Below are positions 1 to 64,000 of a DNA stretch of 64,000 nucleotides, piece by piece. A model generated the notes under the pieces. That model was not told the origin of the DNA. It ran no database searches and saw nothing but the letters and a program-made list of their open reading frames with translations. The position numbers and the translations under genes were made by a program. Source of the DNA: Chitinophagales bacterium (lineage in GTDB: Bacteria > Bacteroidota > Bacteroidia > Chitinophagales > Saprospiraceae); contig JAAFJY010000021.1 in the NCBI GenBank assembly GCA_013299105.1, positions 1-64,000 on the forward strand, written 5' to 3'. Within the stretch, counting starts at the first letter, position 1; the number at the start of each line of letters is the position of its first letter.

Positions 1-417
1 AGTTACGGGCTTAAACGATGAGGCATTTAATGGGTTGAATCGCTTTTCCATGCTGCAAAATGATTTTTTTCACATACAACATTGTTTGCGTACATTTTGT
101 GCGGGAACGGTAGGGCTGTAGGCCCCAAACGTCGGTAGCATAAAAGTCAACATCACGTTTAGCGGGGCCGTAGGTCCCTAACGTTGGTCAGTCAATGTCA
201 TGCTTGCAATCATATTTATGACAAAAACCGCAGATACAGAAACTTCCCCGAAGTTTCCAGAAATTGCAGAATACCCAAAATGGAGTTGGCAACTGCGCTA
301 CCTGTTGGGTCTACAACTTTGATGTTGATGTGTGAATCATTTACAAATGGAGCAAATTGGCGGTACTCGCCCTGAAGGGCTCCTTAGCTTCACAGGATGC
401 TCAATACTCCACAAACA
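1..417. other. gene-free left edge with short palindromic repeats
   Basis: I see no credible gene here. Two imperfect direct copies of a GC-rich motif lie at about 101-139 and 155-192. Each carries a small palindrome of the form GGGC/GGCCC around a 3-4 base loop (GGGCTGTAGGCCCC in the first, GGGGCCGTAGGTCCC in the second), followed by an AACGT-type word. A short open frame at 184-375 has no recognisable protein signature. The block resembles the other palindromic intergenic repeats in this window; its left border is cut off. Confidence 0.4.
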
Positions 418-1192
418 CTAAGGCGTATAAACCAGGCGCTGTTTATACGCCCCCCTTTGAACTACCCAACATGCTGCGTAGTTATTTGGCTCGAAGTCCT
501 CCGTGATGTAAATGTATAGCGCATCGCTAGCTGGATTGTAATACACCAGTGTAAACTCACTCCAGTGGTCGTACAAGTGATTGAAAGCGGCGGGCGGGGT
601 TTCTAAAGATTTGGACCCAATCCTTACTTTGATGGAACTAATCATGGAGCCTGGTACTCCCTCTTCATTTCCCAAGGGCTTGGAGCCATTGATCTCAATC
701 ACCCGGTCTGGATTTTTCGGATCATACTTGATTTGGGCTTGTTTGCGGTCAAAACGGGCAGTATTGATTTCGACTACTATACTCCCCCGGTGGAAGACCA
801 TTTGATGATCGGATTGGTCTCGGGGCTGAATGCTTTCAAAAGCTGTAATTTCTTTGAGCCGATCTTTGAAAATGTAGCCTGCTGATGGCTTGTCCGTCTT
901 TTTCGCCGCGCACCTGACACCAATCGCCCTGCAAGCCAGTCGCATACAGCAATTCGCCATTATCCAGTCGCATCAGCACATTATTCCCGATTTGGGGTTC
1001 TTTACGCAGGTTCACAAAGCCATCTTTGTCGGCAACGATCACGAAACGATTTTGTGCGAAAAGAGACCCTTTCAGCACAAAAATAGCTAGAACGAAAAAG
1101 GCCCATTGGGTGAGTCGAATTGTGGAAGTGAAATAAAATGCTGACATAGGATAGTTCCTTTTTAGTGAAACGTAAACTTCCCGCTCATTCAT
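418..1192 (-). pseudogene. secreted SH3-domain protein, frameshifted
   Basis: Two overlapping minus-strand frames make one protein. The upstream frame (1192 to 836) begins with a hydrophobic signal (SALP-like stretch ending SLFAQ) and an SH3b-like segment with VADKDGFVNLRKEP and a GDWCQVRGEK strand. The downstream frame (960 to 418) continues with TDKPSAGYIFKDRLKEI and a roughly 170-residue domain I do not recognise. The frames join at an A5 run near 885-890, where removing one A restores a continuous reading frame. The natural start is probably the ATG at 1147 (MSAFYF), since the first 15 residues look untranslated. Bacterial SH3b domains usually bind cell-wall or envelope ligands. It may be a true pseudogene, programmed slippage or a sequencing error; the conserved reading on both sides suggests the damage is recent or artefactual. 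Confidence 0.6.
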
Positions 1193-1220
1193 GTATAACT
1201 TCTACTTTCGCTAAAAAGAA

Positions 1221-1266
1221 AAAACGGATGAACAGCAGGTCAAAGACCTCCCCTCTCATCCGTTTT
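1221..1266 (-). terminator. hairpin terminator
   Basis: An 11 bp outer stem (AAAACGGATGA at 1221-1231 with TCATCCGTTTT at 1256-1266) encloses a second 5 bp stem (AGGTC/GACCT). On the minus strand it is followed by a T run. It lies downstream of the isomerase-like gene that ends at 1421 and before the SH3 gene start. Confidence 0.6.
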
Positions 1267-1420
1267 ATGATCAAAGAAAACAGACAGGACAGAGCGGACA
1301 ACCCTCATTTTCAATTTGAATAGGAGGGTAAATCCGTGAAAACCCGTTATATCCGTTTCATCCGTGTTCCCATAAAGTACCGCGCAGCGGGACAGATAAA
1401 TAACCCGTGGCAGCTATGCC

Positions 1421-2344
1421 TCACATCGTGCGCTGGATTTTTTCCAACAAACGCTTGGTAGCCATGATGCCTTCGTCTTCCGATAACACATTGCCTTCGT
1501 ACTCGATGCCCACATAGCCACGGAAGCCTTTTTTCTTCACAATTTCCATGATGCGTGGGTAGTCAATTTCCGATTCGTTGCCTTTGGCATCGAACGCGTG
1601 GCTTTTGGCGCTCACGGCCTTGGCATAAGGCATCAATTGCTCGACGCCCAGGTAGCGGTCGTAAGATTCTTCACAGCCAGCGTAGTTGGGCTTGTAGCGC
1701 ATGCAGAAATTACCAAAATCGGGCAGAGTACCTACATTCGACTTGCCTACTTCTTTCATCACATCGGCCAGCCATTTGCCATTCGAGGAGTAGCTGCCGT
1801 GGTTTTCGACCACTACATTGATGCCCATTGACGCACCGTATTCGCCCACGCGGCTCAAACCATCTATGGCGGCTTTGCCTACTTCAGCGGCAGTACCCCG
1901 GCCAGCGGCGTTGACCCGGATGGTGGTGCAACCCAGGTACTTGGCACACTCGATCCAGGGTTTGTGGTTGTCCACGGCTTTCATGCGCATGGCATCATCG
2001 GTGGAGCCGAGGTCACCTTCACCGTCGATCATGATCAGGTGGTTTTTTACATTGTTGTCTTTGCAACGCATCAACAACTCGTTGAGGTAGGTAGTGTCTT
2101 TGGCTTTGTCTTTGAAAAAGGAGTTGACATACTCCACTACCCCAATGCCAAAGTCTTTGCGGGCGCGTACCGGAAAGTCGAGGTTGGTCATTTTATTGGC
2201 AAAAAGGGTCTTGTGCAAAGACCACTCGGCCAGTGAGATTTCGAACCAAGGCTTGCGCAATGCCTCCAGGTCAAGGGCGGCGGGGGCCAATGCCAAGCCA
2301 GCGGCAGTGTAGCCCATCTGATGCAGAAAATCGCGACGTTTCAT
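1421..2344 (-). CDS. secreted sugar phosphate isomerase/epimerase-like TIM-barrel protein
   Basis: A 307-residue protein of the AP-endonuclease-2-like TIM-barrel superfamily (sugar phosphate isomerases/epimerases). The start is set at 2344 because residues 1-22 then form a Tat-like signal with MKRRDFL and a following Ala/Leu-rich stretch; the 12 residues upstream look like non-coding extension. Metal ligands typical of the fold are visible in order: Glu in VVVENHG, Asp in TLPDFGNF, His in AVSAKSHAFD and Glu in YVGIEYEG near the C-terminus. The substrate cannot be read from sequence; secreted family members in Bacteroidota are commonly linked to sugar or inositol-like compounds. It appears monocistronic, with a hairpin terminator about 150 bases downstream. 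Confidence 0.85.
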   Translation of the reverse strand: MKRRDFLHQMGYTAAGLALAPAALDLEALRKPWFEISLAEWSLHKTLFANKMTNLDFPVRARKDFGIGVVEYVNSFFKDKAKDTTYLNELLMRCKDNNVKNHLIMIDGEGDLGSTDDAMRMKAVDNHKPWIECAKYLGCTTIRVNAAGRGTAAEVGKAAIDGLSRVGEYGASMGINVVVENHGSYSSNGKWLADVMKEVGKSNVGTLPDFGNFCMRYKPNYAGCEESYDRYLGVEQLMPYAKAVSAKSHAFDAKGNESEIDYPRIMEIVKKKGFRGYVGIEYEGNVLSEDEGIMATKRLLEKIQRTM

Positions 2345-2437
2345 GTTTGAATATGGATTTATTAGCACCAATGTAATCAATAATCCTTTTTCTTACAAAC
2401 TACCACGACATTGGACTACTTTTTGACGGCAAATGCC

Positions 2438-2482
2438 AAAAAAACCGCCGCCCACTGGACGAATCCAATGAGCGGCGGAAAA
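2438..2482. terminator. bidirectional hairpin terminator
   Basis: CCGCCGC (2445-2451) pairs with GCGGCGG (2472-2478), extended inward by CTGG/CCAA pairs, with A runs on both sides that become T runs on each strand. It sits between the bactofilin-like gene (ends 2635, minus) and the isomerase start. Confidence 0.7.
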
Positions 2483-2528
2483 AACATAGTCGAGTGATTT
2501 CCTAAAAAACAGAGAATATCTTTATGTG

Positions 2529-2633
2529 AGTTGAACGGTTAAATGTTGAAGGGTTGAAAAGATGAGCTTCGAGTGCTGCTTGAGGTTTTCGGGCATCCCC
2601 TCTTTTCAACATTTCAACCCTAACGCTTCAACT
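2529..2633. repeat. GTTGAA-type repeat array forming a long hairpin
   Basis: Iterated GTTGAA words (2529-2560) face their inverse TTCAAC words (2603-2633), so the block can fold into a long imperfect hairpin. On the minus strand the array starts 1-2 bases after the TAA stop of the gene ending at 2635. The same family recurs after many stop codons in this window. Confidence 0.6.
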
Positions 2634-2634
2634 C

Positions 2635-3873
2635 TTACACCAAGTCCCCACCATCGGGTTCATTGTCATCTTTGTCGCTCACTGCGCTGGGTTGAATTTT
2701 CTTACGGATGATCAGGTAGATGTAACCGAAGGCAAGTGTTGCTGCGACAAAATTGATGATGCCGCCGAAGAAGGAGAAATTGGATACAAAACGCAAGACC
2801 AAAAAGATGCCCAAAGCTACCAGCGTTATGCCGCCACGGGTCCAGTTTTCCTTGCGGAGTTTGCGCCATTCGTAGGCTCCAATTACAGCTGGCAGGGCAG
2901 CCGTCATGCTCATCATGATTCCATATACCCCGAAGCCAATCATGCCCACCGGAATACCGATCACGGTAAGGAATGCCAAACCAGAGAGCAAAGGCAAACC
3001 GATCATCAGCATCAAGCCCAAGCCCAGGGAAGGCCCCAGGTTGCTTTTGGCCTGACCCGCATAGCGGCTAAAGAACTTATCGCCAAAGGCAATCAAAAGC
3101 AGCACCATCAGCAAGCCGCTGAAAATGCGGATTACTGAATAGCCGCGTTGCATTTTGTGAGCAGCGTCGTAAAACTTGTGCTCAGCATCAGCCCAACCCG
3201 GCTTGAGGTGGCGGTTGAACACCACATTGACTCCTGCTCCGGTTTTGCCACTGAAATCGGGGCGTTTTTTGGCCCAATATTGCACCGCGCTGCCAAAAAA
3301 GGCCTTGCTGCCCAATTCGAAGCGTTCGGCGGCAATATTGCTGGTACCGTTGATGGGGCCATTGATGTACAAGTAGCCCGATTTGGAAATCAGATTGCCT
3401 TGCACCTCGCCTTCCAGGTTCAACTTGCCGCCTGCGATGTGTACATTGCCCATGACTTTGCCAAAAAAAGTGACTTTGCCACCTGCCAGTATCAGGTCGC
3501 CGCCAATGACTACACCATCGGCGATGCGAACTTCACCACCAGTGACGGTCAAGTCACCTTTGATGCTCTTGTTGACAGTGACCTCGCCACCAACGATGCG
3601 CACATCGCCATTGCTTTCGGCATTGAAATAAACCTTGCCACCAGCCAGTAGGGCGTCTTGTCCGATGTTGGAGTTGACGGTCATTTCGCCGCTGGCACCT
3701 ACGAGGTCACCTTTTACTTCTCCTTGGGCGTGGAGTTTGCCCGCAGCGACATAAATGTTGCCAGCGCTGGGTTCTTGTAGGTGGACGTTTTCGCCCACTT
3801 TTACATCAGCAGCCTGTAAGCTTAAAGTCGCTCCTAAAAAAAGGCTGCTCAGAATGGTCAATGTCTTTTTCAT
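2635..3873 (-). CDS. bactofilin-like beta-helix protein with polytopic membrane domain
   Basis: A 412-residue protein. Residues 1-21 are a cleavable signal (ends LQAA). Residues about 25-205 are a run of short hydrophobic/glycine strands of the pattern xGDVxIxGGxVxV spaced 15-20 residues, the mark of a right-handed beta-helix such as bactofilin/polymer-forming proteins. Residues about 243-395 hold five or six membrane helices (starting SVIRIFSGLLMVLLLIAFGD). The C-tail is short, charged and acidic. Ordinary bactofilins are small cytosolic proteins, so a secreted helix joined to a membrane domain suggests an envelope scaffold; function is not known. Terminates at the GTTGAA hairpin and the GC-rich terminator. 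Confidence 0.75.
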   Translation of the reverse strand: MKKTLTILSSLFLGATLSLQAADVKVGENVHLQEPSAGNIYVAAGKLHAQGEVKGDLVGASGEMTVNSNIGQDALLAGGKVYFNAESNGDVRIVGGEVTVNKSIKGDLTVTGGEVRIADGVVIGGDLILAGGKVTFFGKVMGNVHIAGGKLNLEGEVQGNLISKSGYLYINGPINGTSNIAAERFELGSKAFFGSAVQYWAKKRPDFSGKTGAGVNVVFNRHLKPGWADAEHKFYDAAHKMQRGYSVIRIFSGLLMVLLLIAFGDKFFSRYAGQAKSNLGPSLGLGLMLMIGLPLLSGLAFLTVIGIPVGMIGFGVYGIMMSMTAALPAVIGAYEWRKLRKENWTRGGITLVALGIFLVLRFVSNFSFFGGIINFVAATLAFGYIYLIIRKKIQPSAVSDKDDNEPDGGDLV

Positions 3874-4098
3874 GTGTCAGGTGATTGTGGTAATCCTTCA
3901 AAAGGCAGTTTAACTCAGGTCGTACAAAAGTGTTATCAATTCGTTAAGCAGTCCAATTTTTTTTACGTAAGTAGGAAATTTATCTACGAACGTTGGAAAA
4001 TGGCGATGAATGGAGGTTTTTGTCTGGAATAACTGTATGTGGGTGCTGAATGGCATTTTTAAGGCTGAACCAGTCAAAGTCTCAAAATCGCACACCAT

Positions 4099-4114
4099 TG
4101 TCCGATTTTGGACA
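4099..4114. promoter_or_regulatory. distal inverted repeat, candidate activator site
   Basis: TGTCC-N6-GGACA, centred about 105 bp upstream of the -24 element of the sigma-54 promoter at 4211. The same half-site design (TGTYC-N6-GRACA) occurs again at 4201-4218. Position and symmetry fit an enhancer site for an NtrC-type regulator. The rest of the 3874-4259 gap shows no gene. Confidence 0.45.
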
Positions 4115-4200
4115 CTTTTTTTAGATGCTGTAGCAAAAAAATAGTATCATGGCAACTCAAATACCTTGTATTTCGGGACCTTGGCATAAAATAAAGGCAA

Positions 4201-4218
4201 GTGTTCATTTTGGAACAC
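4201..4218. promoter_or_regulatory. proximal inverted repeat overlapping -24 box
   Basis: GTGTTC-N6-GAACAC, a perfect 6 bp inverted repeat whose right arm overlaps the -24 element of the adjacent sigma-54 promoter. It shares the core of the distal repeat at 4099-4114. A protein bound here would occlude the promoter, which suggests feedback control; this is inference. Confidence 0.45.
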
Positions 4219-4226
4219 CTTTTGCT
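4211..4226 (+). promoter_or_regulatory. sigma-54 promoter (-24/-12)
   Basis: TGGAAC-N5-TTGCT: the invariant GG (4212-4213) and GC (4224-4225) are separated by exactly 10 bases, as in sigma-54 promoters. The start codon of the NtrC-family gene is 34 bases downstream, so transcription would begin near 4237. A sigma-54 promoter in front of a sigma-54 activator implies autoregulation. Confidence 0.6.
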
Positions 4227-4259
4227 TTGTTCCCTGTATAATCCGATAGTATTGAACAA

Positions 4260-5648
4260 ATGGAAAAAAACGACTTGTATCCTGGCGCAGTATTGGTAGT
4301 GGATGATAACGCGGGCGTACTTACCGCTGCGAAACTGTTTTTGAAGCGTCACTTCATCCAGGTCGATACAGAGCGAAACCCGGAGAACATCCCCAACTTG
4401 TTGAACAACATGCGCTATGATGTCATTTTGCTCGACATGAATTTTACCAAAGACCGCAGCAGCGGCAAGGAAGGCTTTTTTTGGTTGGGGCGAATTCTAG
4501 AGATCGACCCGGCGGCGGTGGTGATTCTCATCACGGCTTATGGCGATGTAGAAATGGCGGTGCAGGCGATCAAAGGTGGTGCGACCGATTTCGTGCTTAA
4601 GCCCTGGGAAAATGAAAAATTACTGGCCACTATGCTTTCAGCCATGAAGTTGCGGGCTTCAAGGGTTGAAAATGATGAGTTGAAAGCCAAGCAAAAGGGT
4701 CTGGCTTTGGCTCACAACGATTCGATCCCCGAAATTTTGGGCAACAGCTCGGCCATGCGCAAGGTGTTTGAGACCATCAGTCGGGTGGCCAAAACCGATG
4801 CTAATGTGCTGATCCTGGGCGAAAATGGCACGGGCAAAGAGCTGGTAGCACAGGCCATCCACCAACAATCGCAGCGCAAGGCTCAAAATTTTGTGAAAGT
4901 AGATTTGGGTGCCATTACCGAAAGTTTGTTTGAGTCTGAGTTGTTTGGTCACGTCAAAGGGGCATTTACTGATGCCAAAGACGACCGCCCTGGTCGCTTC
5001 GAAGCCGCTAACAATGGCAGTATTTTTCTCGACGAAATCGGCAACTTGTCTCTGGCGATGCAGGCCAAAATGCTGTCGGTTTTGCAAAATCGACAAGTCA
5101 TTCGGGTGGGGTCTAACCAAGCTCGCCTGCTCGATGTGCGGGTTATTTCGGCTACCAACATGCCACTTTATGAAATGGTCAAAGACCGTAGCTTTCGCCA
5201 GGACTTGCTGTACCGCATCAACACCATCGAAATCACGCTGCCTTCACTGCGCGAGCGAGCCGAGGATATTTTACTTTTGGCGGAGCATTTTTTATACGTT
5301 TACAACAAAAAATACAATCGCGCCATACCGGGGTTCAGTGCCAGTTTGAAAAAAGCACTCTTGGCCTACCCTTGGCCCGGTAATGTGCGCGAACTACAGC
5401 ACGCCATGGAGCGGGCCGTAATCATGGCCCGAGAAGGGTTATTGCAACCCGATGACTTCCTGCTCAGCGGAGGTAGCGAGGAGAGCGAAGTGCTCAACGC
5501 AGCTTCCTCCATGAACCTCGAAGACCTGGAAAAAGATACCATCATGAAGGCCATCAAAAAACACCAGGGTAACATCAGCGAAGCCGCCAAGGAACTGGGC
5601 CTGACCAGGGCGTCTTTGTATCGGCGTCTGGAGAAGTACGGCTTGTAG
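4260..5648 (+). CDS. sigma-54-dependent response regulator, NtrC family
   Basis: A 462-residue regulator with the full NtrC layout. Residues 10-130 are a receiver domain (acidic VDDN, phospho-acceptor Asp in YDVILLDMNF, Lys in VLKPW). Residues about 155-390 are the AAA+ domain with Walker A GENGTGKEL, Walker B SIFLDEIGN and the sigma-54 contact loop as GAFTDA rather than the textbook GAFTGA, a variant frequent in Bacteroidota. The C-terminus ends in a Fis-type helix-turn-helix (NISEAAKELGLTRASLYRRL). It activates transcription by sigma-54 RNA polymerase after phosphorylation by an unknown sensor kinase; no kinase gene lies next to it. It has its own sigma-54 promoter and paired inverted repeats upstream. 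A GTTGAA array begins inside the stop codon context at 5646. Confidence 0.95.
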   Translation: MEKNDLYPGAVLVVDDNAGVLTAAKLFLKRHFIQVDTERNPENIPNLLNNMRYDVILLDMNFTKDRSSGKEGFFWLGRILEIDPAAVVILITAYGDVEMAVQAIKGGATDFVLKPWENEKLLATMLSAMKLRASRVENDELKAKQKGLALAHNDSIPEILGNSSAMRKVFETISRVAKTDANVLILGENGTGKELVAQAIHQQSQRKAQNFVKVDLGAITESLFESELFGHVKGAFTDAKDDRPGRFEAANNGSIFLDEIGNLSLAMQAKMLSVLQNRQVIRVGSNQARLLDVRVISATNMPLYEMVKDRSFRQDLLYRINTIEITLPSLRERAEDILLLAEHFLYVYNKKYNRAIPGFSASLKKALLAYPWPGNVRELQHAMERAVIMAREGLLQPDDFLLSGGSEESEVLNAASSMNLEDLEKDTIMKAIKKHQGNISEAAKELGLTRASLYRRLEKYGL

Positions 5649-5690
5649 TTGAAAAGTTGAGGGGTTGAAATGTTGAAAAGAGGGGACTAG
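5646..5690 (+). repeat. GTTGAA-type array after stop codon
   Basis: The array overlaps the TAG stop (TA-GTTGAA) of the response-regulator gene and continues with three further GTTGA words in sense orientation before 5690. It is one of about fifteen such arrays that follow stop codons in this window. Confidence 0.5.
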
Positions 5691-5704
5691 GGCTTGAATC
5701 ATGG

Positions 5705-6076
5705 TCATTTCTTGGCAAGTGCCTCCAAATTTCGCGCTACCTTAAATTGTACGATTTTGGTGATCAACTCTACAGGCAACGCTTGATCATACTTGAAATG
5801 CAGCGAGTCCTTTGTCCTTTTGTCACGATAGGCAGCCAGTTCTGGTTCTAAATGCTCCGCATCGTAGACCGGGTAAAAGCCAATGTGGTTTTTGTTGGCT
5901 GCAAACCAGACCAACTTGCCATGCAACTCAAACCCTGGCATGCCATAACTGATTTTTTCAGTAGCCGCTGGTGCGGCATTCAGGATGATTTGGCGCAATT
6001 GTTGCAACTGGACTTGCTGCTCCACAGGGCAGGCTTGAATATACTCATCAATGGTTTGGGCCTTGGACATGCTCAT
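5705..6076 (-). CDS. DUF1801 (YdhG/CyaY-like fold) protein
   Basis: A 123-residue protein of the DUF1801 family, recognised by the N-terminal TIDEYIQACP, the IILNAAPAATEKISYGMPGF core and the KDSLHFKYDQALPVELITKIVQ C-terminal part. Members such as YdhG and the Fra-like proteins have a small alpha-beta fold; some were proposed as iron chaperones, but the role is not settled. Start at 6076 or the in-frame ATG two codons later. It is convergent with the response regulator and lies 20 bases downstream of the NTF2-like gene on the same strand, so the two may be cotranscribed. Confidence 0.85.
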   Translation of the reverse strand: MSMSKAQTIDEYIQACPVEQQVQLQQLRQIILNAAPAATEKISYGMPGFELHGKLVWFAANKNHIGFYPVYDAEHLEPELAAYRDKRTKDSLHFKYDQALPVELITKIVQFKVARNLEALAKK

Positions 6077-6096
6077 TTTTTACCCACAAAATAGGC

Positions 6097-6549
6097 TTAT
6101 TTCTTGTAGTCCCGCACCCCCGTAATTTGCGCCTGTACACACAACCACTTGCCCTTTTCCTTCACATAGGTATCTGTATAAATGGTAGCACCCGAAATGG
6201 TCTTGTCGCCAGTTTTGATGGTGTAGGTATTTTTGGAGCGCACCAGGGCCATGTTGCCAAAAATGCGGATTTTTTCGTCTTCGTAATCGAACGCAACGTA
6301 TTCAGGGCCCATGCCCCAAGTAGCCAGGTATTCTTTGCGACCAATGATGCGGCCCGAGCTTTCGATGCACACAAAGTCGGGGTGGATGAGGCGACTATGC
6401 GCCACCGTATCACTGGTTCGGTAGTTGTTGATGAATTGCTTGTTGAGGGCTTTTAATTGTTCGAGGTCCTTGTTACTATTGCCGTATTGGGCCTGAAGGG
6501 TGGAAAAAAGGCCAAAACTTGCCAATACAAATGCGCCAATGGTTTTCAT
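6097..6549 (-). CDS. secreted NTF2-like (DUF4440/SnoaL) protein
   Basis: A 150-residue protein with a signal peptide (residues 1-20, ends LQAQ) followed by a single NTF2-like cone: LKALNKQFINNYRTSDTVAHSRLIHPDFVCIESSGRIIGRKEYLATW is the typical helix-helix-strand opening of DUF4440, and VRSKNTYTIKTGDKTISGATIYTDTYVKEKGKWLCVQAQ the closing beta-sheet. NTF2 folds bind small ligands or act as small enzymes; no substrate can be named. Located upstream of the DUF1801 gene on the same strand. Confidence 0.85.
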   Translation of the reverse strand: MKTIGAFVLASFGLFSTLQAQYGNSNKDLEQLKALNKQFINNYRTSDTVAHSRLIHPDFVCIESSGRIIGRKEYLATWGMGPEYVAFDYEDEKIRIFGNMALVRSKNTYTIKTGDKTISGATIYTDTYVKEKGKWLCVQAQITGVRDYKK

Positions 6550-6746
6550 AGCAATGGATTTTTGGGCAAAATGAAAGAAAGAAATGGGAAAAAATCGGAT
6601 TTAAGGACGAACTGCTTTTTTACAGTGCGATACAATAACAATGTAATTAAATGTATGTTTTTTGTTTAAAAATAAAATTTTTGTTTTTATTTTTAATTTG
6701 GTTAATTTTGTTTTTGAATCTTTTTCAACTTCAAAAACAGCGTTCG

Positions 6747-7283
6747 ATGAAAACACTGAAGAGAATCCTATTGGCCATTGCAGGCTTGATTGCCCTTTTA
6801 TTAATTGTGGCCCTTTTTGTCAAAAAAGACTTTGCGGTGGAGCGCCAAGTCACGATCAATAAACCCAAAGTCGAGGTTTTTGCCTACCTAAGATCCTTGA
6901 AAAACCAAAACAACTGGAGCACTTGGACTCAATCCGATCCCAAAATGAAAATGCGCTTTGAAGGGCAGGATGGTGAAGTTGGCTCCATATCTATCTGGGA
7001 AAGCGACATGATGGGCAACGGGGAACAGGAGATCACTAAGATCACCGAGGGTGAGCGTATCGATGCCGAACTGCGTTTCAAAGGCGCTTTTTCCTCGGTT
7101 TCACCCGCTTACCTTACTACTGCTACAGTTGCTGATACGCAAACGGTGGTGAAATGGGGCATGAGCGGCAAAATGAGTTACCCGATGAATCTGATGGGCC
7201 TGGTTTTCAGCATGGACAAAATGATCGGCGACGAGTACGAAAAGTCACTGAATCAACTGAAGGGAATATTGGAGAAACAATGA
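6747..7283 (+). CDS. SRPBCC-family polyketide cyclase/START-like protein
   Basis: A 178-residue protein: one N-terminal membrane helix (KRILLAIAGLIALLLIVALFV) anchoring a SRPBCC (helix-grip) domain that begins FAVERQVTINKPKVEVFAYL and has WSTWTQSDP and the GSISIWESD strand typical of the family. The start is placed at 6747; upstream in-frame sequence is AT-rich and hydrophobic but gives no sensible protein. Such domains bind hydrophobic ligands; the ligand is unknown. The gene stands alone between diverging neighbours and ends at a hairpin terminator. Confidence 0.85.
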   Translation: MKTLKRILLAIAGLIALLLIVALFVKKDFAVERQVTINKPKVEVFAYLRSLKNQNNWSTWTQSDPKMKMRFEGQDGEVGSISIWESDMMGNGEQEITKITEGERIDAELRFKGAFSSVSPAYLTTATVADTQTVVKWGMSGKMSYPMNLMGLVFSMDKMIGDEYEKSLNQLKGILEKQ

Positions 7284-7320
7284 AGTTGACATGTTGAAAT
7301 GTTGACGAGTTGAAGAGAAG

Positions 7321-7358
7321 GCCCGCTGCCCATTCGTTTGATCTAGACAGCGGGCTTT
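7321..7358 (+). terminator. hairpin terminator
   Basis: GCCCGCTG (7321-7328) pairs with CAGCGGGC (7348-7355), followed by TTT. It follows a GTTGA array that starts at the stop codon of the SRPBCC gene. Confidence 0.6.
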
Positions 7359-7538
7359 CAATACATAGCGAGTTATGAATGAAAACGCAGTATTTCAAAC
7401 ATTTGCAGCATGACCAACACACAAAATTCAGTGCAAAAAAATCCAAACCGCACAAACAAATACTCAAACAACCTAAAAATCTGCCAACGAGCCCCCACTC
7501 ATAACTCATAATTCATAACCCATAATTCATAACTCCAT

Positions 7539-8732
7539 TCAAATCATTCCTAAACCCTTGAAATCCCTTCCCAAGGTATCTTTTACCGAGGCCTCCAGCC
7601 ATTTTTGTAGCAAATCAGCATACAAGTCGCGGAAATCAATCTCGTAGCGGAGGTCACCCTCATCTAGGTTTTGCAAGTTAGGGCCGGAGTTGAAAAAACC
7701 TGGTTTTTGTAATTTACCACCGATCAACCAGGCGTTGTTGGCCGTGCCATGGTCGGTACCGCCGCTGCCATTTTGCTTGACCCGCCTGCCGAACTCCGAG
7801 AAAGTAAGGATCAAAACCTCGTCCATGAGCTTGTTTTGCTGCAAGTCTTTCACAAAGGCTTGCACCGCTTCTGCATACATTTTGAGTAGGCGATCCTGGC
7901 GGCCTTTCTGATTGGCATGGGTGTCAAAACCCGTGATGGAGGCATAATACACCTTGGTATCGGTATCGGCCATGATCAGTTGGGAGATCAGTTTCAGATC
8001 GCGGCCCAAATCAGACGCTGGGTAAGTGACGCTGCTGCGGTAGGTTTTGGCCTGCTCAGCCAGGTATTTGGCCGAAGATTGGGTGTCGATCAAGGTTTTG
8101 TACAAGTAAGCCACATTTTCCTCTTGCGGTTGCACGGGAGCCTGGCTCAGTTGTTGCAAAAAGCCATTGTTGGTCTGTTTTTTCAGGCGTTCGGGATCGC
8201 TCATCGCAAACCCCCTGCGTTTTTCGCCTTTGAGGGCCAAGCTTAGGGTGTCATCCACTTCAATGGCGTGGTAGGGGTTTTGGCAACCCGCACATTGGCT
8301 ATCGAGGTAGCGCCCCAGCCAACCTGTTTTCCAATATTCCGAAGCATCGCTGGCGGTATGCCAAATGTCTGTTGAGCGAAAATGTGAACGATCGGGATTG
8401 GGGTAGCCCACATTGTTGATGATGCTCAGCAAACCCTGGTCGTATAAACCCTGCATGGCTTGTAGCGCAGGATTAAAGCCCAAATTGTCGTTGATTTTTA
8501 AAACCTCGTTTTTGGCAATGGACAAAGAAGGGCGGTTTTTGTAATAAAGATCGTCTTGGTAGGGCACAATTGTATTCAAGCCGTCGTTGCCGCCGGAGCA
8601 CTGAATGACCACCAGGATTTTACCATTGCGGCGAGTAGTCAAGGGGCCAAATTCGGCACCCTGCAAGAAAGCTGGAACCAACCAGGCGGTACTCGCCAAG
8701 GCCGATTGCTGGAGAAATTTTCTTCTTTTCAT
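7539..8732 (-). CDS. DUF1501 family secreted protein
   Basis: A 397-residue DUF1501 protein. The start at 8732 gives a Tat-type signal (MKRRKFLQQSALASTAWL, cleavage near FLQGAEF); longer in-frame extension upstream is not supported. Family signatures are VVIQCSGGNDGLNTIVPY near residue 40 and, in the C-terminal half, LTFSEFGRRVKQNGSGGTDH followed by ANNAWLIGG. DUF1501 proteins are distant members of the alkaline phosphatase/sulfatase-like superfamily of unknown activity, nearly always encoded beside DUF1800 proteins, as here (the DUF1800 gene lies 173 bases upstream on the same strand). Export probably folded through Tat. An array of TTATGAA words starts right after the stop codon. Confidence 0.9.
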   Translation of the reverse strand: MKRRKFLQQSALASTAWLVPAFLQGAEFGPLTTRRNGKILVVIQCSGGNDGLNTIVPYQDDLYYKNRPSLSIAKNEVLKINDNLGFNPALQAMQGLYDQGLLSIINNVGYPNPDRSHFRSTDIWHTASDASEYWKTGWLGRYLDSQCAGCQNPYHAIEVDDTLSLALKGEKRRGFAMSDPERLKKQTNNGFLQQLSQAPVQPQEENVAYLYKTLIDTQSSAKYLAEQAKTYRSSVTYPASDLGRDLKLISQLIMADTDTKVYYASITGFDTHANQKGRQDRLLKMYAEAVQAFVKDLQQNKLMDEVLILTFSEFGRRVKQNGSGGTDHGTANNAWLIGGKLQKPGFFNSGPNLQNLDEGDLRYEIDFRDLYADLLQKWLEASVKDTLGRDFKGLGMI

Positions 8733-8905
8733 GGTGATTGAGTTTAGAGTATGTTTAAAAATTTTTTCTTGGCCCAAAATGACCCCTTTCCGCCCATTCT
8801 TCGTTACAAAAATGCTCATTATGCGCTGCATAACTCCGCTTTTTGCGCCTCGACTGGCCGAAAACTGGCTCATTTTTGACTTCAATTCTAAATTTAAACA
8901 TCCTC

Positions 8906-10264
8906 TTAACACATTTGGTATTCGGGTAAAGTCATCAGGCGCATAGCCAGGCTGCGGATTTGGGCATTGCGATCGGCACCCGGCAGGTCTTTGCAAAGGT
9001 TTTCCAGGCCAAAGGCAGGTTTGACCAGCAGCAGGTAATCGGCCAATTCCTGCACCATTTCGACGGGTTTTGAACTTTTGATTAACTGGTACAAGGGCGT
9101 CAAATCGTGGGTGTTGGCCAATTTTTGGGCACCCATTTCACGGCCTTCGTCTTCAAATTCGCCTTTGGTACGCAAGCCTACTTCTTCACTGTTGAGCAAA
9201 AATGCAGGCAAATTGAGGCGCAAGGTCAGCGTCGAGTTGTCGATCCAGGTTTTGCCGCCCGGCCATCCAGCTACATTTGGTGGGTTGAAAAGGATTTGGC
9301 CCAAGGAGCGCTGCATGAACAAAACGGGGCCGGGCTGTAGGAAACCCATTTTTGCACTGCGCATCAAGCCCGCCATGAACTGCACGGGTGATTTGATGCG
9401 TTTTCCCAGGTTATTCGGGGCATAAAACCAGACGCTGCTGAAAATTTGTCGCATCAACTTGCCAATGTCATAATTGGACTGGCGAAAACCCTGGCTCAGT
9501 TGCGCCGCCAGTACTTCGTCAATTTGTTCTTTGACAAAATAGCGATAAATTTTTCTGACCAGAAAAGACGCCGTTGCCGGCTGTTGCAAGATGATGTCGA
9601 TGATGTCCTCTCCTTTGAAGGGGCCAGTTTTGCCCAGGAAAGTCTTGCTGCCTTCGTCGTGCCACATTTCGCGGAACTCAAAGTCTCCCAAAAAAGTGCT
9701 GTTCCAGCCCGTGAAAGCCCTGGCGGCTTCCTTGATGTCCTTTTCCTGGTAATTTCCGCGTCCCATCGTGAACAACTCAAGCAATTCGCGGGCAAAATTC
9801 TCATTGGGCCGTCCTTTGCGATTCTGTTGGTTGTTTAGGTAACGGATCATGGCTGGGGTTTGAGAAACGGCCAGCAGCAAGTCACGGAAATTACCCAGCC
9901 CATGTTGGCGCAAGGCGTTCATGTACTGCACGCCCAATTTGCCGATGAGGATACGACAAGCAAAGTGGCCGTGCCAAAACAAGCACATTTGCTCCAGCAG
10001 GGCGCTTTCGTTGCTAGCACTCATGCGACTCACCCAAGCGTGGTTTTGTTGAAACATTACTGCGCGCTCTTTTTCGAGCATTTGGGCCAAGCCCCCTTCG
10101 TCGCGGGCGGGAGGTGCCGCGTTCAAAAGCGAATTTTTTGCCCGACTAGCCTGATCGAATAACTCCTCGATGGCTTTTTCGATGGGCCAGTTCCGCCGCT
10201 CTCGCCATTCATCGGGGCTTAGTCCAAAGCCCGCCCGCCAGTACAAGTGCCTGATTTTTTCCAT
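8906..10264 (-). CDS. DUF1800 family protein
   Basis: A 452-residue DUF1800 protein recognised from HLYWRAGFGLSPDEW at the start, MCLFWHGHFACR, LLAVSQTPAMIRYLNNQQNRKGRPNENFARELLELFTMG and EAARAFTGW. It lacks an obvious signal peptide, although many relatives are exported together with their DUF1501 partner, which follows downstream. Function unknown; the pair is common in Bacteroidota, Planctomycetota and Proteobacteria. The 173-base spacer to the DUF1501 gene contains no gene. Confidence 0.9.
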   Translation of the reverse strand: MEKIRHLYWRAGFGLSPDEWRERRNWPIEKAIEELFDQASRAKNSLLNAAPPARDEGGLAQMLEKERAVMFQQNHAWVSRMSASNESALLEQMCLFWHGHFACRILIGKLGVQYMNALRQHGLGNFRDLLLAVSQTPAMIRYLNNQQNRKGRPNENFARELLELFTMGRGNYQEKDIKEAARAFTGWNSTFLGDFEFREMWHDEGSKTFLGKTGPFKGEDIIDIILQQPATASFLVRKIYRYFVKEQIDEVLAAQLSQGFRQSNYDIGKLMRQIFSSVWFYAPNNLGKRIKSPVQFMAGLMRSAKMGFLQPGPVLFMQRSLGQILFNPPNVAGWPGGKTWIDNSTLTLRLNLPAFLLNSEEVGLRTKGEFEDEGREMGAQKLANTHDLTPLYQLIKSSKPVEMVQELADYLLLVKPAFGLENLCKDLPGADRNAQIRSLAMRLMTLPEYQMC

Positions 10265-10364
10265 AGTGATTTTAATCTTGTAGTATTGTAAGCTTTGATG
10301 GAAAAATCGAGCAGGGGTTTAGTCTTTAAGAAAAATTTAAGAAAAAGAGACGTTTGGAAAGCAG

Positions 10365-10398
10365 AAAAGGGGTAAAACACCTTGGTCTTACCCCTTTT
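10365..10398. terminator. hairpin terminator
   Basis: AAAAGGGGTAA (10365-10375) pairs perfectly with TTACCCCTTTT (10388-10398). It lies between the lipoprotein gene ending at 10462 and the DUF1800 start, and terminates leftward transcription of the lipoprotein gene. Confidence 0.65.
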
Positions 10399-10461
10399 GC
10401 CTATTAATTGCGGATAGATTGTGGAAGGAGATGGTCGAAAAAAACGGACCTCCCAAGGCCC

Positions 10462-11184
10462 TTATTCCCTTACCTTCAAATCAGCTTTGACCCTCAGGTA
10501 ATAAAGTTTAGTCAATCCTTCATAGCCAGAATCGGAGCCCGCAATCAACCACAATTCACCCTGGGCATTCGTCTTGATTTCCAGGGCAGAGCTCAGTTTG
10601 CGGCTGAAAACCCGGTATTTCTCTTGTGTGCCGCCATTGACCAGGTCTCCAATCACTTTCATGTGTTGGCCGCTTTGAGATTGCTCGCCTTTGTCTAGGT
10701 TCATGCGCCAATCGACAGTGTTCAAAACTGGCTTTGGTTCCTGGTCAAATGCACCAGTCTTGACGTACACCGACTCCGCAGGGGAGCCGCCGATACCCAC
10801 CGAGCCTTTTATGGCGTCAGATGCCATCACCAATTCCATTTGCACCTGGTAAGTAGTGTTGGGTCGAAGATTGGTGACTTTTTTAGTGATGAACATAAAC
10901 AAATCATCGCTGCGGTTGTGGCCCTTTATTTCAAAACCACCTTGTTGTTCTCCACTGATTTCGCTGGGAAGTTTGGCCCATTTGGCACCCAATTCGTACA
11001 GGCTCGAGTCCTGTTTGTTGTTCAGCTTGGGGTGGTCAGAAAACCCTGCTTTCCAGCCTGCCAATCCTTGGGCGAAGCTATCGTCAATTTTGGTACTGCC
11101 ATCAGGGCTGGGGCCTTCTACCTTGCAAGCATTGAGCAAAAGGAGCAAGAAAAGTGAGGATAACAAACTACTTTGCATTTTCAT
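10462..11184 (-). CDS. hypothetical lipoprotein with beta-sandwich-like domain
   Basis: A 240-residue lipoprotein. With the start at 11184 the signal is MKMQSSLLSSLFLLLLLNAC and the lipobox cysteine is residue 20. The mature part opens with DDSFAQGLAGWKAGFSDHP, runs through LRPNTTYQVQMELVMAS and ends in alternating strands; this pattern resembles carbohydrate-binding-like jelly rolls, but I do not recognise a named family. Monocistronic with its own terminator. Upstream divergent neighbour is deoC. Confidence 0.75.
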   Translation of the reverse strand: MKMQSSLLSSLFLLLLLNACKVEGPSPDGSTKIDDSFAQGLAGWKAGFSDHPKLNNKQDSSLYELGAKWAKLPSEISGEQQGGFEIKGHNRSDDLFMFITKKVTNLRPNTTYQVQMELVMASDAIKGSVGIGGSPAESVYVKTGAFDQEPKPVLNTVDWRMNLDKGEQSQSGQHMKVIGDLVNGGTQEKYRVFSRKLSSALEIKTNAQGELWLIAGSDSGYEGLTKLYYLRVKADLKVRE

Positions 11185-11429
11185 AGATGTGGTGTTTTTA
11201 AGTTTGGGAATGTGATGCAAAATTCTTCCTATTCAGACAGTAGCTAAAAAACTGAGGTTGGCGGGTTAACACTTTTTAACTTTCTACGTAAATAAGAAAG
11301 GGTAAATTAAATGTTAAAACTCTGTGATTAAATGAGTAATTGCCCTATATTTCGCCCGGTTTGATTGCTATAGTTGATGTTTTTTTGCAAAATACTAAAC
11401 CTATTTAGCTGGTAACCAACAAATTAATA

Positions 11430-12089
11430 ATGCCCTTGGACATGTCACTGACCCAATTGATCGATCACACGCTACTCAAATCAGACGCAACGCTTGATGA
11501 TATCCGCAAGCTTTGCTCTGAAGCTATTGAGTACAAGTTCAAAGCTGTGTGCATTCCGCCTTTCTACGTAGCCGAAGCAGTCAAAATATTTGACAATGTA
11601 TCTCCCCGGCCCGCTGTAGCAACAGTGGTAGGTTTTCCTATGGGGTATGCTGCTACTGCTGCAAAAGTTGAAGAAATAAAGCGCGCCGTTGATGAAGGGG
11701 CCGATGAAATTGATGCAGTAATCAATATCTGTGCCGTCAAGAGCAAGCAGTGGAATTACGTTGAAAATGACATCAGCAGCATGTTGATGGCCGCTCAAAT
11801 GAGGGGTAAAAAAATCAAAATCATTATCGAAGCCAGTTTACTAAACGATGAAGAACTGAAAAAAGTAGCCGACATTTTGCTTGCAACCAAACCCGATTTC
11901 GTAAAAACTTCAACCGGATTTCAAGAAGGGGCCACAGTCGAATTGGTGCAAAAATTGGTCAAACTCCTGAACAACAAAATCCCGGTAAAAGCCTCCGGGG
12001 GCATTCGTAGCCGTGAAGCCGCTGAAGCATTGGTGCAAGCTGGTGCCAAAAGAATTGGTACCTCGGCTGGGCTGGAGATGCTGGGCTGA
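11430..12089 (+). CDS. deoC: deoxyribose-phosphate aldolase
   Basis: A 219-residue class I aldolase that splits 2-deoxyribose-5-phosphate into acetaldehyde and glyceraldehyde-3-phosphate in deoxynucleoside salvage. The N-terminus has LIDHTLLKSDAT; the Schiff-base lysine lies in FVKTSTGF, and the second lysine in PVKASGGIRS. The EIDAVINICAVKS stretch is also typical. Length is normal for the short DeoC group. Start at 11430 (MPLDMSLTQ) or the ATG four codons later. The gene stands alone; no other deo genes are near. A -7-like TATATTTC lies about 80 bases upstream, one base off consensus. Confidence 0.95.
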   Translation: MPLDMSLTQLIDHTLLKSDATLDDIRKLCSEAIEYKFKAVCIPPFYVAEAVKIFDNVSPRPAVATVVGFPMGYAATAAKVEEIKRAVDEGADEIDAVINICAVKSKQWNYVENDISSMLMAAQMRGKKIKIIIEASLLNDEELKKVADILLATKPDFVKTSTGFQEGATVELVQKLVKLLNNKIPVKASGGIRSREAAEALVQAGAKRIGTSAGLEMLG

Positions 12090-12097
12090 GGAGAAGG

Positions 12098-12360
12098 AGG
12101 CTTATTTGACGTTGACTTTTTTGAAGTACGATTGATGTTCGATGAAGTACGAAGAAGGGGGCTAGCTCATAAGATTTTTGGGTGGATTTTTGGTTTTCGT
12201 TTTTCCGGGTTGGATTTTTTAAGTTTGAGAGGCTTTCATGACGTTGATTTTTTGAAGTACGATTGATGATTGATGAGCTACGAAGTATGGGGCCACTGGG
12301 GAGATTTGTGAAAGGATGCGTAGTTGGTTTTCCGAGCTTAAGTTTGAAAGGCTTACATGA
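12098..12360. repeat. about 125 bp direct repeat, two copies plus a partial third
   Basis: Copies begin at 12098, 12230 and 12349 with AGGCTT, then a TGACGTTGA word, a run of T and GAAGTACGATTGATG. The third copy is only about 12 bases and ends near the next gene. The second halves of copies 1 and 2 have diverged. The repeat fills the gap between deoC and the convergent permease gene. Confidence 0.6.
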
Positions 12361-12375
12361 CTTTTAACATCCCGG

Positions 12376-13590
12376 TCACTCCCCCAAAGCCTCTCTAACT
12401 CCCTTTCCCAAGGTATTGAACAACAAAACCGTCAAAAAAATCGCCAAACCTGGGAACAAGGCCAGCCACCAGTCTAAGTCGTGCTTGCCCAGGAGTTGGG
12501 CCATGATGCTGCCCCAAGTTACCTGATCGGCGCGTACCCCAAGACCTAAGATTGAAATGGTGCTTTCCAGCAAAATTGCGGCGGCGATGCCTAGCGCAAG
12601 GCTCACCAAAAAAGGCCCCAAAGCGTTGGGCATGGCGTGTCGCCAAATGATGCGCAGCTCGCTGAACCCCAAAACTTTGGCCGCGTCAATGTAAGTCAGG
12701 CTTTTGATCCGTAAAAACTCAGCCCGCACAAAGCGCGCAATGCGGGTCCAGTTGATCAGGCCCACTACGGCCATGATGTAATAAACGCTCGGCTCCTTCA
12801 AAGTCGCCGCAATGGCCATGATCAGGATCAAGTCGGGAATAGTGTCGAGGATTTCAATGACCCGAAGTACCAGGCTGTCGATGGGGAAAGCCCGCTCTGG
12901 CCCCGCCCCGCCGATTCTTTTCAAAACCCGCCCCAACAGCCAGCCACATATCAATAAGGTAAGAAAAACCAAAATTCGCCATGCCATGCCCCCACTTGAA
13001 TAGGGCACCAAAAAACCATAAAAAATGGCCAAGGGCAAAAACAAAAGCCCCAAGAGCAATTGCGCCCTGCTGATGCGCAAGCCCGTATCGCCATAATACC
13101 CCGCCAAGCCACCCAGCAACAAGCCCAGGAAACCAGCCACCAGCATAGATACCAGTCCTACCAGCATAGCAGTGCGTGCTCCATGCAGGAGCCCCGCCGT
13201 GAGGTCTCGCCCGCTCAGATCGGTGCCCAGCCAATGCCGAAACTGGGCAGTTTTGACTTGTTGCGGCTCAAGTGGGCTTTTGGCCCCCAAAGCGGCACGG
13301 TCAATAGTTCCAGGCGAGTAAGGGATGAGGGTATACAAGGCCCAATCGTATTTTTTCTCGGCCCAATCGGTTGGTGGTAGCAGGGCATCGGACCAGGAAG
13401 CCAAGTTCCAATCGCAAAGCATGCCCCGGAAAAGGGGCCAATAAGTCTGTTTCTCGATTTTGCAAACCAAAGGGCGCTCGTTGGCCAATAAAGGAGCCAA
13501 CAAAGCCAAAAACAAAAAAACCTTCAAGCCAGTCCAAGCCCTACGCGTGGCTTTTTTTTGCCAAAACCTTTCCCATAGTGCTGCTTTCAT
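12376..13590 (-). CDS. ABC transporter permease, DppC/OppC type
   Basis: A 404-residue permease of the peptide/nickel importer family. Six main membrane helices are visible; the EAA loop that contacts the ATPase reads YIDAAKVLGFSELRIIWRHAMPN. An extra loop (about residues 45-130) precedes the transport core and contains the LGTDLSGRDLTAGLLHGARTAM motif of DppC proteins. The start codon overlaps the stop of the upstream permease gene by 4 bases (ATGA), showing translational coupling. No ATP-binding subunit is encoded in this window, so it must be supplied from elsewhere or shared. Confidence 0.9.
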   Translation of the reverse strand: MKAALWERFWQKKATRRAWTGLKVFLFLALLAPLLANERPLVCKIEKQTYWPLFRGMLCDWNLASWSDALLPPTDWAEKKYDWALYTLIPYSPGTIDRAALGAKSPLEPQQVKTAQFRHWLGTDLSGRDLTAGLLHGARTAMLVGLVSMLVAGFLGLLLGGLAGYYGDTGLRISRAQLLLGLLFLPLAIFYGFLVPYSSGGMAWRILVFLTLLICGWLLGRVLKRIGGAGPERAFPIDSLVLRVIEILDTIPDLILIMAIAATLKEPSVYYIMAVVGLINWTRIARFVRAEFLRIKSLTYIDAAKVLGFSELRIIWRHAMPNALGPFLVSLALGIAAAILLESTISILGLGVRADQVTWGSIMAQLLGKHDLDWWLALFPGLAIFLTVLLFNTLGKGVREALGE

Positions 13591-15020
13591 GCGGTGGTTT
13601 TAGTTTCTTCCAAATTGACGCGGGGGTCAACCCAAGCGTAGAGCAAATCGGCAATCAACACACCCAGCATGGTCAGCAAGGCCGAAAAAATCAAAATGCC
13701 AAACACCACAGGCCAATCCTGCACCCCCAAAGATTCGAACAGCAGATTGCCCATTCCGGGTACGTTGAAAATGTTTTCGACGATCACCGATCCCGCGATG
13801 ATGTGTGGCAGCAAGTTGGCAAAAAGGGTGATTTGAGGGAACAAGGCATTGCGAAAAGCGTGTTTCCACACCACCGTTTTTTCGGACAGACCCTTGGCCC
13901 TGGCAGTGCGCACATATTCGCTGTCGAGCTCTTGACTCATCGAGGAGCGCATTTGCATGACTTTAACGATGAGCAAAGGATAAGTCGTGCACAAAACGGG
14001 CAGCAGCAGATTGGGCAGGGCTTTGTCGAACCATTCGCCCCAACTGGCATCGTTCGAAAGATAATTGAGGGCGGTGATCGACACAAAATTGAGGCCCAAA
14101 TTGGGGTTGGTGAACACCAACAAGAGCACCATCGCCAACCAAAAGGAAGGCAAGGCGGCCAACAAAAACAAAGTGCTGTTCAAAATCCGGTCAAAACGAG
14201 AACCGCGCCGCCGTGCCGCCATCACTCCCAGTGGGATGCCCAGCAAGTAACTGAGCAGCAAGGATGTGAGGCCCAAAGGCAAAGTCCAGCGCAAGCCCTG
14301 GGAAATTTTGTCCCACACTGGCTGACTGTCGATATTGGAAGTGCCCAAATTGCCCTTCAGCGCATTTTTGAGCCAATCGTGAAACTGGTTGTCGAAGCCC
14401 TGCCAGCGCAAACTGGGTTGGTACAAAAGCCCTTGTTTGGGGTTAGCGAGCCAATATTGATGGGCTTTTTGTAAGTTATTTGTCGCATTGGCGAGGTAGG
14501 GCTTCAAGGCCGAATCATTGATTTTTACAGCTTGTAAACCTTGTAACTGCTTTTCGATTTCGCCTTTTTCGCTGTTGTATTGCAAGGCATTGGCGATGTC
14601 TAGGATTTTGGCCTTTTGCTCCACTGCCAAAGTATCGGGCGCGTGGCGCAGTGCGGCTTTGAGGTCCAAAACAGTGCGGTAGTAAGCCATCGTTGCAGGC
14701 CAGTTGCCACTTTGATCGAGTAGCGCCAGTAAGGTCTTGCGGCGCTCCTTGAAGGGGATTCTGTACAAAGTATCGGGGTACGCAGCGGGCTGAAAGTTGA
14801 AGTAAAAAGCGGGTTTGTCCATGCCCAAAATGGCTGCTTTTTGACGGTAAGCCTGCTCACGACTCTGCTCATCGAGGGTGTTGTCCTCGTTGTTGAGCCC
14901 TGCCAATGCGGCCACCGGGTCCTCAGGCAACAGGCGACTGAGGCCAAACACCAAGGCCATAATGAGCAGCAAGCTGGGGATAATCACCAGCAAACGGCGA
15001 AAAAGGTAGCTCCAGATCAT
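13587..15020 (-). CDS. ABC transporter permease, DppB/OppB type, with large insertion
   Basis: A 477-residue permease; the ATG at 15020 (MIWSYLFRRLLVIIPSLLLIM) is preferred over a TTG two codons upstream. After the first membrane helix there is an extracytoplasmic segment of about 190 residues, much longer than in the roughly 310-residue DppB, with helix-rich content (LAVEQKAKILDIANALQYNS). The transport core follows, with the EAA loop EYVRTARAKGLSEKTVVWKHAFRNAL and the family ending VLIADLLYAWVDPRV. It pairs with the DppC-type permease (4-base overlap) and the binding lipoprotein 31 bases upstream. Confidence 0.9.
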   Translation of the reverse strand: MIWSYLFRRLLVIIPSLLLIMALVFGLSRLLPEDPVAALAGLNNEDNTLDEQSREQAYRQKAAILGMDKPAFYFNFQPAAYPDTLYRIPFKERRKTLLALLDQSGNWPATMAYYRTVLDLKAALRHAPDTLAVEQKAKILDIANALQYNSEKGEIEKQLQGLQAVKINDSALKPYLANATNNLQKAHQYWLANPKQGLLYQPSLRWQGFDNQFHDWLKNALKGNLGTSNIDSQPVWDKISQGLRWTLPLGLTSLLLSYLLGIPLGVMAARRRGSRFDRILNSTLFLLAALPSFWLAMVLLLVFTNPNLGLNFVSITALNYLSNDASWGEWFDKALPNLLLPVLCTTYPLLIVKVMQMRSSMSQELDSEYVRTARAKGLSEKTVVWKHAFRNALFPQITLFANLLPHIIAGSVIVENIFNVPGMGNLLFESLGVQDWPVVFGILIFSALLTMLGVLIADLLYAWVDPRVNLEETKTTA

Positions 15021-15051
15021 GGGCAATGTTTATGGGACTCAACTCCTCAAC

Positions 15052-16779
15052 TCATTTTCTTTTCTTCAGCTTAAAATCGCCCACATTGTAGCCAGGAGGG
15101 TTGGGGATGGGCTTGGTATCGTATTTGTTGCTGATGGCCACGCAATCGTTGGGGGTGAAAAGCATGATTTCTGATACTTCGTCTTGCAGGGTTTTTTGAA
15201 ATTGGTGGTACAATTTGTTGCGGGCGGACTCGTCCCAGGTGGTCGCAATTTTGTCGATCAGGGCATTGGTTTCAGCGTTGCCAAACCCACTGCGGTTGTC
15301 GCTGTCTTCGCTGCCTGCATAGTAGTGGTGCTTGGGGTTCCAAATGGTTCCCATGCTGCGACCTGCGGAGAGCATGTCATAGTCTTTTGCCTTCCATTGG
15401 GACATCACTTGTTGTGGGTCCATGCTTATTGGTTGCAGATCAATGCCAGCTTTTTTTGCGTGGTCTTGGAGGAGCAAGGCGATGGTTTGAGAAGTTTCTT
15501 TGGCATTATTGAAAAGGAACTTGACGCTCAACTCCACTTTTTTGCCATCTATCACTTTGTCCACAAAGCCGTCTTTGTTGCTATCGGCCCAACCGGCTTC
15601 TTTCAACAAGTTTTTTGCTTTTTCGACATCGTAAGGCACTGGTTTCAGTTGGTTGTTATACTCCGGGAACGAGGGGTCCAAGGGATTCACGATGCGGGTA
15701 CCAAAACCACCATACACGCTGTCAATGATTTCTTTTACATTCACAATGTGGGCAATGGCCTGGCGTACTTTTTTATCGGCCAATTGAGGCCGTTTGCTGT
15801 TCAATGCGATGAAATAGTAAATACCTGCGCTAGAATTGTGCAAGGAGAAATTTTTTAAAAAGCCCTGGTCTTTCTTTAAATTCATAAAATCGGCTGGTGC
15901 GATGTGGGTCATGGCATCGATTTCCTGGTTTTTCAGGGCAGCCAGCGAAGCTGCCGGGTCAGGAATTGGAAGGTAAGTAATAGTATTCGGGAAACTGTTC
16001 CAATCCGGGAATTTTCGGCCCCACCAGTTTTCCTTTTTGCGCAAAACGATCTTTTTGCCAGCTTCCCAAGACTCGATCCGGTACTCACCGCAGCCATTGA
16101 TGTACTTGGGGTTACGGTTGTATTGGTCACCATTGAAGGCATCGGCCAGTTTTTTTAGGTTGGGGTTGGAATTGGCCAGGACCTCGGCTTTAGCAGGGTC
16201 GACGAGCTCGCTCAGTTCGATTTTATCCATCCATCCTTGGGGATCCAGCAGTGATTTTTGGAGAACTGGCGCGGCATTGGTGACCAGTTCCACAGCAAAA
16301 ACGTTGTTTTCCGAAAGTACGATGGTAAATTTCTTTGGGTTGATTTGGTCCACTTCCACGTTGGCAATGTCCGCTAAATAGGAGCGGAAATTAGCTGCAT
16401 CGACCAGCGGATTCATGATGGCTTTGATGGTGAAGAGGTAGTCGTTGCCTGTCACGGGACTGCCGTCGTCCCAAGTGGCTTCGTCCAGCATTTCGAAGTC
16501 TAGACTCAAGCTGCCATCGGCATTGGTTTTGCGGGTGGGCTCTGCTTTGACGAGGGCGGGTTGAAGCACACTGTTTTCGTCGTAGCTCATCAGGTACATG
16601 TTGGCCATGTCCGAGATTTCGCTCTCGTAGGCCTGCGTGCCCATGATCGGGTTGAGGCGGGCGGGCTCGTTTTCTTGGCGCAAGACGACATTGTTGTCTG
16701 GATCAATTTTGACTTTTTTGTCTTTGCAGGCGTTGAGTACGAGCAGGCTGAATAGGCAAAGGATGGCAATTTTTCTCAT
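15052..16779 (-). CDS. ABC transporter substrate-binding lipoprotein, family 5
   Basis: A 575-residue SBP_bac_5 protein that captures oligopeptide- or nickel-like ligands for the two permeases encoded downstream. Starting at 16779 gives the signal MRKIAILCLFSLLVLNAC with the lipidated cysteine at residue 18; the start 6 codons earlier would break this. Family motifs include VRQAIAHIVNVKEI and PFSGS-like DPSFPEYNNQLKPVPYDVEKAKNLLKEAGW. The ligand cannot be predicted. The stop codon TGA is followed directly by a GTTGAG array before the next gene. First gene of a three-gene operon. Confidence 0.92.
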   Translation of the reverse strand: MRKIAILCLFSLLVLNACKDKKVKIDPDNNVVLRQENEPARLNPIMGTQAYESEISDMANMYLMSYDENSVLQPALVKAEPTRKTNADGSLSLDFEMLDEATWDDGSPVTGNDYLFTIKAIMNPLVDAANFRSYLADIANVEVDQINPKKFTIVLSENNVFAVELVTNAAPVLQKSLLDPQGWMDKIELSELVDPAKAEVLANSNPNLKKLADAFNGDQYNRNPKYINGCGEYRIESWEAGKKIVLRKKENWWGRKFPDWNSFPNTITYLPIPDPAASLAALKNQEIDAMTHIAPADFMNLKKDQGFLKNFSLHNSSAGIYYFIALNSKRPQLADKKVRQAIAHIVNVKEIIDSVYGGFGTRIVNPLDPSFPEYNNQLKPVPYDVEKAKNLLKEAGWADSNKDGFVDKVIDGKKVELSVKFLFNNAKETSQTIALLLQDHAKKAGIDLQPISMDPQQVMSQWKAKDYDMLSAGRSMGTIWNPKHHYYAGSEDSDNRSGFGNAETNALIDKIATTWDESARNKLYHQFQKTLQDEVSEIMLFTPNDCVAISNKYDTKPIPNPPGYNVGDFKLKKRK

Positions 16780-17051
16780 GTGGAAATGGATATGCAATGG
16801 GAATGTGGTTTTAGTTTAGGATATTGAATGGGTATTAAGGTCCAATCAGTATCTATTCGAAGTTCATGGCTGTGTTTTTTCAAAACCAAAAACAAATATA
16901 AGCCAAAGCAAGGCAGGGCAAAGTTTTGCAGCGGTAATTTTTGGGTAAAGTGTAAAATGCAGGATGATAGACGGCTAACGGTACTGAAAAAGACAGGCGA
17001 AAATGCCAACGCTCAGAGGCTTCGATCCTGTCTTAACTCAAAACATTACCC

Positions 17052-17372
17052 ATGAAACTGCTCAACAACCTGCTTTTACTTGCCACTTTGGCCATCTTTG
17101 CTTGTGAGCAAGACGAAGTGTTGGGAAGCCAAGGCTGGGAAAAGGCGGTCATTACTGGTTTCGACGGTCGTTATTGTGGTTGTTGTGGCATCTATTGGAT
17201 TGAAATCAAAGGCAAAGAATATTTGCTTCACGAAGTGCCAGAAGATTTCCTGAATTCAAATAGGCCTGCGGAGGTGGATTACCCCTTCAAAGTAAGGCTG
17301 AAATGGGAAGTCTTGAAAGGAGGATGCTTCAGCGCCAATACAATCAAAGCCCTGGAAATTGAGGCTCGATAG
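17052..17372 (+). CDS. small CxCC lipoprotein, copy 1
   Basis: A 106-residue lipoprotein: signal MKLLNNLLLLATLAIFAC with the lipid cysteine at residue 18, then a compact domain with the family core CGCCGIYWIEIKGKEYLLHE and YPFKVRLKWEVLKGGC. It belongs to a tandem group of four paralogs (17052-18357) whose signal-peptide DNA is almost identical. The CxCC motif could bind a metal or form disulphides at the outer membrane. I do not recognise the family; function unknown. Confidence 0.75.
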   Translation: MKLLNNLLLLATLAIFACEQDEVLGSQGWEKAVITGFDGRYCGCCGIYWIEIKGKEYLLHEVPEDFLNSNRPAEVDYPFKVRLKWEVLKGGCFSANTIKALEIEAR

Positions 17373-17406
17373 CCATTTATTTTCACCATTTAAAGTTTAA
17401 TCACCC

Positions 17407-17733
17407 ATGAAACTGCTCAAAAACCTGCTTTTACTCGCTACATTGGCCTTGTTTGCCTGCAAAGTGGATGAGCCACTCGAACAACAAGAATGGATCAATG
17501 CCGAAGTAACTGGCTTTGATGCTCGCCTTTGCCCATGCTGCGGGGGATATTTTATCGAAATCAAAGGCAAACGCCGTTTAGTACAGCAACTGCCCGCGCA
17601 ATTTCAAAACTTCCTGAATACTGCGGATGTAGCCTTTCCTTTGAAAGTGCGGGTCAAGGCGGAAGAGCTGAAAGGTCCTTGCCCAACAAATTTTGACTTG
17701 ATCAAGGTGCTGGAGATTGAGGTTCGACCATGA
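17407..17733 (+). CDS. small CxCC lipoprotein, copy 2
   Basis: A 108-residue paralog of the gene 34 bases upstream, with signal MKLLKNLLLLATLALFAC, the core CPCCGGYFIEIKGKRRLVQQ and the strand FPLKVRVKAEELKGPC. The second half keeps a further cysteine, so the mature protein has the three clustered cysteines plus one. Probably transcribed with copy 1. Unknown function. Confidence 0.75.
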   Translation: MKLLKNLLLLATLALFACKVDEPLEQQEWINAEVTGFDARLCPCCGGYFIEIKGKRRLVQQLPAQFQNFLNTADVAFPLKVRVKAEELKGPCPTNFDLIKVLEIEVRP

Positions 17734-17760
17734 TATGTTGAACGTTTAAAAATTCTTGAT

Positions 17761-18033
17761 ATGAAACTGCTAAAAAACCTGCTTTTAATCTCGCTTTTGG
17801 CCTTTGCGGCCTGCAAAACGGAAGAGCTGGAGCCCTAAATCATAGAAGAACCAGACCCCCAACTTGGGTCAATGCCAAAGTAACTGGCTTTGACTCCCGA
17901 CGTTGCTCGTGCTGTGGGGGGTATATTGTCGAAATCAAGGGTAAACGTTACTTGGCGAAGCAGTTTCCGGAGTCTTTCCAAAACTTATTGAACATTATAT
18001 ATTATGGTTACCCCTTGAAAGTACGCTTGAAAT
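17761..18033 (+). pseudogene. small CxCC lipoprotein, copy 3, degraded
   Basis: The signal MKLLKNLLLISLLAFAAC is intact, but a TAA follows at codon 26 after EELEP. The remaining body is readable only in another frame: VNAKVTGFDSRRCSCCGGYI then EIKGKRYLAKQFPESFQN and YPLKVRLKYEA. At that point the copy ends inside the start of copy 4: the shared bases ATGAAGCTG serve both as the end of copy 3 and as the first codons of copy 4. The pattern fits a deletion at microhomology that removed the last 20 or so codons and the spacer. Confidence 0.7.
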
Positions 18034-18357
18034 ATGAAGCTGCTCAAGAACCTGCTTTTTATTGTAACCACACTTCTTCTGGGCTGTACTCCTGATGAAG
18101 CATTGCAAGATCAACGCTGGGTGGATACTCTTTTGGAAGCGGATGAACGGGGTTGTCCTTGTTGCCGATACACCGTAAAAATTGAGGGCAAACCACATCT
18201 TGTAGAAGAACTGCCAGCGGAGTTTCAAGATTTTCTTAACCGGGTAGATATGAATTTCCTAGTCAAAGTACGCTTGAGAGCTGAACCTGCAAAAGGCAAT
18301 TGCCCCGCCCGTTTGCGGCCGATTAAGGTGTTGGAGATAATGTTTGCACCAAGATAG
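18034..18357 (+). CDS. small CxCC lipoprotein, copy 4
   Basis: A 107-residue paralog with signal MKLLKNLLFIVTTLLLGC, core CPCCRYTVKIEGKPHLVEEL and FLVKVRLRAEPAKGNC. It is the most divergent copy (VKIEGK instead of IEIKGK) and its natural upstream region was replaced by the fused end of copy 3, so its expression signals may come from the broken gene. Unknown function. Confidence 0.7.
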   Translation: MKLLKNLLFIVTTLLLGCTPDEALQDQRWVDTLLEADERGCPCCRYTVKIEGKPHLVEELPAEFQDFLNRVDMNFLVKVRLRAEPAKGNCPARLRPIKVLEIMFAPR

Positions 18358-18407
18358 ACGGTCAAATAAGTACAAATGTGGTAACTTTCGTTTTGAAGTC
18401 CATAAAA

Positions 18408-18854
18408 ATGCCCGTATTTTTGTCAGCAAAGCAATTAGTTATGACTGAAAACACGATCATTATGGGAGTCAACGCCCCAAAAATTCACCAGCGCATCATC
18501 GGGCAATTGATGATGCGGTTAGGGATGCTTTACTACATTGACAAAACCATTTCTTTCGAGCCCTTGCCTGAAACCATGATCGATGAAAGTCAAACCAGCC
18601 CTACTCCAGATATTCTGTTGTTTGACAATGAAAGAAAATTGAACCAGGTCATCATTGAAATCAGTGGCAATACGGGTGCACGTCGCGATTTTGAAAAAAT
18701 AAAGCAGTTGATGATCGAATACAATGTACCCGAGGGTTTTGTTTACAATTACGACAGCAAGCAATGGAGAAAGTATTCCCTGGAAAATGGTGAAGACCAA
18801 CAAAATCCTTCTTTCAGCCAATCAATAGGCCTCGATTTCAATACCCTTTTGTAG
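18408..18854 (+). CDS. Uma2-like (PD-(D/E)XK fold) protein
   Basis: A 148-residue protein. The segment SPTPDILLFDNERKLNQVIIEISGNTGARRDFEKIKQLMIEY matches the Uma2/DUF820-type restriction-endonuclease fold: the PD of the nuclease motif, then an E-containing strand and the IEIS substitute for the ExK motif, so catalytic competence is uncertain. The ATG at 18408 (MPVFLSAKQ) is favoured; 18441 is an alternative. No partner genes suggest a role. A strong bidirectional terminator follows. Confidence 0.7.
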   Translation: MPVFLSAKQLVMTENTIIMGVNAPKIHQRIIGQLMMRLGMLYYIDKTISFEPLPETMIDESQTSPTPDILLFDNERKLNQVIIEISGNTGARRDFEKIKQLMIEYNVPEGFVYNYDSKQWRKYSLENGEDQQNPSFSQSIGLDFNTLL

Positions 18855-18904
18855 TTGGTTTCCCCTTTTGGGTGAAATAGTATTGAAAACAACCAGTCAG
18901 CATC

Positions 18905-18941
18905 AAAAAAGGCAGCCCGATCACCCCAGGCTGCCTTTTTT
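18905..18941. terminator. bidirectional terminator
   Basis: AAAAAAGGCAGCC pairs with GGCTGCCTTTTTT (18905-18917 with 18929-18941), a perfect stem between two convergent genes that works on both strands. Confidence 0.85.
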
Positions 18942-18967
18942 CCGCTCAACTTCCTCAAACTCTCAAT

Positions 18968-19636
18968 TCACAGGTTGCTCTCCACCTTCACCTCGGTCAC
19001 ATCAATGCCTCTTCTCTTCGGAGTAGTGCCGTATATATAGTCCCACAGTGGAGAAGATACGCCAAACATCACCTCTTCGGGGCTGTAATGGTGGATCGAG
19101 TGGTTGACCCAAAGGGCTTTGATGATATTGTTCGGTGGGCGGAAAATATGTACCATATAGTGTACGATCAGGTACATGGCATAACCAATCAGAAAACCAG
19201 CCAGCACGGCAAATGCAAACTTGCCCAAAATCACCCGGAAAATCACCAGCAAAATGGTAGCGACCAACACCGACATGGCAGGCGGCATGGCCAGGCGCTG
19301 CTTGTCTTTGGGATAATCGTGGTGAATACCGTGCATGGTGTATTGAATCTTGGCCTTGCGCTCAGTAGAGGGCTCCATGTGATAGACCCCTTTGTGAACG
19401 TGGTATTCCACAAACGTGAACAACAACAGCCCTCCCAAGAAGAGTGCGATGGTCACTGGCAAGCCGAGGTCAGTACTGGTTTGGGTGTAATACAAAAGAC
19501 CAGCGGAATATATGAAAAACAAACTCACCGGAACGGCGATGTGAGTCCGCGTCAACTTGTCCAGCCACTTGTTTTGGAACAAAACGGGCGAAACATTATC
19601 GTTGGATAAGTATGCTTTTTTTGGTGTAGCTTCCAT
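18968..19636 (-). CDS. fatty acid hydroxylase / sterol desaturase family protein
   Basis: A 222-residue membrane di-iron enzyme of the FA_hydroxylase family, most like the fatty acid 2-hydroxylase group. Histidine clusters are EYHVHKGVYH (His79, 81, 86), HGIHH (102, 105, 106), HYMVH (159, 163) and NHSIHH (179, 182, 183), interleaved with four hydrophobic spans. Such enzymes add a hydroxyl to the acyl chain of sphingolipids, a lipid class made by many Bacteroidota; the exact substrate is inferred. Promoter TTG-N21-TACTTTTG lies just upstream, and the gene appears monocistronic. Confidence 0.88.
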   Translation of the reverse strand: MEATPKKAYLSNDNVSPVLFQNKWLDKLTRTHIAVPVSLFFIYSAGLLYYTQTSTDLGLPVTIALFLGGLLLFTFVEYHVHKGVYHMEPSTERKAKIQYTMHGIHHDYPKDKQRLAMPPAMSVLVATILLVIFRVILGKFAFAVLAGFLIGYAMYLIVHYMVHIFRPPNNIIKALWVNHSIHHYSPEEVMFGVSSPLWDYIYGTTPKRRGIDVTEVKVESNL

Positions 19637-19656
19637 GCTTGTGTTGAATTATTTGG

Positions 19657-19688
19657 CAAAAGTAGGCTCTTTTTAGTTAGAGATTCAA
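19657..19688 (-). promoter_or_regulatory. Bacteroidota-type promoter
   Basis: On the minus strand: TTG (19688-19686), 21 bases, TACTTTTG (19664-19657), an exact match to TAnnTTTG. It is 20 bases from the start codon of the fatty acid hydroxylase gene. Confidence 0.6.
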
Positions 19689-19756
19689 GTTTATGAGGCA
19701 GAAAAAAGTTTGATTTTACTCAAACTTTAACGTGACACACATCAACCTGAAACCCA

Positions 19757-20980
19757 TCACAGTCCCAAATTCTGCCTGGTTTGTCGGATGTACTTGCGGT
19801 ATTTCATCCGGTAAGTGCGGTAATATTTTTTGTAGCGATCCACCAGCGCTTCGTAACTGATCATGTAGGTGTACGAAGCCTGTGAAGGCATGATTTGCTC
19901 GGGTTGAGGAGCTTGTTCACCTTTTACATCTGGGATCATGGCTTGTGGCGTTTCCAACCAGCCTTGGTCGTACATCCACTCATCGTTGTATATTTTGCCC
20001 AGGTAACGCGAGCCGTGGTCGCTGAACAAAACCACCACTACATCGTCTTTGCTGAGTTGATCGGCAATTTGGAAAACCGCTTGCAAGGCCGAACCACTGG
20101 AATAACCCATCATTAGGGCTTCTTTGCGGGCCAGTTCGCGGGCCACTACGGCGCTGTCCTTGTCGGTGACTTTGATGAACTGGTCCACCAATTCAAAGGC
20201 CATGTTGTGGGGGATGATATTTTTCCCTAAGCCCTCCACTTTATATGGTTTGATTTCGTTGGGATCGTATTCCCCGGTTTCCCAAAACTTAGTCAACACC
20301 GAACCGTACGCATCTACGCCGATGATCTGAATGGCGGGATTTTGCTCTTTCAAAAAACGCGCAGTTCCTGAAAGGGTGCCTCCCGTACCCGCACAGCATA
20401 CGTAATGGGTGATTTTACCTTGGGTTTGGGCCCAAATTTCGGGGCCGGTGCTGCGGTAATGGGCCTCTGCATTGTCGCCATTGAAGTTTTGGGCGAGGTA
20501 AAAAGAATTGGGAATGTCTTCCGACATGCGGTGTGCCACAGAGTAGTAGGAGCGAGGATCTTCTGGGTCAACTTCAACCGGGCAAACGACTACTTCCGCT
20601 CCCATTGACTTGAGTAGCGAAATTTTTTCTTGCGAAGCCTTACTGGTCAAGGTCAGGATGCAGCGGTAGCCCTTGATCGCGCTGATCATCGCGATGCTGA
20701 AACCTGTGTTGCCGGATGTCGCTTCGATGATGGTTCCGCCTGGGCGCAAGTGGCCACTTCGTTCCGCTTGTTCAATCATGTACAGCGCAATGCGGTCCTT
20801 GGCGCTGTGGCCGGGATTGAAAGACTCAACTTTGGCGAAAACTTTGCAGGGCAAATGGGCGGCAGCGCGCTGAAGGTGAATCAGCGGTGTGTTGCCAATC
20901 GTAGCGAGAACATTGTCAACGTGCATAGCGCTAGATGGTTTTACGTTGGTTAAGGTTGACGGCTTTCGTTTAGCGCTCAT
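19757..20980 (-). CDS. cysteine synthase / cystathionine beta-synthase family PLP enzyme
   Basis: A 407-residue fold-type II PLP enzyme. The PLP lysine is Lys61 in NPGHSAKDR; the substrate loop is TSGNTGFS and the phosphate loop GTGGTLSGT. Serine or O-acetylserine is the usual first substrate with sulfide or homocysteine as nucleophile; this branch is often annotated as cystathionine beta-synthase. About 75 residues beyond the catalytic core lack a CBS domain and have an Arg/Lys/Tyr-rich end (YKKYYRTYRMKYRKYI). The ATG 18 codons later is an alternative start. It stands alone with no sulfur genes nearby. Confidence 0.9.
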   Translation of the reverse strand: MSAKRKPSTLTNVKPSSAMHVDNVLATIGNTPLIHLQRAAAHLPCKVFAKVESFNPGHSAKDRIALYMIEQAERSGHLRPGGTIIEATSGNTGFSIAMISAIKGYRCILTLTSKASQEKISLLKSMGAEVVVCPVEVDPEDPRSYYSVAHRMSEDIPNSFYLAQNFNGDNAEAHYRSTGPEIWAQTQGKITHYVCCAGTGGTLSGTARFLKEQNPAIQIIGVDAYGSVLTKFWETGEYDPNEIKPYKVEGLGKNIIPHNMAFELVDQFIKVTDKDSAVVARELARKEALMMGYSSGSALQAVFQIADQLSKDDVVVVLFSDHGSRYLGKIYNDEWMYDQGWLETPQAMIPDVKGEQAPQPEQIMPSQASYTYMISYEALVDRYKKYYRTYRMKYRKYIRQTRQNLGL

Positions 20981-21346
20981 GGGACATGCTTGCGGGGGAG
21001 AAAAACACCAGCCGAGGCTGGCCAGTTCGCTTGCTGCAAAAATAAAATTGATTCATACTCCAAAATCTGGTCAAAGATAGGGAAAAAATGATTTTCAGTG
21101 GGTTAAATGTAAATCATCGAAGCCTAGAACTTTTATTACTCAGGTTTTTACCCTGCTGCTACAATTTTTCAAGACTTCCTAAAAACCCTTGTTAAATTGG
21201 CGTGATGCAAGCCCGGTTCAATTTTGTTTCGCCCAAAGCTCCTCTTACAATTTGACATGAACGAAAAAAAAAATCATCAATCCACCAAATAACCGGGCTT
21301 GGACCTATATTTGACGCAGAACCAGCTTTAAAGTCAAAGTAAAAAC
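20981..21346. other. intergenic region before the Nudix gene
   Basis: No gene is visible. It contains an 11 bp inverted repeat, CAAGCCCGGTT (21209-21219) and AACCGGGCTTG (21291-21301), with 71 bases between the arms, and a TATATTTG box at 21306-21313 that matches the -7 element about 33 bases before the Nudix start. Confidence 0.5.
21306..21313 (+). promoter_or_regulatory. candidate -7 box of Nudix gene
   Basis: TATATTTG fits TAnnTTTG exactly and lies 33 bases before the start codon. No clear TTG sits at the -33 distance, so confidence is low. It directly abuts the right arm of the 11 bp inverted repeat, whose occupancy could control it. Confidence 0.35.
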
Positions 21347-21775
21347 ATGATCTCAAGTAAAATCACCGTCAAGGCTCGCCTGATCCTTTACCACAAAGGG
21401 CAAATCCTGCTGCTGCGCCAGACCAAGCCCAACGGTGGTAACTATACAATGGTGGGGGGAACGGTAGAGTCATTTGAAACTGCCCGCGAATCCTTGATTC
21501 GTGAAAGTAAAGAAGAGGCTGGTCTGGTGCTTAAACCTGAAGACTTGCATCTCGTTCACGTTTTGCACAAACTCAAAAAAGACCAGCAACGCATTGTGTT
21601 ATACTTTAAAGCTTTTGAGTGGGAAGGTAAGCTCAAAGCCAAAGAGCCTCGTAAGTTCAAAAAAACGGAGTGGTTTTTTCTCGATAACCTGCCAAAAAAC
21701 CTGACAGCTACGGTTCGGCATGTGTTGGAAGAGTATCGAGAGGGCAGTTTTTATTCAGAAATCAAAGGAAAATAA
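21347..21775 (+). CDS. Nudix hydrolase
   Basis: A 142-residue Nudix protein with a perfect Nudix box, GTVESFETARESLIRE followed by SKEEAGL (G-x5-E-x7-RE-U-x-EE-x-GU). Such enzymes cleave nucleoside diphosphates linked to another moiety; the substrate is unknown, as is usual for small stand-alone members. A hairpin-forming inverted repeat and a -7 box lie upstream. The lipoprotein gene begins 4 bases after the stop and is likely cotranscribed. Confidence 0.92.
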   Translation: MISSKITVKARLILYHKGQILLLRQTKPNGGNYTMVGGTVESFETARESLIRESKEEAGLVLKPEDLHLVHVLHKLKKDQQRIVLYFKAFEWEGKLKAKEPRKFKKTEWFFLDNLPKNLTATVRHVLEEYREGSFYSEIKGK

Positions 21776-21779
21776 GCCC

Positions 21780-22214
21780 ATGCTCCGCTACCTCTGCACG
21801 GTAATGTTGCTTTTGCTCAGTTTGCTGGGTTGCAAATCAAAAAAAGTAAAAGCCGATCAACTACCCGCTGAAACCATCACATTTGGCAGCGGTGGCGGCT
21901 TTACCGGGCAGGTACAGGAGTATGTGTTGCTGGAAAACGGGCAGTTGTTTCACCGCGCACGCATTGGAGGCGAATTGAAAGAGCTGGAAATGGTGAAAAA
22001 AAGGGAAGCCAAAGCGTGTTTTGAAAAAGCTCGCTTCATACCTTGGCGTGAAATTGGTGAAGGAGAGCCCGATAATATCTACTATTACATTGTGTACAAA
22101 ACCAGTGAAAAGGCCCAAAAACACACGTGGGGCAAGCAAATAGGCCGCACTGTTGCACCCATTGATAGCTTGTATCGCATGTTGGGTGCTTGTTTGCCCA
22201 ATGAGAAGCAATAG
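21780..22214 (+). CDS. hypothetical lipoprotein
   Basis: A 144-residue lipoprotein with signal MLRYLCTVMLLLLSLLGC and a lysine-rich mature start (KSKKVKADQL). The mature domain has SGGGFTGQVQEYVLLENGQLF and ends with PIDSLYRMLG; no family is recognised. It begins 4 bases after the Nudix stop and is probably expressed with it, so a link to that enzyme is possible but unproven. Start 20 codons upstream is rejected because it breaks the signal peptide. Confidence 0.75.
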   Translation: MLRYLCTVMLLLLSLLGCKSKKVKADQLPAETITFGSGGGFTGQVQEYVLLENGQLFHRARIGGELKELEMVKKREAKACFEKARFIPWREIGEGEPDNIYYYIVYKTSEKAQKHTWGKQIGRTVAPIDSLYRMLGACLPNEKQ

Positions 22215-23160
22215 CGTGAAACTTTAGAAGCAAAGGAGTTGAAAATGGGGGAGCACAAGTTTAAGAAGTGTGTAAACCTGAAAATGTCTAATGGGTGTTT
22301 TTCTAATGAACATGATGCGCCCAAGACTGCGCACCAGTCCAATTCTAAAAATGCTGCGAAATTCTCAATAGGTCAACATCACGCAGGAAATTCTGTAATT
22401 GTGAAAATTCTGGTTTTCTGAAAACTTCGGAGAAGTTTCTGCAGCTGAGAATTTTGGTAAGTTCTCAATCCGTGTTTTACAAGGACCTTACGCTGGCTAA
22501 GGTTACAAAAGAAAGTACTCGTAAGCACGTTGCAAACGTGCAAATGCCCGGTGTCGGTCAGGAGACCTGACACCAGCACAACGCTAAATGGACGCTGGTT
22601 CACGGTCTCTGACCGGAACCGTCTTCCACGCGTTTGTAACGCGTAAACGGATATTTAAGGATTGAGAACTTACGAATTTTGTGATTTTCATTTTGAAAAT
22701 GAGGCGTTTATGACCACAAAGCTGGCCAATTCTGCCAATTCTTTCAAATTCTAGTTTGGTCAACGTCATACAAGTAATTCTGTAATTCTCCCATTCTGAG
22801 AATTCTGGTTTAGACAAAAAATACCTAGCTTGATTATTGTGATCGCCTTTCTCCGAAGTTTTCAGGGTTTAGACAAAATTCTGGTTTAGGCAAAAAAAAT
22901 CGCTCCTGACAATGGCATATTACCCCCTCCGTGTTGCACCAGGTCATGGCACTGAAGGCGTGGAAAAGAACCTTTGATAAACTTTTTTTGCCTTTGATTT
23001 CCAATTTTGATGGGAAAACGTATTTTTGCACGCCCTTAGACTATCTTTGTCAAAACCGATGTAATTCTTTTTCAGGTGGTTTTGCAAAATAGAAGCATGT
23101 TTGTACATGCGATAAGGGATGAATTCCTGGACATACACGTTAATAAAGTAGTTTGAAGCA
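22215..23160. other. 946-base repeat-rich intergenic region
   Basis: No gene is supported. Two direct copies of a GGTCAACRTCA...AATTCTGTAATT...AATTCTGGTTT block (22373-22421 and 22758-22813) flank the 154 bp four-hairpin element at 22518-22671. GAAAACTTCGGAGAAGTTT at about 22420 forms a further small hairpin. Promoter-like TATTTTTG (23021-23028) and TATCTTTG (23042-23049) boxes lie 110-140 bases before the PpiD-like gene. Confidence 0.5.
22518..22671. repeat. 154 bp four-hairpin repeat, copy A
   Basis: Contains four successive short palindromes: GCACGTT-GCA-AACGTGC (22525-22541), a GGTGTCGGTC/GACC..GACACC hairpin, a GGTTC..CGGTC/GACCGGAACC hairpin, and ACGCGTT-TGT-AACGCGT (22628-22644). A second copy sits at 36107-36260, about 85% identical by eye, with several of the differences leaving the stems paired. 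Confidence 0.7.
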
Positions 23161-25272
23161 ATGGCTCTGATTAGTACAATTCGAAAAAATGGCGCTTGGG
23201 TTCTCGTGGTGTTGATTGCCTTGGGTCTGATTGGGTTTATCCTACAAGATATGACGGTAGGACAAACCAGCCTCTTTGGCAGTATGCAGCCCGCCATTGG
23301 CAAGGTCAACGGCCAAAAAGTGGATTACAACGAGTTCAACAAGACCCTCGGTATCTTGTATGCCAATAGCGCAGGGGATCCCAATGCCCAGCGCAGTGCC
23401 GTTTGGGATTACTTTGTAGAAAAAGCCCTGGTTGATCAGGAAGCTGAACGCCTCGGTTTGGGCGTAAGCAAAGAAGAGTTGATGGACCTCCAGTTTGGTC
23501 AGGAAGTCAGCCCGATCATCCAGCAGCGTTTCGTAGATCCCAGTACTCAAATGCTGAACCGTGAGCAGCTGAATGGCATTAAGCAGCAGATCACTGGCAA
23601 TACCGCAACCCCTGAACTGCGCTCATACTGGGCCATCCAGGAGCGCGAAATCATCAAGGATCGCTTGCAAACCAAAATGTTGAACCTCGTTTCCAAGGGC
23701 ATGTACATGCCAGGCTGGGTAGCTGAGATCAGCCAAAAGGAAAGCGCTACCATGATGAACCTGGCTTACGTGCGTGTTCCTTTCGACGCCGTAGACAACT
23801 CAGAAGTATCCATTTCTGACGAAGATTACGAAAACTACCTGAAGGAAAACAAAGGCCAATTTAAATTCATCAACGAAGCCCGCAAAGTATCTTACCTGGC
23901 TTTCGATGTTTTACCTACCAAAAAAGACTCTGCGGAACATCGCAGTAAAATCGCTGGTTTGGCCCGCGAATGGAGAACAGCAGCCAACGACACCTTATTT
24001 GTTGAAACAAATCTGGGTACCATTGACGGGGCTTATGTGAAAAAAGAAGGCCTTACGCCCGCTTTTGCCGACAGCATTTTTGGCTTGCCTGTGGGCGCAA
24101 CATATGGTCCTTACATCGACAATGGTTTTTACCGTGCAGCCAAGGTTTTGGGCCGCCAGGTCATTCCTGATAGTGTGCGCTCTCGCCACATTTTGATCTC
24201 CCCTAGTGCAACTACCCCGATGAATATTGCTCGCCAGCGTTTAGACAGCATTAAAACCCAGATCGAAACGGGTAAAACCACTTTTGATGCGATGGCACGC
24301 CGTTTTGGCCAGGATGGAACCGCCGAAAAAGGTGGTGACTTGGGCTTTGCTGGCATGAATGGCATGGTCAAGCCTTTCAACGACTTGATCTTCTTCCAAG
24401 CTGAAACGGGTAAACTTTACCTCGTAGAAACCCAGTTTGGGATGCACTTGGTGGAAGTAACCGCAAAAAAAGCGGGCAAAGATACGGGCATCAAAGTAGC
24501 CTACATTGGCCAGGCGATCGTACCTAGCAAAGCAACCCAAACTGCCCGCTACGAAGAAGCCCAGCGCTTCCTGAACGCCAACAATGGTAACTTAGACAAA
24601 TTCACCGCCGCCGCCAAGAAAGTAAAAGGCGCAACCTTTGAAACCTCTCCAGCAGTTGGCGCGGGTGATTATGTATTGGGCGCTTTGGCTGGCACCCAAA
24701 CTTCTCGCGACATCATCAAGTGGGCTTACACTGCCAAGCCTGGCCAAGTGTCAAAAGACATTTATACTTACCAAAACAATACTGAGTTCTACGACAGCAA
24801 GTACGTTTTGGCGGCTTTGAAAACCGTATTCAAGCCAGGTTATGCTACTGCTGACCAGCTGAAAGAAGAACTGCAAACCCTGGTGACCAACCGCAAAAAA
24901 GGTGAGCTGATCGCCAGCAAGCTGAAAGGCAAAGGTCTGGAAGCTGCTGCTGGTGCTTACAACGTTAAAGTGGACACGTTGACCAACACCCGTTTCAACC
25001 AGACTTTCCTGCCAAACAACATCGGTGTGGAGCCTCGTTTCAACGGTTACGCATTCAAATTGAATACCGGTCAGACTTCTCAGCCAGTAATCGGCACTTC
25101 AGGCGTATACGTGATCAAGGCAGTCACTAAAACTACTCCAGCGGTAGGCGGTGACTTGGAAAACCTGAAAAAGACCCTTGGTGCCAATATGCGCATGCAA
25201 GTAGGCAACTTCTTCATGCCAGCACTTAAGCGTGCTGCGAAGATCAAGGATAGCCGCTCGAAGTTTTTCTAA
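23161..25272 (+). CDS. PpiD/SurA-like periplasmic peptidyl-prolyl isomerase
   Basis: A 703-residue foldase. Residues 10-30 are a membrane anchor (WVLVVLIALGLIGFILQDM), followed by a SurA-N/PpiD-type chaperone domain (IGKVNGQKVDYNEFNKTL). One parvulin domain lies near residues 340-440: RSRHILISPS, FDAMARRFGQDGTAEKGGDLGF, FGMHLVEVT. A long C-terminal portion completes the chaperone. It folds proteins entering the periplasm, tethered to the inner membrane. A bidirectional terminator follows at 25293. Two promoter-like boxes lie 110-140 bases upstream. Confidence 0.93.
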   Translation: MALISTIRKNGAWVLVVLIALGLIGFILQDMTVGQTSLFGSMQPAIGKVNGQKVDYNEFNKTLGILYANSAGDPNAQRSAVWDYFVEKALVDQEAERLGLGVSKEELMDLQFGQEVSPIIQQRFVDPSTQMLNREQLNGIKQQITGNTATPELRSYWAIQEREIIKDRLQTKMLNLVSKGMYMPGWVAEISQKESATMMNLAYVRVPFDAVDNSEVSISDEDYENYLKENKGQFKFINEARKVSYLAFDVLPTKKDSAEHRSKIAGLAREWRTAANDTLFVETNLGTIDGAYVKKEGLTPAFADSIFGLPVGATYGPYIDNGFYRAAKVLGRQVIPDSVRSRHILISPSATTPMNIARQRLDSIKTQIETGKTTFDAMARRFGQDGTAEKGGDLGFAGMNGMVKPFNDLIFFQAETGKLYLVETQFGMHLVEVTAKKAGKDTGIKVAYIGQAIVPSKATQTARYEEAQRFLNANNGNLDKFTAAAKKVKGATFETSPAVGAGDYVLGALAGTQTSRDIIKWAYTAKPGQVSKDIYTYQNNTEFYDSKYVLAALKTVFKPGYATADQLKEELQTLVTNRKKGELIASKLKGKGLEAAAGAYNVKVDTLTNTRFNQTFLPNNIGVEPRFNGYAFKLNTGQTSQPVIGTSGVYVIKAVTKTTPAVGGDLENLKKTLGANMRMQVGNFFMPALKRAAKIKDSRSKFF

Positions 25273-25292
25273 AGTTACTTCATCGGCGTGAA

Positions 25293-25328
25293 AAAAAAAG
25301 GCGATGCCCATCGGGTGTCGCCTTTTTT
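25293..25328. terminator. bidirectional terminator
   Basis: AAAAAAAGGCGA pairs with TCGCCTTTTTT around a loop containing CCATCGGG, between the convergent PpiD-like and GH32 genes. Confidence 0.85.
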
Positions 25329-25386
25329 CGTAAGGCGTTAACCATCGCTGACATACCTCGCCCTTTCAGGGCTGGGTGATCGAGCA

Positions 25387-26949
25387 TTATTTTCTCCATA
25401 TGGATTTGAGGGCGTAGATTTGTCCGTTTTTCAATTGCACTTCGCCTTCGTTGACAAACCATTGGATGGCGCTGAATGGGGTGCTGGGGAAAAAGATTTC
25501 GGTCATGACTGTACGGCCATCGTCGGCAAAAATCTCCATTGAGGCGTGGTCAAGAAACACATGCCACTGCATTTTGCGGACATTGTCCGGGCGAGGGGCG
25601 TAGTGGCGGTCTTTCGCAAAATTGTCGGTGAATTGGGTTTGTCCAGCTTGGCGACGGTCGCTGTAAAAGGAGTTGATGCGGCTGCTGTAACCCAGGCGAT
25701 AGCGTTCGCCTTGGGCGTTGAGCAATTCCAGGCCAAAATCTGCCTCGCCTCTTTCTGGTAGTTCAAATTCCAGAATCAACTCCATTTGGCTGGGTGCGAA
25801 ATTGTTGACCACTGGGCCTGGGCGCAGTTTTTCGGGGCGCAAGACTTGCCCGCCTTCACGTAGTTTTTCCAATTCCACGATCGGGTGGGTAAACAGGCGC
25901 AAGCCAAAGGCGGTGTTGCGCAAAGTCAGTTGCCGGGGTAGGGTATTGGCGCTGCGCCATGCTTCGGTAGGCACTTTGGTGGCGTAATCCCAATTGCTCA
26001 TCCAGCCAATCAATAGCCTGCGGCCATCTTGTGCGGGTACATCAGACCAAGTTACGCCAGCATAATTGTCGCGGCCATGATCAAGGTACATGCCACGCCC
26101 ATTGGCTACACTGAAACGAAAATCGGCATCCAGCACAAACTGTTTACCATCAAAATCACCGATGAAATATTGGCAGCCTGAGCCCCCGTTGGGCATGCCT
26201 GGATTAAAATTTTCCAAAAGCACCCATTTGGTTTGCTCACTGCCTGCTACTTTCATGGGAAAAAAATCGGGGCATTCCCATACCCCCCGGTGATTCCCCC
26301 ACTCAGCGCCAAAGTCTTGGATCCAGGTCCAGTTTTTGAGGTCAGGCGAGGTGTATAGTTTTAGCTGTTGCTGCGCTGCAAGTACGAGCAGCCACTGTGC
26401 CCGTTCTGCATCCCAAAGGATTTTGGGGTCGCGAAAATCCCGTACCCCTGCATTGGGCAAAACGGGATTGCCGCTGTACTTGGTCCAGGTACGGCCTTTG
26501 TCGAGGCTGTAGGCGATTCCTTGGGTTTGAAAATCATCGCGTCCTTTTTTTTCTCCTTCTGCATCGTGATAGGTAAACATGGCCACCATCGGCGGTACTC
26601 CATTTTTGCCAAAACCACTGGTATTTTTCCAATCAATGGCCGCACTACCTGAAAAAATCGTGCCCAATTTGTCGGGTTCTAGGGCAATGGGCAAGTGTTG
26701 CCAATGCACCAAATCTTTGCTCACGGCATGGCCCCAGTGCATGGGGCCCCATACGTTGCTGAAGGGGTGGTATTGGTAAAACAAATGGTATTCGCCCTCG
26801 TAATAGACCAATCCATTGGGGTCGTTCATCCAGTTTTGGGCGGGTGTAAAATGGAATTGCGGGCGGTGTGGTTCGGTATAAAGTGATTTGCTGGTTTTTG
26901 AACATGCAGCAATGGACAATATCATCAGCAAAGAAACAAAGTTGCGCAT
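25387..26949 (-). CDS. glycoside hydrolase family 32 (fructan hydrolase) lipoprotein
   Basis: A 520-residue GH32 enzyme. Starting at 26949 the signal is MRNFVSLLMILSIAAC, so the protein is a lipoprotein. Catalytic motifs are WMNDPNG (nucleophile Asp), FRDPKI and WECPDFF (acid/base Glu). The five-bladed propeller is followed by the C-terminal beta-sandwich (FLDHASMEIFADDGRTVMTE). It hydrolyses terminal beta-fructofuranosyl links in levan, inulin or sucrose; the sequence resembles exo-levanases. It is alone: no SusC/SusD, fructokinase or transporter lies nearby. A TTG-N17-TATTTTCG promoter-like string is just upstream. Confidence 0.95.
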   Translation of the reverse strand: MRNFVSLLMILSIAACSKTSKSLYTEPHRPQFHFTPAQNWMNDPNGLVYYEGEYHLFYQYHPFSNVWGPMHWGHAVSKDLVHWQHLPIALEPDKLGTIFSGSAAIDWKNTSGFGKNGVPPMVAMFTYHDAEGEKKGRDDFQTQGIAYSLDKGRTWTKYSGNPVLPNAGVRDFRDPKILWDAERAQWLLVLAAQQQLKLYTSPDLKNWTWIQDFGAEWGNHRGVWECPDFFPMKVAGSEQTKWVLLENFNPGMPNGGSGCQYFIGDFDGKQFVLDADFRFSVANGRGMYLDHGRDNYAGVTWSDVPAQDGRRLLIGWMSNWDYATKVPTEAWRSANTLPRQLTLRNTAFGLRLFTHPIVELEKLREGGQVLRPEKLRPGPVVNNFAPSQMELILEFELPERGEADFGLELLNAQGERYRLGYSSRINSFYSDRRQAGQTQFTDNFAKDRHYAPRPDNVRKMQWHVFLDHASMEIFADDGRTVMTEIFFPSTPFSAIQWFVNEGEVQLKNGQIYALKSIWRK

Positions 26950-27005
26950 AGAGATTTGGTGCTTGGTGAACATCGAAAATAAGCATTTTTTACTTCTTCA
27001 ATTGC

Positions 27006-27996
27006 ATGAAAAACCAAACATGCCCACCTATACTCACCAAAACCTGGCAATCTGGTCGGATCAATGCGGTGCGGGCATCACGGCATCACATGCTGTTGAC
27101 GTATTGGTCCATCGGCCAACATATCGTAGAGTTTGAGCAGCATGGTCATGAAAAATCGGTATATGGTTCCAAAATTTTGGAACTATTATCCAAGGACTTG
27201 TCTGACCAATTGGGGCGTGGGTTTAGTCGCACGAATTTGATTTCCATGAGATTATGTTATATGCGTTACCCTAGTATAACACTTTTGTCTGACCAATTGA
27301 CTTGGGGGCACTACGTGGAAATTGTGTATATTTAACGTGATCTAGAGCGCAGTTTTTACGAAAAACAGGCTATTTTGGAAAAGTGGACATTGCGGGAACT
27401 CAAACGCCAGAAAGATAGTGCGCTTTTCCTTCGTTTGGCAGCCTCACAAGACAAAACTGGTGTACTCAAACTGGCTGAAAAAGGTAAACTAAGCGAAACA
27501 CCGGAAGACATCTTGCGCGACCCTTATGTATTAGAGTTTTTGAAAATTCCCGAGCCATATCATGTTTCAGAAAAAGACCTAGAAACCCGGTTGCTAGATA
27601 ATTTACAGGCTTTTTTACTGGAACTAGGCAAAGGATTCACTTTTGTTGGTCGTCAATATCGCATTACAGTTGACCAATGAGCATCATCGGGTAGATTTGG
27701 TTTTTTATCACCGTTACCTGAGGTGTTTCGTTTTGATGGACCTCAAAATCAACAAAGTAAAACATCAGGATATTGGACAAATGAATATGTACCTCGGTTA
27801 TTTTGCTAAAGAGGAATATTTTGAAGGCGATAGCCCGCCCATAGGCATCATTTTAACGCGCCATAAAGATGAGTTACTTGTTGAATTTGCCACGTATGGA
27901 ATGAGTAGCCAACTCTTCGTCTCCAAGTACCAGCTCTACCTGCCCAATGAAGACGAGCTTCGGGCAAAATTGGAAGCCATTTTGAGTCTACCATGA
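27006..27996 (+). pseudogene. decayed DUF1016 (YhcG-type) PD-(D/E)XK nuclease
   Basis: The readable protein is a DUF1016 family member: an N-terminal helical part (YWSIGQHIVEFEQ, YGSKILELLSKDLSDQLGRGFSRTNLISMR), the LTWGHYVEI strand, RDLERSFYEKQAILEKW, and a nuclease core (NEHHRVDLVFYHR...FVLMDLKINKVK). An in-frame TAA at 27333-27335 separates the first and second blocks, and a one-base insertion near 27670 shifts the third block. The first residues also look replaced. Intact members are about 350 residues. These proteins are often linked to restriction or antiphage loci, but nothing of that kind is adjacent. Confidence 0.8.
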
Positions 27997-28133
27997 AAGG
28001 GTAATGTTCCAAGTTAATAGTTCTAAACCCTATTTTGAAGCACATTGATGGTAAAAACTAAGCTTTTACTATGATATCAATACCAAAGCGCTGACAAACT
28101 TACCCTGCCAGCGCTTCGGTTTCGAGCACTCTC

Positions 28134-28159
28134 TCCTCAACTTCTCAACTTCTCAACTA
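28134..28159 (-). repeat. GTTGAG array after stop codon
   Basis: On the minus strand GTTGAGAAGTTGAG follows the TAA stop of the amphipathic-helix gene by three bases, another member of the stop-proximal array family. Confidence 0.5.
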
Positions 28160-29188
28160 TTACTGTCCTTCATCAATGATCGCGTCATCAATCAAGTCAT
28201 TGCCATCGCCGTCGGCATCGCTCAGGCCCTTGTTGCTGGTACCTTTGTCGGCGGGCTTGTAGTTGGGGTCTTTAGAGATGGTAGGCTCTTTGGAGAAAGC
28301 GCCGTGGTCGCCATCGGCATAGCGTTGGGCTTTGGAGAAGAAATCGTCGTGTTTTTCGAGGGTGTTTTTCTTGGCATCCTCCATCGAATCCAGGAAAGTG
28401 CGGTCTTTGTCGCGGGCTTTCTCCTCGATTTTTTCACCCATTTCCTGGGCTTTTTTGATCAGGTCTTCGATTTGATTGGTGCCTGTTTCTTTGGCGGCTT
28501 CGGCTTTTGCCTTTTCATGCAATTCATCGGTTTTGGTGATCATTTCACCTTGCATTTCTTTGACCCTGTCCCAGATTTGCCCACCCTTGTCGATCACGGC
28601 ACCGCCGATGTTTTCCGCTACTCCTTTCATTTTATCCATGAGCACTTCGCCTGCGTCCAGGATTTTTTCCCCAGCTTGAGCGGCCAGGTCTTCTACTTTT
28701 TTGCCTGCCTCTAGGGTGCTGTCCAATACTTTGGAGCCGACCTTACTGGCTGTAGAAGGTTCTGTATCAGGGTTTTGATCCAAACTGTCAAAATTGAGTG
28801 GGCCCTCACTGACAATTGCTTTAGGTGGGGCAGTAGTTTCAGGTGCGGGACTCGAATCGAGCAAATCATTGACCCTCGCGCCCAAGTCAGCGGGGGGAGG
28901 AGTACTTGGCGTGCTCGGCGTACTCGCCACAGGGGGCGGGGTAGGAGCCGGGGTTTCGATTGGTGTGTCTAAAGGTTTGTCCTGCATGCCAGTCATGTCC
29001 TTTGCTTTGTCGATCACTGTTGATCCCACTTTCTCAACTGCACTCATGGCGTCGTCAAAAAGGTCTTCCGCTTTATTTCGCAAATCCTCGCCAACGTCTT
29101 TGGCACCTTCTACTACTTTATCGGCAGCTGATTTGGTTACAGAACTTGCTCCAAAGAGCAGTTTTTTCATGTCGTTTAAAAATCCCAT
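28160..29188 (-). CDS. amphipathic-helix (LEA/apolipoprotein-like) protein
   Basis: A 342-residue hydrophilic protein with no signal peptide. Residues 1-75 and 155-280 are long amphipathic helices made of 11-residue-like units (KSAADKVVEGAKDVGEDLRN, KVEDLAAQAGEKILDAGEV), linked by a Pro/Ser/Thr-rich stretch (residues 75-135). The C-terminus is acidic with DADGDGNDLIDD, which could bind calcium. The layout recalls LEA proteins, phasins and apolipoprotein-like repeat proteins that protect membranes or coat particles. I do not recognise a named family. A TATCTTTG -7 box is at 29260-29267. Confidence 0.7.
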   Translation of the reverse strand: MGFLNDMKKLLFGASSVTKSAADKVVEGAKDVGEDLRNKAEDLFDDAMSAVEKVGSTVIDKAKDMTGMQDKPLDTPIETPAPTPPPVASTPSTPSTPPPADLGARVNDLLDSSPAPETTAPPKAIVSEGPLNFDSLDQNPDTEPSTASKVGSKVLDSTLEAGKKVEDLAAQAGEKILDAGEVLMDKMKGVAENIGGAVIDKGGQIWDRVKEMQGEMITKTDELHEKAKAEAAKETGTNQIEDLIKKAQEMGEKIEEKARDKDRTFLDSMEDAKKNTLEKHDDFFSKAQRYADGDHGAFSKEPTISKDPNYKPADKGTSNKGLSDADGDGNDLIDDAIIDEGQ

Positions 29189-29259
29189 CGAGCTTTGGAT
29201 TTTGGAGTTTTTGATGGTGGAATAAGTGTAATCCTATTCCAACAAGGTTTTAAGTTGTT

Positions 29260-29267
29260 CAAAGATA
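29260..29267 (-). promoter_or_regulatory. -7 box of the helical protein gene
   Basis: TATCTTTG on the minus strand, an exact TAnnTTTG match, about 72 bases before the start codon at 29188. No clear TTG lies at the expected upstream distance. Confidence 0.35.
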
Positions 29268-29427
29268 AATAAAAAAGGAACTTTTGTAAAGTTGATTCCG
29301 ACGAGTAGGGTCAGAAAATCGGCGGAGAAGCTTTTTTTGAGTGAAATTTCAAGCAGTGATTTTGCAAATACAAGGCTAGTACTCATCTTTGCCGACTCAC
29401 ATCGACAACATTTACAAATCCAAGTGC

Positions 29428-30276
29428 ATGAGCTTGATCCCTGCTCGTTTGAAAGACAAGGCCCTAGTAGCCGAAATGGACCAATTGCGTTTGGTAAAAA
29501 ATGAATTGCAATTATGGTGGTTGGGCCAGAGTGGTTACCTCATCCAGTGGAACGGGCATCGGGCTCTGATTGATCCTTATTTATCCGACTCCCTGAGCAT
29601 CAAATATGCTGCAACAGATAAGCCACATGTGCGCATGTCAGAGCAAGTGTTAGACCCTCATTTGTTGTCAGGTATTGAACTTGTCACGTCCAGCCACAAC
29701 CACACCGATCACCTTTGTGCCGATACGTTGAAGCCCATTTTGGAGCACAATCCGGGCATCAGTTTCATCATTCCGGAGGCCAATCGCCAGTTTGTGGCCA
29801 AGCGGGTGGCTTGCGATGACGATTTTCCTACAGGCCTCAATGCCGGGCAATCGGTACAGGTGGGTGTTTTTACGCTACATGCGGTACCTGCTGCGCACAA
29901 CCAATTGGAGCGCGACGAAAAGGGCAATCACCTGTATTTGGGTTACGTGATCGAAGTAGGACCTTGGAAAATTTACCACAGCGGCGATACGCTTTGGTAC
30001 GAGGGCATGGTAGAGACGCTAAAACCCTTTGACATTGACTTGGCCCTTTTACCCATCAACGGCAACGATCCCAGCCGTAGGGTGGCAGGTAACCTCAATT
30101 GCCGTGAGGCTGCTGAACTGGGCAAAGCCATTGGCGCAGATTGGGTGATCCCTTGTCACTATGACATGTTTGGTTTCAACACCGCAGATCCTGCAGATTT
30201 TGTAAAAACTGCAAATGAAATTGGTCAGCCCCAAGAAGTACTTGAACACGGAGGCGTGTTCAGGTTGAATAATTAG
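29428..30276 (+). CDS. UlaG-like metallo-beta-lactamase-fold hydrolase
   Basis: A 282-residue MBL-fold protein. The metal motif is SSHNHTDH (HxHxDH) with further ligands in IYHSGDT and PCHYDMF, and the family sequence IQWNGHRALIDPYLSDSLS places it with UlaG-like L-ascorbate-6-phosphate lactonases or N-acyl-type hydrolases. The ATG at 29428 is chosen over an upstream TTG; a promoter-like TTG-N19-CATCTTTG (29362-29391) supports this. The substrate is not known, and the rest of an ascorbate pathway is absent. Its stop codon lies within a long palindrome. Confidence 0.88.
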   Translation: MSLIPARLKDKALVAEMDQLRLVKNELQLWWLGQSGYLIQWNGHRALIDPYLSDSLSIKYAATDKPHVRMSEQVLDPHLLSGIELVTSSHNHTDHLCADTLKPILEHNPGISFIIPEANRQFVAKRVACDDDFPTGLNAGQSVQVGVFTLHAVPAAHNQLERDEKGNHLYLGYVIEVGPWKIYHSGDTLWYEGMVETLKPFDIDLALLPINGNDPSRRVAGNLNCREAAELGKAIGADWVIPCHYDMFGFNTADPADFVKTANEIGQPQEVLEHGGVFRLNN

Positions 30277-30315
30277 ACTTTATGGCCAATGAAATTGGCC
30301 ATAAAGTCTAATTAT
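30269..30315. terminator. 22 bp perfect palindrome between convergent genes
   Basis: Two perfect arms (30269-30290 and 30294-30315, core TTAGACTTTATGGCCAAT) around the loop GAA. It includes the TAG stop of the UlaG-like gene and abuts the stop of the TMEM220 gene. A bidirectional terminator is the simplest reading, but the stem is unusually long and AT-rich. Confidence 0.7.
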
Positions 30316-30713
30316 CATCGCAATACTCCCCGCCGTCTCAAATGCCGGATAAAGTACCAGGTGTGCCAAAAAAACACCAGTCCAGCCAACAATAAGCCCA
30401 AAAACTCGCGGGTAAACTCAATGTAAGGCGTTTCGGCCTTCATGGACCCAGCAATGTTGGGCATGCCCATTTTTATCCATTCGATTAGTTTGGGTAAAAG
30501 TCGCACTAATCCAAAGAGGCAGATCGCGACGCCGGCATAATCTAGAATTGGGATACCGACGCCACGCGAAAACAAGAAGCAGGAAATAGCTGCTACGCTA
30601 TACAAAAGTATCCAGCGAATAGGGTCTGGATCGTTGTACTGTACGATGGCAAAAAGGGTGAACATGATCCCCAATAGCAGATTTCCGATTTTGATTTTTT
30701 TGGACAAAGCCAT
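30315..30713 (-). CDS. TMEM220-family small membrane protein
   Basis: A 132-residue membrane protein with the TMEM220 signature near its start (FTLFAIVQYNDPDPIRWILLYS) and four hydrophobic spans. The family is conserved from bacteria to animals without a known activity. It follows the fatty acid desaturase gene on the same strand with 57 bases between, so the two may be cotranscribed, hinting at a membrane-lipid role. Confidence 0.85.
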   Translation of the reverse strand: MALSKKIKIGNLLLGIMFTLFAIVQYNDPDPIRWILLYSVAAISCFLFSRGVGIPILDYAGVAICLFGLVRLLPKLIEWIKMGMPNIAGSMKAETPYIEFTREFLGLLLAGLVFFWHTWYFIRHLRRRGVLR

Positions 30714-30770
30714 GATTGAAGTATTGCAGTAACTATCCAGTCGCTTGTATAGTTACGTGTTGCTATTATA

Positions 30771-31811
30771 CTAATCGCCAACATGGTTGTTCTTCTCCCT
30801 TTGATAAAATTCACGGAAGGAAATCATGCGGCGGGTGTCTTCGCACCAAAGTTTGTGCTTGATGTATTTGAAGCTTTCAAAAAACGTAACGGTGGTCACG
30901 AATTGGTCCAGGTACTCATTCTCTTTGGCCGCCCGTTCCAGGTTGTAATTGGGGATTTTGGAGTTGAGGTGGTGAATGTGGTGAAAGCCGATGTTGCCAG
31001 TCAACCACTGCAAAAAGCGCGGTAACTTGTAATAAGTACTACCTTGCACAGCGGCAATCATGTACTCCCAACGGTCTTTCCACTCTTTATAGGTTCCTTC
31101 ATGCTGGTGCTGAACATAAAAAAACCACATGGCAATGACCCCAAACAAGAATACAATGGACAGTTGAATAAAGAAAAAACGCTGCCAGCCCAAAAGCCAA
31201 CCCAGTAATAGGTAAAAAGCCAAGAGGGCAAAGTTGTTGAGGTGAAACTGGCGGTGAATTTTCTGCCAACCTTTAAATCCTACCAAGGGAATGCGGTTGT
31301 AAAGACCCAAGTAAATCGCAGGAGCTCCCACAAAAGTGATCAAAGGCATGCGGAAAATGCGATAGCGCAAACGGCGCAGTGGAGAAGCTTCTCTAAATTC
31401 CTTGACAGTCAAGGTTTTGAGGTCGCCGATGTCGCGAATGTCAACTTCCAACTGACCACTGTGGCCGTGGTGGAAATTGTGTACCCCTGCCCAGTAGGTA
31501 TAAGGCAGGGTGCTGAAAAAACTACAAATCCAGCCGATGATTTTGTTGCCAGTCTGAGATTTTAGGAAAGAACGGTGCCCACAGTCATGTTGGATGATGA
31601 AAATTCGTACCAAAAAGAAAGCATTGATACCAGCCAAGGCAAATGTAAGTAGGTACGAATAGAAGGTAGTCCAATACATGATGGCCCAAATTGCCAGAAA
31701 AGGGCCAAATGAGTTGATGATTTGAATGACCGCCTTGCGGGTATCGGCTTGAGCATAAGCCTGAAAAATCACTGGCCAGTTTTCCAGCCTGTTGCGCAAT
31801 TCATTTTGCAT
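30771..31811 (-). CDS. fatty acid desaturase
   Basis: A 346-residue integral membrane di-iron desaturase. The three histidine boxes are HDCGHRSF (His75-79), HNFHH (His111-115) and HHIHH (about residues 274-278). Four membrane spans in two hairpins surround them. This box pattern matches acyl-lipid omega-6/delta-12-type enzymes, introducing double bonds in membrane lipids, often in response to cold. A TACCTTTG -7 box lies at 31872-31865 on the minus strand. The start codon is ATG at 31811. Confidence 0.92.
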   Translation of the reverse strand: MQNELRNRLENWPVIFQAYAQADTRKAVIQIINSFGPFLAIWAIMYWTTFYSYLLTFALAGINAFFLVRIFIIQHDCGHRSFLKSQTGNKIIGWICSFFSTLPYTYWAGVHNFHHGHSGQLEVDIRDIGDLKTLTVKEFREASPLRRLRYRIFRMPLITFVGAPAIYLGLYNRIPLVGFKGWQKIHRQFHLNNFALLAFYLLLGWLLGWQRFFFIQLSIVFLFGVIAMWFFYVQHQHEGTYKEWKDRWEYMIAAVQGSTYYKLPRFLQWLTGNIGFHHIHHLNSKIPNYNLERAAKENEYLDQFVTTVTFFESFKYIKHKLWCEDTRRMISFREFYQREKNNHVGD

Positions 31812-31864
31812 GATCGAATACGGACGTTGAAATGATCAAATAAAGGGACCGAGGCTAGTTTAGA

Positions 31865-31872
31865 CAAAGGTA
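31865..31872 (-). promoter_or_regulatory. -7 box of fatty acid desaturase gene
   Basis: TACCTTTG on the minus strand, an exact TAnnTTTG match about 54 bases before the start codon. The -33 element is not recognisable. Confidence 0.4.
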
Positions 31873-31971
31873 GGCTTTATACTGAAACGGAGTTTAGCCT
31901 GAGTGTAAAAAACGATGATTTGACGACAAAAGACTTACGGAAGCTGAAGAGTAGGGAAGAAGGGCGTTGAA

Positions 31972-32014
31972 AAACTTGGGCCAGGCATAAAATTTTTATG
32001 CCTGGCCCAAGTTT
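31972..32014 (-). terminator. 20 bp perfect-stem terminator
   Basis: Arms 31972-31991 and 31995-32014 (core TTGGGCCAGGCAT) are perfectly complementary around a 3-base loop; minus-strand transcripts run into TTTTT. It terminates the DUF4783 gene. Confidence 0.8.
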
Positions 32015-32097
32015 ATTTGGCTTTGATTGAAAGTACAGTTGAAGCAAGAACAAAAACCCCTAGCGCTGCCTGCATCTCTTCAACTTTTCAACTAAAG

Positions 32098-32475
32098 TTA
32101 TTCTTTATCGAATCGAATTTCCTGTACCATTTGTTTGTCACCTTCTACTTTTACGTAGATGTAAACCCGGTAGGAACCACCAGCAGTGCTGAGGGTGCAG
32201 ATGCTGTAGATGGCTTCTTTGCCTTTCGACTGGCCTTGGTGCATCTGGTTGAAACTTTGAGGTTTGTTTTTGGCAAAAAACGATTTCAGTACTGTTACAG
32301 CTTGCGCTTTGGCATACACCTGCTCCTGGTCGAGGATGGCAATTTCAACGGCATTGTCAAGGTAGGGTTCAAGGGCAGAAACGTTGCCAGTACCGATGGC
32401 TTTGGTGATGCCATCGAGTGCCACTTGTTCGTTGAATAAGGGCAAGAAAACCAGCAAGAACAAAAGACTTTTCAT
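32098..32475 (-). CDS. DUF4783 family secreted protein
   Basis: A 125-residue protein with a short signal peptide (MKSLLFLLVFLPLFNEQ) and the DUF4783 core: ITKAIGTGNVSALEPYLDN, VEIAILDQEQVYAKAQAVTVLKSFFA and a beta-sheet with YRVYIYVKVEGDKQMVQEI. The domain belongs to the NTF2-like cone fold and is found almost only in Bacteroidota. Role unknown. Its array of GTTGAAA words begins a few bases after the TAA stop. Confidence 0.85.
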   Translation of the reverse strand: MKSLLFLLVFLPLFNEQVALDGITKAIGTGNVSALEPYLDNAVEIAILDQEQVYAKAQAVTVLKSFFAKNKPQSFNQMHQGQSKGKEAIYSICTLSTAGGSYRVYIYVKVEGDKQMVQEIRFDKE

Positions 32476-32935
32476 GTTGCTTCGATTTGATTTAACATCG
32501 CCGGTTTTGGATTTTCTTACGGTTTAACTGAGGCCCGGCGACAAAAACGTAACATTTTTTGATCGATACGCTTCCAATTTAAGACGCAATTTCTTTTTAG
32601 GGTAACAAAAAATCGCGTGAATTATAACGTCAAACGCTAAGGCTTTCTGAATCATTGCTTTGAGACTTGAATTTAAGTTTTAGCCAGATGGCGTCTTTTA
32701 CGCAGGATATCTTAAATTCGCGGCTGCTCAACCAGAAGAAACTATGTACCTGAGCTAATATAAGGTAGACAACTTTGCTTTTGAGGTTGAGCTAAAAAGA
32801 ATACAACTTCCTTTCATCCGGTTGCTTTTCTTTTTTCACTAAACCCAAACTCGTTTACTTTATTTTTTATGCTCCCTATGCCATACTGATTAACGTATTA
32901 GTGTAGCAACAGTTAACCCAAACACAATAACCATC
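32476..32935. other. intergenic region with element copy 1
   Basis: No gene is supported. The right part (about 32742-32878) is copy 1 of the 140 bp palindromic element; it ends 58 bases before gpmI, so the gpmI promoter must lie within or just after it. Confidence 0.5.
32742..32878 (+). repeat. 140 bp hairpin element, copy 1
   Basis: Starts CTATGTACCTGAGCTAATA and ends CTTTATTTTTTATGCTCCCT. The middle is a long imperfect hairpin whose loop carries a TTTCATCC word. It is alignable along its length with copies at 34526-34675 (inverted) and 35564-35699. Confidence 0.7.
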
Positions 32936-34456
32936 ATGTCAAACAAACGCGTATTGCTGGCCATCCTGGACGGCTGGGGATTGGGACAAGTGCCCGCTGC
33001 TGATGCCATTGCCCAGGCTAATACCCCCTACATGGACAGCCTTTGTCAAAAATATCCCTATGCTACGCTCACCACTTTTGGTGAAGAAGTGGGCTTGCCC
33101 GATGGCCAAATGGGCAACTCGGAAGTAGGCCACCTCAACATCGGTGCGGGGCGCGTAGTTTACCAGGAATTGGCCCGCATCAACAAGGCTGTTCGCGAAA
33201 AAGAACTGCACCAAAACCCCGTTTTACTGGAAACCATGCAGTACGCCAAAACCAATGACAAAGCCTTGCACTTGATGGGCCTGGTGTCCGATGGTGGGGT
33301 GCATTCGCACATCAATCACCTCAAAGCCCTGGTGGACATTGCCCAAGCGCAGGGCTTGTCAAAAGTATACATCCACGCCTTTACTGATGGCCGCGACTGT
33401 GACCCTAAAAGTGGTTTGGGCTTTTTCAAAGACTTGTTGCAGCACCTTGAAGGCACTTCCGCAAAATTGGTGAGTGTGGTAGGTCGCTACTACGCAATGG
33501 ACCGCGACAAACGATGGGAAAGGGTGAAACTAGCCTATGACCTGATGGTGAAAGGCGAGGGGGTGCACAGCGACGATATTCTGGCTACCCTCAAAGACCG
33601 CTATGAAGCTGGAGAAACTGATGAATTCATCAAACCGATCGTAGTGGGCCAGTCACCTGTAACCATTCAACATGGCGATGCTTTGGTTTGTTTCAATTTC
33701 CGGACTGATCGTCCAAGGGAGATTTCGCAGGTGCTGACCCAGGAAGATTTTCCTGATTTTGGCATGAAACACCTGAACTTGCACTACGCCACGATGACCA
33801 ATTACGATGAAAACTACAAAAACGTAGCGGTCATTTTTCAAAGCGATAACCTGAGCAATACCCTGGGTGAAGTATTGGCCAAAGCTGGGAAAACACAGGT
33901 TCGTGCTGCCGAAACCGAAAAATACCCGCACGTAACCTTCTTTTTCAGCGGTGGCCGTGAGGAACCATTCGAAGGCGAACGCCGATTCCTAAGCCCTTCT
34001 CCCAAAGTAGCTACTTACGACTTGCAGCCCCAAATGAGCGCCCAGGGCATCGCCGATTCGGTAATTGGCGACATCAAGGCCAATCAACCTGACTTCATCG
34101 TACTCAATTTCGCCAATACGGATATGGTAGGGCATACCGGGGTATTCTCAGCCGCAATGATTGCCGCTGAAACCGTAGACAAATGCTTAAGCCAACTGGT
34201 GCCTTTGGCCCTGGAGCACCACTATCAAATCCTGCTCATCGCTGACCACGGCAACTCGGATTACATGATCAACGAAGACGGGACGCCTAATACCGCCCAT
34301 ACCAAAAATCCCGTACCGATAATTTACGTTGCCGAAAATGCAACTGAACGCCAAGTAAAAAGTGGAAAATTGGGAGACATTGCCCCTACCATTTTGAGCT
34401 TGTTGGGTGTGCCCAAGCCAACCGAAATGACAGGTGAAGTGTTGGTTGTAAGTTGA
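32936..34456 (+). CDS. gpmI: 2,3-bisphosphoglycerate-independent phosphoglycerate mutase
   Basis: A 506-residue glycolytic enzyme interconverting 3- and 2-phosphoglycerate with two Mn ions. The phospho-Ser lies in QMGNSEVGHLNIGAG; the second domain has FTDGRDCDPKSG, FRTDRPREI and LIADHGNSDYM. Length and motifs are those of the GpmI family. It stands between two copies of the palindromic element, and the TGA stop lies within an AGTTGAG array word. Confidence 0.96.
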   Translation: MSNKRVLLAILDGWGLGQVPAADAIAQANTPYMDSLCQKYPYATLTTFGEEVGLPDGQMGNSEVGHLNIGAGRVVYQELARINKAVREKELHQNPVLLETMQYAKTNDKALHLMGLVSDGGVHSHINHLKALVDIAQAQGLSKVYIHAFTDGRDCDPKSGLGFFKDLLQHLEGTSAKLVSVVGRYYAMDRDKRWERVKLAYDLMVKGEGVHSDDILATLKDRYEAGETDEFIKPIVVGQSPVTIQHGDALVCFNFRTDRPREISQVLTQEDFPDFGMKHLNLHYATMTNYDENYKNVAVIFQSDNLSNTLGEVLAKAGKTQVRAAETEKYPHVTFFFSGGREEPFEGERRFLSPSPKVATYDLQPQMSAQGIADSVIGDIKANQPDFIVLNFANTDMVGHTGVFSAAMIAAETVDKCLSQLVPLALEHHYQILLIADHGNSDYMINEDGTPNTAHTKNPVPIIYVAENATERQVKSGKLGDIAPTILSLLGVPKPTEMTGEVLVVS

Positions 34457-34525
34457 GAAATTGAGAAGAGGGATATGCTCGTTTGTGGAGTCGTTTCCTC
34501 TTTTTAATCCATAAAGCGGCACTTT

Positions 34526-34675
34526 AGGGAGTGTAAAAAAATAAGTTGGAGGGATTTGGGTTTAGCGAAAAAAGGTCACTACCAGTTTAAGCAACTGGAT
34601 GAAAGGAAGTTGTGTTCTTTTTTTGCTAAGTCTCAAAAGCGAATGTGTCCACCTTATTTTAGCTCAAATACTTAA
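34526..34675 (-). repeat. 140 bp hairpin element, copy 2 (inverted)
   Basis: The inverse of copies 1 and 3: begins AGGGAGTGTAAAAAAATAAG and ends CCACCTTATTTTAGCTC. The hairpin arms GGGTTTAGCGAAAAAA and TTTTTTTGCTAAG are clear. It fills the space between gpmI and the next lipoprotein gene. Confidence 0.7.
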
Positions 34676-34703
34676 AGCTTATTTGCCACCATAACACATT
34701 TTT

Positions 34704-35273
34704 ATGCGTTTTTCCTTTGCGCCGCTGGCGCTTATTTTCTTGGGTTTGAGCCTCTCTGCTTGCCAATCAGGTGCATCCACCAACGCTAGTGAGCAGGAGG
34801 ATGCCTTCTTTTTTAACCTGAAAAAATTTTTCGAGGCTGAAATCTACCGACTTGGCAATACTAAAGTTGTGGGGGTAAAAAAAGTACAGTTCAATCAGGA
34901 AAAGGATGAAACGAACCCCCAGGTTTTCAATTACGCCAAAGAATTGGAAGTATTTGTAAATTCTGACATCAACAAGCTCTCTTGGCGCGACAAGTACAGC
35001 GGTGATACCAGCTTGGTAGCGGGCAAAATCCAAAAAATCGTTTACAAAGCCTTGGATGAACATCTTAAAACCCGCGAAGTCATAATCCAGTTCAACGAGG
35101 GGCAGGTGAGCGATATTCGCATCGAAAATCGCCTGAAAAGCATCATCGCCGATGCCCAGCAAAACCTGCGCTACCAACCAACCCGTGGTTACGAAATCAA
35201 AGGCCAACAAAACATGAGTGCGGCTGGTGATGCTTCCGTTGGGGTAGAAGTAACTTTTGTGAAAATAGAATAA
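34704..35273 (+). CDS. hypothetical lipoprotein
   Basis: A 189-residue lipoprotein with the signal MRFSFAPLALIFLGLSLSAC. The mature part starts with a low-complexity SGASTNASEQED and then has LKKFFEAEIYRLGN, an FVNSDINKLSWRDKYSGD stretch and a C-terminal strand pattern ending ASVGVEVTFVKIE. I do not recognise the family. It is flanked by copies 2 and 3 of the palindromic element. Function unknown; probably an outer-membrane or periplasmic protein. Confidence 0.75.
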   Translation: MRFSFAPLALIFLGLSLSACQSGASTNASEQEDAFFFNLKKFFEAEIYRLGNTKVVGVKKVQFNQEKDETNPQVFNYAKELEVFVNSDINKLSWRDKYSGDTSLVAGKIQKIVYKALDEHLKTREVIIQFNEGQVSDIRIENRLKSIIADAQQNLRYQPTRGYEIKGQQNMSAAGDASVGVEVTFVKIE

Positions 35274-35283
35274 TGGTGAGAAC

Positions 35284-35563
35284 CTAAGTACAGCGTTATT
35301 TAAGTTCTCGTAATTATCTTCCCTATTGATTGGCGAAGGTGAATCAGCAAAAGGGTTGACGTGCTTACCTCTTTATTGCAAAAACTTATTTACGATGGTT
35401 TAGCGAACTTAAAAAACAAACTACTAAGTACAGCGTTTTTTAAGTTTTCGTAATTATCTCCCCTACTGATTGGCGGAGCTGAACTGGCAAAAGGGCTGAC
35501 GTACTTACCTCTTTAATGCAAAAACTCATTTACGATGGTTTAGCGAACTTAAAAAACAAACTA
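35284..35563. repeat. 140 bp tandem duplication
   Basis: Two adjacent copies of exactly 140 bases (35284-35423 and 35424-35563), differing at about 12 positions, each starting CTAAGTACAGCG and ending AAAAAACAAACTA. The duplication abuts copy 3 of the palindromic element, whose first bases, CTAAGTATTTGAGC, resemble the repeat start. Confidence 0.8.
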
Positions 35564-35699
35564 CTAAGTATTTGAGCAAAAATAAAGTGAACAGGTTTGC
35601 TTTTGGGGTTTAGCAAAAAAAGAACACAACTTTGTTTCATCCAGTTGTTTATCTTTTTTCGCTAAACCCAAATCCCTCCGCTTTATTTTTTACGTTCCC
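35564..35699 (+). repeat. 140 bp hairpin element, copy 3
   Basis: Begins CTAAGTATTTGAGC, ends CTTTATTTTTTACGTTCCC. The hairpin arms are GGGTTTAGCAAAAAAAG and CTTTTTTCGCTAAACCC. Same orientation as copy 1. Confidence 0.7.
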
Positions 35700-36106
35700 A
35701 AAGGATAAGTTTTCAGTAATTCGAAGCCACGCCCATCAAATGTTCAACTGAACCGCTTCCTTTTCGTAAGTTCTCGATCCGCATTTCAGCAAGTAATCTT
35801 TCTTTGTATAAAGGGCTTTCTCATAAAACTTGGAATTGACATGGCGCAGCTATGCTGCTCTTTAGCCTAATAAAACAATTGTTTATAAAGATTTAGGCAT
35901 CGAATAATGGCTTTCCGTGACATATCAATAGTCTTAATCCAGGGTCTCTAGCCGATGTGCGAGCTGCGTATCGTGCCATGCTCTGCGTGAGCTGCGATGC
36001 ATCAATCCATGTTTTCCCTTTTAATTATCTGATTATGAAATTATTAACCTAAGTAGCGTTTTTTTATGAGAAAACCCTGTCTTTGTATAGGCAACAATGG
36101 CAAGTT

Positions 36107-36260
36107 CTCGTAAGCACGTTACAAACGTGCGCAAGCCCGGTGTCGGTCAGGAGACCCAACACCAGCACAACGCTACATTGACGCTGGTTCCAGGTCTCTG
36201 ATCGGAACCATCTTACACGCGTTTGTAACGCGTAAACGGATTTTCAGTGGATTGAGGACT
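36107..36260. repeat. 154 bp four-hairpin repeat, copy B
   Basis: Second copy of the element at 22518-22671, same order of four palindromes. In the first, the loop differs (ACA instead of GCA) while both arms are conserved; the third hairpin retains pairing through a G-U type change. Conserved stems with varying loops suggest structure matters. Confidence 0.7.
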
Positions 36261-36747
36261 TGCTCTTTTTCAACCTTTACGCCCCAACTTCAAGGCTTTG
36301 TACCTACCGTATAATGTTAAATAGCTTGCATTCTCAAACTTTTGTGGAACAGGATTTGTATTTCTCGATAAAAGGTCACAATTTTGTCATTGCGAACAGT
36401 AACCCACTTGGTGCTGTTTATCCTGTTATTGATTAGGTCATAAGGAATTACAAAAGGTTTTGCAACGATTTCCAGGAAACAGTAAATCCAAAGCTGTTGC
36501 CCGAACGTTTGTAAAATCATCTTTCGATGTCTCACAAACTGAAAGGCAACTGTACACGTATTCCTGCTTATCACGACCTGCTGAGAGCACATCCCTCCTG
36601 TATCTTTCAGCAAAAAATGCGTCATAATAAGACGTCAGCTCATGACAAAATAAGTACGGTGTACGACACACTGCGAACCATGTCCTTTCGACAAGGTGCA
36701 GCCCTATTTATGTTTTAACCCCATACTCGCTTGTGAGCGGCAAATTT

Positions 36748-37158
36748 ATGACCATGAGAAAACTACTTTTAGGACTGTTTTTTTTGCTGGCTGTTTTTAA
36801 TTACAGCCGTGCCCAAGGTGAATTTGTAATCGCCTGCAATAATCCCAATGCACTTTGCTGTGGTTTCACGAATAGTGATGTAGCGAATGTAGGCGTGATT
36901 AAATTTCCCAGTTTTGTACCCCCACCCAATGTCGGCATCGTGTACCAGTGGTATGCTTTGCATCCAAAAGCCGATAAGATTTGGGACACACCTGTGTCTG
37001 CACGAAAAGTACCTATTCCTTGGGATGGCAACTACCGGGTATATGTTGTCATTAGCTTCATCGACAAGACCACCTTCCGCAATGTTGCGACTTATCGGTC
37101 CAATACCATCATGTTGGAAGTCAAAAATTGTGGGAATATGAGTACTGGCCCAAATTAA
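36748..37158 (+). CDS. small secreted protein
   Basis: A 136-residue protein with a signal peptide (MTMRKLLLGLFFLLAVFNYS, ends SRAQ). The mature part has CNNPNALCCGF and PPPNVGIVYQWYAL and ends with NTIMLEVKNCG; its tryptophan/tyrosine-rich strands look like an Ig-like or PKD-like sandwich, though too short to call. No family recognised. The ATG at 36754 is an alternative. It lies 78 bases before uxaB; the palindrome at 37199 falls between. Confidence 0.65.
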   Translation: MTMRKLLLGLFFLLAVFNYSRAQGEFVIACNNPNALCCGFTNSDVANVGVIKFPSFVPPPNVGIVYQWYALHPKADKIWDTPVSARKVPIPWDGNYRVYVVISFIDKTTFRNVATYRSNTIMLEVKNCGNMSTGPN

Positions 37159-37198
37159 TTCCCTTGCATTGTTCAGGGGAACTGCAAAGGTCTAGCGT

Positions 37199-37232
37199 CT
37201 TTTTCGAGATAAGCATATTTACCTCGAAAAAG
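37199..37232 (+). promoter_or_regulatory. palindrome abutting the uxaB start codon
   Basis: CTTTTTCGAG (37199-37208) is perfectly complementary to CTCGAAAAAG (37223-37232) with a 14-base spacer. The ATG of uxaB follows four bases later. There is no T run after it, so it is unlikely to be a terminator; a regulator operator or an mRNA hairpin that masks the start is more plausible. Confidence 0.5.
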
Positions 37233-37236
37233 CGGA

Positions 37237-38757
37237 ATGGAAACATTGTCACATGAAATTCTAGCCTCCAAAGGTCTGCCTGGCCCTTTTGGAGCGGTGT
37301 ATCCTGAAAAGGTTTTGCAATTCGGCACTGGTGTTTTGTTGCGCGGGTTGCCCGACTATTATGTTCAAAACGCTAATCAAGCGGGTGTTTTCCAGGGTAG
37401 CATCGCTGTTGTAAAATCCACGGGCTCTGATACCAAGGAATTCAGTAAACTAGACAATCTTTACACCCTTTGCGTGCGAGGGGTGAAAAATGGTGAAAAA
37501 ATTTCCGAAGATATTTGTTGCAGCTCCATTTCCAGGGTTTTGGCTGCACCAACCCAATGGGAGGAGATTTTAGCAATCGCTTCCAGCCCCGCACTCGAAA
37601 TCATCCTCTCCAATACCACTGAAGTCGGAATTCAATTGAATTTGGAAAAAATCCAGGGTCGAGTCCCCGATTCGTTTCCTGCTAAATTATTGGCCGTGTT
37701 GTGGGCCCGGTACCAGGCTTTGGGATCGGATATTCAACATGGCTTGGTGATTATTCCTACTGAGTTGATCCTGGATAACGGGGATAAACTGCGCAACATC
37801 GTACATGAACTAGCCGCATACAATCAACTGGGGCCCGACTTCATCAACTGGCTGCAAAGCGCCAATCGTTTTTGCAATTCCCTGGTGGACCGAATCGTGC
37901 CGGGCCGACCTGATGCTGAGCAAGTAAGTCAATTGGAGGCCCAACTGGGCTACCACGATGGTCTGCTGTGTGTAGCTGAGGCCTACAATCTTTGGGCGAT
38001 CGAAGGGGATGAGGACCTCAAAGAAATTTTGTCTTTTGCGGCTGTAAATCCAGGTGTGGTCATTGCTCCCAATATTGAATTGTACCGCGAGTTGAAGTTG
38101 CGCCTGCTCAATGGCGTGCATACTTTTGCCAGTGGAATTGCGGTATTATCAGGCATTCCAACCGTGAAAGAAGGCATGGCAGCCCCTCTTTTGAGCACCT
38201 ATATCGAAGATTTGGCATTGGAAGAAATCGCCCAATGCATCCCTTATCCAATAGACCTGGAACAAGCCAGGATGTACGCCAATGAGGTGCTGGATCGTTT
38301 CCGCAATCCTCATTTGCAGCATTTTTGGATCAATATCACCTTGCAATACAGCTCCAAAATGAACTTGCGCAACCTGCCACTCATTTTGGAACACCATCGC
38401 AAGTTCGGGTCGGTACCGCCGCTGATGGCCTTTGGTTTTGCGGCTTACTTGCAGTTCATGCGCTCCATTTTCAGCGAAAACGGACAATATTTTGGGTGCA
38501 CTGATCAGGGCGTTTACCCCATCAGAGATGACCATGCGGCCTTTTTTTATGGTTTGCAGTCCTTAGACTTATCGCTGCGCGATTGGGTGGCGCGGATTTT
38601 GGCCGAAAAAGCCATTTGGGATCGTGATTTGAACGAATTGCCTGGTTTTGCAAGCGTAATTGTCGAAAATCTTGTACACGTTCAAAGGGCAGGAGTTTTG
38701 GCGAGTTTGGCTTATTTTCGCGGGAGGGCGGGTTCAAACGCCAATACAAGCACTTAG
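37237..38757 (+). CDS. uxaB: tagaturonate reductase (altronate oxidoreductase)
   Basis: A 506-residue mannitol-dehydrogenase-family enzyme that reduces tagaturonate to altronate with NADH in galacturonate breakdown. The dinucleotide motif is KVLQFGTGVLLRGLPDYYV near residue 25, and IVPGRPDA plus LLNGVHTFASGIAVLSG are family hallmarks. It opens a run of hexuronate genes: uxaA begins 4 bases after its stop. A palindrome directly before the start codon may control the cluster. Confidence 0.95.
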   Translation: METLSHEILASKGLPGPFGAVYPEKVLQFGTGVLLRGLPDYYVQNANQAGVFQGSIAVVKSTGSDTKEFSKLDNLYTLCVRGVKNGEKISEDICCSSISRVLAAPTQWEEILAIASSPALEIILSNTTEVGIQLNLEKIQGRVPDSFPAKLLAVLWARYQALGSDIQHGLVIIPTELILDNGDKLRNIVHELAAYNQLGPDFINWLQSANRFCNSLVDRIVPGRPDAEQVSQLEAQLGYHDGLLCVAEAYNLWAIEGDEDLKEILSFAAVNPGVVIAPNIELYRELKLRLLNGVHTFASGIAVLSGIPTVKEGMAAPLLSTYIEDLALEEIAQCIPYPIDLEQARMYANEVLDRFRNPHLQHFWINITLQYSSKMNLRNLPLILEHHRKFGSVPPLMAFGFAAYLQFMRSIFSENGQYFGCTDQGVYPIRDDHAAFFYGLQSLDLSLRDWVARILAEKAIWDRDLNELPGFASVIVENLVHVQRAGVLASLAYFRGRAGSNANTST

Positions 38758-38761
38758 GATC

Positions 38762-40414
38762 ATGAAAAAAAGTGTATTAAAAGTACATCCCAGCGATAAC
38801 GTCATCGTGGCTTTGCGCGATTTGGAGGCAGGTGAAACCATCGGTTTTGAAGGTGAGCAATACGATTTACTAGAGAATATCCCTGCCAAACACAAATTTG
38901 TGACCACCGACCTCGAAACAGGTGATGAAATCATCATGTACGGGGTGCTGGTCGGCAAAGCCCAATCTCCCATTTTTCGGGGAGGCCTGATCACCACCGC
39001 CAACCTGAAACATGCAAGCAGCACTTACCAAATGCGGGAACGTAAGCTGGACTGGAACCAACCCAATGTCGATGAATTCAAGGGGCTGCACTTCATGGGC
39101 TACCACCGTCCTGATGGCAAGGTGGGAACCGCCAATTACTGGATCGTTATCCCCATGGTATTTTGCGAAAACCGCAACCTGGAAGTACTGCGCGAAGCCC
39201 TAGTCGAAGACCTCGGCTATGGCCGCCAACACTCCTACCAGCAACAAACCCGCGAACTCGTACAACTCTACCGGGCAGGTCGCAGTGTGCAGGAGATTTT
39301 GCAAACCGACCTCGCTGAAGAAGTGGCCATCGCCAATGGCCCAGACCGCCTTTTTCCCAATGTGGATGGGGTGAAATTCCTGACCCACGATGGTGGTTGT
39401 GGTGGTACCCGACAAGACGCACAAGCCCTTTGTGGCCTTTTGGCAGGCTATGTCACGCATCCCAATGTAGCTGGTGCAACGGTTTTGAGCCTGGGTTGCC
39501 AGCACGCACAGGTATCCATGCTCAAGGAGGAAATTGCCAAACGGGACCCCAATTTCGAAAAGCCGCTCTATGTTTTTGATCAGCAACAACTCGGCACTGA
39601 GCACGAAATCATCAGCCAAGCCTTGAAGCAAACCTTCGCGGGCCTGATCGAAGCCAATCAACTGAGCCGCCAGCCAGCCCCCTTGAGCAAGCTGGTATTG
39701 GGGCTTGAATGCGGTGGATCGGATGGGTTTTCGGGCATTTCTGCCAATCCAGCATTGGGTTACACTTCTGATTTATTGGCCACGCTGGGGGCTTCAGTGG
39801 TTTTGTCCGAATTCCCTGAGTTGTGTGGGGTGGAACAAGAACTTTCAGACCGCTGCGTAGATGAAAAAACTGCCCAACGCTTTGCCGAACTGATGCACGC
39901 TTATAGCCAAAGGGCCGAAGCCGTTGGTTCAGGTTTTGACATGAACCCATCGCCAGGCAATATTCGTGATGGCCTGATTACAGACGCCATCAAATCGGCA
40001 GGAGCGGCCAAAAAAGGCGGCATCTCACCCGTAATGGACGTATTGGACTACCCTGAGCCTGTGCGTAAACCAGGCCTGACGCTTTTGTGTACACCTGGTA
40101 ATGATGTAGAATCCACCACTGCCGAGGTCGCTTCAGGTGCAAATGTGGTCGTGTTTACCACTGGGCTGGGCACCCCTACGGGCAATCCTATCGCACCCGT
40201 GATCAAAGTTTCGACGAGTACGGCCTTGGCTCAACGGATGCCCGACATCATCGACTTCGACGCTGGCAGCATCATCTCTGGCGATGAAAGTATTGCGGAA
40301 GTAGGCCGCCGCTTGCTACATTACGTGATTCGGGTGGCCAGTGGTGAAGCAGTAGCCGCCATGCGATTCGGGCAAGATGACTTCATCCCTTGGAAACGAG
40401 GGGTTTCACTTTGA
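38762..40414 (+). CDS. uxaA: altronate dehydratase
   Basis: A 550-residue UxaA enzyme dehydrating altronate to 2-keto-3-deoxygluconate. An N-terminal SAF-like domain (residues 1-90, VHPSDNVIVALRDLEAGETI) precedes the large catalytic domain with THDGGCGGTRQDA, LGLECGGSDGFSG, GNVESTT-like TPGNDVESTTAEVASGANVV and FTTGLGTPTGNPIAP. Start at 38762; the upstream in-frame extension overlaps uxaB and is rejected. The next gene, uxaC, follows after 144 bases that contain a TTCAACC-type repeat. Confidence 0.96.
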   Translation: MKKSVLKVHPSDNVIVALRDLEAGETIGFEGEQYDLLENIPAKHKFVTTDLETGDEIIMYGVLVGKAQSPIFRGGLITTANLKHASSTYQMRERKLDWNQPNVDEFKGLHFMGYHRPDGKVGTANYWIVIPMVFCENRNLEVLREALVEDLGYGRQHSYQQQTRELVQLYRAGRSVQEILQTDLAEEVAIANGPDRLFPNVDGVKFLTHDGGCGGTRQDAQALCGLLAGYVTHPNVAGATVLSLGCQHAQVSMLKEEIAKRDPNFEKPLYVFDQQQLGTEHEIISQALKQTFAGLIEANQLSRQPAPLSKLVLGLECGGSDGFSGISANPALGYTSDLLATLGASVVLSEFPELCGVEQELSDRCVDEKTAQRFAELMHAYSQRAEAVGSGFDMNPSPGNIRDGLITDAIKSAGAAKKGGISPVMDVLDYPEPVRKPGLTLLCTPGNDVESTTAEVASGANVVVFTTGLGTPTGNPIAPVIKVSTSTALAQRMPDIIDFDAGSIISGDESIAEVGRRLLHYVIRVASGEAVAAMRFGQDDFIPWKRGVSL

Positions 40415-40490
40415 CTTGTGACAACTATTTTGCCATAAACACAGGAATGCATAGCCTCAAACGCAAAGGTATTGAATCTGTAGCAGGGCC

Positions 40491-40529
40491 CTTCCCTTCA
40501 ACCTTTCACACTTCAACCTTTCAACTTGT
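40491..40529. repeat. TTCAACC array before uxaC
   Basis: CTTCAACCTTTCAACTTG-type words, the inverse orientation of the stop-proximal GTTGAA arrays. It lies in the 144-base gap between uxaA and uxaC. Confidence 0.45.
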
Positions 40530-40558
40530 CCGAGCAATCCTGAAATAAGTACATACCC

Positions 40559-41971
40559 ATGCCTAGTATCGAAACCGCGATCAGCTTTTTGAGCGAAGAT
40601 TTTTTGTTGCAATCGGAGTCGGCGCGCATCCTGTACCACCAGTACGCCAAGGACATGCCAATCATCGATTATCACAACCACTTGCCACCCGATGAAATGG
40701 CCGCCGACAAGCAGTTTAAAAACCTGACTCAAATCTGGCTGTACGGGGACCATTACAAGTGGAGAGCCATGCGGGCCAATGGCGTGGATGAATCCTATTG
40801 CACAGGCACTCAAGTGGATCGCGAGAAGTTCAGGAAATGGGCAGAAACCGTGCCTTATACCATGCGCAATCCGCTGTACCACTGGACCCACCTGGAGTTG
40901 CAGCGCTATTTTGACATCCATGAACTGCTTAATGCTGAAACCGCAGATGAAATCTATGACCGGGCTACCGAGCAACTGCAAATGCCAGCGTTTTCAGCCA
41001 TGAACTTGCTGCGAGAAATGCACGTAAAAGCCCTTTGCACTACCGACGACCCCTGTGACAACCTAGCGCACCACCACGCTTTGCAGGGCAGCGATATCCT
41101 GGTGTTGCCAGCTTTTCGCCCCGACAAAGCCATGAACGTGGACCATCCTGCGACCTTTAATGCTTATGTCGACCGCTTGGAGCAAGTATGCAATACCCAG
41201 TTCAAGGATTTTGATGCATACTTGGAGGGCTTGAAACAACGCCACGATTTTTTTGCCCTTATGGGCTGCAAGGTATCGGATCATGGCCTGGAGCAGATTT
41301 ATGCCGAAGACTATACGGAGGCTGACTTGAGGGCTATTTTTGGTAAAATTCGCAGCGGTACGACTTTGAGTCAGGCTGAAATTTTGCAATTCAAATCCGG
41401 AATGTTGGTGTATTTTGGCATTTGGGATTGGGAAAAAGGCTGGGTGCAGCAGTACCATCTCGGTGCATTGCGCAACAACAATACCCGTGCCTTGCGTACC
41501 CTCGGCCCCGATACAGGTTGGGATTCAATTGGCGATTTTGAACAGGGACGCGCCTTGTCAAAGTTCCTTGATCGCCTGGACAAAAACAACCAATTGGCCA
41601 AAACCATCCTGTACAACCTCAACCCCCGCGACAACGAGCTGATGGCCACCATGGCGGGCAATTTCAACGACGGCACGGTGGCGGGCAAGGTGCAATGGGG
41701 CTCGGGATGGTGGTTCCTGGACCAGAAAGACGGCATGGAAAAGCAGCTCAACACCCTCTCAAACATGGGCCTATTGAGCCAGTTTGTAGGTATGCTTACC
41801 GATTCGCGTAGCTTTTTGTCTTTTCCGCGTCACGAGTATTTTCGTCGCATTTTGTGTAACTTATTGGGCCAGGACATCGAAAACGGTGAATTGCCCCGCG
41901 ATTACGAATGGATTGGTAAAATGGTTCAAGACATTTGCTATTACAATGCCAAAACCTACTTTGGATTTTAG
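40559..41971 (+). CDS. uxaC: glucuronate isomerase (uronate isomerase)
   Basis: A 470-residue amidohydrolase-superfamily enzyme that converts glucuronate to fructuronate and galacturonate to tagaturonate. The metal-binding HxH is in PIIDYHNHLPPDEMAADKQF; the FTDDP-like CTTDDPCDNLAHH and the HLGALRNNN motif are typical. Full length. kdgK starts 4 bases after the stop, so the two are cotranscribed. Confidence 0.97.
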   Translation: MPSIETAISFLSEDFLLQSESARILYHQYAKDMPIIDYHNHLPPDEMAADKQFKNLTQIWLYGDHYKWRAMRANGVDESYCTGTQVDREKFRKWAETVPYTMRNPLYHWTHLELQRYFDIHELLNAETADEIYDRATEQLQMPAFSAMNLLREMHVKALCTTDDPCDNLAHHHALQGSDILVLPAFRPDKAMNVDHPATFNAYVDRLEQVCNTQFKDFDAYLEGLKQRHDFFALMGCKVSDHGLEQIYAEDYTEADLRAIFGKIRSGTTLSQAEILQFKSGMLVYFGIWDWEKGWVQQYHLGALRNNNTRALRTLGPDTGWDSIGDFEQGRALSKFLDRLDKNNQLAKTILYNLNPRDNELMATMAGNFNDGTVAGKVQWGSGWWFLDQKDGMEKQLNTLSNMGLLSQFVGMLTDSRSFLSFPRHEYFRRILCNLLGQDIENGELPRDYEWIGKMVQDICYYNAKTYFGF

Positions 41972-41974
41972 CCC

Positions 41975-42973
41975 ATGAGGAAGATTGTAACCTTTGGTGA
42001 AATCATGATGCGCTTGGCGGTGCCTGGCCATGCAAGATTTGTACAAGCCGAGCAGTTGGAAGTCACTTATGGTGGTGGCGAGGCGAATGTGTCGGTGGCA
42101 GCGGCCCAACTGGGGCTGGCGGCCGAGCATGTTACTTGTTTTCCCGACAACGACCTAGGCAAAGCGGCCCGTGGTTTTTACCAAAAATACGGTGTTGGTT
42201 TTGAAAACACACCACTGCGGGGTGAGCGCCTGGGCTTGTACTTTCTCGAAGTAGGGGCGGGGATGCGGCCTTCGCGCATTGTTTACGACCGCTTTGATTC
42301 GGCTTTTGCCAACTTGGAGCCTGCTTGGTTTGATTGGAAAAAAATCTTCCAGGGTGCCCATTGGTTTCATTGGACCGGGATTACCCCGGCCATTTCGGCC
42401 AATGCAGCAAGTGCTTGTCAAGAGGCTATCGTCACTGCCAAAGAAATGGGACTCCGGGTGAGTGCCGATGTGAACTACCGCCGCAACCTCTGGCGCTACG
42501 GCAATACCGCACAGGAAGTAATGCCCGCTCTGGTGGAGCTTTGCGATACGCTGGTGTGTACCCAAGGCGACGCGGAGGACATTTTTGGCATCAAAAGCAG
42601 TTCTTTTGAAGACATGGCGCAGCAAATGCTGGAGCGTTTTTCGATGCTCAATACCATTCTGGCTACTCGTCGCGATACCCTCAGTGCCAACCACAACCGC
42701 CTGACTGGCTTGGCCTACACCCACGAAGGTTTGCTGGAAACGCCTACTTACGAGATCAACCCAATCGTGGACCGCATCGGTGGGGGAGACGCTTTCATTG
42801 GTGCTTATGTATTTGGTTTGCACCATTTTGATGAAAACCAGGCACAGGCTTTGCACTTTGCCACCGTCGCCTCGGCCTTGAAGCACCTCGTGCCAGGGGA
42901 TTTTTTCTTGGGCAATGTGGCGGAAGTGGAAGCAGTCATGGCTGGCGAGACCAGTGGGCGGCTTTTGCGGTGA
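41975..42973 (+). CDS. kdgK: 2-keto-3-deoxygluconate kinase
   Basis: A 332-residue PfkB-family kinase with FGEIMMRLAVPGHARFVQAE at the start and the catalytic DRIGGGDAFIGAYVFG near residue 265. It phosphorylates KDG to KDPG, the substrate of the aldolase encoded by eda further down. Four-base spacing to uxaC shows coupling. After it comes a 667-base gap before eda. Confidence 0.93.
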   Translation: MRKIVTFGEIMMRLAVPGHARFVQAEQLEVTYGGGEANVSVAAAQLGLAAEHVTCFPDNDLGKAARGFYQKYGVGFENTPLRGERLGLYFLEVGAGMRPSRIVYDRFDSAFANLEPAWFDWKKIFQGAHWFHWTGITPAISANAASACQEAIVTAKEMGLRVSADVNYRRNLWRYGNTAQEVMPALVELCDTLVCTQGDAEDIFGIKSSSFEDMAQQMLERFSMLNTILATRRDTLSANHNRLTGLAYTHEGLLETPTYEINPIVDRIGGGDAFIGAYVFGLHHFDENQAQALHFATVASALKHLVPGDFFLGNVAEVEAVMAGETSGRLLR

Positions 42974-43640
42974 GGTTTTGTAAGCCCCTGTGATGCAACT
43001 GCCGGATAGATGCTGGATGTGAATCAAGGGGTACTTTTTGCCCCCGGACTGAAGTCCAGGGTTACACGATGCAGGATGTGATTTCGGTTTTATGTACGAA
43101 TTTGAGTACATTTAATCCTTTTCAGCCTGGATGAAATGTAATTTGTAGCTAATTTCTTCAACAATTCCCGGTTTGGACATAATCTGTTGATTTTTATGCC
43201 CATTGAAGCTAAAATCTTTAGTTTTTGTCTCCAAATAGAGAGGATGTTGCTCGTACAAGTCTCCAGACTTGTACGGCTATGTCTGCGTCTCTGACGCATT
43301 AAGGAGAATTGGTGACTTCTATCTGATGCATTGATGGTCAAATTTTTAATAAAAAATTTGCCAAACGTCGAAGACGTGTAAATAATGGTACAAGTCTGGA
43401 GACTTTTACCAGCGCACCTCTCCCTTTTGAGCAGATGAAACCTCTTTTAACACAAATTTTGGACAAGAAATGGCATTTTTACAGCCCAATCACTCCCTTT
43501 TGTCACATTCAGGATTTTGCCACATTCGCATAATCTGCTCTTTTGCTTCTACTTAATTAACAAAGTGGGAATTGCTGTAATCTCTTATGCTTTGAATCAA
43601 GTCCCTTCTTCTCAACTTCTCAACTAAACAACTAAACAAA
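42974..43640. other. 667-base gap with palindrome cluster between kdgK and eda
   Basis: No gene is supported. At about 43252-43410 several short palindromes occur: GTACAAGTCT-CC-AGACTTGTAC, TGCGTC-TCT-GACGCA, an ACGTC-GAA-GACGT hairpin, and AAATTTTTAATAAAAAATTT. A second TACAAGTCTGGAGACTT copy lies near 43393. The pattern resembles the four-hairpin repeat family. A CTCAACTT array ends 10 bases before eda. Confidence 0.5.
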
Positions 43641-44309
43641 ATGTCACGTTTTTCACCCGCCGCCCTTCACCAAAAATTGGATGCAGTACCAGTGGTCCCT
43701 CTGCTTTCTGGCGACGATGAAGCTTTTGTGTTGCGCATGTTGAGTGCGGCCTACGAAGGTGGGGTCCGTGTATTTGAATTCACCAACCGCAGCGCCAAGG
43801 CTTTCGATATTTTTAAAGTTTTGGCGAAAATGGTGGAAAGAGACTGCCCGGACCTGGCTTTGGGCATCGGCACTATTTTTGAACCAACAGAGGCCCGCCG
43901 ATTTTTGGATGTAGGCGCTGATTTTATCATCCAGCCCGTGATGACGCCCTCGGTAGGTGAGGTGTGCCGAGAATATGGCGTGGATTGGATGCCTGGCACC
44001 TTGACTCCCACTGAAATTTATGCCGCTATTAAAGCTGGTGCTGAGATCGTCAAGCTTTTTCCTGGCAATGCGGTAGGTCCTGGGTACGTCAAAGCTGTGC
44101 TGGCACCCATGCCCAAGGCCAAGATCATGGTCACGGGTGGGGTGGAGCCCAATGAGGCCAATTTGCGGTCCTGGTTTTCGGCTGGGGCGAAGTATGTGGG
44201 CATGGGTTCGCAGTTGTTCAAAGACGCCAATCAGAAAAGTACGGCCCAAATTGCGCAGGAAATGGCTGCTTTGTTGGCCTTGGTAAAAAATATTCAGGCG
44301 GGCTTGTAA
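43641..44309 (+). CDS. eda: KDPG/KHG aldolase
   Basis: A 222-residue class I aldolase splitting 2-keto-3-deoxy-6-phosphogluconate into pyruvate and glyceraldehyde-3-phosphate. Features are VVPLLSGDDEAFVLRMLSAAYEGGVRVFEFTNRS, GIGTIFEPTEARRFLDVGADF and the Schiff-base lysine in EIVKLFPGNAVGPGYVKA. It completes the pathway from hexuronate. The transporter gene exuT begins 81 bases after the stop. Confidence 0.96.
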   Translation: MSRFSPAALHQKLDAVPVVPLLSGDDEAFVLRMLSAAYEGGVRVFEFTNRSAKAFDIFKVLAKMVERDCPDLALGIGTIFEPTEARRFLDVGADFIIQPVMTPSVGEVCREYGVDWMPGTLTPTEIYAAIKAGAEIVKLFPGNAVGPGYVKAVLAPMPKAKIMVTGGVEPNEANLRSWFSAGAKYVGMGSQLFKDANQKSTAQIAQEMAALLALVKNIQAGL

Positions 44310-44390
44310 GGCTTGTCCGCTTTTTATCAGTCCTTTATCAGAAGCGACCCTTCGCTTGCCCATCATTTTTATACCTTTCATTCTTCCTAC

Positions 44391-45674
44391 ATGAGCCAAT
44401 CCATTGGAAAATACCGCTGGACGGTGGTGGCACTGTTGTTTTTTGCAACCACCATTAACTACCTTGATCGGCAAATCATCGGCTTGCTGAAACCCACTTT
44501 GGAAGCCGAGTTCCAGTGGACCGAAACCGATTACAGCAACATCGTGATGTGTTTTACGGCCTCTTACGCCCTGGCTTTGCTGGTTTTTGGGCGCATCATC
44601 GACATCATCGGGGTAAAAGTGGGCTATGCAGTTTCATTGATTTGGTGGAGCTTTGCGGCGATTTTGCACGGTTTAGCCAATTCGACCGGATCATTTATGG
44701 TCATGCGGGCCCTTTTGGGTTTAGGAGAAGCAGGTAACTTCCCAGCTGCGATCAAGGCAGTAGCAGAGTGGTTCCCCAAAAAAGAGCGCGCTTTAGCCAC
44801 GGGCATCTTCAATGCTGGCACCAACATGGGAGCCCTCATCGCCCCGGTCATGGTACCCTGGATTTTGGGCCATTATGGTTGGAAGGAAGCCTTCATCATT
44901 GTAGGGGCAGTGGGTTTCATTTGGTTAATCTTTTGGCAACTGTACTACGAAAAGCCAGCCCAGCAAAAGCGCCTGAGCAAAGCAGAGTATGACCTGATCC
45001 ACAGCGATGCAGAGGAGGCTGGCGAAGACAATGGCCAAAAAGTAAGTTGGGGCCAACTCTTCCGCATCCCCCAGACCTGGGCTTTTATTTTTGGCAAAAT
45101 GCTGACTGACCCAATCTGGTGGTTCTTCTTGTTTTGGCTGCCTTCCTATTTCTCAACTACCTTTAACATTGACCTGAAAAAACCCAGCTTGCCCTTGGTC
45201 GTGGTCTATACCATCGCTACTGTTGGCAGTGTAGGGGGAGGGTACTTGTCGTCTTGGTTCATCCAAAAAGGTTGGCCAGTATTTCGGGCTCGTAAAACCG
45301 CAATGTTGTTTTTTGCGTTGTTGGTTGTACCAATTTTCACGGCTCGATTCGCTACTGATATTTGGCAGGCTGTGGCCCTGATTGGTTTGGCCATGGCCGC
45401 ACACCAGGCTTGGAGTGCCAATATTTTCACCACAGCTTCTGATATGTTTCCCAAGCGAGCAGTGAGCTCGGTGGTGGGTATCGGCGGTATGGCAGGCTCA
45501 GTAGGGGGGATTTTGTTTCCGGTTGTAGTAGGCAAACTCCTGGATCACTACAAAGCCCTGGACCAATTGACCACGGGCTACAATATCCTTTTCATCATTT
45601 GCAGCGTGGCTTATCTGCTGGCTTGGGGCATCATGCACCTGTTCGCACCCAAGATGGCGCGGGTGGAATTGTAG
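44391..45674 (+). CDS. exuT: hexuronate transporter, MFS family
   Basis: A 427-residue major-facilitator protein of the anion:cation symporter (ExuT/GudP) group. The N-terminus YRWTVVALLFFATTINYLDRQIIG, AVAEWFPKKERALATGIFNAGTNMGA and twelve predicted spans support this. Start set at 44391; an in-frame codon upstream is not plausible. It imports the galacturonate or glucuronate used by the enzymes encoded before it, and ends in a hairpin shared with the convergent amidohydrolase gene. Confidence 0.93.
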   Translation: MSQSIGKYRWTVVALLFFATTINYLDRQIIGLLKPTLEAEFQWTETDYSNIVMCFTASYALALLVFGRIIDIIGVKVGYAVSLIWWSFAAILHGLANSTGSFMVMRALLGLGEAGNFPAAIKAVAEWFPKKERALATGIFNAGTNMGALIAPVMVPWILGHYGWKEAFIIVGAVGFIWLIFWQLYYEKPAQQKRLSKAEYDLIHSDAEEAGEDNGQKVSWGQLFRIPQTWAFIFGKMLTDPIWWFFLFWLPSYFSTTFNIDLKKPSLPLVVVYTIATVGSVGGGYLSSWFIQKGWPVFRARKTAMLFFALLVVPIFTARFATDIWQAVALIGLAMAAHQAWSANIFTTASDMFPKRAVSSVVGIGGMAGSVGGILFPVVVGKLLDHYKALDQLTTGYNILFIICSVAYLLAWGIMHLFAPKMARVEL

Positions 45675-45686
45675 TGGAGGTGAAAT

Positions 45687-45748
45687 GTTGAAATGTTGAA
45701 GAGAGCCAATCAGTCTCAAGTACTGTTGGTTCTCTTCAACATTTCAAC
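45687..45748. repeat. GTTGAA inverted repeat between convergent genes
   Basis: GTTGAAATGTTGAAGAGA (45687-45704) pairs with TCTCTTCAACATTTCAAC (45731-45748), plus an inner CCAA/TTGG. A long hairpin between exuT and the amidohydrolase gene, built from the array family that recurs across the window. It can act as a bidirectional terminator. Confidence 0.7.
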
Positions 45749-45762
45749 CCTAAACCTTTCAA

Positions 45763-46860
45763 CTACTTCGTATATTTCCGTTCAAACACCTTCCGGTCCA
45801 TCCTCGGCAGGATCTTCAGGGCATTTTCGTAATACACTTTCTTCAAAATTGAATCGGGTAGGTTCATGCCGTACATGCGCCAAAAAGCGTGGTAACGCTT
45901 GTGGTAAGGGAAGTATTCGTCGGCAGTTTCCAATACCCTGAAATACGTGGGGTATTCCTCAGGGTGGTAAGCGTCCTTGCCAAACAGGATGCGATTTTGG
46001 TATTTTTCAAAAAAAGCGGCTGCGGTGCGGGGCTGGCGGCCCAATTCGGCGATCACTGCGCCAAATTCCACGTACATATTCGGCATTTCATCGAGCAGTT
46101 GGCCCAATTTACCCAGGTTGCTGGCGTACCAACCAAAGTGCGCATTGATGAAAGTGGTCTTGGGGTGCTTCTTGAAAATGTCGTGCTCTTCGGCGATGAT
46201 GGTTTCAAAAGGCGCAGGATCGGTATCGCTGCGTTTGCGGCCGGGGTGGGTTTTTAGCTCCAGCCAGCGCTCGTTGTTTTCGTCCATCGGCTCCCAAAAC
46301 TGCGGCACATCGGCGGCGTGGATGAGGATGGGAATGCCCAACTCGCCACATTTGGCCCATACGGGGTCGAGGCGGGGGTCGTTGATGCGCACCCGATTGC
46401 CTTTGCTGTCTTTGTCCTGCATGCCCTGGCTTTTGAAAATCTTCAGGCCCCGGGCACCATTGGCCACGTCGAATTCGAGTTGCTTGACGGTATTGACCGT
46501 ATAATCGGGATCGTCGATGCTGCGCAGGTTGATGTTGGTGAACACCACGATGCGGTTGTCAACATTGTACTTTTTGATGTTGTCGGTGATGGCTTTCAAG
46601 GCCGCCCCGCCCCGTCCGCTGAGATTGACGCACACGCCCATGTTGAGCGAGTCCATTTCCCGGATCAGTTGGTTGAGGTCTTGGGTGGCCATGTTCCAGT
46701 GGTGGCTGTGTACGTCCAGAAAGGGGTACTTTGAAGAGCGAGTGGGATGCTCCGGTACCACCAAGGAGGAGGGCGGATCGTACTTTTCGAAGTCCATGGT
46801 TTGGGCTAAAAGCGCGCCTGAATACACCAATACAATCCCCAGGATGATCAATTTTTGCAT
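45763..46860 (-). CDS. secreted amidohydrolase (amidohydrolase 2 family)
   Basis: A 365-residue TIM-barrel hydrolase. Starting at 46860 gives a signal peptide (MQKLIILGIVLVYSGALLAQ); the longer version is rejected. The metal site starts with DVHSHHWN; NAHFGWYA supplies another His and RILFGKDAYH the catalytic Asp. The amidohydrolase 2 group includes decarboxylases and lactone hydrolases, so the substrate is uncertain. The gene is convergent with exuT; a link with uronate metabolism is unproven. Confidence 0.88.
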   Translation of the reverse strand: MQKLIILGIVLVYSGALLAQTMDFEKYDPPSSLVVPEHPTRSSKYPFLDVHSHHWNMATQDLNQLIREMDSLNMGVCVNLSGRGGAALKAITDNIKKYNVDNRIVVFTNINLRSIDDPDYTVNTVKQLEFDVANGARGLKIFKSQGMQDKDSKGNRVRINDPRLDPVWAKCGELGIPILIHAADVPQFWEPMDENNERWLELKTHPGRKRSDTDPAPFETIIAEEHDIFKKHPKTTFINAHFGWYASNLGKLGQLLDEMPNMYVEFGAVIAELGRQPRTAAAFFEKYQNRILFGKDAYHPEEYPTYFRVLETADEYFPYHKRYHAFWRMYGMNLPDSILKKVYYENALKILPRMDRKVFERKYTK

Positions 46861-46977
46861 AACTAGCTTATTTTGGGTGAAAATAAACAGCAATTCGCAA
46901 AGCATTGGACCTGATTGCAAACAAGCCTATTTTTTAAGCCCAAAAAGCAATTAGTGGTTTTGACTCCCAATTCAAAC

Positions 46978-47013
46978 CCTCTTTTCAACCCTTCAACATT
47001 TCAACCTTTCAAC
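46978..47013 (-). repeat. GTTGAA array after PBP1A stop
   Basis: On the minus strand, AGTTGAAAGGTTGAAATG follows the TAG stop of the PBP1A gene by about six bases. Confidence 0.5.
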
Positions 47014-47019
47014 TAAACC

Positions 47020-49587
47020 CTAAAACTCATCCCCAAACTGGTCCTCCTTTTTACCAGTACTATCCCGCGCCGGACCTCCATTGTAGTCGATGGCCCCTTT
47101 TTGGTACTTGCCACAATCCAGTTCGATGCCCAAATCGCCGGGCGGGCGGAAAAAGCGGGGATTGGGATCGTAGCCCGAACGTGGATTGCCCTCGAGCAGG
47201 CGCAAAAACTCCAGGAACATGGGCTTGGCCATCCTTGCACCTTGCCCATTGGCCGAGCTGCGGAAGTGGATCCAACGATCTTCGCCGCCTACCCAAGTGC
47301 CCACTACCAAAGTAGGCGTAATGCCCATGAACCAGCCGTCCACAAAGTCGTTGGTGGTGCCAGTTTTACCGCCTACGTCGCTTTTCAGGTTTTTTACTCC
47401 GGCTGCGTAGCGCAACATGTCCACCATCACGTAGTTGGGGTTGGGATTGATGGCCATGTCTTCGTTGGGGATGCCTTCGTAGATGATTTTGCCGTTTTTG
47501 TCCTCAATGCGCTTGATCACTAGGGGGTGGGCATGTACGCCATTGTTGGCAAAAGTGGCAAAGGCTCCGGTCATTTCCCACACGCTCAGGTCCGCAGCGC
47601 CCAGACAAATGGCGGGGCTTTTGGGCACGCGGTATTCTCCGTTGGCATAACGTGCGCTGCTGTCGATCCCCATTTCGTGGATCAGGGTGCGGATGTCGCG
47701 GGTACTGCCGAGTTCTTTGACCAACTTGACCGAAACCGAGTTCTTGGACTTGCGTAAGCCCTCGCGCATGTTGATCGAAGCCCCCGAATATTCATTGTTG
47801 AAGTTGCGCGGGCTCCAGTTGGCCGACAAGCCAAAATCGCCTTCTCCAGGGTAAATGGTTTGTTGCACATCGTGTACCGTATAACAGGGCGAAAGCCCCA
47901 TTTGGGCAATGGCTGCCGCATACACAAAAGGCTTGAAAGTGGAGCCCACCTGGCGGCTGTTGCGGATGTGGTCAAACTGGAAGTACTTGTAGTTGATTCC
48001 CCCCACCCAGGCTTTGATGTGCCCGCTGCGGGGATCCACAGCCAACATGCCCGTTTGCAGGTGCATGCGGTGGTAGCGAATCGAATCGAGGGGCGACATG
48101 GTGGTGTCTTTCTCGAAATTCGTGCGCGGATCATAAGTGAAAACCCGCATCCTTACCGGGCGGCGGAATTCATCCTTGGTAGCACGTTGCAACAATTCCC
48201 ATTGGGTCATCAAGGTACTGAACTCTGAACTATTCATCACCCGGCGATACTGGGCGGCCTGGCTGGCACCGATGCGACCATTGGCCACCAGTTTTTCAAT
48301 GTAACCCGACTGGCGGTTGTCGTTGTACATGCGCTCGATTTCGCGGTCGTCTTCGCTGAACTTCATGTCGGGAAAGCGGGATTCCAGGACTAACAATACG
48401 TCATTGAGGTAACGATCGCGTAAAAATTGATAGCGATTGGTGCTGCGAACGCTGTAATTGAGCTCTTCCTGCCTACGCTCCGGGCTGGGGATGTTGTTTT
48501 CGCCCTTGCTGCTGAAAGTCCAGGGATCTTTGCCCGCCCATTCGCGCCAAAAGGCTTTTTGTACACTCGACATGTGCTTGACCATTGCTTGTTCAGCCAT
48601 GCGTTGCACTTCAGGCTCGATGGTGGTATAAATACGCAGGCCATCGCGGTAAATGTCGTAAGGGGTACCGTCGGGGCGCAGGTGTTCTTTTTGGTTCAAA
48701 ATGAAGCGCAGGTCTTTTTTCAAGGACTCGCGAAAATAAGTGGCAATGCCGTCAATGTGGGTTTGGCGACTAAATCGAATGTCGAGGTCGCGCAAGCGGT
48801 AATCGTCATAAGCGGTATTGGTCAGGTAACCCGCTTTGACCATTTGATTCAGTACGATTTCACGGCGTTTGGTGCAGCGTTCAGGGTGGCGCAGCGGGTT
48901 GAACCGGGATGGGTTTTGGAGCATCCCGATCAGCATGGCTGCTTCGTGTACTTCCAGGTCGCGGGGTTTTTTCTGAAAATAAGTCGAAGCGGCGGCTTTG
49001 ATGCCGAAAGCATTGTTTACAAAATCGGCCTTGTTGAGGTACATGGCCATGATCTCTTCTTTGGTGTATTTGCGTTCCAGGCGTACGGCGATGATCCACT
49101 CCTTTAGTTTTTGCATCACGCGCACCAATTTCGACCCTGGTTTTTTGGTAAACAATAATTTGGCTAACTGCTGGGTAATGGTACTGGCTCCACCAGAACT
49201 CTGGTCGCCCAACAATACCGTCTTTATAGCCACCCGTCCTAGGGCTTCAAAGTCGATGCCTGCGTGCTCGTAATAGCGCAGGTCTTCGGTGGCAATCAGG
49301 GCATGAACCAAGTGTGGCGACAGCGAATCGTAAGTGATGGGTACCCGGTTTTCGGAGTAATAAACGCCCAAAACGTCGCCGTTTTCAGCAAAAATCTGCG
49401 AAGCCAAGTCGCTGCGCGGGTTTTCCAACTGCTTGACCGAAGGCAGGTTGGTAAAGGATAAGATCAAAAACAACAACAAGACCCCCAAGGTGCCGTAGCC
49501 CACAATGCGCCAGATCCATTTGATGACGCTCAAGTAGTTTTGGTTGTCGGTGCCACTGTACAGAAATTCCCTGATTAGCCTTAACAT
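47020..49587 (-). CDS. penicillin-binding protein 1A (bifunctional)
   Basis: An 855-residue class A PBP for peptidoglycan polymerisation and cross-linking. Residues 28-50 are a membrane helix. The transglycosylase domain has ATEDLRYYEHAGIDFEAL and GGASTITQQLAKLL. The transpeptidase has the catalytic serine in VGSTFKPF, SKNSVSVK and KTGTTND. The 25-residue C-tail is hydrophilic. Single gene; no division or cell-wall partners adjacent. Confidence 0.96.
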   Translation of the reverse strand: MLRLIREFLYSGTDNQNYLSVIKWIWRIVGYGTLGVLLLFLILSFTNLPSVKQLENPRSDLASQIFAENGDVLGVYYSENRVPITYDSLSPHLVHALIATEDLRYYEHAGIDFEALGRVAIKTVLLGDQSSGGASTITQQLAKLLFTKKPGSKLVRVMQKLKEWIIAVRLERKYTKEEIMAMYLNKADFVNNAFGIKAAASTYFQKKPRDLEVHEAAMLIGMLQNPSRFNPLRHPERCTKRREIVLNQMVKAGYLTNTAYDDYRLRDLDIRFSRQTHIDGIATYFRESLKKDLRFILNQKEHLRPDGTPYDIYRDGLRIYTTIEPEVQRMAEQAMVKHMSSVQKAFWREWAGKDPWTFSSKGENNIPSPERRQEELNYSVRSTNRYQFLRDRYLNDVLLVLESRFPDMKFSEDDREIERMYNDNRQSGYIEKLVANGRIGASQAAQYRRVMNSSEFSTLMTQWELLQRATKDEFRRPVRMRVFTYDPRTNFEKDTTMSPLDSIRYHRMHLQTGMLAVDPRSGHIKAWVGGINYKYFQFDHIRNSRQVGSTFKPFVYAAAIAQMGLSPCYTVHDVQQTIYPGEGDFGLSANWSPRNFNNEYSGASINMREGLRKSKNSVSVKLVKELGSTRDIRTLIHEMGIDSSARYANGEYRVPKSPAICLGAADLSVWEMTGAFATFANNGVHAHPLVIKRIEDKNGKIIYEGIPNEDMAINPNPNYVMVDMLRYAAGVKNLKSDVGGKTGTTNDFVDGWFMGITPTLVVGTWVGGEDRWIHFRSSANGQGARMAKPMFLEFLRLLEGNPRSGYDPNPRFFRPPGDLGIELDCGKYQKGAIDYNGGPARDSTGKKEDQFGDEF

Positions 49588-49946
49588 TGAGTTTTGAGTT
49601 TTGAAAGTTTAGGGGTTGAGAAGTTGAGGAGTTGAGAAGAGGAGCTAGAATAATGAGATTGGGGTGCTTTTGTGAATTCAGGGATGTTGACCATAATTGG
49701 GAAATCAGACGAGTTTCAAGTCGTAACCCTACAGTTTTGCCTATCCACAAGACTTGCCAGCGAGCCCTACTTCGTAAGTCGTAAGTCGTCACTCGTAAGT
49801 CGTAAGTCAAAAAACAAGCTTCGTAAGTAACGGTCAAAAATTAAGTTCACGATTTCAGTGGCACCTGGCACCCTAAAATAGAGAAGTTTTTTTTAACCAA
49901 GACTAAACCTCAAAATCACTTTACAAATATACTCCTTCTCCTCAAA
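49588..49946. other. 359-base gap with two repeat arrays
   Basis: No gene is supported. It holds a GTTGAG array (about 49600-49641) and a TCGTAAG array (49771-49830; five or six words with some variants). Confidence 0.5.
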
Positions 49947-51041
49947 TCAAGCCAGTTTTTCCCACATCTCTGCCTCTTCGCGGTAATAATCCAGCGATTC
50001 GATGATTTCCTCGGCTACTGCCGTCTGGTTGATGTGTACCTCGCCAGGCGGGCCGATCAGTGCAAAATTGATGGCGCTGCCCTCGTTTTTCTTGTCGTTG
50101 CCCATCAGGCGCAGGTATTCAGCATAATTGGCGCGATCCAAAGCAACGGTACCATATATATGTAGGAAAAAACGCGTGATCTCGGCCAAATCGTTTGAGC
50201 TGAGCCCAGTTTTTTTTCTGGACAAAAAAGCTTCGCAAACCATGCCGATGGCGATGGCTTCGCCGTGCAGCAGGGGGCTGTCGGTTTCGAGGGCGTGGCC
50301 TTCAACTGCGTGGCCGATGGTATGGCCAAAATTTAGGGCCTTGCGCAAGCCGCGTTCAAATGGATCAGCTTCGACCACCCGCTGTTTGATGCGCAGGGAA
50401 GGGCCGATGAACCCATTCCAATCCAAATTGCGCCAATCCTGGACTTTTTTGATGGCTTCCCACTGGGCTCCATCGGCGATCAGGCTGTGCTTGATGATTT
50501 CGGCGAAACCACTGCGTACTTCTCGTGCAGGCAAGGTTTGCAGAAAAGTAGTGTCCACAAACACTGCCTGCGGATTGCCAAAAAGGCCGATGCTGTTTTT
50601 GACCTGTCCAAAGTCGATGCCCAACTTACCGCCGATGGATGCGTCAACCTGAGAGAGCAGGGTAGTGGGGATTTGTACAAAATCAATACCCCGCTTATAA
50701 GTTCCTGCACAAAACCCACCCATGTCGCCGATCACCCCGCCGCCCAAGTTGATGAGCAGGGCCTTGCGGTCGCTGCCTGCGTCGAGCATTTGTTGCCAGA
50801 TTTGGGTACAGGTCCCGATGTGTTTGTGCTGCTCTCCAGCTGGGATTTGGATCAGGGTGTATTCCGGTAAAAAACCCGATTGGGCCAGTCGCGGCAGACA
50901 GTACTGGGCCGTGTTTTCATCGGCCAACACAAAATATTGCGAGTACTTGCGGCCTTGGATGAACTCCGGCCAGGCCTGCTCCCAAGGCCCCAGGTAGATG
51001 GTGTAATCTGCTAATGCTAACTTTTTCATGTTGTTGTTCAT
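49947..51041 (-). CDS. aroB: 3-dehydroquinate synthase
   Basis: A 364-residue shikimate pathway enzyme converting DAHP to 3-dehydroquinate with NAD and a metal. Typical stretches are IPAGEQHKHIGTCTQIWQ, NLGGGVIGDMGGFCAGTYKRGIDFVQIPTTLLSQVDASIGGKLGID and the C-terminal NFGHTIGHAVEG. An alternative start is at 51029 (MKKLAL). No other shikimate genes lie nearby. Confidence 0.97.
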   Translation of the reverse strand: MNNNMKKLALADYTIYLGPWEQAWPEFIQGRKYSQYFVLADENTAQYCLPRLAQSGFLPEYTLIQIPAGEQHKHIGTCTQIWQQMLDAGSDRKALLINLGGGVIGDMGGFCAGTYKRGIDFVQIPTTLLSQVDASIGGKLGIDFGQVKNSIGLFGNPQAVFVDTTFLQTLPAREVRSGFAEIIKHSLIADGAQWEAIKKVQDWRNLDWNGFIGPSLRIKQRVVEADPFERGLRKALNFGHTIGHAVEGHALETDSPLLHGEAIAIGMVCEAFLSRKKTGLSSNDLAEITRFFLHIYGTVALDRANYAEYLRLMGNDKKNEGSAINFALIGPPGEVHINQTAVAEEIIESLDYYREEAEMWEKLA

Positions 51042-51120
51042 GGGGGTACACCCTATGTTGACGTATCACTTTTCATAGGGCTGCACCCTATGCTGACATA
51101 TCGCGCCCTTTCAGGGCTTT

Positions 51121-51420
51121 TTAATCTTCTGAATGGCTTATCTCCTCAAAACTCCAGGCTTGCGGTTTGTCAGAGAACAAGACCTTGGTTCTGGCCCAGG
51201 TGCCGATGAAAAGTTCCGAGTGCCGGTAGTTTTCGAGCGCTTCGAGGCTGTCCCAGCGGCTAAAGGTACAAAAAATGGCTTCCTGGCCTGCTTCCTGGAG
51301 CAATTCTAGGTGCTGGCAACCGGGGAAATGCCGAATTTTGTTTTTGCTTTCTTCAAAAATGGCCAGAAAAGCGGGCACATGTTCCGTTTTGAATTGCAGC
51401 CTTACGATGCGTTTGATCAC
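51121..51420 (-). CDS. antibiotic biosynthesis monooxygenase-like (ABM) protein
   Basis: A 99-residue ferredoxin-like protein of the ABM family (VRLQFKTEHVPAFLAIFEESKNKIRHFPGCQHLELLQ and the FCTFSRWDSLEALENYRHSELF closing). These small domains are dimeric oxygenases or haem-degrading proteins. The start is GTG: an ATG is not available in frame, while a TTG-N22-TATCTTTG promoter (51473-51441) lies 20 bases upstream, which supports it. The gene lies between aroB and the divergent GT9 gene. Confidence 0.82.
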   Translation of the reverse strand: MIKRIVRLQFKTEHVPAFLAIFEESKNKIRHFPGCQHLELLQEAGQEAIFCTFSRWDSLEALENYRHSELFIGTWARTKVLFSDKPQAWSFEEISHSED

Positions 51421-51440
51421 AGTGATGGATTTTAATCACA

Positions 51441-51473
51441 CAAAGATAGGGCATAAAAAACCATTCTCCACAA
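51441..51473 (-). promoter_or_regulatory. Bacteroidota-type promoter of ABM gene
   Basis: Minus strand: TTG (51473-51471), 22 bases, TATCTTTG (51448-51441). The GTG start is 20 bases downstream. Confidence 0.5.
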
Positions 51474-51515
51474 GCATAAAAACCCGATCTTTGCCCCGCA
51501 ATCATCAATTGATCC

Positions 51516-52550
51516 ATGTCGCAAAGCACTCCTTTCAAAGTTCTGGTCATCCGTTTCTCCTCCATCGGCGACATCGTTTTGACCACGCCAGTGATGCGGG
51601 TTTTGAAAAAACAGCTGGGGGCTGAAGTCCATTTTTTGACCAAAAAATCTTTTCGTGGCATCTTGGAGGCCAATCCTAACGTGGACAAGGTGTGGTTTTT
51701 TGAAAAAAAACTAGGCGAAGTATTGCCCCAACTCCAGGCCGAAAAATTTGACTTTGTTTGCGATTTGCACCACAACCTGCGCAGCTTGATGGTCAAACTA
51801 GCCCTGCGCCGCCCGGCCCGTGCTTTTGACAAACTGAATTGGCAAAAATGGCTTTTGGTGCGTTTCAAAAAGAATGTTTTGCCCAAAATACACATTGTGG
51901 ACCGTTATTTGGCCACTGTTCTGCACTTGGGAGTAAAAAACGACGGCGAAGGGCTCGACTATTTCATCCCCCTGGCCCAAGAAGTGGATTTGGCCGAAAT
52001 ACCAGGTTTGGACGCCTTGTCTGTGGAGCTAAAAAATCAGGTTTTGGCTGGAAAATACCTTGCTTACGTCATCGGCGCGGCCCATGCCACCAAGCGGATG
52101 CCCGCTGAGCGCATTGCAGAGGTGTGTCGCAATATCCCCAGGCCCATTCTCTTGTTAGGCGGCCCTGATGACGCCCAGGCTGGGGATGAAATTGCAACTT
52201 TGGCAGGCGCTCATGTGCTCAATACTTGTGGAAAATTCAATTTGCACCAATCGGCCTCTTTGTTGCGCCAAAGCGAGCACGTCATCAGCCACGATACAGG
52301 TCTGATGCATATGGCGGCTGCCTTGCAAAAACCCATCACTGTGGTATGGGGCAATACAGTGCCAGCTTTTGGCATGTACCCGTATTTGCCTCAAGGTTCA
52401 GCGCCCGCCACCAACGTGGAAGTAGCAGATTTGGCCTGTCGCCCCTGCTCCAAGATTGGTTTTGGGCAATGCCCGCAAGGCCATTTTCGTTGTATGCACG
52501 ACATCTCCCCAGAAAAAATCTGGGAAACCTTGCCCTTGGCTAACCAATAA
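51516..52550 (+). CDS. glycosyltransferase family 9 (heptosyltransferase-like)
   Basis: A 344-residue GT9 protein of two Rossmann-like domains. Landmarks are VLVIRFSSIGDIVLTTPVMRVLKKQL, FDFVCDLHHNLRS, LLLGGPDDAQAGDEIA and HDTGLMHMAAALQKPITVVWGNTVPAFGMYP. It transfers a sugar (in model species heptose) to the lipopolysaccharide core; whether the acceptor here is LPS is inferred. Single gene. Confidence 0.9.
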   Translation: MSQSTPFKVLVIRFSSIGDIVLTTPVMRVLKKQLGAEVHFLTKKSFRGILEANPNVDKVWFFEKKLGEVLPQLQAEKFDFVCDLHHNLRSLMVKLALRRPARAFDKLNWQKWLLVRFKKNVLPKIHIVDRYLATVLHLGVKNDGEGLDYFIPLAQEVDLAEIPGLDALSVELKNQVLAGKYLAYVIGAAHATKRMPAERIAEVCRNIPRPILLLGGPDDAQAGDEIATLAGAHVLNTCGKFNLHQSASLLRQSEHVISHDTGLMHMAAALQKPITVVWGNTVPAFGMYPYLPQGSAPATNVEVADLACRPCSKIGFGQCPQGHFRCMHDISPEKIWETLPLANQ

Positions 52551-52735
52551 AGTCAGGATTTGGCGTTTTTTGTTGTGGAAACTGCCATTAACTCCTAACT
52601 TACGTCGCTGATTAGAGCGTCTTGCACAGTTGAGTAGTTGAGGAAAGTTTAGGAGTGGAGTTGTAAACTAAACGTGACCCTCTGCTCAAGCCCTCAATTT
52701 CTCAAGCCCTCAACCCGAAAAAAAAACATCAAAGT

Positions 52736-53830
52736 ATGGTCAAAATTTACCGACTGCTATTGTTGCCTTGTTTACTGCTGAGTGTGTTGGCCGAGGCGCA
52801 GGACGTTCACTTTTCACAATACAACATGGCCCCCTTGTACCTCAATCCAGCGCAGGCGGGTGCTTTTTACGGCACTGCCCGCATCGGCGGTACTTTTCGC
52901 GACCAATGGTTGTTTTTGCCAAAAGATTATGTTACGCGTTCGTTTTTTGTGGATGCACCCATCGTTAGGGGCTTGCGCAAAAAATGGGGTGACTGGGTCG
53001 GGGTCGGTTTTTACTTTCATGGTGACCGTTCGGGGGTCGCTGGTTTGGGCCAGTCAGCGGGTGGAGTGATCAATGCCGCATACCACCTGGCGCTCGATAA
53101 AAAAGGCACCCAAGTCCTGACCCTGGGCGGCAGTTACGGTACTTTTCAGCGCAGCATCAAAAGAGATAGTCTTCGATTCGAGGATGAAACTTCGGTTTTG
53201 TTGGGCGGCGGCGGCCTGCCTTCTGGTGCCGACCGTACCTTGATCAATGGCTTGGGCGGCGGAAGCCAAGGCGGCAACAACCGCAACCAGGATGTGGCCC
53301 AAGGCCAGGGTTACAAGTCTATTTCAGTGGGCTTGATGTACCGGGTAGCGATCAACAAAACCGACAAGATGGAAATTGGCCTGGCAGCGCACAACCTCAA
53401 TCGTCCTTTGACGGGACTTTTCGAGCCCCGTGGCCGCAACGCACAGCCTGTTGGTGGAATCGACACCCGTTTGCCCATGCGCATTACTTTGCATGGCACT
53501 TACGATCGAAAAATCACCGACAAAATCAGCATTTCGCCTTCTTTGTTGTTCCAATCTTTGGGCAGTACCACCGAAATCGTGCCTCAATTCCAGGCGGGGT
53601 ACCAGTGGGATTCCAAGATAAAATTCACTGGGGGCTTGGGTTACCGGGCAGCGGATGCTTTTATCCTCTTGGGAGGAGCCAGGATTCAAGACCTACAAGT
53701 CGGCGCAAGCTGGGACCTGACTACTTCCCAATTGGGCCTGCGGGGCGGTTTTGAATTGGCGGCCAATTACATCATCAAGCTGTACAAGAAACCCAATGTG
53801 CCGCCGGCGGTGCTTTGCCCTCGCTTGTAA
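52736..53830 (+). CDS. PorP/SprF-family outer membrane protein
   Basis: A 364-residue beta-barrel protein with a signal peptide (ends AEAQDVHFSQY) and the family opening HFSQYNMAPLYLNPAQAGAF. These proteins belong to or accompany the type IX secretion system and gliding machinery of Bacteroidota, often anchoring C-terminal-tagged proteins. The barrel ends GLRGGFELAANYIIKLY. The OmpA-type gene follows after 99 bases, the typical genetic pairing of PorP with OmpA. Confidence 0.92.
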   Translation: MVKIYRLLLLPCLLLSVLAEAQDVHFSQYNMAPLYLNPAQAGAFYGTARIGGTFRDQWLFLPKDYVTRSFFVDAPIVRGLRKKWGDWVGVGFYFHGDRSGVAGLGQSAGGVINAAYHLALDKKGTQVLTLGGSYGTFQRSIKRDSLRFEDETSVLLGGGGLPSGADRTLINGLGGGSQGGNNRNQDVAQGQGYKSISVGLMYRVAINKTDKMEIGLAAHNLNRPLTGLFEPRGRNAQPVGGIDTRLPMRITLHGTYDRKITDKISISPSLLFQSLGSTTEIVPQFQAGYQWDSKIKFTGGLGYRAADAFILLGGARIQDLQVGASWDLTTSQLGLRGGFELAANYIIKLYKKPNVPPAVLCPRL

Positions 53831-53929
53831 TTGGAGTTTAAAAGTTGAAGGGTTGAAATGTTGAAGAGAATTCAGGCCCTCGTTTTTGAATAAAAATATT
53901 CGTCCTGTTGTTCAGTGGAACTTTTACTT

Positions 53930-56920
53930 ATGAAAAATAGCCTTTTTGCCATGAGAAGCTGCTTATTGATGCTGTTGGTAACGGCCAGTGTGAGCGCACT
54001 TACCGCACAGCCCTTGCGCAAGTCTTCCCGGGAATCCAACCTGGAAGCAGCCTATGAAAAAATGGCCGTAAAAGATTATTACCAGGCCGTGACCCTTTTG
54101 GAAAAAGCCTACGAAGACCAAGAGGACGAAGCCCTTGTGCCCATGCTGGCCGAGATGAATTTCAAATTGCGAGATTATACCAAGGCTGTGCGTTATTACG
54201 GCCGCATGTTTCGCAAAGACAAGGAGAAAAAATTCGAATCGGAGCGTTTCAACTACGCACGCGCCCTGAAAATGAATGGCGACTACGAAACTGCTGCTGC
54301 GGAATTCCAAAAAGTCATTGCCAATACCACCGACGAAAAAATCAAAGAGCTGGCGGGCTATGAAGCAACAGGTTGCGAGTTGGCCCAATCCAAGGCCAAG
54401 CCCAAAGTGGCTCCAACCGCCCTTGGGAAAACGGTGAGTCGAGCCTTCAGCGAATACTCGCCTGCACCTGCACGCGATGGTAGTTTGTATTATGTGGGTT
54501 TTGACACCGACGAAGTATATATTTCCAACGATACCGCCGAGGAAAAATCGGCCAAAATCTACCAGGTTCGCAAAAACGACAAGGGCTGGGGCAAACCAGA
54601 ACCCCTAGACGAAAAAATCAACCGCGAAGGGTTTCAGAATAGCTTCGTTTCTTTTGCTCCTGATGGCAACCGCATGTACCTGACCCGCGGAACGCTGGGT
54701 GAAGGCAATGAGTTGATCAGCAGTAAAATTTACATGAGCACTGGTGGCGACGGCGCATGGACCGGACCCCAAGAATGTGTGGGTGTAAACGGTGATTTCA
54801 TCGCGCTGCACCCCGTAGTAGGAGAGCTTTTTGGCAAAGAAGTATTGTTTTTCAGCGCCAACATGGCTGGCGGACAAGGCGGTTTTGACCTGTACTACGC
54901 CACCTACAAAGGCGAGGGTACTTACGCTGACCCCGTCAACCTGGGGCCAAAAATCAATACCCCTGCCGACGAGATTACACCATTTTATTACAATGGCACC
55001 ATGTATTTCAGCTCCAGCGGCCACCCTGGCTATGGTGGGCAAGACATTTTCTTCTCGGTATGGAATGGCCAAGTCTGGAGCGAACCCCGCAACCTCGCCG
55101 GGGGCTACAACACCAGCCAAGACGATCAATATTTCACGCTCAGTCCCGATGGGTATCGCGGGTTTTTTACCTCCAACCGCCCCGACGGGCGCTCGGTGCG
55201 CAGTAAAACCTGCTGCGACGACATCTACGAGTTTGAAGTACCACGAATTAAAGCTGATTTGGTGGTAGGTATTTTTGACAATGGCAAAAAACCAGTAGCC
55301 CTCAAAGGGGGTACCACTGATTTGTCGGGGGTAACGGTAGCAGGCGTTCAACCGATTGAGCTCAAAAACAATGCTACGGGCAACCGCTTTGACTTTGGCT
55401 TGAACCTGGATAAAACCTACAAAATCAAGGTCAACGTACCGGGTTATTACCCCGACAGCGCCCAGGTAAGCACCAATAATCTGAAGGAAACTAAGGTCTT
55501 TGAGCAGCGCTTTTTCCTCAAACCCCTGCCCACTACCAAGGTGGTGGAAGACTCTGGATTAGACACCATCTCCATCGAGCAGGCCTTTGTACTCGAAAAC
55601 ATCGTGTACGAATACGACAAAGCCGACATCAAACCCGAAGCCGAGCCCGACTTACAGCTCGTATTGGATTTGATGAAAAAATACCCCGATATGGTGATCG
55701 AACTCGGTTCGCACACCGATTACCGGGGCATCGACAAGTACAACCAAGACCTTTCACAGCGCCGCGCCGAGTCGGCCCGCCGTTGGTTGGTGAACAAAGG
55801 CATCGCCACTTCGCGCATTTTGGCCCAAGGATATGGTGAGTCCAAACCTAAACCCGTTAGTGAAAAAATGGCCGCTGAAAACCTGTTCATGAAAATGGGT
55901 GACACTCTCACCCGCGAATTCATCGACAACCTGGCCAGCAAAGAACAGCAGGAAGAAGCCCACCAGCTCAATCGTCGTACCGAGTTCAAGATCGTAAAAG
56001 GACCCAAAAGCATTACTGTCAAAAGGGTAGAAGTGCGCAAAAAGCCCGCTACCCAAGGCACCAAGCCCGCGCCCAACCGCAACCGCCTGCCAGGTGTAAC
56101 TCCCGTTGCATTGCCACCCCGCGATACACTCAGTCCTTGGTCCAACCTCTATAAGCGTGAAGACCTGAAGCGCTACCGCAAGCCAGTCATGCAGTTCACC
56201 CAGCGTGCTATCGACCTTGGCACAATCAAAGAAGGTGAGAAAATCAGCTTCTCTTATCCTTTCGTTAACCGGGGAAACCAGGCTTTGACCATCGACTTTA
56301 TCTCCACTTGCGACTGTGTAAGCGCTGATTTTCCCAAAAATGCCATCCGTCCGGGCGGCAAAGGGGTAATCAAAATCATTTTTGACAGCAAAGCCCACCC
56401 CGCAGAGCAAATGATCGAACTGACGGTGGTCTTGAAAAATAAAATCCCTTTTGCCAAGGACCCCAAAAACTTCCACCCGATCCGGGAGGAATTGCAGTTC
56501 AATTATAAGTTGGAAGGAGCAGCAGAAATCCACAAGCTTTCGGCCCTTTACGACCGCAAAGACCTGCATTTGTTCAAAAAACCGATCCTCGTTTTCAATA
56601 CCCGCGAGATCAATCTGGGCAAAGTGAAAAAAGGGGAAAAGCGAGAGTTTGAATTTGAATTCACCAATCAAGGCGAAGTGCCCGCTGAAATTGACTTGAT
56701 TTCAGCTTGTGAATGTACCACCACTGATTTTGAGCACAAACCGATCAATCCGGGCGAAAAAGCCAAGATCAAAGTGACGTTTGATAGTGCTGACAAAACT
56801 GCTCCTGAAACGATTGACGTGGACATTATCCTTAAAAATGAGATTCCTTATCCCAAGGATCCCAAGATCATGTACCCGTTGATTGAAAGGGTGAAGTATT
56901 CTTTTGATTTGGCCATGTGA
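53930..56920 (+). CDS. OmpA-family protein with TPR, PD40, OmpA and two DUF1573 domains
   Basis: A 996-residue envelope protein with a signal peptide (residues 1-30, MRSCLLMLLVTASVSALTAQ). Residues about 35-140 are TPR-like (YYQAVTLLEKAYEDQEDEAL), 165-445 a WD40/PD40 propeller (FVSFAPDGNRMYLTRG, GGQDIFFSVWNG), 450-540 a beta-sandwich, 555-645 the peptidoglycan-binding OmpA domain (NIVYEYDKADIKPEAEPDL, GSHTDYRG, NQDLSQRRAESARRWL). After a short linker come two DUF1573 (Ig-like, Cys-containing) domains, 752-840 (IDLGTIKEGEKISFSYPF, STCDC) and 880-980 (INLGKVKKGEKREFEF, SACECTTTDF). The added DUF1573 pair distinguishes it from PorE-like proteins. Start at 53930 restores the signal peptide. Confidence 0.9.
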   Translation: MKNSLFAMRSCLLMLLVTASVSALTAQPLRKSSRESNLEAAYEKMAVKDYYQAVTLLEKAYEDQEDEALVPMLAEMNFKLRDYTKAVRYYGRMFRKDKEKKFESERFNYARALKMNGDYETAAAEFQKVIANTTDEKIKELAGYEATGCELAQSKAKPKVAPTALGKTVSRAFSEYSPAPARDGSLYYVGFDTDEVYISNDTAEEKSAKIYQVRKNDKGWGKPEPLDEKINREGFQNSFVSFAPDGNRMYLTRGTLGEGNELISSKIYMSTGGDGAWTGPQECVGVNGDFIALHPVVGELFGKEVLFFSANMAGGQGGFDLYYATYKGEGTYADPVNLGPKINTPADEITPFYYNGTMYFSSSGHPGYGGQDIFFSVWNGQVWSEPRNLAGGYNTSQDDQYFTLSPDGYRGFFTSNRPDGRSVRSKTCCDDIYEFEVPRIKADLVVGIFDNGKKPVALKGGTTDLSGVTVAGVQPIELKNNATGNRFDFGLNLDKTYKIKVNVPGYYPDSAQVSTNNLKETKVFEQRFFLKPLPTTKVVEDSGLDTISIEQAFVLENIVYEYDKADIKPEAEPDLQLVLDLMKKYPDMVIELGSHTDYRGIDKYNQDLSQRRAESARRWLVNKGIATSRILAQGYGESKPKPVSEKMAAENLFMKMGDTLTREFIDNLASKEQQEEAHQLNRRTEFKIVKGPKSITVKRVEVRKKPATQGTKPAPNRNRLPGVTPVALPPRDTLSPWSNLYKREDLKRYRKPVMQFTQRAIDLGTIKEGEKISFSYPFVNRGNQALTIDFISTCDCVSADFPKNAIRPGGKGVIKIIFDSKAHPAEQMIELTVVLKNKIPFAKDPKNFHPIREELQFNYKLEGAAEIHKLSALYDRKDLHLFKKPILVFNTREINLGKVKKGEKREFEFEFTNQGEVPAEIDLISACECTTTDFEHKPINPGEKAKIKVTFDSADKTAPETIDVDIILKNEIPYPKDPKIMYPLIERVKYSFDLAM

Positions 56921-56952
56921 TTCGGAGAAACCGCTTTTTCGGTTTAAGGAAA

Positions 56953-56992
56953 AACAAAAACAGCTCGCGAAACCAGCGGGCTGTTTTTGTTT
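56953..56992 (+). terminator. hairpin terminator
   Basis: ACAAAAACAGCTCGC pairs with GCGGGCTGTTTTTGT with one mismatch; it ends the OmpA-DUF1573 gene, and T runs occur on the + strand. A second stem at 57027-57049 has a similar CAGCCC/GGGCTG core. Confidence 0.75.
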
Positions 56993-57466
56993 GTGGTACG
57001 GCCTTCCATTTGTCATAACACAAAGACAGCCCACGAAACTCGCGGGCTGACGTATGATTGGTTAGAACTAGAATTACCAATTTGAGAAACAGGTAAATGG
57101 TCCTCAAGCCAGCGTATGCTAGCGAAGACACGGCATAGAAATCACCTGCTCTTTGATGAACGGCTGAAAAAATGCTTGTTCTGAACAGGTACTCCTTTCT
57201 GTTTTTACCTGGAAAAATCGAATGGGAGAGACTCGTTTAAATTCTTTAGCTTGAAAAAAACTTTGGTGATTAGGGTGGATTCAGTGCTTCCAATGAGCAA
57301 AAGGAATTTTGTGATTTTGTAGTGTCGAAAGGTAAAAAGTAGTGTTCTTATATTCATTTTTGAATGACAGATCAAATATAGGCACATTTTGAACATTACA
57401 AGAATTAAGATGCTGTTTTTTTCAAAATGTCACAGATTTGTCATTTATGAAAATAGGCACAGCGTG

Positions 57467-57474
57467 TAAATTTG
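57467..57474 (+). promoter_or_regulatory. -7 box of TonB receptor gene
   Basis: TAAATTTG matches TAnnTTTG exactly. A TTG occurs 26 bases upstream, longer than the optimum, so strength is uncertain. Confidence 0.4.
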
Positions 57475-57566
57475 CTAACTGACAAGCCTGAAAACTCCTC
57501 TAAAGCTGATTTTTTTGCATTTTGTGCGGGCTTTCGCCCTTGCTTGGGCGAATTAAATTGTCTGTT

Positions 57567-59864
57567 ATGTCTCAATCTCTCAGGTTTTTGGGTTTTTTCT
57601 TTTTTTGCTGTGTTTTTAATACAGTTTTTGCCCAGGTCAGCGTCAGTGGAGTGGTGCGCGATGCCCTTGATAAGCGTGCATTGGCCAATGTCAGCATCAA
57701 GGCGCAGGGCCAAAACAATGGCACCAGCACCGACGAAAAGGGTTTTTTCAGCCTGTTGAGTGCTTCTGATACCTTACAAATCAGCCTCCTGGGCTATGCC
57801 ACTCAATTGACCCCCATCCAAGGCGACGAATCTTGGGTGGAAATACAGTTGCAAGAAGAACAGTTGGCCTTGCCTGAATACACCGCCCGTTCCAGTCGGG
57901 AAGCCAGCGTTTATTTGCGTGCGCCTGCCACCATCACCCGCATCACTTACGAAGCCTTGCGCCGCGACGATGCCCTCAACATCGCCAATGCTTTCAACCG
58001 CGTGCCTGGGGTGTACATGCAAAGTGGGACTTTGAGTACCAACCGCATCACCATTCGTGGCATCGGCAATCGCTCGCCTTTTGGCACCGCCAAAATCCGC
58101 GCCTACCTCGACGAAATCCCCCTGACCAGTGGGGTAGGCGAAACCAGCCTGGAAGACATCGACCTGAGCCTCTTGCAAAACGTAGAAATATGGAAAGGGC
58201 CCAGCGCCAGTACTTATGGTGCAGCTTTGGGCGGGGTGGTTCACCTGCAAAGTATGCCCGAAACATGGAGCAGCGATCGCCAAATGCAAGTGCAACAAAG
58301 CGCCCAAGTGGGCAGTTATGGCACTGAACGCTATGTGACCCAAGTCAATTATCGGGACGAAACGACTTCACTTTTGCTCAATTACAACCGCAACCACAGC
58401 GACGGCTACCGCGCCAACAACCGCTACGACCGGGCTGGTTTTGCGGCCATTGGGCAGGTCAAGGCCGGGAAACGCCAGGTTTTTAGCCTGTTTGTCAACC
58501 AAGTGGGCTTGAAAGGCTTCATCCCCAGTTCAATCAATCGGACCGATTATGAGAAAAACCCCAGTATCGCTGCCGCCAATTGGGCCAGGGTCAAGGGTTT
58601 TGAAGATTATGACAAAACCATCGCAGGTTTGTCACACCGTCTGCTGCTCAAGGAATGGTCCGGCAATCGCCAACTGAGCAGTGTAGTGAGCCTGTTCACC
58701 ACCTCCCGCAGCAATTACGAATCGCGGCCCTTCAACATCCTGCGCGAAAACAGTACCGCCGACGGCCTGCGCGCCCTGCTCGAATACCGCCAAAATCGCG
58801 AACGCCGCCGCCCCAACCTGCAAGTGGGCCTCGAATACTTCAACGAGCGCTACAACTGGCAAACCAATGCCACCAAAGTAGGCACACTTGATACCCTACT
58901 CAGCGACAACCAGGAATTGCGGCGCTACTACAACCTTTTTGCGGAAGGGAACTGGGACCTGAGCAGCCGTTGGTTTCTCTCGACGGGGCTCAACCTCAAC
59001 CAAACTCGTTATCAATTGAGTGACTTGTTCCCCCGTGATCGGCGTGACTTGAGCGGGCAACGGGAGTTTGACCCGGTTTTATCGCCGCGCTTGAGCTTGG
59101 GCTACAAACTGCCCAAGCAGTTGATGTTTTTTGTAACATTGTCACACGGTTTTGCTTCGCCAACCTTGGAAGAAACCCTCTTGCCCAGTGGCCAGATCAA
59201 CCCCGAAATCCGCCCCGAACAAGGCTGGAACTTTGAAATCGGCAGCCGGGGGGCTTACTTGGGTGGCAAACTGAGTTACGAGTTGTCGATCTATCGCATG
59301 AGCATCCGCGACTTGTTGGTGGCCCGCCGCACCGCTGAAGACGCTTTCGTCGGCATCAACGCGGGCAAAACCCGGCACGATGGCCTGGAATTGGGCCTCA
59401 ACTGGGCCAATCAAGGCAAAAAAGGGGCTTATCGGGTTTATTTGAGCTACAGCTATGCTGACTATACTTTCCTGGAATTCGTGGACGGCAACAACAATTT
59501 TTCAGGTAATGCCCTCACTGGCGCTCCGCCACATCACCTGACAATGGGATTGGAAGGCAATTTGAGCCTGGGTTTTTACGCCCACCTGGGCTACGAATGG
59601 GTGGATCGTTACCCCATCAACGATGCCAACAAGGTCTTCAACGACGCTTATGGTGTACTTAACCTGCGCAGCGGTTGGCGCAAAACCCTGGGCAAATCCC
59701 TGAGCCTGGATGCCTTTTTGGGCCTGCAAAACCTGCTGGATGAAAAATATGCGGGCATGACCCAAGTCAATGCCCTGGGAGTGGGTACAGCCCTGCCCCG
59801 GTATTTTTATCCCGGCTTGCCCAGGAATTGGTATGGAGGATTGAGCTTGGGGTGGAAAATTTAA
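57567..59864 (+). CDS. TonB-dependent receptor with CarboxypepD_reg-like domain
   Basis: A 765-residue outer-membrane receptor. A signal peptide (ends NTVFAQ) precedes a carboxypeptidase-regulatory-like domain (VSVSGVVRDALDKRALANVSIKA), the plug (ITRITYEALRRDDALNIANAFNRVPGVYMQ, ITIRGIGNR, LQNVEIWKGPSASTYGAALGG) and the 22-strand barrel, ending with GLSLGWKI. The plug resembles siderophore receptors more than SusC carbohydrate receptors, since no SusD lies nearby; the ligand is not identifiable. Start at 57567; 15 residues upstream lack a signal. Confidence 0.92.
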   Translation: MSQSLRFLGFFFFCCVFNTVFAQVSVSGVVRDALDKRALANVSIKAQGQNNGTSTDEKGFFSLLSASDTLQISLLGYATQLTPIQGDESWVEIQLQEEQLALPEYTARSSREASVYLRAPATITRITYEALRRDDALNIANAFNRVPGVYMQSGTLSTNRITIRGIGNRSPFGTAKIRAYLDEIPLTSGVGETSLEDIDLSLLQNVEIWKGPSASTYGAALGGVVHLQSMPETWSSDRQMQVQQSAQVGSYGTERYVTQVNYRDETTSLLLNYNRNHSDGYRANNRYDRAGFAAIGQVKAGKRQVFSLFVNQVGLKGFIPSSINRTDYEKNPSIAAANWARVKGFEDYDKTIAGLSHRLLLKEWSGNRQLSSVVSLFTTSRSNYESRPFNILRENSTADGLRALLEYRQNRERRRPNLQVGLEYFNERYNWQTNATKVGTLDTLLSDNQELRRYYNLFAEGNWDLSSRWFLSTGLNLNQTRYQLSDLFPRDRRDLSGQREFDPVLSPRLSLGYKLPKQLMFFVTLSHGFASPTLEETLLPSGQINPEIRPEQGWNFEIGSRGAYLGGKLSYELSIYRMSIRDLLVARRTAEDAFVGINAGKTRHDGLELGLNWANQGKKGAYRVYLSYSYADYTFLEFVDGNNNFSGNALTGAPPHHLTMGLEGNLSLGFYAHLGYEWVDRYPINDANKVFNDAYGVLNLRSGWRKTLGKSLSLDAFLGLQNLLDEKYAGMTQVNALGVGTALPRYFYPGLPRNWYGGLSLGWKI

Positions 59865-59950
59865 TGGTTAGTTGTTAATGGTTAGTGGTTAATGGTTAGT
59901 TGTTAATGGTTAGTTGTTAATGGTTAGTGGTTAATTGTTAATGGTTAATG
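59862..59950 (+). repeat. TTAATGGTTAG tandem array after TonB receptor stop
   Basis: Seven or so imperfect copies of TTAATGGTTAGTKG, starting within the TAA stop of the receptor gene. The same unit (inverse strand) occurs at 63877-63925, where the partial gene's stop lies in the array. Confidence 0.7.
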
Positions 59951-60355
59951 GGGGCTTGTGGGGGATTGCTGGCATATCAACCACAGAAAATCGACCAATT
60001 TGGATTAGTGAGCTATTTAGATGAGAAAATGCCCTCAAGGGATATTCGATACGCCCATTTTTTGTTTGTCATTCAAAAAACTGAGCAGGGGACTTTCCTA
60101 GAGGGCAAGGAAGGTACTGCTTGGACTAAACTTTCCTACGGTTGCGGCAGGCCGAAATGCTTCCAACACATCAATGAATTCGGTATGGTAAATCAGTAGC
60201 CTACCCAAAAGTGCCTTCAAGATACATTTGAAAATCTTGAAGACACTTTTTATGTTGATCAAATATAAAGTCTAAGTTCTACGCCTTCTTTTATCCAAAC
60301 CCTCACGCTATCTTTACCCAAAACCCATTTTCAACCCTTCAAAGATAGCGTAGTC
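59951..60355. other. gap before LCIB-type gene, with hairpin
   Basis: A possible 83-residue frame at 59948-60199 has no signature. Immediately after it, AAAAGTGCCTTCAAGAT (60207-60223) pairs with ATCTTGAAGACACTTTT (60234-60250), a terminator-like stem. It probably ends transcription of the TonB receptor. Confidence 0.5.
60207..60250 (+). terminator. hairpin terminator
   Basis: A 17 bp stem with one mismatch, followed by T's, between the TonB receptor and the carbonic-anhydrase-like gene. Confidence 0.65.
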
Positions 60356-61102
60356 ATGAAAAAAAGAGAGAAGCTGGCCATCATCCAGCGCTTTTACCCC
60401 AACGCCAGCACTACTGTGGACAGCGTCAATCGCCTCATTGACGTAGTAGAAGGCTATCTGGACCTTGAACCTGGTCAGGTCATGCACGCCGACAGCATTT
60501 GCAGCGACGACGTGAACAGCATCCAATATCCTTCGCGTGCGCACGAGTTTTTGGGGCCTTTCAACATGGGCGGCCTGGACGGGTTTCCCTTCACGGGCCT
60601 CACGGGCATGGGAGCTTTTGCCAGTCATGTGCCCGACGATGGGGCTGTTTTTGTCTACTACGGCCCCCACATTGGCATCTCCAAAGATGGAACCCTCGGC
60701 GAAATCTCCCGCATTGGCCAATCGCACCGCTCTGGTTGCTGCGGTGCGGCCAAAGGTGCACTCAACAAATTGCTCAACAAGCAAATTGTACCTGGTAATG
60801 TCACCGAGCTGGATTACCAGATGAATACCATCGAGCAAATTTTACTGAAACAGGAAGCCCGCATCCTTGCTACCGAGTACCCCTTGCATGAGGCCACCGA
60901 AGTCATTTACGAGGCCATCGATGCCCGCATCAATGAGTTGGTGGACAAAACCAAGTACAATTGCCGTTATGTCATCCTGGTTGGAGCCATTTTGATCAAC
61001 AGCGATAGTGACATGGGCTCGTTTACGGCCACCAAACGATTTGATGTGATCGACTTGAGCAGCAACGAGCGCGAAAGTTTGTTAGGTAAATTCCCACTTT
61101 GA
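60356..61102 (+). CDS. LCIB/theta-type carbonic anhydrase-like protein
   Basis: A 248-residue protein that looks like a full member of the LCIB/C carbonic anhydrase family (theta class, beta-CA-like fold), which interconverts CO2 and bicarbonate in algae. Candidate zinc ligands are Cys49 in HADSICSDDVN, His91 in GAFASHVPDDG and Cys128 or Cys129 in HRSGCCGAAKG. Asp51/52 and Arg61 could form the dyad. It is cytosolic, with no signal peptide. The bestrophin-family gene follows on the same strand 224 bases later, an association that recalls the LCIB/bestrophin bicarbonate apparatus of green algae. Recognition is from motif memory, not a search. Confidence 0.75.
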   Translation: MKKREKLAIIQRFYPNASTTVDSVNRLIDVVEGYLDLEPGQVMHADSICSDDVNSIQYPSRAHEFLGPFNMGGLDGFPFTGLTGMGAFASHVPDDGAVFVYYGPHIGISKDGTLGEISRIGQSHRSGCCGAAKGALNKLLNKQIVPGNVTELDYQMNTIEQILLKQEARILATEYPLHEATEVIYEAIDARINELVDKTKYNCRYVILVGAILINSDSDMGSFTATKRFDVIDLSSNERESLLGKFPL

Positions 61103-61325
61103 GCACCTAAGGCCCACAGAAAAATAATTTGTAAAATTGGCAAATGCTTTGCCCCACTTTCACGTAGCGCGTGACACAGCGCGGGATTGGAACACGGATA
61201 AAATCGGATTTGGGTGTGCTTGTTTGGGTTTGAGTGTGAAGAAACCTCGTTTTCAATTGGAGACAAAAGTTTAAGCTCGAAGCCCCACACCCGAACGCAC
61301 ACTTACACACTCCACACCTATTTTT

Positions 61326-62324
61326 ATGTACACTAAACGCAACTACGGGTTTTGGCTGACCTTTAAGTGGTCCCGAAAACCCTTCTACCTGGGCATGGCT
61401 TATGCCCTAATCGTGGTTTTGACCCAGCATTTTGGCAAAAAACACTTCAATCTCGACCTCTCCCTGCCTTGGCAACCGATCAGTGTGATGGGGATTGCGG
61501 TGGCTTTTTACCTGGGGTTTAAAAACAACGCCAGTTACGACCGCACCTGGGAAGCCCGCAAAATCTGGGGCGGGATTGTCAACAGCAGCCGCACTTTTGG
61601 CATGGCAGTAGTATCTTTTGTACAGGGTGAAAATGAAAAAGAGGTCAAAAAGCGCTTGATTTATCGCCACATTGCCTGGATGACCGCTCTGCGTTACCAA
61701 TTGCGGCTCCCACGTGAATGGGAGCACTTGCAGGAGAGGATCAAAGGCATCTATTTTCCAGAAACTTCTGACAAGTGCTTCGATCACCTGGAAGAAGAAC
61801 TGAGCACTTATTTGTCGGCAGAGGAGGTGCAAAAAGTGATGAAAAAAACCAATATCGCGGCCCAGATCATGCTGCACCAAGGGCGGGATTTGCGGAATTT
61901 GCACGACCAGGCTTACTTCAACGATTGGCGGCACATGGAATTGCACAAGCTCCTATCGGCCTTGTACGATGAGCAGGGGCGCAGCGAACGGATCAAAAAC
62001 TTCCCTTTTCCTCGCCAATACGCTTCAGCGGCTTTGTGGCAAACAGTGCTTTTTTCCCTGGCCATTCCTTTCGGCCTTTTGAATGTGTACGGTGAAAACG
62101 AAACCCATGAAATCTGGGCAGTTGTACCGCTTTCTGCCCTGCTGATCTGGGTATTCTTTTTGATGGAAAAAATTGGAGACTATTCAGAAAATCCTTTCGA
62201 GGGCTCGTACAATGACATTCCCATCACCACGATTTCACGCGGGATCGAAATTGACCTGCGGCAAATGCTGGACGATGAAAACATCCCTCCACCCATCGCT
62301 GCCGACCATCATTTTCAGATGTAA
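61326..62324 (+). CDS. bestrophin-family anion channel
   Basis: A 332-residue membrane protein with the bestrophin signature FKNNASYDRTWEARKIWGG near residue 65 and ENPFEGSYNDIPITTISRGIEIDLRQML at the C-terminus. Four hydrophobic spans (residues about 22-38, 52-70, 235-255, 262-282) match the pentameric bestrophin fold. Family members conduct chloride or bicarbonate; some bacterial members prefer cations. The upstream neighbour encodes an LCIB-type carbonic anhydrase, so bicarbonate transport is a reasonable but unproven role. Confidence 0.88.
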   Translation: MYTKRNYGFWLTFKWSRKPFYLGMAYALIVVLTQHFGKKHFNLDLSLPWQPISVMGIAVAFYLGFKNNASYDRTWEARKIWGGIVNSSRTFGMAVVSFVQGENEKEVKKRLIYRHIAWMTALRYQLRLPREWEHLQERIKGIYFPETSDKCFDHLEEELSTYLSAEEVQKVMKKTNIAAQIMLHQGRDLRNLHDQAYFNDWRHMELHKLLSALYDEQGRSERIKNFPFPRQYASAALWQTVLFSLAIPFGLLNVYGENETHEIWAVVPLSALLIWVFFLMEKIGDYSENPFEGSYNDIPITTISRGIEIDLRQMLDDENIPPPIAADHHFQM

Positions 62325-62335
62325 GCAACTGGTAA

Positions 62336-62380
62336 AAAGAAAGGGCCTTTGATTTCAAAGTGATCAAAGGCCCTTTCTTT
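62336..62380. terminator. 18 bp perfect hairpin terminator
   Basis: AAAGAAAGGGCCTTTGAT pairs perfectly with ATCAAAGGCCCTTTCTTT, followed by T's. It ends the bestrophin-family gene; the A run on the other side makes it effective on both strands. Confidence 0.85.
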
Positions 62381-62434
62381 TTAGTAAAGGTTCAAAAATA
62401 AACCTTTCCAATTTTTGAGATTGCTAGTGGTCAA

Positions 62435-62512
62435 CATCATGGTCAACGTCATGCAACGTCATGCTGGAAATCCGTGTAAATCCGCGTCATCCGCGTGCTA
62501 AAAATGGCCTCG
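62435..62512. repeat. GTCAACATCAT and ATCCGCGT iterated words
   Basis: Three GTCAACRTCATG-like words and three ATCCGYGT words in succession. The first family is also found at 22373 and 22758; the second at 1332-1368 before the isomerase terminator. Confidence 0.45.
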
Positions 62513-62600
62513 CGTGAGCGAGGGCATCATCTATAAAGTACGCAGTTGCGATTTGGAAAGGTTTATTCGTGGCTCGTTACTTAACTTTTGTTACAGCGGC

Positions 62601-63527
62601 TTAAATCTCCACCACCAAATCGAAATTCACCAGCTCCACGAAGCGCTGAACGCGGTCATTGATCTGGTTGCTGTCCAGGCCTTTCAGGGCTTCGATGCTG
62701 AATTTTTCTACACAAAATGAAGCCATCGCTGAACCATAGATGATGCCCCGCTTCATGTTTTCGAAGGAGGTGTCGCCAGTTTTGGCCATGTAGCCCATAA
62801 ACCCGCCAGCAAACGTATCGCCTGCGCCAGTGGGGTCGATCACTTCTTGCAAGGGCAACGCAGGGGCAAAAAAGAGCCGGTCATCCTCGAACAAAAGCGC
62901 GCCGTGTTCTCCTTTTTTGATGACCAGGTATTTTGGGCCAAAAGTGTGGATTTTTTTGGCGGCTTTGAGCAAAGAATGCTCACCCGAAAGCTGCCGGGCT
63001 TCTTCGTCGTTGATGATCAGAACGTCGATCATGGTCAAAACCTCCATGAGTTCTTCGAGGGCTACGTCCATCCAAAAGTTCATGGTGTCGAGGGCGATGA
63101 GTTTGGGGCGCTGCTTGAGTTGCTGGAGGGTCTTTTTTTGCACGGCTGGGGTGAGGTTGCCGAGCATTAGAAATTCGCTGTCTTTGAAGCTGTCAGGCAA
63201 CACGGGGTCAAAATCGGCCAAGACGTTCAATTGTGTGTCCAGGGTATCGCGCGAGTTCATGTTGTCGTGGTAGCGACCCGCCCAGAAGAAGGATTTTTCG
63301 CCTGCTTTCACTTGTAAGCCCGCTATGTCGATACCCCGGCCTATGAAATAGTCCAGCATGTCCTGCGGATAATCGTCACCAATGACCGAAACCAGGCGGA
63401 TGTCATTCAAAAAATGGGAAGCAGCGATGGTAATATAAGTAGCTGCGCCGCCAATGGCCATTTCGGCGCGACCAAAGGGGGTTTCAATGTCATCAAAGGC
63501 AACCGTGCCCACAGCAAGTAAACTCAT
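62601..63527 (-). CDS. PfkB-family carbohydrate kinase
   Basis: A 308-residue ribokinase-superfamily enzyme. Start at 63527 (MSLLAVGTVAFDDIETPFGR) is favoured; the 33 codons upstream look non-coding. Family hallmarks are AIGGAATYITIAASHF and the catalytic DPTGAGDTFAGGFMG. The motif set is closest to sugar or nucleoside kinases such as adenosine kinase; the substrate cannot be decided. Downstream it faces the bestrophin gene across a shared terminator. Confidence 0.9.
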   Translation of the reverse strand: MSLLAVGTVAFDDIETPFGRAEMAIGGAATYITIAASHFLNDIRLVSVIGDDYPQDMLDYFIGRGIDIAGLQVKAGEKSFFWAGRYHDNMNSRDTLDTQLNVLADFDPVLPDSFKDSEFLMLGNLTPAVQKKTLQQLKQRPKLIALDTMNFWMDVALEELMEVLTMIDVLIINDEEARQLSGEHSLLKAAKKIHTFGPKYLVIKKGEHGALLFEDDRLFFAPALPLQEVIDPTGAGDTFAGGFMGYMAKTGDTSFENMKRGIIYGSAMASFCVEKFSIEALKGLDSNQINDRVQRFVELVNFDLVVEI

Positions 63528-63618
63528 GTTTAACAGCGATTTAAAGCAAAAAAGTAAATCTGAACCAGCGTCCAGCACTTTTTTTATTGATTTTTTTGAA
63601 AAAAATTCGCCGCAAATA

Positions 63619-63649
63619 TTGCACAATATTCCCTAACGGCATACATTTG
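63619..63649 (+). promoter_or_regulatory. Bacteroidota-type promoter of tRNA-Asn
   Basis: TTG (63619-63621), 20 bases, TACATTTG (63642-63649): an ideal match to TTG-N19..21-TAnnTTTG. The mature tRNA begins 35 bases after the -7 box. Confidence 0.75.
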
Positions 63650-63683
63650 CACTCGCAATTTAAATAATTGCCAACCGGAATAC

Positions 63684-63757
63684 GCCTTAGTAGCTCAGCC
63701 GGTTAGAGCGGCGGACTGTTAATCCGTAGGTCGTTGGTTCGAGCCCAACCTGAGGCG
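63684..63757 (+). tRNA. tRNA-Asn (GTT)
   Basis: A 74-base tRNA. The acceptor stem is GCCTTAG/CTGAGGC (one G-U pair), the anticodon loop CTGTTAA gives anticodon GTT within the GCGGA/TCCGT stem, and GTTGG-TTCGAGC-CCAAC is a standard T arm. CCA is not encoded, as is common in Bacteroidota. The discriminator base is G. Confidence 0.95.
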
Positions 63758-63762
63758 CAAAC

Positions 63763-63798
63763 AAAAAAAGGTCTTCTCATTACGAGAAGGCCTTTTTT
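63763..63798 (+). terminator. tRNA terminator
   Basis: AAAAAAAGGTCTTCTC pairs with GAGAAGGCCTTTTTT around ATTAC, directly after the tRNA-Asn gene. Confidence 0.85.
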
Positions 63799-63876
63799 GT
63801 TTTGGGAAAAACGAAGCTTGGTTATGAATTATGAATTACGAGTTATGAATTATGAGTTATGGATTCGATATGAAGA

Positions 63877-63925
63877 ACTAACCATTAACCATTAACAACT
63901 AACCATTAACAACTAACCATTAACC
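63877..63925 (-). repeat. TTAATGGTTAG array (minus) at stop of edge gene
   Basis: On the minus strand TTAATGGTTAGTTG words run from within the last codons of the edge gene, so its TAG stop (63915-63913) is part of the repeat. Confidence 0.6.
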
Positions 63926-64000
63926 CTCCCTTTCCCAATAGAAATGATCCACAGCCCCAGCATGGTGATCAGGCCATTCACGCCGATGATCATGAAGCTG
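63913..64000 (-). CDS. 3' end of membrane-protein gene, cut by the window edge
   Basis: The last 28 codons of a minus-strand frame read SFMIIGVNGLITMLGLWI followed by ISIGKGRVNG and a TAG stop. A strongly hydrophobic span followed by a short basic tail suggests the C-terminal helix of a membrane protein. The last codons and the stop lie inside a TTAATGGTTAG repeat array, so the original C-terminus may have been altered. Too short to name. Confidence 0.5.
   Translation of the reverse strand, partial: SFMIIGVNGLITMLGLWIISIGKGRVNG

Follow-up and report, generated by a model that had tools for sequence, protein, structure and literature searches.

In Chlamydomonas, data have been cited for an interaction of LCIB/C with the bestrophins BST1 and BST3, and a two-step scheme has been proposed in which LCIB/C produces HCO3− and BST1-3 transport it (PMC6708349). 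As presented in the passages of that paper concerned with the scheme, BST1-3 are thylakoid proteins of a photosynthetic cell, and a light-driven pH gradient powers the scheme (PMC6708349). A second thylakoid set, for ion transport, includes the bestrophin VCCN1 and the K+/H+ antiporter KEA3, which act on one membrane and its proton motive force (PMC6570773, PMC12996068). The portions of these two papers dealing with this set describe VCCN1 as a chloride channel and name no carbonic anhydrase in it (PMC6570773, PMC12996068), and thylakoid transporters are stated to adjust photosynthesis independently (PMC6570773). KpBest of Klebsiella pneumoniae is a Na+ channel with an I-I-F neck, in which residue I66 governs anion/cation preference and the I66F change moves the channel towards Cl−; the same account holds that the neck alone is insufficient to read selectivity (PMC8496536).

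The DNA analyzed here, a stretch of 64,000 nucleotides (the window), carries an LCIB/theta-type carbonic anhydrase gene and, directly downstream in the same orientation, a bestrophin-family channel gene, both open reading frames being present (Table 1). These are the same two protein families as in the Chlamydomonas LCIB/LCIC and BST1-3 system, whereas the bacterial genes are neighbors in presumed heterotrophs, with K+ channels or exchangers in some relatives. By analogy, the bacterial gene pair would be the genetic counterpart of the algal LCIB/C-BST link, and the VCCN1/KEA3 set may resemble the bacterial bestrophin set.

The LCIB and bestrophin genes of the window

The preliminary description, made from the letters alone, had placed the first gene in the LCIB/theta family and the next in the bestrophin family, and Pfam profile searches bore out both assignments. 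The 248-amino-acid protein matched PF18599 (LCIB_C_CA) over residues 19 to 233 (E value, 2.3e−76; 256.4 bits against a cut-off of 25), and the match covered profile positions 2 to 223 of 223, which is the whole domain. The 332-amino-acid protein matched PF25539 (Bestrophin_2; E value, 1.4e−52). Each gene was the single match to its profile in the 7.67-Mb genome, and NCBIfam gave no match for either protein up to an E value of 1.

By sequence, the solved chains closest to the window LCIB were 6kfs, 9vzj/9w05, and PtLCIB4 (5b5y); the solved LCIB and LCIC (5k5w, 5b5x) were weaker matches. The AF2 model (pLDDT, 87.7) had query TM scores of 0.77 to 0.80 to 6kfs/5b5y and Foldseek E values of 1.9e−18 and 3.6e−17 to 6kfs and 5b5y, respectively, and thus has the predicted fold of the solved members. 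PtLCIB4 and 6kfs also share its metal-site residues, at ∼28 to 30% identity in the structural alignment. The metal-site positions proposed earlier (Cys49, His91, and Cys128 or Cys129) held up in alignment: C49, D51, H91, R119, C128, and C129 were invariant in all 83 members of the window LCIB clade. Among 14 more distant LCIBs, C128 was lost in four and C129 in none, which makes C129 the better ligand candidate. By alignment and family motifs, some of these metal-site and catalytic residues would bind Zn, and the protein presumably hydrates CO2. Counted on the alignment, H91 corresponds to PtLCIB4 H88 and S50 to S47; position 50 is Ser in the window and Cys in 6 of the 83 clade members. The S47R form of PtLCIB4 has reportedly lost activity.

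LCIB as the sole anhydrase of the cell was ruled out by the presence of β-carbonic anhydrase in 22 of 35 LCIB genomes, G000 included. Carriage of LCIB on a plasmid or phage was likewise ruled out, as a tblastn search of 72,556 plasmid records and 50,697 phage records gave no match at an E value of 1e−5. Five LCIB genomes had two β-carbonic anhydrase genes that were adjacent or separated by up to ∼3 kb (Table 1). In Spirosoma lacussanchae, the LCIB frame was found in two open pieces of ∼100 amino acids each, possibly a broken gene or a sequencing error.

The solved chain nearest to the window bestrophin by sequence was KpBest, a member of the same family with the same predicted fold. The bestrophin model (pLDDT, 86.5) had target-normalized TM scores of 0.84 to 0.92 to 50 KpBest chains among the matches listed, and a Foldseek E value of 1.7e−12 to the best of them. 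Its neck residues I57-F61-F65 aligned to I62-I66-F70 of KpBest.

The pair lies between a TonB-dependent receptor gene upstream and, on the opposite strand downstream, a PfkB-type sugar kinase gene, with no K+ channel or exchanger beside it. A direct tandem repeat lies just at the end of the TonB receptor gene, before LCIB. The spacer between the two genes contained no terminator-like site on the plus strand, scan matches being at or below the shuffled number, and one weak promoter-like match (positions 61099 to 61128). The element TANNTTTG before the LCIB gene matches the Bacteroidota −7 promoter motif and is a possible promoter of the pair; its support from the scan is weak, the window having 50 matches to this motif against 48 expected. 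The promoter and terminator scans, both at chance level, were set aside as evidence on transcription. The two genes may be cotranscribed. Two loci with the gene order and bestrophin type of the window (L052 and L071) have gaps of 3 bp, compared with 223 bp in the window.

Table 1. Location of the features discussed, in window positions or, for other genomes, in genome or locus coordinates
Feature	Location	Strand	Basis or remark
LCIB/theta-type carbonic anhydrase gene, 248 aa	60356..61102	+	PF18599 match, solved relatives, AF2 model, conserved metal-site residues
Bestrophin-family channel gene, 332 aa, neck I-F-F	61326..62324	+	PF25539 match, model versus KpBest, neck alignment
Spacer between LCIB and bestrophin, 223 bp	61103..61325	+	Gene coordinates; promoter and terminator scans
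TANNTTTG, candidate promoter of the pair	60223..60230	+	∼125 bp before LCIB start; motif scan
14-bp direct tandem repeat	59861-59951		TTAATGGTTAGTGG, 6.5 copies
Paired β-carbonic anhydrase genes	G182:C16:539228-540364		
Paired β-carbonic anhydrase genes	G262:C2:903116-904398		
Paired β-carbonic anhydrase genes	G190:C23:128134-130824		
Paired β-carbonic anhydrase genes	G292:C1:972059-973896		
Paired β-carbonic anhydrase genes	G277:C2:228009-231286		
LCIB frame in two pieces, Spirosoma lacussanchae	L075:8001-8768		
β-Carbonic anhydrase gene after a broken bestrophin gene	L173:4986-6589 (genome G140)		
K+ channel gene with internal stop, locus L262	G292:C1:2870013-2870675		

Recurrence of the pair and probable exchange of partners

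Across a sample of 395 genomes spanning the phylum Bacteroidota, LCIB was found in 35, and the type present in the window was rare (5 of the 395; 232 to 264 bits, with all other LCIBs at ≤199 bits). Bestrophin was the immediate neighbor in three of these five genomes (G000, G292, and G277) and was located elsewhere in the other two (G190 and G206). None of the 30 genomes with lower-scoring LCIBs had the pairing: 29 had no bestrophin match at all, and G065 had its bestrophin elsewhere. Adjacency is a property of one LCIB clade.

An LCIB alignment was also scanned against 84,980 species genomes, and the best 80 of 307 relatives, ranked by similarity to the window protein, were kept. Within these best 80 of 307, a bestrophin lay on the same strand within 150 bp of LCIB at 46 loci, 41 with bestrophin first (including L119, a bestrophin fragment at a contig end) and 5 in the LCIB-bestrophin order of the window. 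The remaining loci had a bestrophin 0.7 to 5 kb away (three), none (29), or none with short flanks (two). LCIB can therefore stand alone, since the fetched stretch was free of bestrophin at 31 of the best 80 of 307 loci, two of which had short flanks. Gaps were ≤20 bp in 39 of the 46 linked loci; five were negative, some owing to ORF starts being called at the longest ORF. When neighbors were clustered for 97 loci, a set that includes ∼17 beyond the best 80 of 307, bestrophin was at position −1 in 42 and at +1 in 5, and every other cluster reached ≤5 on either side. Linked loci occurred in at least 13 named Bacteroidota genera. Two more labels, Limnohabitans and Chthonomonas, may be misassigned because they come from metagenome bins. 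Adjacency thus extends well beyond one genome; it occurs in either gene order and involves more than one bestrophin lineage. The functional coupling proposed earlier is supported as a reading of gene order. The three contrary outcomes listed in the preliminary description (no profile match, loss of the ligands, and adjacency in one genome) were checked, and none was observed.

All LCIB-linked bestrophins belonged to one long subfamily, with no linked copy of other types among the 47 examined. The middle neck residue was F in all 47, as in the window, and the first was T in 41 and I in 6, so that their necks read T-F-F or I-F-F, compared with I-I-F in KpBest (PMC8496536). In this survey, which covered the bestrophins fetched first (40 bestrophin loci fetched later lie outside it), F was also the middle residue in 42 of 48 unlinked long-type copies, in three of five bestrophins near but not adjacent to LCIB, and in 1 of 13 other bestrophins. 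The F neck was accordingly ruled out as an indicator that a subfamily member is linked to LCIB; because 42 of 48 unlinked long-type copies share it, it is a subfamily trait.

LCIB proteins of the best 80 of 307 loci were 62 to 80% identical to the window protein. Among 22 bestrophins compared with that of the window, 20 were 36 to 42% identical, and the two from L052 and L071, which have the same gene order as the window, were 66 to 68% identical. The window and Chryseobacterium locus L057 share 78% identity in LCIB and 42% in bestrophin, and the gene order is reversed. In a bestrophin tree of 114 linked and unlinked rows, linked copies fell in several clades with unlinked ones between them; the tree requires 13 changes between the linked and unlinked states, against a mean of 38 after shuffling, and starred branches make at least 10 of the 13 necessary. 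The LCIB tree (97 rows; L119 scored as unlinked and three loci with bestrophin nearby as linked) gave 17 changes, five of which are forced by starred branches. Both are quick trees with SH-aLRT support only, and such change counts cannot separate gain of the pairing from its loss. Two distinct bestrophin clades (window/L052/L071 and L115/L117/L118) have the LCIB-bestrophin order, an indication that the pairing was gained independently at least in part. From these sequence comparisons, partners seem to have been exchanged and the pair brought together more than once.

Companion genes and bestrophins without LCIB

A small P-loop K+ channel (Pfam Ion_trans_2) with the filter T(S/T)IG(F/Y)GD was present in 16 of the best 80 of 307 loci and in two further loci from the 395-genome sample. 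The channel gene was upstream of bestrophin in 17 loci, and in L082 it lay directly before LCIB, without a bestrophin. Of 47 LCIB-linked bestrophins, 15 had this channel at a distance of ≤150 bp, compared with 1 of 102 bestrophins having no LCIB in the fetched stretch, the latter being a selection of places from genome scans and not an exhaustive set. The channel family is rare, occurring in 6 of the 395 genomes, three of which had no adjoining bestrophin. With these counts, and with 16 of the best 80 of 307 loci carrying it, a K+ channel as a constant part of the set was ruled out. At L262, the K+ channel upstream of bestrophin-LCIB has a stop inside the family match, and its frame ends at 190 amino acids, shortly past the filter.

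A Na+/H+ exchanger gene followed the pair in L115, L117, and L118, followed bestrophin in L105 and L112 (LCIB being ∼5 kb further), and followed LCIB in L122; among the 102 bestrophins lacking LCIB, 3 had an exchanger at ≤150 bp. The K+ channel TMEM175 completed the order bestrophin-LCIB-TMEM175 in L124, and L130 had the order P-loop K+ channel-TMEM175-bestrophin-small ORF-LCIB. Other recurrent neighbors, within six genes of LCIB in the 97 loci, were SDR (11), response regulator (11), helicase (9), aldehyde dehydrogenase (7), and DoxX_2 (7), none of them evidently connected with CO2 or ions. Neighbor annotation covered representatives of 20 of the 45 clusters listed and 30 neighbor proteins in all, a minority of the neighbors.

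Several conserved blocks were seen around the pair. DoxX_2 and a ∼140-amino-acid protein without a Pfam match lay upstream of the K+ channel in L035, L057, L082, L125, L127, L128, and L130, in some with aldehyde dehydrogenase. A conserved ORF (165 amino acids in the representative; no Pfam match) directly upstream of bestrophin-LCIB in L085, L087, L095, and L126 might be another partner. Two contigs of Sphingobacterium endophyticum (L117 and L118) carried near-identical aldehyde dehydrogenase-AraC-SDR-LCIB-bestrophin-Na+/H+ exchanger blocks.

Unrelated protein families occupied the same slots beside the 102 bestrophins without LCIB. Four of these bestrophins (L164, L217, L224, and L231) had a β-carbonic anhydrase gene at ≤150 bp on their own strand, and a fifth such gene directly followed a bestrophin broken by an internal stop (L173), giving 5 of 102. 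In L239, a β-carbonic anhydrase gene was 101 bp from bestrophin on the opposite strand. By hand estimate (two anhydrase genes per ∼4000), ∼0.05 same-strand anhydrase neighbors would be expected by chance in 102; the five observed are above chance, a small number. A nonhomologous anhydrase beside five bestrophins suggests that what such loci have in common is the reaction itself. TMEM175 was within 150 bp of 6 of the 102, and independent cases are fewer than six because L220, L227, and L228 share one genus code. In L224, genes for β-carbonic anhydrase, bestrophin, and TMEM175 follow one another with a 4-bp overlap at each joint; judged by its gene families, L224 would be a full functional analogue of the LCIB-bestrophin-K+ channel set.

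Proposed function and alternative readings

LCIB and bestrophin probably form a CO2/bicarbonate and ion module for control of pH or membrane potential. The features that suggest this, all read from sequence, are family membership, conserved metal-site residues, recurrent partnership, the use of one bestrophin subfamily, and the occupation of equivalent positions at other bestrophin loci by unrelated families of anhydrase and K+ channel; the direction of flow, the physiological role, and physical contact between the two proteins are what we infer beyond them. A soluble cytoplasmic LCIB would interconvert CO2 and HCO3− plus H+, and the bestrophin, whose family consists of pentameric channels and whose neck here is of the anion-selective type, would pass HCO3−, and possibly also Cl−, across the inner membrane. 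CO2 permeates membranes freely, so the equilibrium HCO3− gradient would follow the pH gradient, and an anhydrase together with a HCO3− channel would amount to a proton conductance. At an inside-negative potential, HCO3− would exit and H+ remain, and cytoplasmic pH would fall or excess membrane potential be relieved; only a medium far more alkaline than the cell interior would reverse the flow. Balancing charge or protons could pass through the K+ channel or Na+/H+ exchanger that accompanies the pair in some relatives. As an inflow of acid equivalents would be favored, control of alkaline pH or membrane potential would suit the pair better than carbon uptake, and carbon concentration is the less likely role.

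A wider reading is offered tentatively. It may be that a modular, scattered, and recurrent bacterial device combines a carbonic anhydrase (LCIB or β), a HCO3−-passing bestrophin, and a K+ channel (P-loop or TMEM175) into a proton conductance shuttled by CO2, through which cytoplasmic pH and membrane potential are adjusted. Such a device would have been assembled repeatedly from interchangeable parts, and its LCIB-bestrophin core reused or reinvented by algae for carbon concentration.

It is unlikely that the bestrophin serves mainly Cl− or other anions and the anhydrase is a local pH/bicarbonate regulator or general stress gene, the two forming a mobile stress cassette without joint CO2 function. 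The SDR, aldehyde dehydrogenase, and DoxX_2 genes near LCIB and its patchy distribution across the 395 genomes would fit a cassette of this kind, but a nonhomologous carbonic anhydrase adjoins bestrophin at the five loci without LCIB described above, and the plasmid and phage collections held no LCIB match.

Inorganic carbon acquisition is a quite unlikely role. The bestrophin would admit HCO3− from alkaline or bicarbonate-rich water and LCIB would equilibrate the pool for anaplerotic carboxylases, a heterotroph version of the algal carbon-concentrating mechanism. In the sections of PMC6708349 on this mechanism, algal LCIB/C and bestrophins, both serving it, are cited as interacting, and human bestrophins are stated to transport HCO3−. 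On physical grounds, however, a passive channel would take up the anion against an inside-negative potential only with a large alkaline gradient. A β-carbonic anhydrase is, moreover, already present in all five sampled genomes with the window-type LCIB (the window genome and four others), and the 30 annotated neighbor proteins, outside which most neighbors lie, included no carboxylase; for these two reasons, the earlier suggestion that the pair feeds carboxylases is not favored.

Adjacency without functional meaning, as inherited or hitchhiking gene order, might be suspected from the close relationship of some linked loci and from the loci where the neighbor is absent, but is very improbable given both gene orders, several bestrophin clades, the spread over named genera, and the predominance of short gaps.

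Among the matches listed from open-licence literature, there was no description of a bacterial bestrophin-carbonic anhydrase operon. The families themselves are known; the recurrent bacterial combination with interchangeable parts appears to be new as far as those matches go.

LCIB and bestrophins are both required for the algal carbon-concentrating mechanism, and the bacterial pair bears on how far they may work as one unit. The compact bacterial pairs, many with gaps of ≤20 bp, provide simple systems of two or three proteins that would allow direct measurement of HCO3− permeation, of its coupling to an anhydrase, and of charge balance by a K+ channel. A recurrent anhydrase-bestrophin-K+ channel set would suggest a CO2-tied physiological role for a group of bacterial bestrophins. 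The pair, accompanied by a K+ channel in about a third of cases, hints at a bacterial device for control of pH or membrane voltage, akin to part of the algal carbon pump.
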